From NCBI GenBank assembly GCA_021323535.1, contig JAJONO010000043.1, forward strand, positions 1 to 41,515: 41,515 bases of DNA, given 5' to 3'. The DNA comes from Bacteroidota bacterium. Its GTDB lineage: Bacteria; Bacteroidota; Bacteroidia; B-17B0; Aurantibacillaceae. Shown one piece after another: positions 1-41,515 of this stretch; the stretch's first letter is position 1, and every line of letters starts with the position of its first letter. Both the position numbers and the translations under genes were made by a program. The notes below the pieces were generated by a model that searched no databases, had not been told where the DNA came from, and saw only the letters and a program-made list of their open reading frames with translations.

Positions 1-1
1 T

Positions 2-864
2 TTAGTTGTCTTCTTCCTTTTGTCCTCATGTTCGCATGAAGCGCCAAAAGAAGAGAAGGCAGAACTTACAACAAAAAAGAAAATAGGTCTTCTGCTCGTC
101 AACCATGGATCACGTTCAGGAACATGGCGAAAAGCCCTGATGGATCTTGAGACAAACGTAAAAGATTCTATTCTTGCACAGGGAAAAATCGCCGGAACAA
201 AAACGGCGCACATGGAATACACAGAGCCATCCATTGCATCACGGCTCAAAGAATTCGACAGCGAAGGTTATACTGATATCATTGTTGTTCCGGTGTTCTT
301 AACTGTGAGTCCGCACTCCTTCGATGATATCCCAACTATTATCGGGCAAAAAGAAGATCCTCAATCGATGGAACTTCTTAAGCTGGAAAAAATAGAACGT
401 TATACTCCAAAAGCGAAAACGTACATCACTCCAACGTTGGACTTCACTGCTATTCTTCAGAAAAATATTCTTCGTCGTTACCAGGATATTTCTAAAGACG
501 CAAAGAAAGAAGGAATCGTTCTAATGGCTTATGGTGATGAAACGTATACCAAAGAATGGTCGGAACTTCTTACCAAAGTTGGAAATTATGTTGGAGCAAT
601 CCCGATTCAACAACGGTTGCCATTAAGCGCGTACTCAAGAAAAAAGATAACGCAGTTGTAATTCCTGTATTAGTAGCGCACGACGAAATGTTCCAGGTGA
701 AGATCATTGGCGACGGTATTGCTAAAATAAACAACTCCAAAGAAAAAGTAATTTATAAACCGGACGCCATTTTACCAGATAAAAATGTTGAAGGCTGGGT
801 GTTTGACATTGCCAACGAGTATGCCGGAAAAATTTTATCTGAACTGGAACTTGCGAATAAATAA
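2..864 (+). pseudogene. CbiX/CbiK-like sirohydrochlorin/tetrapyrrole metal chelatase lipoprotein, 5' partial and frameshifted
   Basis: The frame is already open at base 2 and reads through a hydrophobic stretch into a lipobox (LSSC, Cys codon 29-31), so the start lies upstream of the window and the product is probably an envelope lipoprotein. Family hallmarks are GLLLVNHGSRSGTW near the N-terminus (metal-binding His of class II chelatases), VVPVFLTVSPHSFDDIP, and near the C-terminus [13 protein letters not shown] and YKPDAILPD. These two halves are in different frames: frame 2 is family-like up to VGNYV (578-592), and frame 1 becomes family-like at [13 protein letters not shown] (from 598). 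From memory of the family, about 15-20 residues that usually carry a second Gly-His motif are missing at the join, so a small deletion plus frameshift is more likely than a single-base error. The next gene starts 2 bp after the stop. Known relatives insert or remove metal from tetrapyrroles; an envelope-located version fits the HmuY/TonB operon. Sequencing or assembly error is possible. Confidence 0.8.
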
Positions 865-866
865 GA

Positions 867-1436
867 ATGAACCTTTCAATAAAGAAGATAAGAAGATTTA
901 ATATTGCCACGCACCGCGACCTTGGTTACTTTTTTTCGACTTTGATTATTGTTTATTGTTTGTCGGGGATTGCTCTCAACCATGTTGATGAGTGGAACCC
1001 CGACTTTGTTATTACCAAAAAGACAATTGAAGTAAAGGAAAATTTTGTAGCGAAAGATCTTAAACCCACTGATATTTTATTGCTCAGTAAAAAAGTAGAT
1101 GAAACTAAATATAAGGTATTCGACTGCCCAACGAAGGACCAGGTAAAAATTTATTATGATAACGCGTCGCTTCACATCAACTTCACCACACATGAAGGAA
1201 CTTATGAGAAGGTGAGCCGCCGTCCACTTTTTTATCAGGTAAATGTTCTTCACCGCAATAGTTTAAAGGGATGGAAATGGGCCTCCGATGTTTTTGCGTT
1301 TATGCTCATAGTCATTAACATAACGGGATTATTTATTCTGAAAGGAAAACACGGTATTGGCAGAAGAGGTAAGTGGTTAATTCTCGCTGGCTTTATGCCA
1401 CCGTTGATAGCAATAATTATTCAGGCAACAATTTAA
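867..1436 (+). CDS. PepSY-associated TM helix family membrane protein
   Basis: The 189-aa protein has a charged N-terminus, a first membrane helix at about residues 21-40 preceded by HRDLGYF, an external domain of about 100 residues, and two C-terminal helices at about 140-160 and 168-188. The layout (HRDLG before helix 1, LHRNSLKGWKWASD before helix 2) matches small PepSY_TM-type proteins of Bacteroidota, which are common beside TonB receptors for siderophores or heme. The histidines flanking the membrane (His17, the ALNH His, the LHRN His) could bind heme or metal, as proposed for larger PepSY reductases; that is inference. It starts 2 bp after the chelatase stop and ends 1 bp before the next ATG, so it is translationally coupled. 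A role in ferric or heme reduction, or in energising uptake, is plausible but not shown. Confidence 0.75.
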   Translation: MNLSIKKIRRFNIATHRDLGYFFSTLIIVYCLSGIALNHVDEWNPDFVITKKTIEVKENFVAKDLKPTDILLLSKKVDETKYKVFDCPTKDQVKIYYDNASLHINFTTHEGTYEKVSRRPLFYQVNVLHRNSLKGWKWASDVFAFMLIVINITGLFILKGKHGIGRRGKWLILAGFMPPLIAIIIQATI

Positions 1437-1437
1437 T

Positions 1438-1770
1438 ATGTGTTCATATAATACATTGCATTTAAATGAAGATGGTTACGTGATCAGCTGTAATGGTTGC
1501 AATCACCTTCAACTCGCATTCGGAACAACGGTTCTCATTTTAACACGGAATGAATTCAGTGAGTTCTGCGAAATGGTTGAGGATAGAAAAAACCTTTGGG
1601 ACAGCGATGGTTTCCCAATGTCCAAATGCATTTACATACCCACTAAGAATAAAGATGTGGCGCTTGTTTTTAGTTACAAAGAATTACTGAAGCTGCATCA
1701 TATTCTTGTCAGTGCGGGCTTAATTTTAGAAACTGAAGAAATACTTTCGAATGGTGGTCTTCTCAACTAA
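1438..1770 (+). CDS. Small conserved cytoplasmic protein with CNGC motif (DUF6686-like)
   Basis: The 110-aa protein has no signal peptide or membrane segment. Near the N-terminus it has ISCNGCNHLQLAFGT, a CxxC pair followed by a conserved-looking QLAFGT strand; further Cys residues are Cys2, the SEFCEM Cys and the MSKCIYIP Cys. It resembles a Bacteroidota family of about 110 residues often placed next to TonB receptors; I think this is DUF6686 but cannot confirm the number. It lies 1 bp after the PepSY gene and overlaps the receptor start by 20 bp, so all are probably made from one mRNA. The CxxC suggests metal or Fe-S sensing or trafficking, but no function is known to me. Confidence 0.7.
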   Translation: MCSYNTLHLNEDGYVISCNGCNHLQLAFGTTVLILTRNEFSEFCEMVEDRKNLWDSDGFPMSKCIYIPTKNKDVALVFSYKELLKLHHILVSAGLILETEEILSNGGLLN

Positions 1771-3817
1771 AATAATCCCCACTGTTTTTTTGTTTCTTTT
1801 AGCTGCAGATTTGATATCACAGACTAAAAAGGATTCTGTTAAAACCAACGCCCTGGATGAAGTAGTTGTAACCGCGCAATACCAGCCGGTAACGCACGAT
1901 CAATCTGCTTTTAAAATTAAAGTCATTGGCGAAGAAAAGATTCAGTCGCTCGCCGCAGTGAGTTTAAAAGACGCTTTGAATAATGAATTGAATATCCGAT
2001 TCTCACAGGATCCTGTACTTGGAAGCAGTATGAGTTTACAAGGATTGTCGGGACAAAATGTAAAAATTCTTATTGACGGAGTTGCCATGATAGGAAGGCA
2101 GAACGGAAACATTGATCTCTCGCAGATAAACGTGAATAACATTGAGCGCATTGAAATTGTTGAGGGGCCATTATCTGTTACATATGGAACAAACGCTCTG
2201 GCCGGTGTAATCAATATCATTACAAAAAAGCCGAAAACGTTGTCGGCCGGAGTGTATACGTATTATGAAACGAACAATAATTATAATACGGGTTTAAATT
2301 TTTCAATGAAGAAAAATAAACATGGGTTTTCAATGAACCTAAACCGGAATTATTTCAATGGCTGGAACATGAACGATAAATATTATTTTCTTCCTGTAAA
2401 AACTCTGGCTGATACCAACCGTTTCAAAAACTGGAAACCAAAAGAACAATATTTTGGCGACGTGCAATACGAATTCAAAAAGGAGAAATTCAGTCTCAAT
2501 TACCGCGCCTCTTATTTTGAAGAACTGATCGTTAACCGTGGATACCCTTTAAAACCTTATTACGAATCGGCTTTCGACGATTACTATAAAACAAAACGGT
2601 TTGATAATACCGTTACGGCCGCGATGAAGTTTAATAACTTCAAATTCTTTAATGCTACTTTGGCTTATAATTATTTTCGCCGCGATAAAAGTACGTATTA
2701 CAAAAACCTGACCGATCTCAGCGAACAACTTTCTCCCGATAATTCTTTACAGGATACAGCTGTTTTTAACCAGGTCATGGCAAGAGGATCGTTCGTAAGC
2801 AGTAAAGCTTTTGAAACCTGGGACGACACAATTCGTAGCTTCAATTATTTTAACTACGAAATAGGTTACGATTTAAATTATAATTCCGCCACCGGGAAAA
2901 GAATAGAAAATAAAACTCAGACCATTGGCGATTATGCTCTGTTTACAACAGCAGAAATTCTTCCGGTAAAAAATTTCATTATCAGGCCGGGTTTACGTTA
3001 CGCGTATAATACAGCTTACACATCGCCGTTGATTCCTTCTTTGAATATAAAATACAATACAAGAAAATGGACCTTCAGGACTTCTTACGCAAAAGGATTC
3101 CGTGCTCCTGACTTAAAAGAATTGTATTTCGAATTTGTTGACATCAATCATAATATTCTTGGTAATACAGGATTAAAAGCCGAGACTTCCGATAATTATA
3201 ATCTGAACATAAAGTATAGCGAGCGAAGAACAGAACAATCTAAAATTACACTCGACGTTTCAGGGTTCTATAACTCAATAAATAATCTTATTACGCTGGC
3301 TTTAGTAAATGGTACAAAGTATTCGTATATAAACATTGGAACATTTAAATCGTATGGATCTTCACTCAATGCTTCTTACAATTATGATGATTTTTCTATG
3401 TCAGCCGGGGCATCCATGATTGCACGTTACAATGAACTAAGCGAAACTTCAAATGGAGTAGATGAATTTTCATATACGCCTGAAGCAAGAGCTTCTGTTC
3501 AGTATAAACTAAAAAAATGGAACACCTCTTTTAACTGTTTCTATAAATATACAGGAAGATTACCGGGATATAACCAGACGAGTGATGGCTCAATTTATCA
3601 GACTGAAGTGGAAGATTTTCATATGCTCGACGCGAACGTTTCTCAACAGCTTTTTAAAAATAAACTTGTTATAAGTTGCGGGGCTAAGAATATTATGAAT
3701 GTAAATAATGTCCGGTCGTCTCTGGCTGGTGGTGTTCACAGTGGAAACTCATCGTCAACAGCAATTGCTATGGGACGCACGTACTTTATAAAACTCCAAT
3801 ATGTATTTGAAAAGTAA
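1751..3817 (+). CDS. TonB-dependent outer-membrane receptor (HmuR-like, heme/metal uptake)
   Basis: The 688-aa protein has a signal peptide (about residues 1-24, ending ADLISQ). A TonB-box-like segment LDEVVVTAQYQPV is followed by a plug domain (about 50-165) with SLKDALNNELNIRF, QGLSGQNVKILIDGV, INNIERIEIVEGPLS-type sequence and YGTNALAGVINIITKK. The rest is a beta barrel ending in an aromatic C-terminus (YFIKLQYVFEK). TonB receptors take up scarce iron complexes, heme or cobalamins across the outer membrane. The following HmuY-like gene and the preceding chelatase-like gene point to heme or another metal tetrapyrrole as substrate; this is from context. The ATG at 1751 overlaps the upstream gene by 20 bp, and the 3' end overlaps the next gene by 17 bp, consistent with coupled translation. 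Confidence 0.93.
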   Translation: MVVFSTKIIPTVFLFLLAADLISQTKKDSVKTNALDEVVVTAQYQPVTHDQSAFKIKVIGEEKIQSLAAVSLKDALNNELNIRFSQDPVLGSSMSLQGLSGQNVKILIDGVAMIGRQNGNIDLSQINVNNIERIEIVEGPLSVTYGTNALAGVINIITKKPKTLSAGVYTYYETNNNYNTGLNFSMKKNKHGFSMNLNRNYFNGWNMNDKYYFLPVKTLADTNRFKNWKPKEQYFGDVQYEFKKEKFSLNYRASYFEELIVNRGYPLKPYYESAFDDYYKTKRFDNTVTAAMKFNNFKFFNATLAYNYFRRDKSTYYKNLTDLSEQLSPDNSLQDTAVFNQVMARGSFVSSKAFETWDDTIRSFNYFNYEIGYDLNYNSATGKRIENKTQTIGDYALFTTAEILPVKNFIIRPGLRYAYNTAYTSPLIPSLNIKYNTRKWTFRTSYAKGFRAPDLKELYFEFVDINHNILGNTGLKAETSDNYNLNIKYSERRTEQSKITLDVSGFYNSINNLITLALVNGTKYSYINIGTFKSYGSSLNASYNYDDFSMSAGASMIARYNELSETSNGVDEFSYTPEARASVQYKLKKWNTSFNCFYKYTGRLPGYNQTSDGSIYQTEVEDFHMLDANVSQQLFKNKLVISCGAKNIMNVNNVRSSLAGGVHSGNSSSTAIAMGRTYFIKLQYVFEK

Positions 3818-4775
3818 AATTATTTTTGGAGTTTGTCTTCTTATTTTGGTTTCGTGCAGGAAGCCAGAGATTCCAGTGCAACCACTTAACAGGGGAGATG
3901 TACTCACTTCGTCGGTGGACATGGGCCCGGATTATAAACATCAATTGTTCTATTCACTCTCTCAGGATAAGATCATATCCTCTAATTTTAAAACCGAGTG
4001 GGATCTTGCATTCGAATGTGGAAGTAATGGCTTTCATGTAAAACTGAATTCATCAAAACTCATGTGCGCGTTCAATACGGGTGTGACTGATTTTTCACTG
4101 GTAACAGATACTGCAGGTTTTACTCCAGGAAAAAAATTTGATTACCCAACAGGCCACAAGGACAGCACCGCCTTTGGAAACTGGCAAACAAATACTCCTG
4201 TTTACATTGTAGACAGAGGGTATAACTCCGCCGGAACACACCTGGGATTTCGTAAACTGCAGATTATGTCTGTTAATGGAAATGAGTATTCTGTCAGAAC
4301 ATCAAACATCAATGGAAGTAACGAGGTAAATGTTGTTTTACAAAAAAGTAATTCTGAAAACTTTACTTATTTTTCCTTCGATTCAAATTTCACGATCAAT
4401 ATCGATCCGGGTAAAGAAGAATTTGATTTGATCTTTACGCAATACACGCACTTGTATTTTAATCCTTTTGAATCTTATCTTGTAACGGGGGTTTTATCCA
4501 ATCCCAATAAAGTAAAAATTGCTCCTGTGTCTGATAAATTATTCAATGACATAACAATTGCAGATACAACAACGCATCCTTTTAAAGGTTTTGAAAACGT
4601 GATTGGCTTCAACTGGAAAACATATAGCTTTCAGACTTCCTCTTATGAAATAGACACTAAAATGAATTACATCATCAAAGATGTAAAAGGCTTTTGTTAC
4701 AAATTGCATTTCATTGATTTCTATAATTCTTCCGGAATTAAAGGTTGCCCTAAGTTTGAGTTTAAGAAGTTGTAG
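3801..4775 (+). CDS. HmuY-family heme-binding-type lipoprotein
   Basis: The 324-aa protein begins with a lipoprotein signal peptide (lipobox LVSC, Cys19). HmuY-type features are EWDLAFECGSNGFHVKLN at about 65-85, FDLIFTQYTHLYF in the middle, and the typical end YIIKDVKGFCYKLHFIDFYN then GCPKFEFKKL. HmuY of Porphyromonas is a surface lipoprotein that captures heme and passes it to its TonB receptor HmuR. This protein is longer than HmuY (about 215 aa), with the extra length between the two conserved parts. It is last in the operon and overlaps the receptor gene by 17 bp. The heme ligands cannot be assigned from sequence alone, so heme as the actual ligand is inferred. Confidence 0.85.
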   Translation: MYLKSKIIFGVCLLILVSCRKPEIPVQPLNRGDVLTSSVDMGPDYKHQLFYSLSQDKIISSNFKTEWDLAFECGSNGFHVKLNSSKLMCAFNTGVTDFSLVTDTAGFTPGKKFDYPTGHKDSTAFGNWQTNTPVYIVDRGYNSAGTHLGFRKLQIMSVNGNEYSVRTSNINGSNEVNVVLQKSNSENFTYFSFDSNFTINIDPGKEEFDLIFTQYTHLYFNPFESYLVTGVLSNPNKVKIAPVSDKLFNDITIADTTTHPFKGFENVIGFNWKTYSFQTSSYEIDTKMNYIIKDVKGFCYKLHFIDFYNSSGIKGCPKFEFKKL

Positions 4776-4786
4776 CAACTGCACTT

Positions 4787-4880
4787 TTAACCACAAAGGT
4801 TCCAAAGTAAAATCACAAAGGTTCCTAAGCATTTCTTCTTTGTGCCACTTTGTGAGACCTTAGTGGCACTTTGTGGTTAA
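4787..4880. repeat. CACAAAG-type dispersed intergenic repeat with 12-bp inverted ends
   Basis: TTAACCACAAAG at 4787-4798 is repeated perfectly inverted at 4869-4880, with further CACAAAG/CTTTGTG units between. The same 12-mer occurs again at 13737-13748 in another gene gap. It is non-coding, and the arms could form a long imperfect hairpin. It lies just upstream of the terminator between two convergent genes. Confidence 0.75.
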
Positions 4881-4892
4881 ATGGTAGGAAAT

Positions 4893-4927
4893 AAAAAAGC
4901 CCTCCATTTCTGAAGGGCTCTTTATTT
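4893..4927. terminator. Bidirectional intrinsic terminator between convergent genes
   Basis: AGCCCT (4898-4903) pairs with AGGGCT (4914-4919) around a 10-nt loop. An A-run precedes it (4893-4898) and a T-rich tract follows (4921-4926), so it has a U-tail in both directions. It lies between the end of the HmuY-like gene (+) and the end of the 1328-aa T9SS gene (-). Confidence 0.8.
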
Positions 4928-4938
4928 TAATATGAATA

Positions 4939-7900
4939 TTATTGTTTGATCAGTTTACCTTGTTTGTATGCCTGGTTATTCTCAACAGATGAAATTTTGT
5001 AAGTATACATTCCATTGGCAAGTTCTCTGATGTTGATGGTGTTCTCAGGTTTGTTAAGTGTTGCACTGTAAACCTGTTTGCCCGCTACATCAAATACTTC
5101 AAAAATGTATTTTCCATTATCTGTCGTAACAGTTATTAATCCGTAGTTAGGATTTGGATACACTTTCATGAAACTACCATCAATATTATTTTCGTTGAAA
5201 CCAATACCACTCATTTCAATACTTGTAGTGGCCGTAGTCACACAACCAAAGTTATTTGTTCCGGTTACAGTATAAATTGTTGTTACCACAGGCGATACAA
5301 GAATGCTGTTGTTGTTTGATCCGCCCGGATTCCACGAATATGAGTTAGCTCCGCTCACGGTTAAAGTTACAACCGATCCCGGTGGTACAAATACAGTTGG
5401 AGAAACGTTAAGTGTAGGACTAGGATTTACTCCTAGCGTTGTTGTAGCGATTCCGTTACAAGCTCCGTCTTCTCCGTATACAGTATAAGTTGTTGCAACC
5501 GATGGGCTAACAATTACCGCCGAACCGGTTAAAGTGCCCGGGCTCCAGGTATAGTTAACCGCGCCACCCGCTGTAAGCGTTGCTGTTTTTCCTGAACAGA
5601 TAGCTGTATTGCTATTTACTGCTGTTACAGTAGCTCCCGCTGCAACCGAGAAGGTTACCGGGGTCATGGTACTTGTACAACCTTGTTTTGTATAGAATAA
5701 CGCGCCGTTAAAAATACGCGGCGAGTTTATCACTCCGAAATACGTGCCACCCTTTCCTTCATACAATGAAAGATCGCCGTTAGAAGTGTAGAGGTTGCTT
5801 AATCCCGTTCCGTTAGTATAGTTGGTTATAGGATTTCCGTTTACTGAAGTAATATACAGACCGTAAGTTTGTCCAGCCGGTACATTAATGGCAAATGTTC
5901 CTGGTATCGGTGTCATTGTACCTGTACCGTTTGTTACAACAGTGGTAGTGTGTGCCATTGTCCATCCGGTGTTTGCAGATTCGAAACCAACAAAACTTCC
6001 CGGGCGATACCATACTTCAACAGTAGTGGTAACACCCGCCATTCCGAAATGCATGTTACAGCTTTGAATTGTAATGTTGGCTGTAGGAGCAATGTCGAAC
6101 ATGTTTCCTGAAGAACCATTACCAGCGGCAAGCGTTGTAAATAAACTTCCTGTTGAAGTTGAACTTGCCTGAGCATAATAGGTTGTTGTTGTTGCTGAGC
6201 TTACCGTGAATGTATTTCCGGTTGCGAGCGAAGTAGTTGAAGTCGGGCTCGCATACCAGTTAATGATAGAAGGAGTAAATCCATTGGCAGTTAAAGTAGC
6301 TGTTGCAGGATTACCACACGCTGCTGCGTTTGTTGCAGTAATGGTTGGGTCCTGAACAGAAACAGTGAACGCTCCTGATGCAGTACATGATGCCGCACTT
6401 CCAATTACACTATACACGGTGTTTGTTGTTGGCGAAATCACAAGAGAACTTGTTTGTGCGCCTGTACTCCATGTGTAACTTGTAGATGTTCCGTTAATGG
6501 TGAGTGTTGCTGTGTTTCCTAAACAAACTGCCGATGGTCCGCTTACGTTCACGATCGGATTCACCGTAAATGTAGAAACGTTTTGGTCGTTATTATTGTT
6601 ACCGTCACCAACAAGTGTTGTACTTGAAGAGAATGTATAAGCTCCACCTGCACTCATGTTGGCGTTACCAACAGTAAATGTGGCAGAAGCGCCAACTGCT
6701 AAAGGACCAGGATAAGTTCCGGTGATAGTTTGGTTGGTAGGACCAGTGATAACAACAGTTACAGGAATATTAGAGAGCGATCCAAGGCCGTAGTTGGTAA
6801 TGGATACGGCCACGGGCTGACTTGCACTGTAACATCCGCTGGTGCTTGGCGAAATAACTGTAGCAACTCCACCGTCAATTGCAGTGAGGTTATAAAGGTT
6901 GATGTTATCAATATCAATGAAGTAATCTGCTGTTGTGTTTGATTGTTGTCTTACCGCAAGGAATTTGATTATTACATCATTTCCTGCAAGAGCGCTGAGA
7001 GGATAAGATTTGTTAGTGAAAGCTGTTGTAGCTATTGAATGGTTAGCAACAGTAATTAATCCTACAGTTGACCAGGTTGTGCCGCAATCAATAGAAGCTT
7101 TTACATATAACGAGTCGCCGTCAATGTCAATTGTTGGTGTTGCTGTAGAAGGATAGCCGCTCCAATTCACATAACGGTAATCAAAGCTGATAGAAGTGCT
7201 TGCCGTAACCGGACCAAGACGTAACATGTCTGTTGCTGCCTTATCGAAAGTACTAAACAGATTTCTTGTCATACCATTACTGTTCGATGTCCCGTGATTG
7301 TTCATGACATAGAACGGATCAACAGGATCCACTGTCCAGCCCGTAGGCATAGCAGTTGACGCGTTGAAGTTTTGTGTATAGGGTAATGGAGTTGTTGCAA
7401 TAACTGTTCTTGTTACAAGAGGAACTAAAGTGTCGTTTCCTAAAGCTCCATCAGAAGGGAAAGTACTGAATGCTTTGAAAGAATAAGTTCCTGCCGCGCT
7501 CATGTTCAGATTACCAACTGTAAAGTTAGTGGTTGCAGTTGTAGCAAGAGTGGAAGTATAAGTGCCGGTTAAAGTCTGGTTAACAGCGCCGCTTACAACA
7601 ACAGTAATAGGAATGTTGCTGATGGTGTTGCTTCCGAAGTTTTTAATGGTTACAGTTACAGGTGTTGAAACACTGTAACACGGTTGTCCTGCTGGAGGAC
7701 TAACCAACGCGTTTACACCGGCGTCGTTTGCAACTAAGTTAAAGATGTTAATGTTGTCCACGTCGATATAATAATCGCCGGTTCCCATCGGATCTTTTTT
7801 TCCAACAAATTTAAAGACCATGTTGCTTCCTGTGTATGGAGCAAGTGAGAATGATTTATTAAAGAAGTTGGTTGTTACAACGTGATTACCTGCGTTAACA

Positions 7901-8925
7901 GAACCAAGCAAAGTATAAGTGGCGCCACAGTTGGTTGAAATGTAAACGTTCATTGAATCGTTGGCAAAATCAACAAGAGGTGTAGCGGTAGAAGGATAAC
8001 CGCTCCAGTTAACGATGCGGTAATCAAAGCTAATGGCTGTGCTTGCTGTAGCAGGGCCAACCTGAACCGTAGTTACTTCTTCATAAATACTAAACGTTGA
8101 GAAAAGATTGCCTGACATACCGTTTGTTCCCCCGGTGCCATGATTGGAAATCACATACCATGGAAAGTTAGGATTATCGATCCAGCCTAAAGGCGTAGTT
8201 AAAGACGAGTTAAAATCTTCAAGCAATGGCATGGCTCCTGTACTGATTACATTTAATAAAGCGGTTGTGGTTGTTAAACTCGCCACTGTATTTGAAATGA
8301 CACATTGGTACAGGTATCCGTTCATTGCGCCGGTAATACCCGTTAATTGTAATGTTGGAGTGAATACACCACTGTAAATACCTCCGTTAACAAGCGGTAC
8401 AAAACCGAAGCCCTGATCCTCCTGCCATTGATAAGTACAGTTAGTTGGAGTGGCGCCGCATATAAACTGTGCATTCGATCCGGCACATCCTCCTGTGTTA
8501 ACGGGTTGTGTAATAATTGTTGGAGAGCCCGGAGGCGCACTTATAGTGTAGGAAGTTGTGCGGCAGTTAAAATCCGACAAACAGGTCGGCGGGCCAGAGG
8601 CAAATATGTGTAATTCGTAATTACCTCCTGTTGGCAGGTTATAAAGTAACGGAGTTGGTCCGGACGCGAATACGGTTACTCCGCCAACGTCTGTCAGCGT
8701 AAGATAATCCGTTGCCACGTCAGAAGCAAACGTGTAACTTCCTGTTACGTTAAGGGTTAAATTACTGAACTCGTCACCAAAATTACAGGTAGTGATGGTG
8801 TAATCGCCCGGTGCACTTGCAGTTGAAGAACCGAACTGATTAATAGAGATACATTGTGCCTGTGTTTGAATATGAAATGCAAACAAACAACTTAGCACCA
8901 CAAAAATCTTGTAAAGTTTAGTCAT
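4939..8925 (-). CDS. Large secreted multidomain adhesin-like protein with T9SS type A sorting domain
   Basis: The 1328-aa protein has a signal peptide (about 1-23, ending QTQAQ). An N-terminal region of about 110 residues is followed by an Ig-like domain at about 137-228 (QPVNTGGCAGSNAQFIC, ending LYQCVIS). Then come two tandem copies of a module of about 280 residues (about 232-510 and 513-795). Each has a jelly-roll-like part (FNSSLTTPLGW / FNASTAMPTGW, SFDYRIVNWSGYPSTATP / SFDYRYVNWSGYPSTATP, YYIDVDNINIFNL / YFIDIDNINLYNL) and a CARDB-like strand domain (VTIKNFGSNTISNIPITVVV / VSITNYGLGSLSNIPVTVVI). More PKD/Ig-like repeats follow, and the C-terminal sorting domain starts at VYPNPNYG (about 1255). 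Such proteins are exported by T9SS and anchored at the surface or released. It is probably an adhesin or carrier; no catalytic domain is visible. Confidence 0.9.
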   Translation of the reverse strand: MTKLYKIFVVLSCLFAFHIQTQAQCISINQFGSSTASAPGDYTITTCNFGDEFSNLTLNVTGSYTFASDVATDYLTLTDVGGVTVFASGPTPLLYNLPTGGNYELHIFASGPPTCLSDFNCRTTSYTISAPPGSPTIITQPVNTGGCAGSNAQFICGATPTNCTYQWQEDQGFGFVPLVNGGIYSGVFTPTLQLTGITGAMNGYLYQCVISNTVASLTTTTALLNVISTGAMPLLEDFNSSLTTPLGWIDNPNFPWYVISNHGTGGTNGMSGNLFSTFSIYEEVTTVQVGPATASTAISFDYRIVNWSGYPSTATPLVDFANDSMNVYISTNCGATYTLLGSVNAGNHVVTTNFFNKSFSLAPYTGSNMVFKFVGKKDPMGTGDYYIDVDNINIFNLVANDAGVNALVSPPAGQPCYSVSTPVTVTIKNFGSNTISNIPITVVVSGAVNQTLTGTYTSTLATTATTNFTVGNLNMSAAGTYSFKAFSTFPSDGALGNDTLVPLVTRTVIATTPLPYTQNFNASTAMPTGWTVDPVDPFYVMNNHGTSNSNGMTRNLFSTFDKAATDMLRLGPVTASTSISFDYRYVNWSGYPSTATPTIDIDGDSLYVKASIDCGTTWSTVGLITVANHSIATTAFTNKSYPLSALAGNDVIIKFLAVRQQSNTTADYFIDIDNINLYNLTAIDGGVATVISPSTSGCYSASQPVAVSITNYGLGSLSNIPVTVVITGPTNQTITGTYPGPLAVGASATFTVGNANMSAGGAYTFSSSTTLVGDGNNNNDQNVSTFTVNPIVNVSGPSAVCLGNTATLTINGTSTSYTWSTGAQTSSLVISPTTNTVYSVIGSAASCTASGAFTVSVQDPTITATNAAACGNPATATLTANGFTPSIINWYASPTSTTSLATGNTFTVSSATTTTYYAQASSTSTGSLFTTLAAGNGSSGNMFDIAPTANITIQSCNMHFGMAGVTTTVEVWYRPGSFVGFESANTGWTMAHTTTVVTNGTGTMTPIPGTFAINVPAGQTYGLYITSVNGNPITNYTNGTGLSNLYTSNGDLSLYEGKGGTYFGVINSPRIFNGALFYTKQGCTSTMTPVTFSVAAGATVTAVNSNTAICSGKTATLTAGGAVNYTWSPGTLTGSAVIVSPSVATTYTVYGEDGACNGIATTTLGVNPSPTLNVSPTVFVPPGSVVTLTVSGANSYSWNPGGSNNNSILVSPVVTTIYTVTGTNNFGCVTTATTSIEMSGIGFNENNIDGSFMKVYPNPNYGLITVTTDNGKYIFEVFDVAGKQVYSATLNKPENTINIRELANGMYTYKISSVENNQAYKQGKLIKQ

Positions 8926-9054
8926 GGGTTATTGTTTAATAATTCTTAAGGCTAAAATAAGAAATTTAACTACAAGTTTACCGGGAAAATCGTCACAAGG
9001 GGTTGAAATAGAAGCTATAAACCTAAATTATTGTTATCCCATCTGGCGAAAGGA

Positions 9055-9690
9055 TTATTTCAGAAAATGGATCGGATGTTTTTCGTTGTATTTTTTGATG
9101 AACCTGGAGATGAGTTCTTTCTTTTTCTTTCTCTTCAGAGCCTTGAATTCCTTATATAATTCCTCATCACGGCTCAATAACAGTTCTACTTTTTCGAAGT
9201 TCAGTTCTTCTACTTTTCCATCGTAAAAATTGATAACGAATTCACGTATTTCTTTTGTTTTAACACCGCTGCCCGACATGCCGCCCGGACCATAATACCC
9301 GGGGTAATAGGTAGGTACTTCTACCACAGCTACGAGGTAACAAATTGAACCGAAAACAGGCACGCGGTAAAACATTTCCTTATAATTAACATACAGGGTC
9401 TTGTTCTGGTAAAAGCCCCACATGTTTTTAGATTCAACCGTTTGCTTAACTCCGTTTTTTTCGTAAGAAAATTTAAGCTGATCAATTACTTTTCCGAAAA
9501 AATCAAGCTGGTCTTTATTAATAACGGTTTCAATTTCATTTTTTGTGATTGGATTATTTTTTCTGAAATCTTCATAACTCGTATAAATACCTTCCGTAAG
9601 TACATTTTCGGTATACTGTATGCTGTCTTTCTGGGCTGTTAAAAAGATTATTGAAAGCAAAAAGAGAGTTATGTAAAGTTGCCTGAGCAT
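9055..9690 (-). CDS. Secreted/periplasmic protein of unknown function
   Basis: The 211-aa protein has a signal peptide (MLRQLYITLFLLSIIFLTAQ). The mature part is mixed alpha/beta. YYPGYYGPGGMSGSG in the middle is a Gly/Tyr/Pro-rich loop, and near the C-terminus there is a very basic stretch ALKRKKKKELISRFIKKYNEKH. It resembles the many Bacteroidota envelope proteins of about 200 residues that carry a YYGPGGMSGSG-type loop, whose function is unknown to me. It is a single gene, divergent from the subtilisin gene at 9742 (51 bp apart), with 129 bp to the large T9SS gene that follows on the same strand. Confidence 0.75.
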   Translation of the reverse strand: MLRQLYITLFLLSIIFLTAQKDSIQYTENVLTEGIYTSYEDFRKNNPITKNEIETVINKDQLDFFGKVIDQLKFSYEKNGVKQTVESKNMWGFYQNKTLYVNYKEMFYRVPVFGSICYLVAVVEVPTYYPGYYGPGGMSGSGVKTKEIREFVINFYDGKVEELNFEKVELLLSRDEELYKEFKALKRKKKKELISRFIKKYNEKHPIHFLK

Positions 9691-9741
9691 GATTGACCAA
9701 ATGTCGGTTTTTTTTATTAATTTTATTACAAATAGTCCCTC

Positions 9742-11859
9742 ATGAATAAAATTTATATTGTTTTTTTAACTGTTTTGTTTGCCTTCACCTCCCGGGCGCA
9801 ATCCAATCTTAACAACGCTCTAAAGGCAAGATTAAATGATAATAGTCTTCCTCAGAAATTCACCATCCTTGTGCAGGGTGATTTGGGCAAATTACAAAGC
9901 GCTAATCCGGGTTCGGAATACCGCGTTAATTATTCTTCAGGAAATATTGCTTCCATTACACTTGATGTGAATGCACTCTCATACCTTATTTCAAATAAAC
10001 TTATTAAATATGCCGAATTCATTGAGGCCCGCAAGCAACCTCTTAATGACACCATGCTGGTTCGCAACCGCATTGTACAGGTAAAACAAGGCGCTGCTCC
10101 GTTAGCTCAATCCTATGATGGAACAGGTGTTCTTGTGGGAATTATTGATACCGGGATCGATTGGGATCACGATGATTTTAAAGATGCTTCCGGAAACACA
10201 CGTATTAAGTTTTTGTGGGACCAGGTTCCAAGTGCCGGTTCTACTGTTCCTCAACCTTATAATTACGGAATTGAATGGACCGCCGCGCAGATCAACGCGA
10301 GTCTTTGTACCCACAACGATCTTCCAAATTACGGACATGGTACTCACGTTTCAGGTATTGCCGCCGGAAACGGATTAGCCAATGGAACACATGAAGGTTG
10401 TGCTTCAAAAGCAGACATGGTTGTTGTTGCTCTCAACTTTAATTTAACCGGTCCAACTATTGCCGACGCACTTAATTACATTTACGGTAAAGCTACCGCG
10501 TTGGGATTACCGTGTGTGGTGAACGCAAGCGTTGGAGACTATTATGGCAGCCACGATGGAACTGATCTTGAAGCTCAGATGATCAAAAACATGATGACCA
10601 ATGTGCCCGGCCGTGTTCTTGTTGCTGCGGGAGGAAACGCGGGGCATATTAAGTTTCACACCAAAACACAACCGCCGGTTGGCGATACAACATTTACCTG
10701 GTTAAAGAAAACAGGCACGCAACAAATTAAATACTGGCTGCATGCAGATACTTCGCAAATAAAGAACGTACAGATAAGCGTTGGGGCAAACCGTCCTTCG
10801 TATTTCGATCTGGGACGAATTCAATTCAAGCCCTGGAATTATGGCGCAACTGCATTACAGATCGATACCTTGAAGCACAACGGAAATAAGATAGGTATCA
10901 TAAAAAATTCTTCGAGCATCAACAGCTTTGGTGTTTACGAATTGTACCTGCAGATCGTTCCTGATTCGGCGAATTTATTCTGGCGCGTAGAAAGTAAAGG
11001 AGTTGGATTACACGACGCCTGGAACTTTGATTTTGTATCGTCTAATCTTCCAACAGCCGCGGTGTATCCTAATATTCTAAAGTACACTAAACCTGATACA
11101 CTTAAAACGATCGTTTCTAGTTTTCAATGTTTAAATGATGTGATTTGCGTTGCCAATTATGTAAACTGCAGCAATTATTTTGATGTTAATAATACGCTTC
11201 AGAGTACCGGAGTTGTGGGAGGATCGAGAGCGGCCAGCAGTAGTATCGGTCCCACGCGTACAGGTTTACAAAAGCCGGATGTGGCTGCTACAGGAGATTA
11301 TGTGTTTAGCGCCATGCCCTCGGGAATGTCTAATTTAATTACTACGGCCCCGCAAGTGGTGGCACAGGGAAGCGTTCACGTTCAGGGTGGAGGAACATCT
11401 GCTGCATCGCCTGTTGTTGCAGGATTAGCGGCATTGTATCTACAGATGAACCCCAACGCTACAAGCGGCATTGTTTTAAATGCAGTTGATAATTGCGCTT
11501 ATTCGGATGGGCATACAGGTACAGCTCTTCCTAACGCTTATTGGGGTTACGGAAAGCTTGATGGTAAAGCGGCCATGCTTTGTGTGATCACCGGGGAGAA
11601 AGAAATTTATGCCAATAATAGCGTAAGTTATTTCCCGAATCCTTTCACTGATAAAGTCACTATTAACCTGGATAAAGAGACACAGGGAAAAATTTATGTT
11701 TATTCGGTAGACGGCAAACTCCTTCATGAAGATGTGGTATCGTCGAGGAAGTATGAACTCAATTCCTCTTCTTTCAACGGAAATTATAAAGGCATATTAT
11801 TTGTGAGGATCATTTCCAATAACCAAAGCTTAGCTTTTAAGCTTGTGAGAACCAACTGA
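9742..11859 (+). CDS. Secreted subtilisin-like S8 serine protease with T9SS sorting domain
   Basis: The 705-aa protein has a signal peptide (about 1-19). The catalytic triad is complete: Asp136 in VGIIDTGID, His199 in GHGTHVSG and Ser553 in GGGTSAASP; VAAGGNAGH at about 295-303 supplies the oxyanion-hole Asn. A beta-rich insertion of about 190 residues lies between the Asn and Ser motifs. The C-terminal T9SS domain starts at about 625 (VSYFPNPFTDKVTINL) and ends KLVRTN. It is an extracellular or surface peptidase, exported by Sec then T9SS. Its stop is 2 bp before prmC, an unexpected pairing with a translation gene that probably reflects simple read-through. Confidence 0.93.
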   Translation: MNKIYIVFLTVLFAFTSRAQSNLNNALKARLNDNSLPQKFTILVQGDLGKLQSANPGSEYRVNYSSGNIASITLDVNALSYLISNKLIKYAEFIEARKQPLNDTMLVRNRIVQVKQGAAPLAQSYDGTGVLVGIIDTGIDWDHDDFKDASGNTRIKFLWDQVPSAGSTVPQPYNYGIEWTAAQINASLCTHNDLPNYGHGTHVSGIAAGNGLANGTHEGCASKADMVVVALNFNLTGPTIADALNYIYGKATALGLPCVVNASVGDYYGSHDGTDLEAQMIKNMMTNVPGRVLVAAGGNAGHIKFHTKTQPPVGDTTFTWLKKTGTQQIKYWLHADTSQIKNVQISVGANRPSYFDLGRIQFKPWNYGATALQIDTLKHNGNKIGIIKNSSSINSFGVYELYLQIVPDSANLFWRVESKGVGLHDAWNFDFVSSNLPTAAVYPNILKYTKPDTLKTIVSSFQCLNDVICVANYVNCSNYFDVNNTLQSTGVVGGSRAASSSIGPTRTGLQKPDVAATGDYVFSAMPSGMSNLITTAPQVVAQGSVHVQGGGTSAASPVVAGLAALYLQMNPNATSGIVLNAVDNCAYSDGHTGTALPNAYWGYGKLDGKAAMLCVITGEKEIYANNSVSYFPNPFTDKVTINLDKETQGKIYVYSVDGKLLHEDVVSSRKYELNSSSFNGNYKGILFVRIISNNQSLAFKLVRTN

Positions 11860-11861
11860 CG

Positions 11862-12734
11862 ATGCGAGTAGCAAGCAACAAGATCAAGGACCTTATAGAA
11901 TTCTATTATACGGAACTCAGTGCCATTTACGATCGGAACGAAATTGAAGCCATTGTAAAAATTGCTTTTGAACATTATCTTGGCATTAACAGAAATGAAA
12001 TTCCGTTAAGACTGAACGATAATGTTAACCAGAGCGATCTTCTGATGGTATACGATTGCTGCAAAGAACTGGCCACCGGAAAACCTTTGCAATATGTGCT
12101 TGGAGAAGCCTGGTTTTATAATTCTAAGTTTTATGTCAACAAACATGTACTTATTCCAAGACCCGAAACGGAAGAACTTGTTTCAATCATTGTAAAGGAA
12201 AACCCTTCGGCTATTTCGGTTATCGATATTGGTACCGGAAGTGGTTGTATCCCTATCAGTATAAAAGGTGTTTTAAAAAACGCGAAGGTCAGCGCCTGCG
12301 ATATTAGCAACGATGCTTTAAACGTAGCGAAAAAGAATGCGGAACGGAATAAAGCCGACGTCATTTTTTTTGAAACAGATATTCTCGACCTGGAAAAACC
12401 GATGAAAGATATTGAAGGAAGTTTTGATGTAATTGTGAGCAATCCACCATACATCAAACATTCTGAAGCGAAGACCTTATCAAAAAATGTGATCGACTTC
12501 GAACCGCACACGGCTTTGTTTGTAGAAGGAAATGACGATATTATTTTTTACAAGCGTATCATCGATCTTGCTAAATATAAACTTAATGTGAACGGAAAAT
12601 TATATTTTGAATTGAATCCGCTCACCGCGCAGCTTGTGCACGATTATGCCATGACTTCCGATCTGTTCTCCAGTGCCGAACTCATAAAAGACCTGAGTGG
12701 TAATCTCCGCTTTTTAAAAGCGATAAAAAAATAA
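11862..12734 (+). CDS. prmC: Peptide chain release factor N5-glutamine methyltransferase PrmC
   Basis: The 290-aa protein (normal length) methylates the Gln of the GGQ motif in RF1/RF2 using SAM, which improves translation termination. An N-terminal helical substrate domain (about 1-80) is followed by FYVNKHVLIPRPETEELV, SAM motif I VIDIGTGSGCIPI (about 118-130) and the diagnostic NPPYIK (Asn194-Pro-Pro-Tyr197) that positions the glutamine amide. The ATG lies 2 bp after the protease stop. The next gene follows 4 bp downstream, so the three are probably co-transcribed. Confidence 0.95.
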   Translation: MRVASNKIKDLIEFYYTELSAIYDRNEIEAIVKIAFEHYLGINRNEIPLRLNDNVNQSDLLMVYDCCKELATGKPLQYVLGEAWFYNSKFYVNKHVLIPRPETEELVSIIVKENPSAISVIDIGTGSGCIPISIKGVLKNAKVSACDISNDALNVAKKNAERNKADVIFFETDILDLEKPMKDIEGSFDVIVSNPPYIKHSEAKTLSKNVIDFEPHTALFVEGNDDIIFYKRIIDLAKYKLNVNGKLYFELNPLTAQLVHDYAMTSDLFSSAELIKDLSGNLRFLKAIKK

Positions 12735-12738
12735 ACCA

Positions 12739-13662
12739 ATGAAATATATTGTTTTGCTCATGTTGTTTTTCGCGATCAGTGAAGACTCATTCGGGCAAAG
12801 CGACAGTGTTTCTTTTACTCCTAAATACCGTCGCGGTGTAAAATATGAGATCGTAACGGGTCAGAATAAGATCAGTGGTTTCCTGGTAAAGGAAACTGCG
12901 GAAACCGTTAGTATTGAAGACCGCAGAACAGGGCAGCTTCACGAAATAAAAAAGAGCGCTATTATTTCTATGAAACCGGTATCAGCATCAAAAACCTATC
13001 AGAAAGATTTTCTGGATGAAAATGCTCATGCACACACTTATATTTTCTCAAATAGTTCCTATTGTTCGGGATCGCCTGAGTCATATGTAAATTATCAATG
13101 GTTTGTAGTTCAGAATATCAATTACGGAATTACAGAATACCTTGATATTTCTGTAAATACTATTTTTCTTTACCCGGTTTCACTTGGAGTGAAATTGAAA
13201 TTTAAAGTTGCTGAGGATACTTACATTGGTGGAAATACATTCTTTTCAGGAAATATAAACGATCGTATTTCTCCGAATTCATTTTTTGGATATGGCGCCC
13301 TAGCAAGAATAACGCACGGAACAAGCAATACTAATTTTTCGTTTTCGGGTGGCGTGCTGGGACTTAATTCCGATTTTTTCACAATGAGTTCAAAGTTTGG
13401 AGTAGTCAATCTCCCTTTCGGTAATTTTTCTTACTGTAACCGTTTCCAGGAAAAATGGGCGGTGTGTGCCGAGGCCTGGTACTTCCCGCAGGCAGAAATT
13501 GGTTTTGCAGGAATAGGATTTAAATTTATGAGGAGCAAACACAGCGCCTGGACCTTCGGTTGTTTTACAAACGTAAACGCCGTGAATAATCAGTTGGTTC
13601 CGAATTTTAAAACTACGCCAATTCCTTACATCGGCCTTACCAATAATTTGTTTGGGAAGTAA
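12739..13662 (+). CDS. Predicted outer-membrane beta-barrel protein of unknown function
   Basis: The 307-aa protein has a signal peptide (about 1-19, ending DSFGQ). Residues about 30-80 form a small beta domain with RGVKYEIVTGQNKISGFLVKE-type strands. The rest alternates aromatic and polar residues as in outer-membrane barrels (YGITEYLDISVNTIFLYPV, LGVKLKFKVAEDTYIGGNTF), ending in a final strand near LFGK. It resembles the unannotated porin-like proteins common in Bacteroidota. It follows prmC by 4 bp. No substrate or enzyme motif is visible. Confidence 0.75.
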   Translation: MKYIVLLMLFFAISEDSFGQSDSVSFTPKYRRGVKYEIVTGQNKISGFLVKETAETVSIEDRRTGQLHEIKKSAIISMKPVSASKTYQKDFLDENAHAHTYIFSNSSYCSGSPESYVNYQWFVVQNINYGITEYLDISVNTIFLYPVSLGVKLKFKVAEDTYIGGNTFFSGNINDRISPNSFFGYGALARITHGTSNTNFSFSGGVLGLNSDFFTMSSKFGVVNLPFGNFSYCNRFQEKWAVCAEAWYFPQAEIGFAGIGFKFMRSKHSAWTFGCFTNVNAVNNQLVPNFKTTPIPYIGLTNNLFGK

Positions 13663-13979
13663 TTCTTAATTTTTAAAAGAATAACATAAAGTTTCTCCGC
13701 GTGCTCTTCTTCGTCAGTGTACTCTGTGGGAACTAATTAACCACAAAGTAACTTCGCTTGCACAAAGTTCTCACTAAGTTTCACAAAGCCTGCGACAAGT
13801 TCCGGCACCGCTGCAAAGCAGGATGAAAGTAATGAATCCGCTTTGCGGATTTAGGGCACAAAGCCAACGTTTTTAGACATCTCTGGAGTCCCGAAGGGAC
13901 TCAATACTAATAGACAAGTTATTCCAAGCGTTCACAGCCCTATAAGGGGTGAATAGAGGTAATAAGAGTTAGAAAAATC
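13663..13979. repeat. Gene-free gap with CACAAAG repeat and three small hairpins
   Basis: This 317-bp gap between convergent genes holds TTAACCACAAAG at 13737-13748 (same 12-mer as at 4787) with more CACAAAG units to 13788. It also has hairpins AATCCGC/GCGGATT (13835-13851, 3-nt loop) and GAGTCCC/GGGACTC (13886-13902, loop GAA), and an imperfect hairpin TTCAC...GTGAA around 13931-13953. No open reading frame is convincing. The hairpins look like dispersed repeats; some may serve as 3' ends for the flanking transcripts, but none has a clear U-tract. Confidence 0.6.
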
Positions 13980-14918
13980 CTAGCTGTCCTTTAACCCTCT
14001 TCCGGATTTTACGATTTTATTATCGCGTTTTAATTCTGCAATGATCTTATCAAGAACACCATTCACGAACGTTTTACTGTTTGGTGTACTGTATTCTTTG
14101 CTTATATCAATGTATTCGTTAAGAGAAGCTTTTACAGGAACATTAGGAATGTACATGATCTCGGCAAGCGCCATTTCCATAAGGAGCATGTCCATGTTGG
14201 CAATGCGCTCAATTTCCCAGTTCTGGGTATGTTTATCGATCAGCTCTTCAAATTGCTGGCGGTAAAGAATGGTTTTGTTGAAAAGAATAGTCATGAATTC
14301 TTCATCATCTTTTTCATCTTTCAGAAGAGGCATTAATTCAAATGTGCCTTCAAAAGCTTCAAAGTTTCTGATGATGGAATTAAATGCTACGAAACTATCA
14401 TCGGCCCAGTGAATGTTTTTGTCTTCAAATAAAGAAGTGAGCACTTCATTCTCGCTGAGATGATCGGTAACAATAGCGATCATTAAATCCTTGTCGGCCT
14501 GAATATCATTGTTGGGAGCCGACATATAATCTTTGTATAATTCGCTGGCGCGTATCTCGTTGTATAATCTTCTTACAATATCAAAATCATTTTGCCATGA
14601 AATTTTTCTTTTTTCAACCTGGGTCTTTAATGCCTGGTTCTCTGCGATCGCTTTCAGAAGAGAATTGTTCACGAAACGCATATTCGGATTAAGATCGTTT
14701 TCAGTAGGGAGACGTTTGTTTTTGTTCTCATCAACGATTACCAGTGCAACATGATGCAGGTTCTCAAAAAGACTGAGAATGGAAAGATAAAGTTCATTGA
14801 TCTTATCGATGCTTTTAAAAAGTTCTTTTTCAAAATGCTTTACATCTGCTTTTTCATGTTGAAAGTAGGAGTAAAGCGCCTGCATCACTTTTATTCTTAA
14901 GAATCTTCGGTTAAGCAT
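13980..14918 (-). CDS. nusB: Transcription antitermination factor NusB (long Bacteroidota form)
   Basis: The 312-aa protein has the N-terminus MLNRRFLRIKVMQALYSYFQ, the typical NusB start. A long helical insertion (about 40-190) follows, then the conserved core NWEIERIANMDMLLMEMALAEI, PVKASLNEYIDISKEYSTPNSKTFVNGVLDKI. NusB binds boxA RNA with NusE (S10) for rRNA antitermination. Enterobacterial NusB is about 140 residues; the doubled length is usual in Bacteroidota. There is a 78-bp gap to the dehydrogenase upstream on the same strand, so they may share a transcript. Confidence 0.93.
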   Translation of the reverse strand: MLNRRFLRIKVMQALYSYFQHEKADVKHFEKELFKSIDKINELYLSILSLFENLHHVALVIVDENKNKRLPTENDLNPNMRFVNNSLLKAIAENQALKTQVEKRKISWQNDFDIVRRLYNEIRASELYKDYMSAPNNDIQADKDLMIAIVTDHLSENEVLTSLFEDKNIHWADDSFVAFNSIIRNFEAFEGTFELMPLLKDEKDDEEFMTILFNKTILYRQQFEELIDKHTQNWEIERIANMDMLLMEMALAEIMYIPNVPVKASLNEYIDISKEYSTPNSKTFVNGVLDKIIAELKRDNKIVKSGRGLKDS

Positions 14919-14996
14919 TTCTTATAGTTTTAAGTTCTGAGTTTTTAGTGTTTAATGAGTACGATAAAATCAATGAACGTTTAGTGATCAATTCTA

Positions 14997-16100
14997 TTAT
15001 AGAACCGCGTTGATTCGTGCGATAGATTCAATACGTTGTTCGGCGATTCTGTTAGCTGCAACGTAAGTAGGAATTCCTTCTTTTTTGGCTACCTGTATAA
15101 TATTGAAAGTTGTATCGTAAATTTTTTCAGCGTGCGACATGGCGCGTTCTCTGTTGTATCCTTCCAGTTCATAAAATACGTTGATGATACCACCGGCGTT
15201 TACCACAAAATCAGGTGCGTATAGAATTCCGGCTTTGCCTACAGCTTCGCCATGAACTTTTTCGTTCGCTAACTGGTTGTTGGCCGCGCCGCAAATGATC
15301 TTGCATTTTAATTTCGAAAGCGTATCGTCATTTACAGTGGCGCCAAGAGCGCAAGGAGCATAAATGTCAATATCAAGATCAAACATTTTATCAGCTTTCA
15401 CAACTTCAGCATTGTATTTTGCTGCAAGGCTGGCAAGTCTTTCTTCGTTAATATCGTTAATGTAAACTTTAGCGCCTTCTTTGGTAAGATGGCTTACAAG
15501 AACTTCTCCAACATGACCGATTCCCTGAACGAGAACTTTTTTGCTGTGAAGGCTGTCGCTTCCCCAAACTTCTTTCGCAGAAGCTTTCATACTTACATAA
15601 ACACCGTAAGCTGTAACAGGACTAGGGTCTCCGCTTCCTCCCATGTTTTCAGGAAGCCCACTCACATGATCCGTTTCCATTTTAATGATTTCCATATCAC
15701 GGCTGGTCATAGCAACGTCTTCGGCAGTAATGTATTTTCCACCAAGGCTGTCTACGAATTTTCCGAAACGGCGAAGTAAAGCTTCATTTTTGATCTTTTT
15801 TGCATCACCGATGATCACAGCTTTTCCGCCACCAAGATTTAAACCGGCAACAGAAGATTTGTAGGTCATGCCCCGTGACAAGCGCAGAACATCATTTAAT
15901 GCTTCCATTTCATTGTTGTAGTTCCACATACGGGTGCCGCCCAGCGAAGGACCAAGAACAGTATTGTGAATGGCAATGATGGCTTTTAAGCCGGTTGCGT
16001 TATCGTTGCAGAAAAGGATCTGCTCATGGTTGTTAAGGCTCATCTGAGCAATAACCGGGTTTTGTGAAAGATCAATGTCTTTTAGAGTTTTTACTTCCAT
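14997..16100 (-). CDS. ldh: Leucine-type Glu/Leu/Phe/Val dehydrogenase
   Basis: The 367-aa protein, typical for leucine dehydrogenases, catalyses reversible NAD-dependent oxidative deamination of branched-chain L-amino acids to 2-oxo acids. The N-terminal domain has LGPSLGGTRMW and the catalytic-lysine segment AGLNLGGGKAVI, then GGKYITAEDVAMTS. The Rossmann domain has VLVQGIGHVGEVLVSHL, PCALGATVND and IICGAANNQL. The symbol refers to leucine, not lactate, dehydrogenase; specificity among Leu/Val/Phe cannot be settled from sequence. A TAAATTTG promoter element lies 23 bp upstream on the minus strand. Confidence 0.9.
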   Translation of the reverse strand: MEVKTLKDIDLSQNPVIAQMSLNNHEQILFCNDNATGLKAIIAIHNTVLGPSLGGTRMWNYNNEMEALNDVLRLSRGMTYKSSVAGLNLGGGKAVIIGDAKKIKNEALLRRFGKFVDSLGGKYITAEDVAMTSRDMEIIKMETDHVSGLPENMGGSGDPSPVTAYGVYVSMKASAKEVWGSDSLHSKKVLVQGIGHVGEVLVSHLTKEGAKVYINDINEERLASLAAKYNAEVVKADKMFDLDIDIYAPCALGATVNDDTLSKLKCKIICGAANNQLANEKVHGEAVGKAGILYAPDFVVNAGGIINVFYELEGYNRERAMSHAEKIYDTTFNIIQVAKKEGIPTYVAANRIAEQRIESIARINAVL

Positions 16101-16123
16101 TGTGTTTGGTTTTTGAAGCGCGG

Positions 16124-16131
16124 CAAATTTA
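16124..16131 (-). promoter_or_regulatory. TAnnTTTG promoter element for the leucine-type dehydrogenase
   Basis: On the minus strand this reads TAAATTTG, matching the Bacteroidota sigma-A -7 consensus TAnnTTTG, 23 bp upstream of the ATG at 16100. No clear TTTG is present at -33. Confidence 0.5.
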
Positions 16132-16188
16132 AGGGTATTTTTTGTATTTGCCCCTTAAATATATATAAATAAAAAATATTTCCCAAGC

Positions 16189-16216
16189 TTGCTAAACGGA
16201 GGATTTAGTAACTTTG
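16189..16216 (+). promoter_or_regulatory. Bacteroidota-type promoter for the ABC exporter gene
   Basis: TTG at 16189-16191 and TAACTTTG at 16209-16216 are spaced 17 bp apart. The -7 element ends only 4 bp before the GTG start at 16221, so the mRNA would have almost no leader unless a later start is used. Confidence 0.55.
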
Positions 16217-16220
16217 AACC

Positions 16221-17960
16221 GTGGGTCACTTAAAGGTTCTTAATCCCTTTTTCGTAAGATATAAATGGCATTTTTTAGGAGGATTGCTATTCGTCGCCCT
16301 TTCCACCATCTTTAAGGTTTACCAGGCGATTATTGTCCGTAAAGGCAGTAACCAGATCATGGAGATGATGAATGGAAAAAGTGCGACCGATGCTTCTGTA
16401 TTTGTGGAGCATGGAATTGTGATCATTGTTTTTGCTCTTATCAGCGGTTTCTTTCTGTTTCTCATGAGGCAAACCATTATTGTAATGAGCCGCCATATTG
16501 AGTTCGATCAGAAAAATCAGATTTATAAACATTACCAGGATCTTGATCCGCAATTCTTTAAGCAGAATACAACAGGCGATCTCATGAACCGTATCAGCGA
16601 AGATGTTGGCAGAGTGAGGATGTATACCGGGCCGGCTATTATGTATTTAGCCAATACGATCGTTACAACAGTCACAGTTCTTATTTTTATGTTAAGGATC
16701 AACGCCGAACTGACCTTACTTGTGTTTTTGCCATTACCAATTCTGTCGTTTCTCATTTACAGGGTTTCCGACCTCATTAATAAGCAAAGTATAAAAGTTC
16801 AGGAAGAGTTGGGCCATCTTACTACACAGGCTCAGGAAACGTATAGCGCCATAAGGGTGATTAAAGCATACGCCCGTGAAAAATTCTTTACATCACAGAT
16901 GGAAAAAAGGGGCGAAGCGTATAAACGCACGGCTTTAAAACTTGCAACCATTGAAGCGTTTTTTGGACCTACTATGATCTTAATGATCGGATTGAGCGTT
17001 CTTATTACAATATGGTATGGAGGAAAACTTACCATTGAAGGTAAAATAGAGCCCGGAAATATTCCCGAATTTATCTTGTATGTATTCTACATGACCTGGC
17101 CGTTTGCCTCATTAGGATGGGTAACATCGCTTATACAAAGAGCCAGCGGTTCGCAGCAACGTATTAACGAGTTTCTGGATACAAAACCTGAAATTAAAAA
17201 TGAAAACACTTCGGTATACGATATTGGTGGCGAAATAGAATTCAGAAATGTGGAGTTTACGTATCCTGAAAATAATATTACTGCATTAAAAAATGTTTCC
17301 TTCAAAATAGGTAAGGGTCAAACAATCGGAATTACAGGCGCTGTTGGCAGCGGAAAATCCACAATCATTTCTCTTCTTACAAGACAGTATGACGTTTCAG
17401 GAGGAAGTATTTTTGTGGATGGAAAGAATATTAAGGAACATAATCTCAATTTATTGAGAAAAAATACCGGGATTGTTCCTCAGGAAGTTTTTTTATTCAG
17501 CGATACAATTAAGAACAATATCAGTTTTGGAGCTCAGAACGGAACACAATCCAATGAAATGGTTGAACAGGCCGCGAAAGATTCAGGTGTTTACGAAAAT
17601 ATTATTTCTTTCCCTGATAAATTTGAGACCATGGTAGGAGAAAGAGGTGTAACATTAAGTGGCGGACAAAAACAACGTATCTCCATTGCCCGAGCCATTA
17701 TTGGAAAACCGCAACTGCTCTTCTTTGATGATTGTTTAAGCGCCGTAGATGTAGAAACGGAAGAACTTATTCTGCAAAATCTTCAGAAGCAGATGAAGGG
17801 TAAAACGAGTATTCTGGTTAGTCACCGTATTTCTACAATTAAAAATGCCGATGTTATCGTGTACATGAAAGAAGGGAAGATCTCAGAAATGGGAACCCAC
17901 GAAGAATTACTCGCCTTGAAAAAAGATTATTTTAAACTGAACGAACTTCAAACGCAGTAA
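16221..17960 (+). CDS. ABC exporter half-transporter (MdlA/YheI-like fusion of membrane and ATPase domains)
   Basis: The 579-aa protein has six membrane helices (about 1-310), then the nucleotide-binding domain: Walker A GAVGSGKST (about 373-381), Q-loop VPQEVFLFS, signature LSGGQKQR, Walker B LLFFDD (499-504), D-loop SAVD and switch LVSHR. Asp504 replaces the catalytic Glu after Walker B. This DDxLSAVD form is seen in MdlA/YheI-type halves that pair with a catalytically intact partner; no partner is in the window. The substrate is unknown (drug or lipid exporters are usual). The start is GTG at 16221, chosen because the next sequence (LKVLNPFFVRYKWHFLGG) is the normal N-terminus of the family. 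Confidence 0.88.
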   Translation: MGHLKVLNPFFVRYKWHFLGGLLFVALSTIFKVYQAIIVRKGSNQIMEMMNGKSATDASVFVEHGIVIIVFALISGFFLFLMRQTIIVMSRHIEFDQKNQIYKHYQDLDPQFFKQNTTGDLMNRISEDVGRVRMYTGPAIMYLANTIVTTVTVLIFMLRINAELTLLVFLPLPILSFLIYRVSDLINKQSIKVQEELGHLTTQAQETYSAIRVIKAYAREKFFTSQMEKRGEAYKRTALKLATIEAFFGPTMILMIGLSVLITIWYGGKLTIEGKIEPGNIPEFILYVFYMTWPFASLGWVTSLIQRASGSQQRINEFLDTKPEIKNENTSVYDIGGEIEFRNVEFTYPENNITALKNVSFKIGKGQTIGITGAVGSGKSTIISLLTRQYDVSGGSIFVDGKNIKEHNLNLLRKNTGIVPQEVFLFSDTIKNNISFGAQNGTQSNEMVEQAAKDSGVYENIISFPDKFETMVGERGVTLSGGQKQRISIARAIIGKPQLLFFDDCLSAVDVETEELILQNLQKQMKGKTSILVSHRISTIKNADVIVYMKEGKISEMGTHEELLALKKDYFKLNELQTQ

Positions 17961-18013
17961 AGATAGTTTTAAAGTTGCTTAATAGTTTAAAAACAAGGTA
18001 GTTTAAAATTGAA

Positions 18014-18083
18014 TTAAAATAGTTTAAAACAGTTCGCCTGATAAAAGTCTTTAATCAACTTTAAGCCATTTAAACTATTTTAA
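18014..18083. repeat. AT-rich inverted repeat between convergent genes
   Basis: TTAAAATAGTTTAAA (18014-18028) is perfectly inverted at 18069-18083, separated by 40 nt. Extra AGTTTAAA copies occur at about 17984-17991 and 17999-18007. It lies between the ABC exporter (+) and a lipoprotein gene (-), so it could mark the 3' end of both; it has no GC-rich stem. Confidence 0.55.
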
Positions 18084-18121
18084 ACCATTTTTGTGGCCGG
18101 GGGAAAACGACCTGATATCTT

Positions 18122-18760
18122 TTATTTAGCGAAATAATCCGCGAGTTTTTTCATTACTTCTTCGGCTTTAACCATGTCTGATTTAACATCGTTAACAAAC
18201 ACGTTTCCGTTGAGGACAAATCCATCGATTACTGCTGTATAGCCAATAATGTTATGATCTTTTCCGCCCATCATGCCTTTAATATTTTTGCGGATGCTGT
18301 AGATGAATTTTTTACCATTTGACTCGTATTCCTGTCCTTTTATTTCAGGCGTTCCTTTTTCACGGTTAAAGTTCATCATCTTGTTATAACCTTCAACGGT
18401 GAAATTTTCAAAGTTTTTTCTATCCTCGCCAATGTAATTTTTAAGCGGACCACAGGCCATTACTACTTCATTGAAAGCAGCGCCTTTTTCGTAGTTTCTT
18501 AAATTAACACTGTAAGCCGATCCTGCTGAATCGTTATACGTATTAAAATGTGAAAGGGGGGTTCCGTCCAAAGTAAAATTCTTCGCAAGGTTGAGATAGT
18601 ATTTATAATCTTTTACAACCACATCGGGCTCGGCAGGAGCTTCAGGTTTAGCAGCTGTTGTGTCTTTTTTTACTTCAGCTGTGGCGGTATCTTCTTTATG
18701 CGAGCCTCCGCAGGAAATAAGCGCCACCGAAACAGCGGCAGATAAAATGAGTTTTTTCAT
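18122..18760 (-). CDS. Lipoprotein of unknown function
   Basis: The start is set at the ATG at 18758-18760, giving MKKLILSAAVSVALISC, a clean lipoprotein signal with lipobox LISC (Cys17); the longer reading frame upstream adds 13 unrelated residues. The mature 196 residues begin with an Ala/Glu/Lys/Pro-rich linker (about 20-45), then an alpha/beta domain with FNREKGTPEIKGQEYESNGKKFIYSIRKNIKG and a C-terminal EEVMKKLADYFAK helix. I do not recognise the family. It stands alone, convergent with the ABC exporter. Confidence 0.8.
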   Translation of the reverse strand: MKKLILSAAVSVALISCGGSHKEDTATAEVKKDTTAAKPEAPAEPDVVVKDYKYYLNLAKNFTLDGTPLSHFNTYNDSAGSAYSVNLRNYEKGAAFNEVVMACGPLKNYIGEDRKNFENFTVEGYNKMMNFNREKGTPEIKGQEYESNGKKFIYSIRKNIKGMMGGKDHNIIGYTAVIDGFVLNGNVFVNDVKSDMVKAEEVMKKLADYFAK

Positions 18761-18884
18761 AGGTTTTTGTTTTGTGATATGAAAGTAGTACAACCTCAAA
18801 TGCCACAGGAATGAGTTTATTCTAAGATTGGTTTTAGGTGATAAACGTTAAGATTTTCCGGATTACCGTTTTCAGTTACAGACT

Positions 18885-19017
18885 AAATCGCCTTCGACTA
18901 GGCTCAGGGCTACTTTGTTTAAAAATTAAACCGCATAGAAAGAGAACGCACAGAGAAATATTTTCATCGCAGATGAAAATCCCTCTGTTTCTCTGCGTCT
19001 CTATGGTAAAAAACAGT
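18885..19017. repeat. Dispersed-repeat block with nested hairpin
   Basis: The gene-free stretch 18761-19069 contains a CCTTCGACTAGGCTCAGG element (18890-18908), a sequence type scattered in many bacterial genomes. A nested hairpin follows: outer imperfect arms at about 18929-18957 and 18991-19017 (CGCACAGAGAAA versus TTTCTCTGCG) and an inner perfect 9-bp stem ATTTTCATC/GATGAAAAT at 18960-18980 with a 3-nt loop. No gene is convincing here. Confidence 0.6.
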
Positions 19018-19069
19018 GGTAAACTCACATATAATTTTTTTCACCCTATAAGACATAAAGTTTGAGGAA

Positions 19070-19633
19070 TTATAGGAATTTTTCGATCGCCTTCGGGAAA
19101 TGCTCATGCTCGAGTTTCTGGATCTTCTGAGCGAGCGTTTCAATGGTGTCTTCGGTAAGTACCGGGCATTTGGCCTGAAGAATAATTTCACCCTTATCGT
19201 ATTCTTCGTTTACAAGATGAATGGTGATGCCGCTTTCGGTTTCTTTGTTATCGAGAACCGCCTTATGCACTCTTGAACCATACATGCCTTTTCCACCATA
19301 TTTTGGCAAAAGGGCAGGATGAATGTTAATGATACGATTTGGAAATGCTTTAATGAATTGCTCAGGAATTTTGAGAAGAAATCCTGCAAGAATGATCAGA
19401 TCTATTTTCTCCAACTTTAAAAATTCGATGAACTGATCGGCATAATTTTCAAGAGAATCTTTACTGATGATCTGAATGTTTTTCTTGTATTTTTCGGCGC
19501 GGGCAATAATTCCGGCAGTGTCTTTATTGGTAACCACCAGTTTTATTTTAATACGTGGATCGTTGGCGAAAAACTTAAACAGGTTTTCGGCATTTGTTCC
19601 TTCTCCACTTGCAAAAACAGCAGCGTTGATCAT
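19070..19633 (-). CDS. purN: Phosphoribosylglycinamide formyltransferase PurN
   Basis: The 187-aa protein transfers formyl from 10-formyl-THF to GAR, step 3 of purine synthesis. It shows AVFASGEGTNAENL at the N-terminus (GAR binding), LIILAGFLLKIP, INIHPALLPKYGGKGMYG with the catalytic His, and GITIHLVNEEYDKGEII containing the catalytic Asp. Length is normal. A TATTTTTG element ends 4 bp before the ATG, suggesting a very short leader. purA lies nearby, but the two are not in one operon. Confidence 0.95.
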   Translation of the reverse strand: MINAAVFASGEGTNAENLFKFFANDPRIKIKLVVTNKDTAGIIARAEKYKKNIQIISKDSLENYADQFIEFLKLEKIDLIILAGFLLKIPEQFIKAFPNRIINIHPALLPKYGGKGMYGSRVHKAVLDNKETESGITIHLVNEEYDKGEIILQAKCPVLTEDTIETLAQKIQKLEHEHFPKAIEKFL

Positions 19634-19637
19634 GGCG

Positions 19638-19645
19638 CAAAAATA
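19638..19645 (-). promoter_or_regulatory. TAnnTTTG promoter element for purN
   Basis: On the minus strand this reads TATTTTTG, 4 bp upstream of the purN ATG at 19633. It implies a near-leaderless transcript if used. Confidence 0.5.
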
Positions 19646-19801
19646 ACTATATAAAAAATTCTGTCCTACAAAAACGATGTCATCAAAACGAATTTCTTTA
19701 AAATTCTTAATTCAAACCTTAGCCTAAATCGAAAAAACGTGAGCCTAGTAAAAAGGTTTTTTTGCTTTCGAGCTAATTATATTTTATCCCGAAGCCTGGG
19801 G

Positions 19802-19849
19802 CCCTGAAACGAAAGCTCTCAGGTTACTCAGGAGCTTTCTGCTTCAGGG
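19802..19849. repeat. Strong hairpin between purN and lgt
   Basis: CCCTGAA (19802-19808) pairs with TTCAGGG (19843-19849), and GAAAGCTC (about 19811-19818) pairs with GAGCTTTC (about 19832-19839), separated by a small internal loop. TAACATTTTTT follows on the + strand. Because purN and lgt diverge from here, it is not an ordinary 3' terminator. It may be a mobile repeat or a barrier to upstream transcription. Confidence 0.6.
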
Positions 19850-19905
19850 TAACATTTTTTCACATTCGCAGGGCGATCCAAATCACTTTTTCTGAATAAT
19901 TAGTT

Positions 19906-19913
19906 TACTTTTG
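19906..19913 (+). promoter_or_regulatory. TAnnTTTG promoter element for lgt
   Basis: TACTTTTG ends 5 bp before the lgt ATG at 19919. It matches the Bacteroidota -7 consensus; the -33 region is poor (only a T-run at 19887-19891). Confidence 0.5.
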
Positions 19914-19918
19914 TTGCC

Positions 19919-20815
19919 ATGTTTAATTTGTACATAGAGTGGAATCCCAATCCCGAAATTTTTACTATTCCGGGAATTGACTGGCCGGTGAGGTGGTACG
20001 GACTCATGTGGGCGCTTGCCTTCATTGCCAGTCATTTTGTGCTTAATCGTGTTTACAAAGCCGAGGGTCGCACCAATAAGGAACTGGATACGCTTACACT
20101 TTACATCATTATTGGAACCGTTCTGGGCGCGCGTTTGGGCCACTGTTTATTTTATGGACCATGGTTTGATGAATTTGATGCGCAGGGAAGGCTTCTCCAG
20201 GAAGGCTATCTTTCTCATCCTTTAAACATGCTAAAAGTATATGAGGGTGGATTGGCCAGTCATGGTGGCGCCATCGGTATTATTACAGCCATGATCTTAT
20301 ATTGCCGCAAGACTAAAGAAAACTGGTTGTGGTTGTTCGACCGTTTGGTAATTGTTGTTCCCCTGGCGGCTTTTCTCATTCGTATCGGAAATCTCATGAA
20401 CAGCGAAATCATTGGTACGGTAACTACAGTTCCGTGGGCCTTTATTTTTGTGAAAGAAGATGCTATGCCCCGTCATCCTGCACAGCTTTACGAAGCCATT
20501 CTTTGTTTGTTCATGTTTTTTATCCTGTATTATTTATGGAAGAAGAAACGTAACAACTTTGGACCGGGTTTTATGTTTGGCTTGCTTTGCGTGATGTTAT
20601 TTACAGAAAGATTTTTCGATGAATTTATTAAAGAGAGCCAGGTTGCTTTTGAAGATAACATGGTAATTAATATGGGACAGATCCTCAGTATTCCGTTTAT
20701 TCTTATCGGAATCTTTATGATGTGGAGATCAAGGAAGCTGGCGAAGTACCCGGCGCAGCGTATTTACGACGATAAACAGGAAACAGGAAACAGGAAACAA
20801 GAAACTACATCCTGA
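19919..20815 (+). CDS. lgt: Prolipoprotein diacylglyceryl transferase Lgt
   Basis: The 298-aa inner-membrane enzyme attaches diacylglycerol to the lipobox Cys of prolipoproteins, the first step of lipoprotein maturation; it would serve the lipoproteins of this window. Motifs are WPVRWYGLMWALAF near the N-terminus, GARLGHCLFYGPW, GGLASHGGAIGI, the Lgt signature RIGNLMNSEIIG (about 157-168) and TERFFDEFIKESQ. There are several membrane helices. The last residues (QETGNRKQETTS) are encoded by a 7-bp tandem repeat and look like an added tail. The 3' end overlaps the convergent purA by 11 bp. Confidence 0.95.
   Translation: MFNLYIEWNPNPEIFTIPGIDWPVRWYGLMWALAFIASHFVLNRVYKAEGRTNKELDTLTLYIIIGTVLGARLGHCLFYGPWFDEFDAQGRLLQEGYLSHPLNMLKVYEGGLASHGGAIGIITAMILYCRKTKENWLWLFDRLVIVVPLAAFLIRIGNLMNSEIIGTVTTVPWAFIFVKEDAMPRHPAQLYEAILCLFMFFILYYLWKKKRNNFGPGFMFGLLCVMLFTERFFDEFIKESQVAFEDNMVINMGQILSIPFILIGIFMMWRSRKLAKYPAQRIYDDKQETGNRKQETTS
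20774..20801 (+). repeat. Tandem 7-bp repeat in the 3' end of lgt
   Basis: Three exact AAACAGG units and one AAACAAG run head to tail, and AAAC follows. Because 7 is not a multiple of 3, gain or loss of one unit shifts the frame of the Lgt tail and would also change the spacing to purA's stop. Confidence 0.75.
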
Positions 20816-22073
20816 TCGTTTGTTTTCTATCCGGCCCAACCGACACAATCGTAATAGGCGTTTCGGTAGCTTTCTCAATGAAAGAAATATAATCCATTAA
20901 TTCTTTCGGTAATTTATCTTTTGAATCGATGGTGGTCAAATCTTTGTTCCAGCCTTTTATTGATGTTGTAATTGGCTTCAGGTAATTTGGATCGATATTG
21001 TATGGAAGATAATCTATAACCTGTCCGTTGTAATTATAATGTGTACAAATCTCAATGTTTTCAAAATCGCTGAGAACATCGGCTTTCATCATCATAAGTT
21101 CTGTTACACCATTTACCATAATGGCGTATTTCAATGCAGGAATATCCAGCCAGCCCGTGCGACGCGCGCGTCCGGTTGTGCTTCCGAATTCTCTTCCTAT
21201 CTGGCGGATCTTTTCTCCGGTTTCATTTTCTAATTCAGTTGGGAAAGGGCCGCTGCCAACGCGTGTACAATACGCTTTAAAAATTCCGATCACATTGTTG
21301 ATGCGGTTTGGTGCAATTCCTAATCCGTTGCAGGCTCCGGCGCAAATAGTGTTGCTGCTTGTAACAAAAGGATAAGAACCGAAATCAATATCCAGTAAAC
21401 TTCCCTGAGCGCCTTCGGCTAAAACACGTTTACCGGTTTTAAGAGCGTTGTTCAAGTAATGTTCTGTATCAATGAACTGTAATTGTTTTAATGCGTCAAT
21501 GGCATCAAACCAGGTTGGTTCCAGCTCCTGTAAATTGTATTCGTAATTATGATAAGCAAGAAGTTGTTTATGTTTTTCTACGAGTGTATTATATTTTTCT
21601 CGAAACTCATTGGTTTCAATGTCGCCCACGCGGATACCGTTTCTTCCGGTTTTATCCATGTAAGTAGGACCAATTCCCTTGAGAGTAGAGCCGATTTTAT
21701 TTTTTCCTTTGGCAGCTTCGCTGGCCGCGTCGATTAAACGATGCGTTGGAAGAATAAGGTGAGCGCGTTTACTGATAAGTAATTTCGATTTTACATCCAC
21801 ACCAAGGGCCAGTAAAGCGTCTATTTCTTTTTTGAAAATAACAGGGTCTATCACAACACCATTACCAACCACGTTAACGGCAGTAGGGTGGAAGATACCG
21901 CTTGGAATCGTGTGAAGCACATGTTTAATACCATTAAACTCAAGAGTGTGCCCGGCATTTGGCCCGCCCTGAAAACGTGCAATAATATCGTAAGATGGAG
22001 TTAAAACATCAACAATTTTTCCTTTTCCTTCGTCGCCCCATTGCAATCCTAAAAGTACATCCGCTTTGCTCAT
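20805..22073 (-). CDS. purA: Adenylosuccinate synthetase PurA
   Basis: The 422-aa protein makes adenylosuccinate from IMP, aspartate and GTP, the first committed AMP step. The start is set at the ATG at 22071-22073 (MSKADVLLGLQWGDEGKGK); a longer frame would use TTG. Motifs are GDEGKGKIVD (P-loop-like, catalytic Asp), FQGGPNAGHT, IGSTLKGIGPTYMDK and TTGRARRTGWLD. Length is normal. It overlaps the convergent lgt by 11 bp at its 3' end. Confidence 0.95.
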   Translation of the reverse strand: MSKADVLLGLQWGDEGKGKIVDVLTPSYDIIARFQGGPNAGHTLEFNGIKHVLHTIPSGIFHPTAVNVVGNGVVIDPVIFKKEIDALLALGVDVKSKLLISKRAHLILPTHRLIDAASEAAKGKNKIGSTLKGIGPTYMDKTGRNGIRVGDIETNEFREKYNTLVEKHKQLLAYHNYEYNLQELEPTWFDAIDALKQLQFIDTEHYLNNALKTGKRVLAEGAQGSLLDIDFGSYPFVTSSNTICAGACNGLGIAPNRINNVIGIFKAYCTRVGSGPFPTELENETGEKIRQIGREFGSTTGRARRTGWLDIPALKYAIMVNGVTELMMMKADVLSDFENIEICTHYNYNGQVIDYLPYNIDPNYLKPITTSIKGWNKDLTTIDSKDKLPKELMDYISFIEKATETPITIVSVGPDRKQTIRM

Positions 22074-22088
22074 AATTGAAATAAAAGG

Positions 22089-22096
22089 CAAATTTA
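22089..22096 (-). promoter_or_regulatory. TAnnTTTG promoter element for purA
   Basis: On the minus strand this reads TAAATTTG, 15 bp upstream of the purA ATG. It overlaps the TTG that opens the longer frame, which supports the shorter start. Confidence 0.5.
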
Positions 22097-22216
22097 TTAT
22101 AAAAGCAAAGGTGGCGTGTATGCTCTTAATAACTTTTTAAAAAGTGAAAAACTTTGAAACACTTTCTCAAAATCACAAAAATTAACTAAGAATTGGGAAA
22201 TTGTTTTTGTAAATTT

Positions 22217-22936
22217 ATGACGATGCAAAAAATAACTATAGCCATTGATGGATATAGCAGTTGCGGAAAAAGCACACTTGCAAAAGCATTGGCTCAACGA
22301 CTCAACTATAGTTATGTAGATACCGGCGCTATGTACAGGTCGGTTACCTTATACGCCATCCGCAACAACATCATTGATAAAGATCACAATCTCGATGAAG
22401 CAAAACTTATCGCTTCTCTGGACAATATCGAACTCAATTTTATTTTCGATTCTCATCATAAAACTTCCGAAACCTATCTTAATGGTGAAAACGTGGAGCG
22501 GTTTATTCGTACCATGGAAGTAAGTAATAATGTAAGTAAAGTAAGCTCCATTAAACAGGTGCGCGAAAAAATGATCTCGCTTCAGCGTTTAATGGGCAAG
22601 AAAAAAGGAGTGGTAATGGATGGCCGCGATATTGGCACCAACGTATTTCCGAAAGCCGAATTGAAATTATTCATGACTGCAGATACGGATGTGCGCGCCC
22701 AGAGAAGACATGATGAACTCAGTAGTAAAGGACAGTACTTTACTCTTGAAGAAGTAAAACATAATTTACTCGAGAGGGATTATGCCGATAGTCACCGTAA
22801 AGAAAATCCACTCACACAGGCTGAGGACGCAATTGTTCTTGATAACACCGATATTTCAAAAGAGGAGCAGCTGGAATTTGTTCTCAAATTGATAGAGGAC
22901 ACTTATCTGGCACCTGAGAAACACAAACATTTGTGA
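22217..22936 (+). CDS. cmk: Cytidylate kinase Cmk
   Basis: The protein of about 239 aa phosphorylates CMP/dCMP. The start is set at ATG 22217 (MTMQKITIAIDGYSS); ATG 22223 is equally possible, and the longer frame from 22193 adds unrelated residues. Motifs are P-loop GYSSCGKST, YVDTGAMYRSVTLYA, VVMDGRDIGTNVFP with the conserved GRDIGT, and RAQRRHDEL in the lid. Length is close to E. coli Cmk (227). It is divergent from purA. Confidence 0.95.
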   Translation: MTMQKITIAIDGYSSCGKSTLAKALAQRLNYSYVDTGAMYRSVTLYAIRNNIIDKDHNLDEAKLIASLDNIELNFIFDSHHKTSETYLNGENVERFIRTMEVSNNVSKVSSIKQVREKMISLQRLMGKKKGVVMDGRDIGTNVFPKAELKLFMTADTDVRAQRRHDELSSKGQYFTLEEVKHNLLERDYADSHRKENPLTQAEDAIVLDNTDISKEEQLEFVLKLIEDTYLAPEKHKHL

Positions 22937-22942
22937 AATGAT

Positions 22943-23010
22943 AAATTTTAAATGAAAAATGTTGAATGAGGATAATTCATTCAACATTTATAATTTATTA
23001 TTTAAAATTT
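22943..23010. terminator. Nested AT-rich hairpin between cmk and dapD
   Basis: AAATGTTGAATGA (22957-22969) is perfectly complementary to TCATTCAACATTT (22977-22989) with a 7-nt loop. An outer pair AAATTTTAAAT (22943-22953) and ATTTAAAATTT (23000-23010) nests around it. It sits exactly between two convergent genes, so a bidirectional terminator is likely, though a pure U-tract is missing. Confidence 0.55.
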
Positions 23011-23819
23011 TAGACGGCCACATCATGCTCCCTCAACGCATTGTTAAGAGAAGTTTTTAAGTCGGTACTTTCTTTTCGTTTTCCAATAATTAAAGCGCAA
23101 GGCACCTGGAATTCGCCTGCAGGAAATTTTTTGGTATAACTTCCGGGAATGACAACCGACCGTTCAGGCACGTAGCCTTTTGTTTCTACTGGAGTAGTTC
23201 CGGTTACATCAATAATTTTTGTGGACATGGTAAGAACTACATTCGCTCCCAGCACGGCTTGTTTTCCAACGCGCACGCCTTCTACAACAATGCAACGTGA
23301 ACCCACGAAACAATCATCTTCAATAATAACAGGAGCCGCCTGAACAGGTTCAAGTACGCCGCCAATGCCAACGCCGCCACTGAGGTGAACGTTTTTCCCG
23401 ATCTGTGCGCAGCTTCCAACGGTGGCCCAGGTATCAACCATAGTGCCACTATCAACGTAAGCGCCAATGTTCACATAACTTGGCATCATAATAACACCGT
23501 TTGCCAGAAACGAGCCATAACGGGCAACAGCGTGAGGAACCACACGCACGCCAAGCTTAGCGTAATCTTTTTTGAGTGCCATTTTATCGTGAAACTCCAT
23601 TGGACCCACTTCAAAAGTGGACATTTTCCGTGTGGGGAAATAGAGGATAACAGCTTTTTTAACCCAGTCGTTCACCTGCCAGGTACCGTCGTTATTGGGT
23701 TGTGCAACGCGCAGTGCGCCTTTATCGAGTTGTTCGATAACGTTTTCAATAGTTTTGATGGTAGCGGGATCTTTAAGTAATTCCCGGTTTTCCCATGCTT
23801 TTTCGATGATGTTTTGCAT
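23010..23819 (-). CDS. dapD: 2,3,4,5-tetrahydropyridine-2,6-dicarboxylate N-succinyltransferase DapD
   Basis: The 269-aa protein succinylates tetrahydrodipicolinate in the lysine/meso-diaminopimelate route. The start is set at ATG 23817-23819 (MQNIIEKAWENRELLKD), which matches the family; the frame extends upstream through the tRNA promoter and repeat region. The left-handed beta-helix (hexapeptide) region is clear: VMMPSYVNIGAYVD-like strands, MVDTWATVGSCAQIGKNVHLSGGVGIGGVLEP, VGSRCIVVEGVRVGKQAVLGANVVL. Length is close to E. coli DapD (274). Confidence 0.95.
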   Translation of the reverse strand: MQNIIEKAWENRELLKDPATIKTIENVIEQLDKGALRVAQPNNDGTWQVNDWVKKAVILYFPTRKMSTFEVGPMEFHDKMALKKDYAKLGVRVVPHAVARYGSFLANGVIMMPSYVNIGAYVDSGTMVDTWATVGSCAQIGKNVHLSGGVGIGGVLEPVQAAPVIIEDDCFVGSRCIVVEGVRVGKQAVLGANVVLTMSTKIIDVTGTTPVETKGYVPERSVVIPGSYTKKFPAGEFQVPCALIIGKRKESTDLKTSLNNALREHDVAV

Positions 23820-23828
23820 AATAAAATC

Positions 23829-23859
23829 TTTGCAAGTTAAATAAAAGGCCGTATATTTG
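23829..23859 (+). promoter_or_regulatory. Consensus Bacteroidota promoter for tRNA-Arg
   Basis: TTTG at 23829-23832 and TATATTTG at 23852-23859 are separated by 19 bp, an ideal TTTG-N19-TAnnTTTG. It is the strongest promoter match in the window and drives the tRNA 79 bp further on. Confidence 0.8.
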
Positions 23860-23874
23860 CACCTCCAAAATTGA

Positions 23875-23930
23875 TCCGCCTTCGCCAAGGCTTCGGCGGA
23901 CAACCCACCTTCGCGTAAAGCTACGGTGGA
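23875..23930. repeat. Two GC-rich imperfect palindromes in the tRNA-Arg leader
   Basis: TCCGCC (23875-23880) pairs with GGCGGA (23895-23900), with GCC/GGC inside. CCACC (23905-23909) pairs with GGTGG (23925-23929), with CGTA/TACG inside. Both resemble dispersed CCTTCGCC...CTTCGGCGGA and ACCTTCGCGTAAAGCTACGGTGG elements. They lie between the promoter and the mature tRNA, so they would be transcribed as a 5' leader and removed by RNase P. Confidence 0.65.
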
Positions 23931-23937
23931 CGAAGAT

Positions 23938-24011
23938 GGTTCCGTAGCTCAACTGAATAGAGCATCTGACTACGGATCAGAAGGCTAGGGGTTTGAATCC
24001 CTTCGGGACCA
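23938..24011 (+). tRNA. tRNA-Arg (anticodon ACG)
   Basis: A complete cloverleaf can be read: acceptor GGTTCCG/CGGGACC, D arm GCTC/GAGC, anticodon stem TCTGA/TCAGA with loop CTACGGA giving anticodon ACG at 23972-23974, and T arm AGGGG/CCCTT with loop TTTGAAT, then discriminator A. The CCA end is not encoded. An ACG anticodon is normally edited to ICG by TadA and reads CGU/CGC/CGA. The gene is followed by its own terminator. Confidence 0.95.
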
Positions 24012-24023
24012 CAGGAAAAACAA

Positions 24024-24058
24024 GGGCTTGAAAGTTTTGATACTTTCAGGCCCTTTTT
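24024..24058 (+). terminator. Intrinsic terminator after tRNA-Arg
   Basis: GGGCTTGAAAGT (24024-24035) pairs along 12 bp (one G-U) with ACTTTCAGGCCC (24042-24053), followed by TTTTT. Confidence 0.9.
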
Positions 24059-24060
24059 CA

Positions 24061-24082
24061 TTTGCATACTTTTTGCATACTT
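24061..24082 (+). repeat. Tandem 11-bp repeat beside the tRNA terminator (possible attachment-site element)
   Basis: TTTGCATACTT occurs twice head to tail with no gap. It lies right after the tRNA-Arg terminator, exactly where base composition becomes AT-rich and accessory genes begin. Short direct repeats next to a tRNA are typical of integrase-binding regions. No integrase gene and no second tRNA 3'-end copy were seen in the window. Confidence 0.5.
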
Positions 24083-24132
24083 ACATTGCGTAATTAGTTG
24101 TTTTCAGTTAATGAGCTTAGTATATTTATATT

Positions 24133-25266
24133 ATGACCAATTTGACTGAGTTCCTTAGCAAACATTATGTTGAAGTGGGTAAAGGAAAGGATTTTCGCGT
24201 AATTCCTCCGATTTACTATGCTTCTTTAAGAGATGGCTTTCGCAATTATTACGAAACTTTTAGGGATAAAAGACAATATTTTTCGTTATTATCAAACGTC
24301 AAGGAATGGGATAGGGTACAGCTTTCTTTTGACTATACTGGGGCCGACGATTGTATTGTCTTTTCTATTCTTGGCTTCCATAGATTTATCGAACTCCTTT
24401 TGAAAGATATTTTGCGACGTATTAATCCTTTTTTACCGGTTAAGACGTTTGAAAAGGAAGCTGAAGTGTTTTTGTTCCTTGATCAGCAATTAAGTGCTGA
24501 AGATGTTAAGACGGTCGAATTTAGCGACACCCTCAAACGATTTCGTTATGCATACAGCCACTATAAACCCGACACAGATGTCTATCAGAAACATTTACAA
24601 CCTTATGAGTTTCTTATAAGTTCAGAGAATCTTGAAGCAATAAATATATTGGCAACCTGGCGCAATAGAGTAATGCATAATGGATCAACTTTTCCCAATG
24701 TTATTGCGTACGAACTTTTAATTTCTCAAAGAATAATACCGATTGTTGAAAACATACTTTTAGCTGAAGCACCTTACTTAGAAGGGTACGATCCACATTA
24801 TTTAAGCAGTCCTACTGGAATAAATATTTTAAAAGAAATATCAAATATAAAATTCACCGTTAAAGACTTTTCAGATCAAACTAAAACTAAGGACATTGGC
24901 CGAGCTCTTTTAAAACTTCAACATATTAAAGAGTTGGGTAAGGCATGTTATAATCTTGATCCACTATTTCGGAAAGATAGGCTTTACTATGAACATTTGT
25001 ATGAGCGTCCTATAAACCGGAATGAAAGATTTGCAGAATCTGAAAAATTAAACAGGGCAGACATTTTCTATAGTTTAGGAAAATGTATTTGTTGTGGAGC
25101 ATCAAGTATGGTGACTTATAGATCTGAATATGACGATATGTTTACTAATAAGCGAGAGTTTAATACATGGTTGAAATGCTTTAATTGTGATTATTCAATT
25201 TCTGGGAATATGGGAGATCCGAACTATTTTGGTCTTTCTCAGAGCCCAATATTCCCGACTAAATAG
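24133..25266 (+). CDS. HEPN-like putative RNase with C-terminal zinc ribbon
   Basis: The 377-aa protein has no signal peptide. The N-terminal and middle parts are helical, with FHRFIELLLKDIL at about 82-94 and, at Arg177-His182, ATWRNRVMHNGS. This fits the Rx4-6H active-site motif of HEPN RNases, with the usual Asn after the Arg. Near the C-terminus CICC (Cys318, Cys321) and CFNC (Cys349, Cys352) form a CxxC-x27-CxxC zinc ribbon. HEPN proteins are common RNase toxins and abortive-infection effectors; the zinc ribbon may bind nucleic acid. A promoter-like TATATTTA with a TTG 20 bp further upstream precedes the gene. It is convergent with the SIR2/PIN operon, so it is probably a separate unit. 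The family is not recognised with certainty. Confidence 0.65.
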   Translation: MTNLTEFLSKHYVEVGKGKDFRVIPPIYYASLRDGFRNYYETFRDKRQYFSLLSNVKEWDRVQLSFDYTGADDCIVFSILGFHRFIELLLKDILRRINPFLPVKTFEKEAEVFLFLDQQLSAEDVKTVEFSDTLKRFRYAYSHYKPDTDVYQKHLQPYEFLISSENLEAINILATWRNRVMHNGSTFPNVIAYELLISQRIIPIVENILLAEAPYLEGYDPHYLSSPTGINILKEISNIKFTVKDFSDQTKTKDIGRALLKLQHIKELGKACYNLDPLFRKDRLYYEHLYERPINRNERFAESEKLNRADIFYSLGKCICCGASSMVTYRSEYDDMFTNKREFNTWLKCFNCDYSISGNMGDPNYFGLSQSPIFPTK

Positions 25267-25352
25267 TTTAAAATATCAATCTGGTTTTAAATTGGAAGGG
25301 AGAAACTAAATAGAATGGTTTGTTCTAAAAATGACAGATTCAAAGTCTAGTA

Positions 25353-26225
25353 TCAAGGATTTTCTATGTAATCCAATATTTTCAAAAATGATTTTCCTAA
25401 TTCGTTTAGTTTTAAATTTAATCTGTAGTAGGCAACTTCTGACGCTTGTACTTCGTATGGGTAAAAATCATTTTCTGTAACTGAATCACTAAACATCGAA
25501 TATACCGAATCGTCAAAGTACACATCATAATAATCGTTATCAACTTCAATATTAGCCCAAGGAAAATAGTGAGTTAAAATGTTTTCGAGCCCTCCCAAGT
25601 AGAAAGTCATCCATTCACGAGTTATTACATCTTTCCCATTAGTATTTACAATAACTTTAAAAGGCCCCCTCCCTAAAGTTTTATTTAGCCATTCTTCAGT
25701 ATAAACAATAATTTTTTCACCTTTTTGAATGTGTCGGATTAAATCTTTATCGAATAGTAGCTTATTGAGTTTATTTTGTTCTTTTGTACCTTCTTGTATT
25801 TCCTTAAGCTTATTTATTGAATATTTATTCAATTCGTGCGCAACAGGCATTTCAACCTTCCAGCCTTTCTTCGTCTTTATGGCCGTATTCTTATTAATAA
25901 CTTGCCAGAAAGTTTCTCCCGTATCAGGTAAGTGCCCCACAAGAATAACAGGTAGTGAATGATTTAACCAATAATCAAAGTGAACCCTTTTTCCATAAAA
26001 AACTAATTTGTCTTTAGAAATTTTGAAATGGCTTTCACCTGTTTTTATTTGAACACCTATTAATTTACCACTAGGAATGCCATTATTTACAATCTCAACT
26101 AAAGCATCTATGCCGATATCAACTATTGGTTGTTCTCGAAAAATCCATTTAAACTTATCTAAAAAGATATTTTCGACATGATTTACTCCTATTCTTTCAG
26201 TAGGGTCGTATCTCTTTTTTGCCAT
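25353..26225 (-). CDS. DUF4365-like protein (PD-(D/E)xK nuclease fold)
   Basis: The 290-aa protein has an N-terminal domain (about 10-160) with the DUF4365 pattern: DIGIDALVEI (Asp36, Asp40, Glu44) then GVQIKTGESHF (Gln59, Lys61), followed by HFDYWLNHSLPVILV, as in restriction-nuclease-like folds where Asp and QxK make the metal site. The C-terminal part (about 165-290) is unrecognised and acidic (VDNDYYDVYFDDSVY). DUF4365 proteins are frequent in defence islands. It is last in the four-gene operon, 8 bp after the TPR/PIN gene, which suggests a nuclease or nucleic-acid sensor working with SIR2 and PIN. Function is inferred only. Confidence 0.7.
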   Translation of the reverse strand: MAKKRYDPTERIGVNHVENIFLDKFKWIFREQPIVDIGIDALVEIVNNGIPSGKLIGVQIKTGESHFKISKDKLVFYGKRVHFDYWLNHSLPVILVGHLPDTGETFWQVINKNTAIKTKKGWKVEMPVAHELNKYSINKLKEIQEGTKEQNKLNKLLFDKDLIRHIQKGEKIIVYTEEWLNKTLGRGPFKVIVNTNGKDVITREWMTFYLGGLENILTHYFPWANIEVDNDYYDVYFDDSVYSMFSDSVTENDFYPYEVQASEVAYYRLNLKLNELGKSFLKILDYIENP

Positions 26226-26233
26226 AGGAATTT

Positions 26234-29200
26234 TTAAAATTGTTTTGGATACACAATCTTAAGTATTTGAAGATATAACTGAATAACTTCAGAATAGATT
26301 AACCCCATTAATTTAAAATTCGCATCTAATAAACTTTTAAGATTAGATGCGACTCGTGGATGCATTCCTTTTAAAATACCCATGAACACTGATATGGCAG
26401 TATTTCTTTTTACTTCTGGTAATACAAAATTATTTAGATAAAGCCATTTTACAAAATGAGAAACAACGTGCAAATGTTCCACTGCTGGATTCCAGGAGAA
26501 TCCTAGGTTTTCAAGACATATAGGAAACTTATTAGGCTTGCCAGCTATCATATTCGTGAATTCATTTTGTAATGTTTCTTTTGACATAAGGAATCCAACA
26601 TAATTTTTTTCGAGAAAATAAGATTCAAATTCTGGAATTCTTTCCGCAAAATATTTCCTAAGATAGATTTCTGGGCTTACAATCTGGTCAGTACTAGCTT
26701 GGAAATGCCTATAATAGAAAATGTCGTTTGTAAGCAATATATGGTTTGATCTTTGACTTAAAACTACACAGTCAACCACATAATTAAAGTAATCGTCAGT
26801 ACGCATTGATTCGTCCATTGTTGCGATGATATTTAACTTATCTTCAACTATATCCACTTTACAATTTTCGGTAATCCACATACTAAGGCCTTTAAAATAG
26901 TCAAGGCGATTCTTACGTAATTGCCCTCCAGAATTAAAAGCGGAAACACCTTGCAGTGTTATATTAACGCTCAATTGTTCTTCAGGAGTCTTTTCTGTCT
27001 TAGTAATTAACTCATCAACTTCCGCTTTAAGAAGAGAAGACACAATAAATTTATTTTTGAATACAAGCCCATGTTTTATCTGTAAATCATAAAATAAGGA
27101 TATTGATGTGATATCCAGTATAAACTCAGTATTTTCATCTATTAACACTTTCTTATTTAATACTGATGAAATCGACCTAAAGACTTTTCCAAGAGAGCTT
27201 GTTAAATAAAGATAAGAGTCAAATCCCACACGACCGAATACACTACAAGTTATCTCCGTAAATGAAATATTCCCATTGTAATATTCTTGAAGACTGGCTT
27301 CTCTTTTCTCATTATCTATACTCCCTCTCGCTCCAAACGCTTCTATGAACTTTTTGTTTAGTTGTTCAATATTTGGCTCTCCTTCATCAAGCTTTATTAC
27401 TTTTAAATTATATCCTTCAAGTGGATTATCCATCTCAGACATAATTTCATGCAACAAGGCATTATATTTATTCATAACTTGGTCTATGTGACCACTAACC
27501 ATAAAGTCATCTAGTGGTAAATGAAACATGAATGTTTCATTTACTTTTTTCCCTAGAATTACGCTTCCTACTGGCGTTTTGGATGTTTCCTCAGTTAAAT
27601 GAATAACCGTAGATTTATCTTTATAGGAATACTTTACATATGAATCAAGAATGACTGTATCATAATCCTTAAATAATTCTTCTGGAAACTCTATTCGCAG
27701 GGTAAAAAACTCTTGACGAACGATTTTGTTTTTTTTATCGGATGCTGCTTTATAAAGTAATTCCAAGGCAGGCTTAAACAATTTCGCACGGCTGAGAATA
27801 GACGCTAAACTAATAAGGACTTTTTCATTTTTGAACACATGATTCTCAACAAGAGAGACTTCTCTTGCAATTTCCTCCGCTTTTGACATTTGATCGAGTG
27901 CAGAAAAAAGATTAAATAAGAAGTTCTCGTTGTTTGGATAGAGTGATACCCCGTATTTTGCTATTACTGCAACTTTTTCCCAATCTCTTAAATTAAGTCT
28001 TAGGTTTAATTCCATTGAAATCAGTCCAGAATCTCTGTAATTAATATTTCGTAGCCCCTCTAATATTCGCAATAGCTGATGTTTATCAGATGTTCCATGA
28101 AAGCTTGCAATGCAAAATATTTTTAATTCATCTGATGGATGAGTTGTAATAATCGTTTCCTTAAAATATGAATATGCCTCGTCATACAAACCATATAACA
28201 ACATGGCTTGACCTACGTAATAAGCTATGCGCTCTGTATTTGAAGGCGTATTTTCGCTTATGGATTTTATTTTTTTAGCAACTTGATCTTTTTCTTGTTC
28301 GTTTACTGGAGAAACTAGAATCAAAAACAAATCTTTAATAAAATCTGATCCAAACGTTTTCGCTAAAATAATTTCTTTTAGTTTTTCCGTGTATTCATGG
28401 AATTTGGAGCCGTGAATAGTCCCATAGTATTGCATCGCGTTGACAAATGCAACATGACCAATCTGAGAATGGCAAGTGAGATAATTATTAAAAGACTTAA
28501 TTGAGGATTCAATATCACCTATATTGAAATAATTATATGCGTTAAAAAAGCATAGAGCTTCATCTTTCTCTTCGCCATATTCATTAATGAGAGCTATTGA
28601 CTTTTTGATAGACTCCTTGTCTTTCAAAGAATTAAATATTTGCATCATAAAGAGATATTCAGCTTGAGTTTTACCTTGTATTTTACGGAAAACCTCCTCG
28701 ATTTCATTTATACTTTTTATATCCTTATTCAGCAGATAAGTCATATGCATATAATGAAATTTGTGCCAGGAATAATTCTCTTCAATTTCAGTTCCCGTCA
28801 TAGTGTTGGATATCTTTCCTAAAATATCTCTTGAAACTTCAAATAATTTATCCTTAGTCATTCCAGGCCAATCGCCATTAATACCTAGTAAAGGATACTT
28901 GCTAAAGAGCTTATTCATTAAATAATTAATAACGAGAACATATATATCTTTATTTTTATGAGTAAAACTCTCTGGAACTTGTTCATTCTTATAATCAAAT
29001 CCAATTCCTAATTTGTCAATAAAATCTAAAGCCTCAACACCTTTAATCATGATAAGCCAATTCGCTAATTGCGCACTGAATCCCTTTTTGGCCAAGACAG
29101 GAGGCGGAATTGTAGCAACAAAGGAGTCGATTTGCTTTACGTTAATCAGACATTTTGCAAACCATGCACCACCATCATAGTCATCTCTTTCAAAAAGCTC

Positions 29201-30022
29201 TTTAATTAATCGTTCAGCGTTATTAATATCTCCTTTATTTACATAGTTCACTGCAGCATTTGGTTTAAACTCGTTCGCATTTGGTGATAATTTATGCGCC
29301 TTGATAAAATAATCTCCAGCATCGTTATGGTTGATTTCAACAAGACATAAAGCCTTTAAGAACAAAAGTTTGGCTTCCAGATGATTTTTAGATACACCCT
29401 TGTCGCAAATTCTTTTATACAGCTTTTCCAACCGTTCTAAAGCTGTCTTTGGTTTAAATTGTTGAATGTTTGTTTCAATCTCATCTAATTGCTTTGACCA
29501 ATCTTCAACAAGGTCAGAATCCGACTTGAAAACTTCAATTAAATCATTTTTAGCGTTTACAATTAAATTAGTAACTCTATCTTCAAACCCTTTAAGATCA
29601 TCTGAAATTTTAAAAATTTCCTCTCGATAATTATTCTCAATATTTAATTCTTTCAGTTCTTGGCTTTCGGCTATATTATTTGAAAACAACTCTAAAAACT
29701 TTGATATATCAGAGCTAGATGGTACTTCTATTCTTTTATCTTTCTTTATACCTTCCTCTAAATCTTTAGTGTTATACGACTTAGTAAACCGAAACTTAAT
29801 AATCTCAGTCAACAAAATCTCAGAATCATAAAACTGGGTGCGTAATGGAACGCTAGTGATATACTTAGACTTATAATCCTCGATTGTTTTTTCTACGATA
29901 CTTAAAAGTTCCTTTTCGTATGCGTTGAAGTTTGAACTAGTGAATTTTTCTATTCCTAATAGTCCGACATATTTCATAAAGTCAGACAATAATTTTGTTC
30001 CTATGGATGCAAGTAATGCCAT
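26234..30022 (-). CDS. TPR / GreAB-C-like / PIN multidomain protein (predicted conflict-system RNase)
   Basis: The 1262-aa protein has a helical N-terminal region (about 1-190) with YEKELLSIVEKTIEDYKSKY. A long TPR-like superhelix spans about 190-760 (for example AGDYFIKAHKLSPNANEFKP, AMLLYGLYDEAYSYFKETI). A segment at about 790-850 with KTPVGSVILGKKVNETFMF resembles the C-terminal domain of GreA/GreB. A PIN-like nuclease spans about 960-1110 with ILDITSIS (first Asp), SLLKAEVDELI (Glu), YVVDCVVLSQ (Asp) and HILLTNDIFYY (last Asp). A helical tail of about 150 residues follows. This order matches what has been described computationally as TPR-GreABC-PIN proteins, proposed as RNase effectors in biological conflict. 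It is 9 bp after the SIR2 gene and 8 bp before the DUF4365-like gene. I am fairly sure of TPR and PIN, less of GreAB-C. Confidence 0.75.
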   Translation of the reverse strand: MALLASIGTKLLSDFMKYVGLLGIEKFTSSNFNAYEKELLSIVEKTIEDYKSKYITSVPLRTQFYDSEILLTEIIKFRFTKSYNTKDLEEGIKKDKRIEVPSSSDISKFLELFSNNIAESQELKELNIENNYREEIFKISDDLKGFEDRVTNLIVNAKNDLIEVFKSDSDLVEDWSKQLDEIETNIQQFKPKTALERLEKLYKRICDKGVSKNHLEAKLLFLKALCLVEINHNDAGDYFIKAHKLSPNANEFKPNAAVNYVNKGDINNAERLIKELFERDDYDGGAWFAKCLINVKQIDSFVATIPPPVLAKKGFSAQLANWLIMIKGVEALDFIDKLGIGFDYKNEQVPESFTHKNKDIYVLVINYLMNKLFSKYPLLGINGDWPGMTKDKLFEVSRDILGKISNTMTGTEIEENYSWHKFHYMHMTYLLNKDIKSINEIEEVFRKIQGKTQAEYLFMMQIFNSLKDKESIKKSIALINEYGEEKDEALCFFNAYNYFNIGDIESSIKSFNNYLTCHSQIGHVAFVNAMQYYGTIHGSKFHEYTEKLKEIILAKTFGSDFIKDLFLILVSPVNEQEKDQVAKKIKSISENTPSNTERIAYYVGQAMLLYGLYDEAYSYFKETIITTHPSDELKIFCIASFHGTSDKHQLLRILEGLRNINYRDSGLISMELNLRLNLRDWEKVAVIAKYGVSLYPNNENFLFNLFSALDQMSKAEEIAREVSLVENHVFKNEKVLISLASILSRAKLFKPALELLYKAASDKKNKIVRQEFFTLRIEFPEELFKDYDTVILDSYVKYSYKDKSTVIHLTEETSKTPVGSVILGKKVNETFMFHLPLDDFMVSGHIDQVMNKYNALLHEIMSEMDNPLEGYNLKVIKLDEGEPNIEQLNKKFIEAFGARGSIDNEKREASLQEYYNGNISFTEITCSVFGRVGFDSYLYLTSSLGKVFRSISSVLNKKVLIDENTEFILDITSISLFYDLQIKHGLVFKNKFIVSSLLKAEVDELITKTEKTPEEQLSVNITLQGVSAFNSGGQLRKNRLDYFKGLSMWITENCKVDIVEDKLNIIATMDESMRTDDYFNYVVDCVVLSQRSNHILLTNDIFYYRHFQASTDQIVSPEIYLRKYFAERIPEFESYFLEKNYVGFLMSKETLQNEFTNMIAGKPNKFPICLENLGFSWNPAVEHLHVVSHFVKWLYLNNFVLPEVKRNTAISVFMGILKGMHPRVASNLKSLLDANFKLMGLIYSEVIQLYLQILKIVYPKQF

Positions 30023-30031
30023 ATAAAATAA

Positions 30032-31375
30032 TTAGGGGTTATTCTTATAAATTGTTTCAATATCATTCCCAAATGGCCACGTGTTTTCTTTTACAAACTG
30101 TTGGAGGAAATGTTGGTTTTCCAGTTTCATTTCAGTCCACCGCTCATTCCAAATTCTATAAGCCATCCAAGAATATCCTAGTTTGCGGGTTCGAGTAGAA
30201 TTAGTTAGTGAATAATGTACAATCTCGCAAAATTCATTTTCAATACAAACCCCTTTAATTTGAATATTCATCGAAATTTCTATTAGCCAGTCTGCCAAGT
30301 GTTCATATTGCTCCCAGGCACCAGCAATGCTTGTGAACTCAATTTTCTTTTTTAATATACTAATAAGTGTTTTTAAAAATTTTTCATCGTTGTTATCAAT
30401 TCCAATACTTGATGCTTGTAACAGAATATATGTCAATGAAACTTTCAACTTTAGAAAATCATCGTTATAAATGGCGGTTCCTTTTATAATTTCTTTTAAA
30501 TTACCTGCATTGCTTATAATACCTGCTGCTTCAGCAAAATAGTCTTCAGTGTTACTAAAGAAACGGTCAATCGTTTCGTGATTAATGACTTTAATTCCGT
30601 ATGATGTTTCGTAAAACTTTGATAGCAGTTCGGGAACTGAATCTCTTGTAATGTAATAAATATCTGTTTTTCTAAAAGTATCTGTTTTGGAACTTCTTGC
30701 TTCATTTAATATTGTATTCAGATTAAAATCTCCTAGTGAATACCCTAAAATTACAACTGTAGTTTCTTGCAATAATGTATTAAATTTTCTTGAGAAATAA
30801 TTATTCTTGTTTTGAAATTTATAGTAATCATTCATCGTTAGAATCAAACTCTCGGGTTTGCTTATACAGCCATGTATATGGTAGATATTCTGACCAGCAT
30901 TTATTCTAGGAATAACACTGCCTTCAATAATTACCCTGCTTGTAAAAGGAATAATATGTTCCGAAAATAAAGTGTCGTAATTGGTAGTTATGATATTTAT
31001 ACTTGGGTATTTAGAAAAAAAGGATTGTAAAGAACTCAGTTTTCCTTTATCTATAGTTCCATCATTAATTAACAAATCAATAATTTCTGTAACCTGCTTT
31101 TTTATATCCTTTTTGTACTTTTTATATTCTAATTCAAGAATCTGTGCGCAAATACTTAATTCGTATTTACAATTTGTGACTTTGCCAGTACTATCAAAAA
31201 CAAACAACTCCTCAAGCAATTTATTATCAACATCAACAATCTGTGTGCACTGAACCATCAACTCTAGCCAGCTAGGAGCTTTGCCATTAGTTAGATATTT
31301 ACTAAATCCTGTTCCAATGAATAAGGTTAGAGAGTTACTATACAAGGCACAGGATATATCTAAATATTCGTTCAC
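30032..31375 (-). CDS. SIR2-family NAD-binding protein (predicted NADase effector)
   Basis: The 447-aa protein has an N-terminal SIR2 domain (about 10-270) with the NAD-binding motifs FIGTGFSKY (Gly21-Ser25), ITTNYDTLF (Thr130-Asp134), IYHIHGCI (His168-Gly169) and VVILGYSLGDFNLN (Gly211-Asp216). GTGFS stands where active sirtuins have GAGxS. A helical C-terminal region (about 275-447) without known motifs may sense a phage trigger or bind the partner. SIR2 domains in Thoeris (ThsA), DSR and SIR2-Argonaute systems destroy NAD to stop phage growth. It is the second gene of the operon, 33 bp after the small first gene and 9 bp before the TPR/PIN gene. None of the usual known partners (TIR, HerA, Argonaute) is present. 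Confidence 0.85.
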   Translation of the reverse strand: MNEYLDISCALYSNSLTLFIGTGFSKYLTNGKAPSWLELMVQCTQIVDVDNKLLEELFVFDSTGKVTNCKYELSICAQILELEYKKYKKDIKKQVTEIIDLLINDGTIDKGKLSSLQSFFSKYPSINIITTNYDTLFSEHIIPFTSRVIIEGSVIPRINAGQNIYHIHGCISKPESLILTMNDYYKFQNKNNYFSRKFNTLLQETTVVILGYSLGDFNLNTILNEARSSKTDTFRKTDIYYITRDSVPELLSKFYETSYGIKVINHETIDRFFSNTEDYFAEAAGIISNAGNLKEIIKGTAIYNDDFLKLKVSLTYILLQASSIGIDNNDEKFLKTLISILKKKIEFTSIAGAWEQYEHLADWLIEISMNIQIKGVCIENEFCEIVHYSLTNSTRTRKLGYSWMAYRIWNERWTEMKLENQHFLQQFVKENTWPFGNDIETIYKNNP

Positions 31376-31408
31376 AATTCTTTATTCTTTCCCAATGGCT
31401 TTTGCCAA

Positions 31409-31807
31409 TTATTCTTCTTCTGTTTTTTCGATTTTTAGATGATTCACTTTTACTACTGCAGGCTCCCTTTCAAATGCAACATTTTGCATTTCCTCCCTCA
31501 AAACACCAGGAATGTCTTCTTCGAGTTCGTTTTCTGTTAGGTTATAAATAAATTTCGCAGTATTAGTCGAATCACCATGCTCCACCACTCTAATCTTAAA
31601 GCTATGATCTACATATAGAATACTCAATTGAAGATTATCAGTGTCACCATAGAAACTCACTATCGCCGTTTTTTCTCCTTCAACTCCAATGTCAATTTCA
31701 TCTTGTTCAAGAATATTCTCGATTAACTTTTTTAATACGTACTCAGCGTACCTGAAGTGAAGCATTGGAATCTCATCCAACCCTTCAATATTTGGAAATA
31801 TACTCAT
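31409..31807 (-). CDS. Small acidic protein of unknown function, first gene of the SIR2/PIN operon
   Basis: The 132-aa protein has no signal peptide. After a helical part (about 15-40, LHFRYAEYVLKKLIENIL) come alternating strands (TAIVSFYGDTDNLQLSILYVDHSFKIRVVEH), then an acidic helix (ENELEEDIPGVLREEMQNV) and a charged tail ending KIEKTEEE. The net charge is strongly negative. I do not recognise the family. As leading gene 33 bp before SIR2 it could be an inhibitor, adaptor or sensor for the effectors; this rests on position only. Confidence 0.65.
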   Translation of the reverse strand: MSIFPNIEGLDEIPMLHFRYAEYVLKKLIENILEQDEIDIGVEGEKTAIVSFYGDTDNLQLSILYVDHSFKIRVVEHGDSTNTAKFIYNLTENELEEDIPGVLREEMQNVAFEREPAVVKVNHLKIEKTEEE

Positions 31808-31847
31808 GTCTTTTTACATAAAGGTACTCTAGAAATTTTATTTAACC

Positions 31848-31871
31848 TGCTATAAATCATAGCATTATGAT
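31848..31871. promoter_or_regulatory. Overlapping palindromes upstream of the SIR2/PIN operon (candidate operator)
   Basis: TGCTATAAATCATAGCA (31848-31864) has perfect 6-bp arms (TGCTAT/ATAGCA), and ATCATAGCATTATGAT (31856-31871) has perfect 5-bp arms and overlaps it. They start 41 bp upstream of the first ATG (31807). A TACCTTTA, close to TAnnTTTG, lies between them and the ATG on the minus strand. A repressor site is plausible; the two nearby regulator genes are candidates to bind it. Confidence 0.4.
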
Positions 31872-32016
31872 AGGACTTAGTAACAAAATATTAAAAAGTA
31901 CTGTAGAGAGACTCCATTACGATCTACGAGATAAAAAACTTTCCAGGCTTGATAATAAAAAGATTTGATGAAATTGATTTCTACTTAACTTGTTTATATA
32001 CCTTTCTTCGATGTAA

Positions 32017-32619
32017 TTATCTCCCTAAGAATTCAGCCCCATCTTTTATTAGTAATCTCAGTAATTCAGCTAAAGATTTTGCACCTAATTTTTTGTATAA
32101 ATTATTTCGATGTTTTTCTACAGCCTTTCCACCAATACGCAGTTCTTTTCCTATTTGTTTTGTAGTCTTTCCTTCGACCATCCTAGGAATGATCTCTAGC
32201 TCTCTTTTGGTATATCTGATAGAAGAATCTGTAGAATAGAAAAAAGAGTCTCCGTTTAAAACAGTTTTAATAGCCTCTACTAGGTTATCTATGTCTTGAA
32301 TTTTACCTTTTGAAATGTAGCCATTTGCACCGCGGTCTCTGTAATTCTTCACCAATGCTGGGGAATCGTAAGAGCTAAATATAATTACTTTAAGTAAGGG
32401 GTACCTTTGTTTAACTCTTGTAAATGCGGTATTACCATCCATTTTTGGCATTTCCAAATCAAGCAAAAGAAGATCCGGCATGGAATTCTCCAGGTGATTG
32501 AGAAGTTCCAAACCATTTGACACAGTATCAATACTAAATTTTGTTACGTCATTTAATGAATTAATTATTGTCTCTCTAAAAAGTGGATGATCTTCGGCGA
32601 ACAGGATTTTTTTTCTCAT
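32017..32619 (-). CDS. Orphan NarL/LuxR-type response regulator
   Basis: The 200-aa protein has a receiver domain at about 1-120 with acidic pocket FAEDHP (Glu9, Asp10), phospho-acceptor LLLLDLEMP (Asp54), FSSYDS (about 82) and the conserved Lys in GYISKGK. A LuxR-type HTH follows at about 134-195 (YTKRELEIIPRMVEGKTTKQIGKEL ... VEKHRNNLYKKLGAKS). There is no sensor kinase nearby. It lies upstream of the SIR2/PIN operon on the same strand, 209 bp away, and could regulate it or the XRE gene; neither is shown. Confidence 0.92.
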   Translation of the reverse strand: MRKKILFAEDHPLFRETIINSLNDVTKFSIDTVSNGLELLNHLENSMPDLLLLDLEMPKMDGNTAFTRVKQRYPLLKVIIFSSYDSPALVKNYRDRGANGYISKGKIQDIDNLVEAIKTVLNGDSFFYSTDSSIRYTKRELEIIPRMVEGKTTKQIGKELRIGGKAVEKHRNNLYKKLGAKSLAELLRLLIKDGAEFLGR

Positions 32620-32744
32620 AATAAGGAGCTTTCACTATATACGTAAACAACGGTAAAAGGTTGGCTAGACGAAGATAGTAAAAACACCAACTCTACATAT
32701 ATGTTGGGCGTTTTTCTTTTATAATCCTCCATTTTTGAGATATA

Positions 32745-32972
32745 ATGGATGAGTTTAAGCAAATCGGGGCAAACATTCTAAAATACAGGTTGAGGAAGAA
32801 ATTCACGCAACTTGATTTAGCTGCTGCAACCGGTTTTGATGAGTCAAGTATTGGTCGTTTAGAGAACGGTAAAACAAATCCTACTGTTAAGACATTATTA
32901 AGAATTTCTAAGGCGTTAGACGTTAATCTATCTGATTTAGTCAAAATTAAATCTAGTAAGCCAACCCGCTAA
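32745..32972 (+). CDS. Small XRE-family HTH transcriptional regulator
   Basis: The 75-aa protein is essentially one helix-turn-helix domain: IGANILKYRLRKKFTQLDLAAATG, then the recognition helix DESSIGRLENGKTNPTVKTLLRISKAL. Such small XRE proteins are usual regulators of mobile elements and defence loci. It is divergent from the response regulator (125 bp apart). CCAAC/GTTGG inverted arms (32687-32707) lie upstream and might be its operator. The next gene on the strand starts 82 bp later behind its own promoter. Confidence 0.88.
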   Translation: MDEFKQIGANILKYRLRKKFTQLDLAAATGFDESSIGRLENGKTNPTVKTLLRISKALDVNLSDLVKIKSSKPTR

Positions 32973-33005
32973 TTTGCTGTTTAAAAACGGTGGGGTTTTA
33001 CCCGC

Positions 33006-33035
33006 TTGACAAAATGGTATAGGCAGATACCTTTA
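33006..33035 (+). promoter_or_regulatory. Promoter upstream of the second subtilisin gene
   Basis: TTG at 33006-33008 and TACCTTTA at 33028-33035 have 19-bp spacing. The last base differs from the TAnnTTTG consensus. It lies 20 bp before the ATG at 33055. Confidence 0.5.
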
Positions 33036-33054
33036 TCTAAGCTAAAACCTTACT

Positions 33055-36000
33055 ATGAAAAATAAAATCCTCCTGCTATTTTTATTAGCGCTATCCTTCA
33101 GTGGAAAGTCTCAAAAATCGTTTATTAGTTTAAAAAATGTAACTACAAGTGGAGTTACGGACACTGTCGACAATGCTCCCATTTTAGTAAGTTCTACTGG
33201 GAATGTGATCATAAGCGGAAATCAGAAAATTAGTCCAACTCAATACGACGCGACTACAGCTTCACAGATTTCAAACGGTATTGTTCAGTGGACGAATCTA
33301 TTCAATACTTCTACTGAAAAATGTTTTGTTATCGCTTCAACACTTGATGCGTCAAATAATGTTTATGTATGCGGTGGTATAAGGGTTGCAGGTTCAGGAA
33401 CGGGATTGGATTATTTTATTATTAAATATGATAATGTTGGTGCGCAACAGTGGGTTCAATATTATAATGGGCCTAATAGCAGCACGGATATTGCATCGGG
33501 TATCTATTTTGATGATCCAAATAATGTGCTTTATGTGACCGGAGTTAGTGACGGAACTCTTGGTGCTGTGCCTGATTATGCAACTTTAAAATTGGATGGC
33601 AGTACAGGGAATATCATTTGGACTTCCAGATATGATTACGGAAGCTACGATGCGCCTTGGGCTGTTACAGTTGATCCAGGAAATGGGCTGGTTATTGTAA
33701 TGGGATCAAGTGCTACGACGTTTACAGACTGGGATGTAGCAACTGTGAGTTATGATCCAACAGATGGAACTCAAAAAGCGGTTGACAGGCAAGCAAACGG
33801 AACAAGTACTGATATGGTATTTGGAATGACTACAGATTCATTAGGAAATATCTATTCTACAGGAAGGACGGCTAACGACATCCAGGTTTTAAAACTCGAT
33901 ACAGCTTTAAATACGGTTTGGGTTCAGTCCTATAACGGCTATGGTTTTGACGACGCAGGTTTGAGTATTGCACTCGATGACAGCTTGAACGTATATGTTA
34001 CCGGTTTTACTTATAGGAATTCTACAGAGAGGGAATTAGTATTACTTAAGTATGATAAGAATGGGAATTTAAAATGGTCGAGAAAGAAATATCCAGCGGT
34101 TCCAGGCTCTACAGCTGAAGGTGTTAAAGTGGTGGTTAAAAATATGAATGAAATATTTGTTGGTGGGCATTCTAATACTAACAGCAATCAAGATATATCA
34201 ATTCTTAGATTTAATAAAGATGGACGGCAGACCCTTGAAGGAAAATACAACGGTCCTTTAAATTCTACCGATAAATTTCTCGATTTCGCAATTGACCCCG
34301 ATACTAATTTAATTTTCGTTTCCGGTAGAACATATGCTGGTTCAAATTTGGATTCAAACATAGTTTTAACATACAAGTATAACGATATTCCAGAAGCAGT
34401 CACCTTTAGTGCAAGTGTTCCGAAAAGAATGACAGGTCAGATTTTTGTGGCTTTTCAGCCCTCAGCAATGAAAGACGAGGCGGTTAATAATTCCCATTTG
34501 GTTCATGGAGAGCTATCGGATTTTTTAACTCCAACAGCAATGGCAAACCTAAATTCAGTTTGTGGAAGTTCTGTAAGTAGATATTTGTGTTCTAAATCAA
34601 TACCCACTCTGACGAAAAACGATAGCCTTTCTACAACACGATCGGGGAGAACTATTAAGATTCAATCTCATTGGAGTTCTTTTATTGTTTATTTGCCAGA
34701 GGTTAATGATACAGTGCTAATGAATCAATTTAAAAATGCAGGAACGGTAGTAAGATGGGCATATTTTAATGAGCTTGCACCTGTAACAGCAGGGGCAGAC
34801 GATACTCACTACAACAATGGCAATTCAGCAGGTTTAAGGCCAATGGTAGGGATTGCAAACGCGCATATTAATATTGAACCAGCATGGAATTTAGCTGTCG
34901 GTACTCCAAGCGTTAAAGTTGGAGTATTTGATTCAGGGATCAATTTTGCACATCAAGATTTTGGAAATGGTACGTTTGCAGGTTCTAAAATTGCTGGAGG
35001 TTTTAATTATTATGATAATCAGTCATTATCTACGGTAGTACCAGATGATCCTTCCGGGCATGGCACTGCTGTTGCAGGATTAATTGGTGCTATTCGAAAC
35101 AATAACTTTGGTATAGCAGGTGTAGCCGGTGGAGATGCAGACAGTTCCAATACCGGTGTTGCATTGTATAATATGAAAACCCACGACACGATTAGTAGTA
35201 ACTGCGGAACCTATGCAACCTCACAGGCCCGTGCAGCAGCAATTGTTCAGGGAGCAATTAAAACTCCAGCGATTGGTTTTGGTCTTCATGTCCAGAATCA
35301 TAGTTGGACATCTACGATTGCTGCTGACATGCCTATATATGAAGCAATGATAACAGCCTTTGATAACGAGGTAACTATAGTAAACACTTCTGGAAATGAT
35401 GATCAAGGCCCTTGCCAATTTTGGTATTATCCCGCAAATTATCCAGACAGAATGTTAATGCATGTCGGTGCGAATGATTCTTCAGGAGCCAGGGCAGGAT
35501 TCTCTCAATGTGGAGGAACTTTAGATTTTATTGCTCCTGGAACCAGTAATTTATATTCGGCACCAACTAGAACTGCATCAAGCTTTTCGGATACAGCACT
35601 TTATAGTATTCAATCTCAAACTTGCTCATATACTTTTGATGGAACCTCATTCGCTGCGCCTCATGTTTCTGGTGTTGCAGCCCTTTTGAAAAGCTATGAT
35701 AAGAAAGTACTTGGTCCTGTTGCTCCTTTTAATCCAGATGTGGTCAATTGGTATCCCGAAGATCTGGAAGAGGTGATGCAATTAACCACCACAGATCTCA
35801 CAACCGGCCCAAACTTTCCAGGATATGATCCAGAAACCGGTTATGGGAGAGTTAACGCTGGAAATGCCTTATTGAATGTAAAGTACCCCGATTATATCAT
35901 TTGGCATCTTAATACGGTTGTAAATGCAAGCACAGCCGTTTTGGTAGGATCGAATGAAGTAACATGCAACTGGAATAACCTGTATGGCATTACTACTCCA

Positions 36001-36633
36001 ACCACTTATGTTAATCGTTATCGAATCACAGCTACTAACTCGCACACAATCCCCACCGGATACAATTTTATTAAAGGTTGGGATTTAGATGCAGCATCGG
36101 ATGTAGTGGGACTGAATTCTGTCACTTCGGGATCACCTAATTGTAATATCTATTTCAATTTTCCGAGCAAGAGTTTACCAGCTCATCATGATGTAACATC
36201 AACCGTAACAGCAAGCAGTGCCAATTTAGTCGGATACATTTATGAAGTACTTACTCCTACCGTACCTACTACTTCACTTGGTTGGTATCCACCACAATTT
36301 GCGGGATTAACGGGTACGGTCAACCTTGCTTACACAGTTTATATGACAACCAATCCAGTTGGTTTAAAGGATGAGAACTTTCAAGATAATTATATTTCTA
36401 TTTATCCAAATCCGGCCAATGACAAAGTAATATTGGCGACTACGAAAGAAAGAATAGAAAATATAGACCTCAAAGTTTATAACCTACTTGGTCAATTACA
36501 AATTGAAGAAAAAAATGTATCTTTAAATAAAGAAAAAACAATTGCTGTCCCAGGTTTAGCTAATGGCCTATATTTCTTTGAATTAACTAAATCCGGCACT
36601 AAGATTGTAAAGAAAATAATTATTAGTCATTAG
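33055..36633 (+). CDS. Large secreted subtilisin-like S8 protease with beta-propeller-like N-terminus and T9SS domain
   Basis: The 1192-aa protein has a signal peptide (about 1-19). Residues about 35-460 consist of SBBP-like repeats (for example LDYFIIKYDNVGAQQWVQYYNG, KLDTALNTVWVQSYNGYGFDDAG), probably a beta-propeller. A propeptide-like region (about 465-600) is followed by the S8 domain: Asp626 in VGVFDSGIN, His669 in SGHGTAVAG, Asn in NTSGNDDQ, Ser865 in FDGTSFAAPHVSG. After beta domains, the C-terminal T9SS signal starts at about 1120 (SIYPNPANDKVIL). It is an extracellular protease. It shares only the S8 and sorting domains with the protease at 9742. The next T9SS gene follows 5 bp after its stop. 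Confidence 0.92.
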   Translation: MKNKILLLFLLALSFSGKSQKSFISLKNVTTSGVTDTVDNAPILVSSTGNVIISGNQKISPTQYDATTASQISNGIVQWTNLFNTSTEKCFVIASTLDASNNVYVCGGIRVAGSGTGLDYFIIKYDNVGAQQWVQYYNGPNSSTDIASGIYFDDPNNVLYVTGVSDGTLGAVPDYATLKLDGSTGNIIWTSRYDYGSYDAPWAVTVDPGNGLVIVMGSSATTFTDWDVATVSYDPTDGTQKAVDRQANGTSTDMVFGMTTDSLGNIYSTGRTANDIQVLKLDTALNTVWVQSYNGYGFDDAGLSIALDDSLNVYVTGFTYRNSTERELVLLKYDKNGNLKWSRKKYPAVPGSTAEGVKVVVKNMNEIFVGGHSNTNSNQDISILRFNKDGRQTLEGKYNGPLNSTDKFLDFAIDPDTNLIFVSGRTYAGSNLDSNIVLTYKYNDIPEAVTFSASVPKRMTGQIFVAFQPSAMKDEAVNNSHLVHGELSDFLTPTAMANLNSVCGSSVSRYLCSKSIPTLTKNDSLSTTRSGRTIKIQSHWSSFIVYLPEVNDTVLMNQFKNAGTVVRWAYFNELAPVTAGADDTHYNNGNSAGLRPMVGIANAHINIEPAWNLAVGTPSVKVGVFDSGINFAHQDFGNGTFAGSKIAGGFNYYDNQSLSTVVPDDPSGHGTAVAGLIGAIRNNNFGIAGVAGGDADSSNTGVALYNMKTHDTISSNCGTYATSQARAAAIVQGAIKTPAIGFGLHVQNHSWTSTIAADMPIYEAMITAFDNEVTIVNTSGNDDQGPCQFWYYPANYPDRMLMHVGANDSSGARAGFSQCGGTLDFIAPGTSNLYSAPTRTASSFSDTALYSIQSQTCSYTFDGTSFAAPHVSGVAALLKSYDKKVLGPVAPFNPDVVNWYPEDLEEVMQLTTTDLTTGPNFPGYDPETGYGRVNAGNALLNVKYPDYIIWHLNTVVNASTAVLVGSNEVTCNWNNLYGITTPTTYVNRYRITATNSHTIPTGYNFIKGWDLDAASDVVGLNSVTSGSPNCNIYFNFPSKSLPAHHDVTSTVTASSANLVGYIYEVLTPTVPTTSLGWYPPQFAGLTGTVNLAYTVYMTTNPVGLKDENFQDNYISIYPNPANDKVILATTKERIENIDLKVYNLLGQLQIEEKNVSLNKEKTIAVPGLANGLYFFELTKSGTKIVKKIIISH

Positions 36634-36638
36634 ATTTA

Positions 36639-37961
36639 ATGTTCAGGGGATTTTTAATATTTATTTTATTATTTACGACCTCAATCCATGCTCAAGTCAT
36701 GGATTGGGGTTGTTTGCCTCAATCACCGGGAGACCAGGTAACCTCTTTTACAGAATACAACACTAAATTAATCGTAACAGGAAGTTTTTCAACTGTTGGA
36801 AGTGTTCAAGCTAATCTGATTGCTTCGTGGGATGGTTCTTCTTGGAACCAATTAGGTTCTGGATTAAGAGGACCTAGTGGGTCATTTGCTTATGAAAGTG
36901 TAGTAAATAATAATGAATTATTTGTTGTTGGCACTTTTGACTCCGCCGGAACAGTCAAGGCAAAAAATATTGCGAAATGGGATGGATCAAATTGGACAGG
37001 GCTAGCAACGTCAGGAAACGGGATAATTTACTCTGCCGCCTTTTATAACAACGAGCTTTATGTTGGCGGAACCTTCACTAATATAGATGGAATGAGCGCC
37101 AATCACATTGCAAAGTGGAACGGTTCCAATTGGCAAGCCTTAGGTAGCGGTATTAATGGAAGTAATGTTAATGATCTTTATGTTTACCAGAACGAGCTTT
37201 ATGTTCTTGGAACTATAAATTCTGCTGGAGGAGTGCCATGTAATGGTATTGCTAGGTGGAACGGTACTAGTTGGGACAGTGTAATGGGTGGAGTCAGCAC
37301 AACCAATGCTTCTATGATAGAATGGCAAGGAAAATTACTAGTTGGTTCACAATACTACACTAACTTTACCATTACTCCTGGCCCGCAAATCCAATCAAGG
37401 GTCCAGCAATGGAATGGAACAGCTTGGTCTATTTTTAGCCAACAAGAAACGATTAATGTAAGGAAATTTGCAATCCATAATAATAATCTTTACTTCTCAG
37501 GAGGAATAACAAATAGTTTAACACCAGAATATAGTAATGTAATGAAATGGAATTCACTGAGTTCCCTATGGGAATACGTTGGGAGTGGAATTAACCATTA
37601 TACACCTGCGTTGGGTACTTATAATTCAGAGTTACTTTGTGGGGGCGTGTTTAATACTGCACAGAGTGGAAAATGTGATTATTTAGCTAAGCTGGTTGAT
37701 GTTACAAGCCTAAATGATTTGTCACAAATTAATAACGAGATTATAGTCTATCCAAATCCTTGCGCGTCTAAGATTTATTTAGAAGGTAATTGGTCTTTAA
37801 ACCAAACCCAAATAACAATAACTACATTAACTGGGCAGAATGTTTTACAACAAAGTTTTTCAAATGAAATAGACATTTTATCGTTATATCAAGGAATTTA
37901 CATTGTTAATATCACTGGTAATGGAATTTCTATCAACAGAAAAATTATTGTTTACCGTTAG
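36639..37961 (+). CDS. Secreted repeat protein (Kelch-like propeller) with T9SS sorting domain
   Basis: The 440-aa protein has a signal peptide (about 1-18, ending SIHAQ). It has at least six repeats of about 45-50 residues with the core IAxWdGSxWxxLGSGi (IASWDGSSWNQLGSGL, IAKWDGSNWTGLATSG, IAKWNGSNWQALGSGI, IARWNGTSWDSVMGGV, VQQWNGTAWSIFS, VMKWNSLSSLWEYVGSGI), probably one beta-propeller. The C-terminal sorting domain starts at about 365 (IIVYPNPCASKIYLEG) and ends NRKIIVYR. It has no visible catalytic residues. It is 5 bp after the protease gene, so a protease-plus-surface-protein pair is likely co-expressed. Confidence 0.88.
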   Translation: MFRGFLIFILLFTTSIHAQVMDWGCLPQSPGDQVTSFTEYNTKLIVTGSFSTVGSVQANLIASWDGSSWNQLGSGLRGPSGSFAYESVVNNNELFVVGTFDSAGTVKAKNIAKWDGSNWTGLATSGNGIIYSAAFYNNELYVGGTFTNIDGMSANHIAKWNGSNWQALGSGINGSNVNDLYVYQNELYVLGTINSAGGVPCNGIARWNGTSWDSVMGGVSTTNASMIEWQGKLLVGSQYYTNFTITPGPQIQSRVQQWNGTAWSIFSQQETINVRKFAIHNNNLYFSGGITNSLTPEYSNVMKWNSLSSLWEYVGSGINHYTPALGTYNSELLCGGVFNTAQSGKCDYLAKLVDVTSLNDLSQINNEIIVYPNPCASKIYLEGNWSLNQTQITITTLTGQNVLQQSFSNEIDILSLYQGIYIVNITGNGISINRKIIVYR

Positions 37962-38030
37962 ATAATTTTATTAATTATTTTATTTCTATGTAATATAATA
38001 AAAGTGTTCTGTAAAGGATAATTTTTTAAT

Positions 38031-39887
38031 ATGAAAATCGTTTATTTTTACCTTTTCGACTCTCACAAAACATACGCATTCTCAAATCAAGATTTAAATT
38101 TCGGAGCCGATCTTACATTTTCACTGATTGGAAAAGATGATAACTACAGTCTAATAACACAAAAGAACGAAAACTATGTACAAGGTTTTCATGATAAATT
38201 CATTAATATTTCTTGTATTATTGGTGAAAATGGATCAGGAAAAACATCCTTATTAAAGTTTCTTCAGTTCATAATAAATGAAGAAGCAATTAAAAAAAAG
38301 TCACATTCTTATAATTTTCCACTTTGGGATTATTTTGCCGTATTTAAAGATAATGACCAATTACATTTTCGTTTAAATACCCCGAATGCAAAAATTCAAG
38401 TCTACTACAAGGGTAAGTCAATAATAAAAAAGAGTATTTCGGCAAACCTTCTTAGTGCCTTTTACTCTGGCTTTCCAAACTTGTCAAATGAGTTTAATTT
38501 CAGTAGTCCGGGTTTTATTGACGTCTCTACAGAATTTTTAATTCATAAAAGATTTGAAGATAAAGATGAGGATTTTGATCTTGGTCAGGTTGAATATTTT
38601 TCGAGAGAAGATGTTAAATCTCAATTGAGATTTAAGCATGAAGTCGACACCTGGCAACTTCCAATTAATGACATTTTGAATAAAATAACACCTAAATATG
38701 GTAAAATTTTTCCGTTAGGAAACATTGAGAAAATTGATACAGAGCCGAGATATATTAACTATCCATCTATAAGATACTTAGGAAAGCTAAGAGAGCAATT
38801 TCAAATAACAAGTTCCATATTGACGACTGAATTGCGTGAAATTGCTGATGAAAGATCTGAAGATCCAAATTATTATAATGTTGAAACTGGACAGAGGGTA
38901 CAGGAACTATTTGTGTTGTTGTTTAAAATGAGGTTGGTAGACTGTCTTTTTTATAATGTCGAAACTAGAGGAGATATGTACATCGATGATAGCCATTATA
39001 GGGAGGATATAGTAAATCAGGAATACAATGACGATCAAAAACTGGACGTTTTTATTGAATTTTTCAAAATACAGAACACTATTATAAATGAAAATAAGAA
39101 TGAGCTATTCAATTTAATTAAAGAGTTTGAGACTACTTCACAAAATCTAGAGTGGACTATTAATTCAGATTATTTTGAATGTAATGTTAATAAATTGGCG
39201 GGCTTTTTAAAGATTGAAGACGAAATTCTTAGATTAATGCCGTATAAAAATGTAATTCCTTTAGTGCATTATGATTGGGGCGGAATGAGCACAGGTGAGA
39301 AAGCTATGTTCACACTGTTTTCAAGAATAAATGAAAGTTACTTGATCGGAGCTCAATCTTTTAAAAATAGACAATTTTCTTTTTTATTGCTTGATGAACC
39401 AGAAGCAGGTTTCCATCCCCAATGGCAACAAGAGTATTTACATTATCTTATAAGCTTTTTACGGGTACGGTTCAACCAAATGTATCTTCATGTAATCATA
39501 ACAACACACTCCCCATTTGTAATTACGGATATTCCTGACTATGCTGTTGTTAAACTCGGAGCTGGAGCTAATACTATATATGAGCGAAGGACATTTGGAT
39601 CTAATATTTATGATTTATTAGCCGATTCATTTTACTTGCCAGGTGGATTTATGGGAATAATCGCTAAACAAAAAATATTAAACTTAACTGACTTTCTGAC
39701 TGGAAAAAACAAGAACTTTACGTATCAAGAAGCACAAAAGACAATTCACTTGATTGGCGAACCACTTATTAGAAATAGACTTCAGCAATTATTTGACGAA
39801 AAATATGGAACAGAAGAATCTAAGGAAGAGATACTCAAAAAAATCAAAGCCCTTCAAAATAAATTAAAGAAGAGACGGGATGATTAA
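38031..39887 (+). CDS. ABC/RecF-like AAA ATPase of a Septu-like (PtuA) defence pair
   Basis: The 618-aa cytoplasmic protein has Walker A GENGSGKTS (Gly65-Ser73), ABC-type signature GGMSTGEKAM (Ser420-Glu423), Walker B LLLDEPEAGFHP (Asp455, Glu456) and switch ITTHSPF (His493). About 340 residues of mostly helical sequence lie between Walker A and the signature, where SMC/Rad50-like proteins place a coiled coil. The C-terminus (about 545-618) is charged and ends KKIKALQNKLKKRRDD. It overlaps the HNH gene by 8 bp. The order ATPase then HNH is that of Septu (PtuA/PtuB), where the ATPase controls an HNH nuclease during phage infection. No reverse transcriptase was found, so it is not an obvious retron version. 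Confidence 0.85.
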   Translation: MKIVYFYLFDSHKTYAFSNQDLNFGADLTFSLIGKDDNYSLITQKNENYVQGFHDKFINISCIIGENGSGKTSLLKFLQFIINEEAIKKKSHSYNFPLWDYFAVFKDNDQLHFRLNTPNAKIQVYYKGKSIIKKSISANLLSAFYSGFPNLSNEFNFSSPGFIDVSTEFLIHKRFEDKDEDFDLGQVEYFSREDVKSQLRFKHEVDTWQLPINDILNKITPKYGKIFPLGNIEKIDTEPRYINYPSIRYLGKLREQFQITSSILTTELREIADERSEDPNYYNVETGQRVQELFVLLFKMRLVDCLFYNVETRGDMYIDDSHYREDIVNQEYNDDQKLDVFIEFFKIQNTIINENKNELFNLIKEFETTSQNLEWTINSDYFECNVNKLAGFLKIEDEILRLMPYKNVIPLVHYDWGGMSTGEKAMFTLFSRINESYLIGAQSFKNRQFSFLLLDEPEAGFHPQWQQEYLHYLISFLRVRFNQMYLHVIITTHSPFVITDIPDYAVVKLGAGANTIYERRTFGSNIYDLLADSFYLPGGFMGIIAKQKILNLTDFLTGKNKNFTYQEAQKTIHLIGEPLIRNRLQQLFDEKYGTEESKEEILKKIKALQNKLKKRRDD

Positions 39888-40851
39888 ATTACATTATAAT
39901 CAGGAAATTCGAGATATGGTTTTCGCGTATGCAAGTACCCTTTTTGTAAATCGTAAGTCGTCGTTTAAATATCCGCTTGATAGTTTGGAAGATTTAAAAA
40001 CTATTTTTGTAACAAAGGAAGAGGTTTTTGTAATTGATTATATTAAAAAAAATTATCACCCGCTTCTTATAGCTAGCCCTACACAACTTCGGCAATTTGC
40101 AAGTTACTCCGATAGAAAGTTTCAAAATCTGTTTTATAATGCCAATAAAGCGACAAAATTTTCTGATGCAATAGTAGAGGCGCTAAAATATGATTCAGTA
40201 AGAAATAAAGAGGGAATAGACTTTTTTCAAGCTTTAGGTATTAGAACATGTGTTTATTGTAACTCTCAGTATGCATTGGTAATTGAAGACGACTTAGGGA
40301 ATTTAACAGCAAAATTTGAATTTGACCATTTTTATCCAAAATCTAAATATCCTCATCTTTCAATATCCATATTAAATCTATTGCCCTCTTGCGGAAACTG
40401 TAATAAAGCAAAAAGTGACAATGTGTATTCAATGGACGAGATTTTCTATTTGTACAGCATGCGGGACAAAGATTTAATAGCAGGTGAATTTGACTTAACA
40501 AAAGGCGGACAAGCTAAATATCTAGCCTCAAGAAAAGTCGAGGACATTGAATTCAATTATCAATCACTTTTAAAAAACTCTGGCTCGACAAAACTGAACA
40601 ATGAAATTTTCTGCATTCAATCAATTTACGAAACCCAAAAGGATATAATTGCGGAGTTATATCAGGTTCATTCGGCTTATAGTGATGCCAAAGCCAGAGG
40701 GTTAATAAATGATTTTGAGGATTTGTTTCCGAATAAAAGGGACTTTAAATCTTTGCTAATTGGTACTTTTATTGGGAAAGACGGAGTACATAAACGTCCT
40801 TTGACAAAATTTAGACAAGATATTTGGAGTCAAATTAAAATTAAGAATTAG
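39880..40851 (+). CDS. HNH endonuclease of a Septu-like (PtuB) defence pair
   Basis: The 323-aa protein has an HNH core: CVYCN (Cys124, Cys127), then FEFDHFYPKS (Asp149, catalytic His150), PHLSISILNLLPSC (Asn166, Cys171) and GNCNKAKS (Cys174). The four Cys form the structural zinc site and DH...N the beta-beta-alpha metal centre. An N-terminal helical part of about 115 residues and a C-terminal part of about 145 residues flank it. The start ATG at 39880 overlaps the ATPase gene by 8 bp in another frame, so translation is coupled. It is the likely nuclease effector of the pair; the target (DNA or tRNA) cannot be told. Confidence 0.85.
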   Translation: MIKLHYNQEIRDMVFAYASTLFVNRKSSFKYPLDSLEDLKTIFVTKEEVFVIDYIKKNYHPLLIASPTQLRQFASYSDRKFQNLFYNANKATKFSDAIVEALKYDSVRNKEGIDFFQALGIRTCVYCNSQYALVIEDDLGNLTAKFEFDHFYPKSKYPHLSISILNLLPSCGNCNKAKSDNVYSMDEIFYLYSMRDKDLIAGEFDLTKGGQAKYLASRKVEDIEFNYQSLLKNSGSTKLNNEIFCIQSIYETQKDIIAELYQVHSAYSDAKARGLINDFEDLFPNKRDFKSLLIGTFIGKDGVHKRPLTKFRQDIWSQIKIKN

Positions 40852-41001
40852 TAAAAAGAATTTGATAGTTTGTAATAACGAAACAAATGTTAGGTCTAGG
40901 CAATTAACACGGCTTTGTTATCTCAATTGACAATTTTTGTTGGAACGAGTGTTGAAAGAGCAACAAATTCTGTTGAAGCATCAACAACAGTTATTCAGAT
41001 A
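40852..41001. other. Gap after the HNH gene, no gene seen
   Basis: This 150-bp stretch holds only a weak hairpin (AATTTTTGTTG around 40930-40940 with CAACAAATT around 40960-40968, bulged). No gene and no U-tailed terminator are visible. Confidence 0.4.
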
Positions 41002-41291
41002 CTATTCGCAAAACTCTTTTGATTCAGAATGGCACCAATGGATATGATCACTAATCGAGAATTGGAAATCAACTTTTCTTTTAAACTTAATACTTAAAGG
41101 GTCGGCTAAACCATTTCTTTTCTCTTCCATTAAATGAAAATCTCCGAAAATGGCGTCGCAATCATAGCATCCGAATGAAACATAAGAATTCTCTACAGTG
41201 TTACTAAAGCGGTTTTTAACTTCGCCCAATTTAAAATGATATTGGGCTTCTGTCCGGACTATTTCTTTGGCTAACTTGACTATTCTCGGAT
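41002..41291 (-). pseudogene. 3' remnant of an unidentified gene cut by an IS3-family element
   Basis: On the minus strand the frame is open from the IS end through to the stop at 41002-41004 and has no ATG; the first usable codon would be TTG at 41227-41229. It encodes NPRIVKLAKEIVRTEAQYHF, then FGCYDCDAIFGDFHLMEEK (CxxC) and a His/Cys-rich end DHIHWCHS. The sequence looks like a genuine C-terminal domain, perhaps zinc-binding, whose 5' part lies beyond the insertion. The family is not recognised. Confidence 0.55.
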
Positions 41292-41515
41292 TGTAACCCT
41301 TCCTAAAAATAGGACAGTGTAAAAGTAGAAAATTCTAACTTTAAACTGTCAAAATGAAAAAATCAAAATTCACAGAAGCGCAGATCGTACATGCGTTAAA
41401 AGAGTACGAAGCAGGAAAATCAGTTCCTGACATTTGCCGTGAACTCGGGGTAAACAAACAAACATTCTACAACTGGAAGAAAAAGTATTCAGGCATGGAT
41501 TCGAGTCAGCTTGCA
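41292..41515 (+). mobile_element. Left end of an IS3-family insertion sequence (continues past the window)
   Basis: A transposase OrfA start lies inside, and the upstream 62 bp are non-coding as expected for an IS end. The first base is a guess: TGTAACCC at 41292 is the most likely start because IS3 ends begin with TG and the broken minus-strand gene loses sense about there. The right end is outside the window, so the inverted repeat could not be checked. Confidence 0.6.
41354..41515 (+). CDS. IS3-family transposase OrfA, N-terminal part (3' cut by window end)
   Basis: 54 codons are present. The start MKKSKFTEAQIVHALKEYEA, then VPDICRELGVNKQTFYNWKKKY, is the HTH_Tnp_1 helix-turn-helix that binds the IS ends, in the form seen in IS51/IS407-like members. 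In intact elements OrfA is about 90-100 residues and OrfB, the DDE catalytic part, is reached by -1 frameshifting. The rest is not visible. Confidence 0.9.
   Translation, partial: MKKSKFTEAQIVHALKEYEAGKSVPDICRELGVNKQTFYNWKKKYSGMDSSQLA

What the first reader, a model, noticed from the sequence alone, without database searches (positions are those of the whole stretch)
2..4775. HmuY/TonB receptor operon that includes an envelope CbiX-like chelatase lipoprotein
Seen: five genes with gaps of 2, 1, -20 and -17 bp; the chelatase carries a lipobox, placing it in the envelope rather than the cytosol. Known: chelatase relatives can insert or remove metals from tetrapyrroles, and HmuY/HmuR bind and import heme. 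Inference: metal removal or exchange outside the cytoplasm coupled to uptake of a tetrapyrrole, with the small CNGC protein as possible cytosolic partner.
Basis: partly seen in the sequence, partly recalled or inferred. Interest (0 to 1): 0.5.

Follow-up and report, generated by a model that had tools for sequence, protein, structure and literature searches.

The report
Envelope chelatase with its electron partner
A heme-uptake gene cluster of Bacteroidota carries a chelatase anchored in the cell envelope together with a membrane protein likely to feed it electrons, which suggests that iron is pulled out of heme before it reaches the cell's interior; in this particular genome assembly the chelatase gene is broken.

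Summary
The operon is real: five genes with gaps of 2, 1, -20 and -17. Two corrections. The window starts at a contig edge; relatives carry an extra first gene, a secreted (T9SS-sorted) HmuY-like protein, whose start lies at the end of contig C89 of the same genome. The chelatase is not an intact frame here: about 55 nt are missing after base 595, shifting the frame and removing an invariant W-C-G-H stretch; recent mutation or assembly error.

Linkage recurs. HmuY genes lie within 7 kb of 35 of 80 relatives, in five arrangements; all 12 chelatase-bearing genomes of 198 in the class carry HmuY. The strongest link is to a PepSY membrane protein: 75 of 80. A diverged chelatase branch has instead a flavin/iron-sulfur membrane protein: 21 of 21 chelatase genomes among 395 carry one or the other. 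The pair also occurs without HmuY and in other phyla.

Best reading: an envelope class II chelatase that removes iron from heme, with a dedicated electron donor. Envelope heme chelatases (FetB/IhtB, HmuS) are known; the redox pairing appears new. No activity was measured.

The parts
2..595 (+). CbiX-type (class II) chelatase lipoprotein, N-terminal lobe with lipobox LLSSC and the conserved His/Glu/His triad; 5' end cut by the contig edge; reading frame runs on to 661
   Evidence: PF01903 47.4 bits (cut-off 22); alignments; family model hit 2-595
596..864 (+). C-terminal part of the same chelatase gene, in another frame (ORF 556-864) after a 55-nt gap relative to intact relatives
   Evidence: family model hit 586-843; DNA alignment; pN/pS
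867..1436 (+). PepSY_TM_like_2 protein (three long helices, presumed membrane-spanning; conserved His16, His39, His129): likely inner-membrane electron donor of the chelatase
   Evidence: PF16357 54.3 bits (cut-off 27); His conserved in 75-76 of 76; near 75 of 80 chelatase genes; helices
1438..1770 (+). DUF6686 protein (C18-x2-C21, 9 of 9); belongs to HmuY operons in general, not specifically to the chelatase
   Evidence: PF20391 42.3 bits (cut-off 23.9)
1751..3817 (+). TonB-dependent outer-membrane receptor, HmuR-like by position
   Evidence: PF00593, PF07715; best NCBIfam model is the heme receptor TIGR01785, but below its cut-off
3801..4775 (+). HmuY-family lipoprotein (lipobox ending at Cys19)
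   Evidence: PF14064 70.5 bits (cut-off 27); Cys19 in 34 of 34
4889..4927 (.). hairpin between the operon and the convergent gene, possibly a shared terminator
   Evidence: inverted repeat; fold

Best explanation
The operon takes up heme and strips it of iron in the cell envelope. Steps: a secreted HmuY-like protein (gene beyond the contig edge) and the HmuY lipoprotein catch heme; the TonB receptor brings it into the periplasm; the CbiX-type lipoprotein, a two-lobed class II chelatase, binds the tetrapyrrole; the PepSY membrane protein passes electrons from the inner membrane to reduce Fe(III) to Fe(II), which the chelatase can release; Fe(II) enters through FeoB. Shown: genes, order, recurrent linkage, conserved active-site residues, predicted chelatase fold, and that the PepSY gene is replaced by a flavin/iron-sulfur membrane protein in the B branch. 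Inferred: heme as substrate, removal as direction, electron flow, periplasmic side. In this genome the chelatase is broken as assembled; the claim concerns the family.
For: Linkage: PepSY near 75 of 80 chelatase genes, an HmuY-like gene within 7 kb in 35 of 80 (26 of the 51 loci with at least 5 kb on both sides), in five arrangements counted by me (20, 4, 6, 3, 2). 12 of 12 chelatase genomes carry HmuY against 65 of 198 overall (hypergeometric 7.5e-7, not corrected for kinship), 10 of 12 within 7 kb. Partner swap: among 395 class genomes, 14 of 14 A-type chelatases have PepSY and 7 of 7 B-type have the flavin/iron-sulfur protein (Pfam FMN_bind and Fer4_5 shown for 3, motifs for 7). 12 of the 14 A-type genomes share a contig length with one of the 80 loci, so they repeat that evidence; the B-type loci are new. 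Four of the five loci without PepSY have no signal peptide by eye and form one clade; the fifth (L086) is cut by a contig end. H51, E88, H121 invariant in 80 A and 7 B. Model pLDDT 89; Z 19.7 to SirB (rmsd 3.2 over 240), 16.8 to periplasmic CbiK (3.3 over 235), 16.0 to P. gingivalis FetB (3.5 over 229). HmuS, reported with direct evidence as a heme de-chelatase, sits in the classical hmu operon and depends on NADH (PMC12583661, passages); CobN/HmuS is absent from this genome. FeoB present.
Against: No biochemistry. 25 of 51 well-flanked loci have no HmuY nearby, so the pair is not bound to heme uptake. The HmuY lipoproteins (34 sequences of 290-360 aa) keep no His at 80% or more, only Met88 (33 of 34), so heme ligation as in P. 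gingivalis HmuY is not shown. The PepSY model found no credible solved relative and has three conserved His, not the four of FoxB. Biosynthetic CbiX enzymes insert metal (recalled). The window copy is broken.
Confidence: 0.5

Rival explanations
1. Metal insertion or exchange: the lipoprotein puts another metal (Mn, Zn, Co) into an imported or stripped porphyrin; the membrane protein reduces the metal or helps to remove the iron.
For: FetB of P. gingivalis, which has the same fold (Z 16.0), is reported to make Mn-protoporphyrin IX (review PMC13402209, passages; the original paper was not held). The nearest NCBIfam models are sirohydrochlorin insertion enzymes.
Against: Two kinds of electron-transfer partner fit iron reduction better than insertion of divalent metals; the genome has its own ferrochelatase.
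Confidence: 0.2
2. The pair is a general envelope reductase and chelatase for another metal-ligand complex (cobalt or nickel tetrapyrrole, copper chelate); HmuY operons are one of several uses.
For: 25 of 51 well-flanked loci lack HmuY; pair present in loci titled Nitrospira, Chlorobiota, Verrucomicrobiota and others, in Nitrospira with TonB receptors and a second secreted CbiX-like protein. A PepSY_TM protein of Bordetella is tied to copper (PMC13038864, passages).
Against: All 12 chelatase genomes of the 198-genome class sample have HmuY.
Confidence: 0.2
3. The lipoprotein is a non-catalytic heme carrier that hands heme from HmuY to an importer.
For: Chelatase-fold proteins can bind heme (recalled); no activity is known for this family.
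Against: Complete H/E/H triad in 87 of 87; a paired electron-transfer protein is not needed for a carrier.
Confidence: 0.1

Closest known systems
IhtB/FetB of Porphyromonas gingivalis (lipoprotein, CbiK-like)
   Same: Class II chelatase fold (9b86, Z 16.0), lipoprotein, encoded with a TonB receptor; thought to take iron out of heme (PMC10913741, passages)
   Different: Homologous to CbiK rather than CbiX; described with IhtA, C, D and E; no PepSY partner or HmuY in that system in the passages seen
HmuS of Bacteroides and Porphyromonas (hmuYRSTUV)
   Same: De-chelatase in a HmuY operon, membrane-bound, needs reductant (PMC12583661, passages)
   Different: CobN-like class I fold of about 1470 aa; no PF02514 match in this genome, 1 of 198 class genomes has one
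SirB, CbiX and CfbA (sirohydrochlorin chelatases)
   Same: Nearest fold (SirB Z 19.7) and nearest sequence (CfbA E 1e-11), same two His positions in the alignment
   Different: Cytosolic biosynthetic insertion enzymes without lipobox or membrane partner (recalled)
Periplasmic CbiK of Desulfovibrio vulgaris
   Same: Periplasmic class II chelatase, Z 16.8
   Different: CbiK family; I recall no HmuY or PepSY context
PepSY_TM reductases such as FoxB; the xenosiderophore locus BT2063-BT2065
   Same: PepSY membrane protein beside a TonB receptor (PMC10434189, passages); FoxB reduces bound iron in the periplasm (PMC13038864, passages)
   Different: Siderophore substrates; FoxB has two PepSY domains and two hemes each held by two His

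Membership tests
CbiX (PF01903) | Pfam score above cut-off | tested here: met
   Window 47.4 bits, relative L007 45.8, cut-off 22; 54 of 54 members of A4 match at E up to 1
Class II tetrapyrrole chelatase | Two-lobed fold with His/Glu/His metal site | tested here: met
   Predicted fold; H51, E88, H121 in 80 A and 7 B; the ligand roles are recalled
Class II tetrapyrrole chelatase | Metal insertion or removal activity | not testable with these tools
   No assay
CbiK family (to which IhtB/FetB is likened) | PF06180 score above cut-off 26.2 | tested here: not met
   13.0 bits for L011, 19.7 for L121; 28 of 54 members match at E up to 1, best 1.7e-4, bits not shown; the fold is similar
HmuS (CobN-like) | PF02514 in the genome | tested here: not met
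   0 in G000
HmuY family | PF14064 above cut-off | tested here: met
   70.5 bits, cut-off 27
HmuY family | Heme-ligating His pair of P. gingivalis HmuY | tested here: not met
   No His conserved at 80% in 34 sequences; Met88 33 of 34; Tannerella Tfo uses Met (PMC9331221, passages), so this pair does not define the whole family
PepSY_TM reductase | PF16357 above cut-off | tested here: met
   54.3 bits, cut-off 27; PF03929 26.8, below its 28.8
PepSY_TM reductase | Two His on each membrane face holding heme | tested here: inconclusive
   Three conserved His (16, 39, 129); no credible solved match

The most novel reading that the evidence does not exclude
A previously unnamed two-gene envelope enzyme found in several phyla: a class II chelatase exported to the envelope and bound to a dedicated transmembrane electron donor (PepSY, cytochrome-like, in one branch; flavin/iron-sulfur in the other), which demetallates tetrapyrroles reductively. 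In Bacteroidota it is plugged into HmuY operons, where other genomes carry DUF6607 or HmuS instead.
Probability: 0.4. Interest if true: 0.75.

Novelty: new variant of a known kind. Interest (0 to 1): 0.57.

Why it matters
[quoted passage not shown] A gene system in which a second, unrelated chelatase sits next to one of two kinds of transmembrane electron-transfer protein makes that question directly testable, and gives candidate genes in many environmental Bacteroidota and in other phyla.

Tried and rejected
Fur site: no match to the E. coli Fur consensus (up to 3 mismatches) in the 11 kb at the end of contig C89, which holds the region before the operon (L100); this says little about Bacteroidota. 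PepSY fold: Foldseek best E 0.08, VIA-align best Z 5.8, nothing credible; FoxB not listed; the sequence search of solved structures gave only E 0.09 and 0.34.

Exclusion between the CbiX chelatase and DUF6607: 12 and 12 genomes of 198, none with both, but given 65 HmuY genomes the chance of no overlap is 0.085, so exclusion is suggestive only. No DUF6607 in any of the 80 chelatase loci.

DUF6686 as the chelatase's particular partner: rejected, as told above. A single recruitment of the chelatase to HmuY operons: not supported. Over the 61 rows of known state (20 rows with short flanks left out) the HmuY label needs 15 changes on the tree; in the table that counts all 81 rows it needs 18, of which well-supported branches force 5 (quick tree, 36 of 78 inner branches weak).

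The gene strings printed drop some PepSY genes (L039, L071, L079, L085) through my overlap filter; one search is the count I use. L086 lacks PepSY because the contig ends. In the phylum sample one further partial match (G473, L145) shows no PepSY in its 2 kb. In some searches the first look scored at most five candidates per genome, so genomes may have been missed.

The samples overlap. By equal contig length, 7 of the 12 chelatase genomes of the 198-genome sample and 12 of the 14 A-type genomes of the 395-genome sample are also among the 80 loci (my comparison), and the 12 are all among the 21. The samples were drawn without regard to the chelatase, so co-occurrence with HmuY is a fair test, but the counts must not be added.

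Papers: the FetB paper PMC13065792 is not held, so FetB activity is quoted from a review. Searches of the open-licence library for PepSY + chelatase (0 papers), DUF6607 (0), HmuY + flavinyl (1, where the word stands in a reference), PepSY + HmuY (2, read in passages), HmuY/sirohydrochlorin (15 of 52 listed) and CbiX/heme/PepSY (20 of 30 listed) showed no description of this pair. One of them, PMC12106395, marks genes for T9SS-sorted and PepSY-domain proteins in its figure of Porphyromonas hmu loci (legend only), so PepSY near HmuY has been drawn before. Subscription journals were not searched.
Full report
What is in the window. Window base 1 is the first base of contig C101, so the signal peptide of the first gene is cut. 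The first gene is two frames, 2-661 and 556-864. DNA alignment with four intact relatives shows one gap of 55 nt after window base 595. The lost stretch holds W226, C227, H229 and Y233 (numbering of the relative L011), each invariant in 80 of 80 relatives. Both sides of the break look equally constrained. The break is either recent or an assembly error close to a contig end; I cannot tell which. No second CbiX gene was found in the genome.

The whole operon. Of 60 genomes searched, the own one included, 5 have the gene: the own genome and G015, G021, G033, G038. In these four the order is T9SS-sorted HmuY-like protein (415-418 aa), chelatase, PepSY, TonB receptor, HmuY. The sorting domain PF18962 is in 4 of 4 of the first proteins; the HmuY model matches over its cut-off in 2, below it in 1 and is not listed for 1. 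In the window's genome the first 130 residues of that first gene (82% identity) lie at the very end of contig C89. Hence the operon has six genes or more and is split between two contigs; that the two contigs join here is inferred from the relatives.

Recurrence. A scan of one genome per species found 175 relatives, of which the best 80 were kept; it favours near relatives of the query. PepSY lies within 7 kb in 75 of 80 (starting within 30 nt of the chelatase's end in 74 of these), a TonB receptor in 41, an HmuY-like gene in 35; among the 51 loci with 5 kb or more on each side the numbers are 49, 29 and 26. The 35 HmuY loci fall into five arrangements (my count): secreted HmuY first and all genes in line, 20; HmuY and receptor convergent with the pair, 4 (in L015 the receptor is beyond the contig end); receptor and HmuY upstream, 6 (in L035 only part of HmuY is on the contig); receptor and HmuY downstream without the secreted HmuY, 3; divergent, 2. 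Association kept through different arrangements is better evidence than inherited synteny.

A class sample not chosen by the chelatase: 198 genomes, the own one included, 12 with the chelatase, 65 with HmuY, all 12 with both, 10 of 12 within 7 kb; G177 and G195 have them on different contigs. CobN/HmuS occurs in 1 of 198. DUF6607 occurs in 12 of 198, 11 of them with HmuY nearby on the same contig, and in L101, L102, L104, L105, L109 and L114 it lies between the secreted HmuY and the receptor, where the chelatase and PepSY lie here. Other HmuY operons have nothing in that place (L103, L106, L107, L108, L110, L116, L118).

The partner. In three class genomes the chelatase belongs to a diverged B branch whose next gene is not PepSY but a protein of about 460 aa with FMN_bind and Fer4_5 domains, nearest to NosR, NapH and RnfG models though far below their cut-offs. 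In a larger class sample of 395 genomes, 21 have the chelatase: 14 A-type, all with PepSY (13, the own genome), and 7 B-type, all with a match to a model of the flavin/iron-sulfur protein. Twelve of the 14 A-type genomes repeat loci of the scan; the seven B-type loci do not, as the model matches nothing in the 80. The SGAT flavin-attachment motif (role recalled) is in 7 of 7 and both Cys motifs in 6 of 7. In two B genomes (L167, L169) no HmuY lies in the 10.5 kb seen, as with many A pairs. A survey of flavin-linked electron transfer treats PF16357 PepSY-like and NapH-like proteins as two kinds of transmembrane electron-transfer system and does not contain the word chelatase (PMC8238504, passages). 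The swap is the main reason why I read PepSY as an electron donor. The four loci whose chelatase has no signal peptide by eye (L077, L081, L084, L090; my simple Cys rule counted L084 as positive for a Cys far upstream) all lack PepSY and form one clade with support 99, as expected if the partner serves only the exported form. In a phylum sample 10 of 395 genomes matched, and each has PepSY next to a chelatase.

The chelatase. The model of L011 (54 sequences, mean pLDDT 89) has two lobes of alternating strands and helices. Foldseek and VIA-align put SirB first; VIA-align then lists periplasmic CbiK, ferrochelatases and P. gingivalis FetB. The alignment with CfbA pairs H51 and H121 with two His of that enzyme (that these bind metal is recalled). 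H51, E88, H121, C227 and H229 are invariant in 80 A and 7 B members. A Cys after a hydrophobic stretch near the N-terminus is found in 64 of 80 by a simple rule that errs in at least two rows (L025 missed, L084 wrongly counted); 7 of the 10 Nitrospira forms have a signal-like N-terminus without it. A periplasmic rather than surface location is therefore the common denominator, by inference.

Limits. The HmuY lipoproteins here keep no heme-binding His pair. 25 of the 51 well-flanked loci have no HmuY. Names of non-Bacteroidota loci come from record titles of metagenome bins; the ten Nitrospira rows form one starred clade, which argues against chance contamination. The genome has ferrochelatase and FeoB, so it could do the last step of heme synthesis and could import released Fe(II).

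Verdict. The finding is a real, recurrent gene system whose broad idea, an envelope chelatase acting on heme, is already proposed for IhtB/FetB and shown for HmuS. New here, as far as the searches reach, are the CbiX-type lipoprotein in HmuY operons and its pairing with one of two transmembrane electron-transfer proteins.

Noticed in passing
L101:4752-5714, L102, L104, L105, L109, L114 (between secreted HmuY and receptor): DUF6607, a family of unknown function with no paper in the library, stands in HmuY operons where the chelatase-PepSY pair stands here; 11 of 12 DUF6607 genomes of the 198-genome sample have HmuY close by. It may be another heme-processing protein.
   Followed up: partly
Nitrospira loci L038, L060-L063, L068-L070: A second, longer secreted CbiX-like protein (about 500-660 aa) lies near the chelatase-PepSY pair in 8 of 10 Nitrospira loci; three of the eight matches are weak, E 5e-4 to 9e-6.
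   Followed up: partly
L100:9783-10406; cluster c5: A regulator with a LuxR-like end (by eye here; Pfam for the L046 member) lies just before the operon in this genome and directly before the cluster in 6 of 80 loci (L011, L013, L016, L018, L046, L066), elsewhere in L042.
   Followed up: no
L074 and L088 (titled Chlorobiota); unnamed L131, L133-L137, L139-L144: Chelatase, PepSY and a second chelatase in a row, in several cases beside a TonB receptor.
   Followed up: no
L101:5731-6462 and L122:5207-5815: Hemerythrin-like genes inside two HmuY operons, scores at about the Pfam cut-off of 25.3.
   Followed up: no
window 4786-4881: Two copies of CTTTGTGCCACTTTGTG (one with 2 mismatches) within a long inverted repeat after the operon; perhaps a dispersed palindromic element, not searched in the genome.
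   Followed up: no
window 4939-8925, - strand: Convergent gene for a 1328-aa protein with repeated stretches and a C-terminal tail like those of secreted T9SS proteins (by eye).
   Followed up: no
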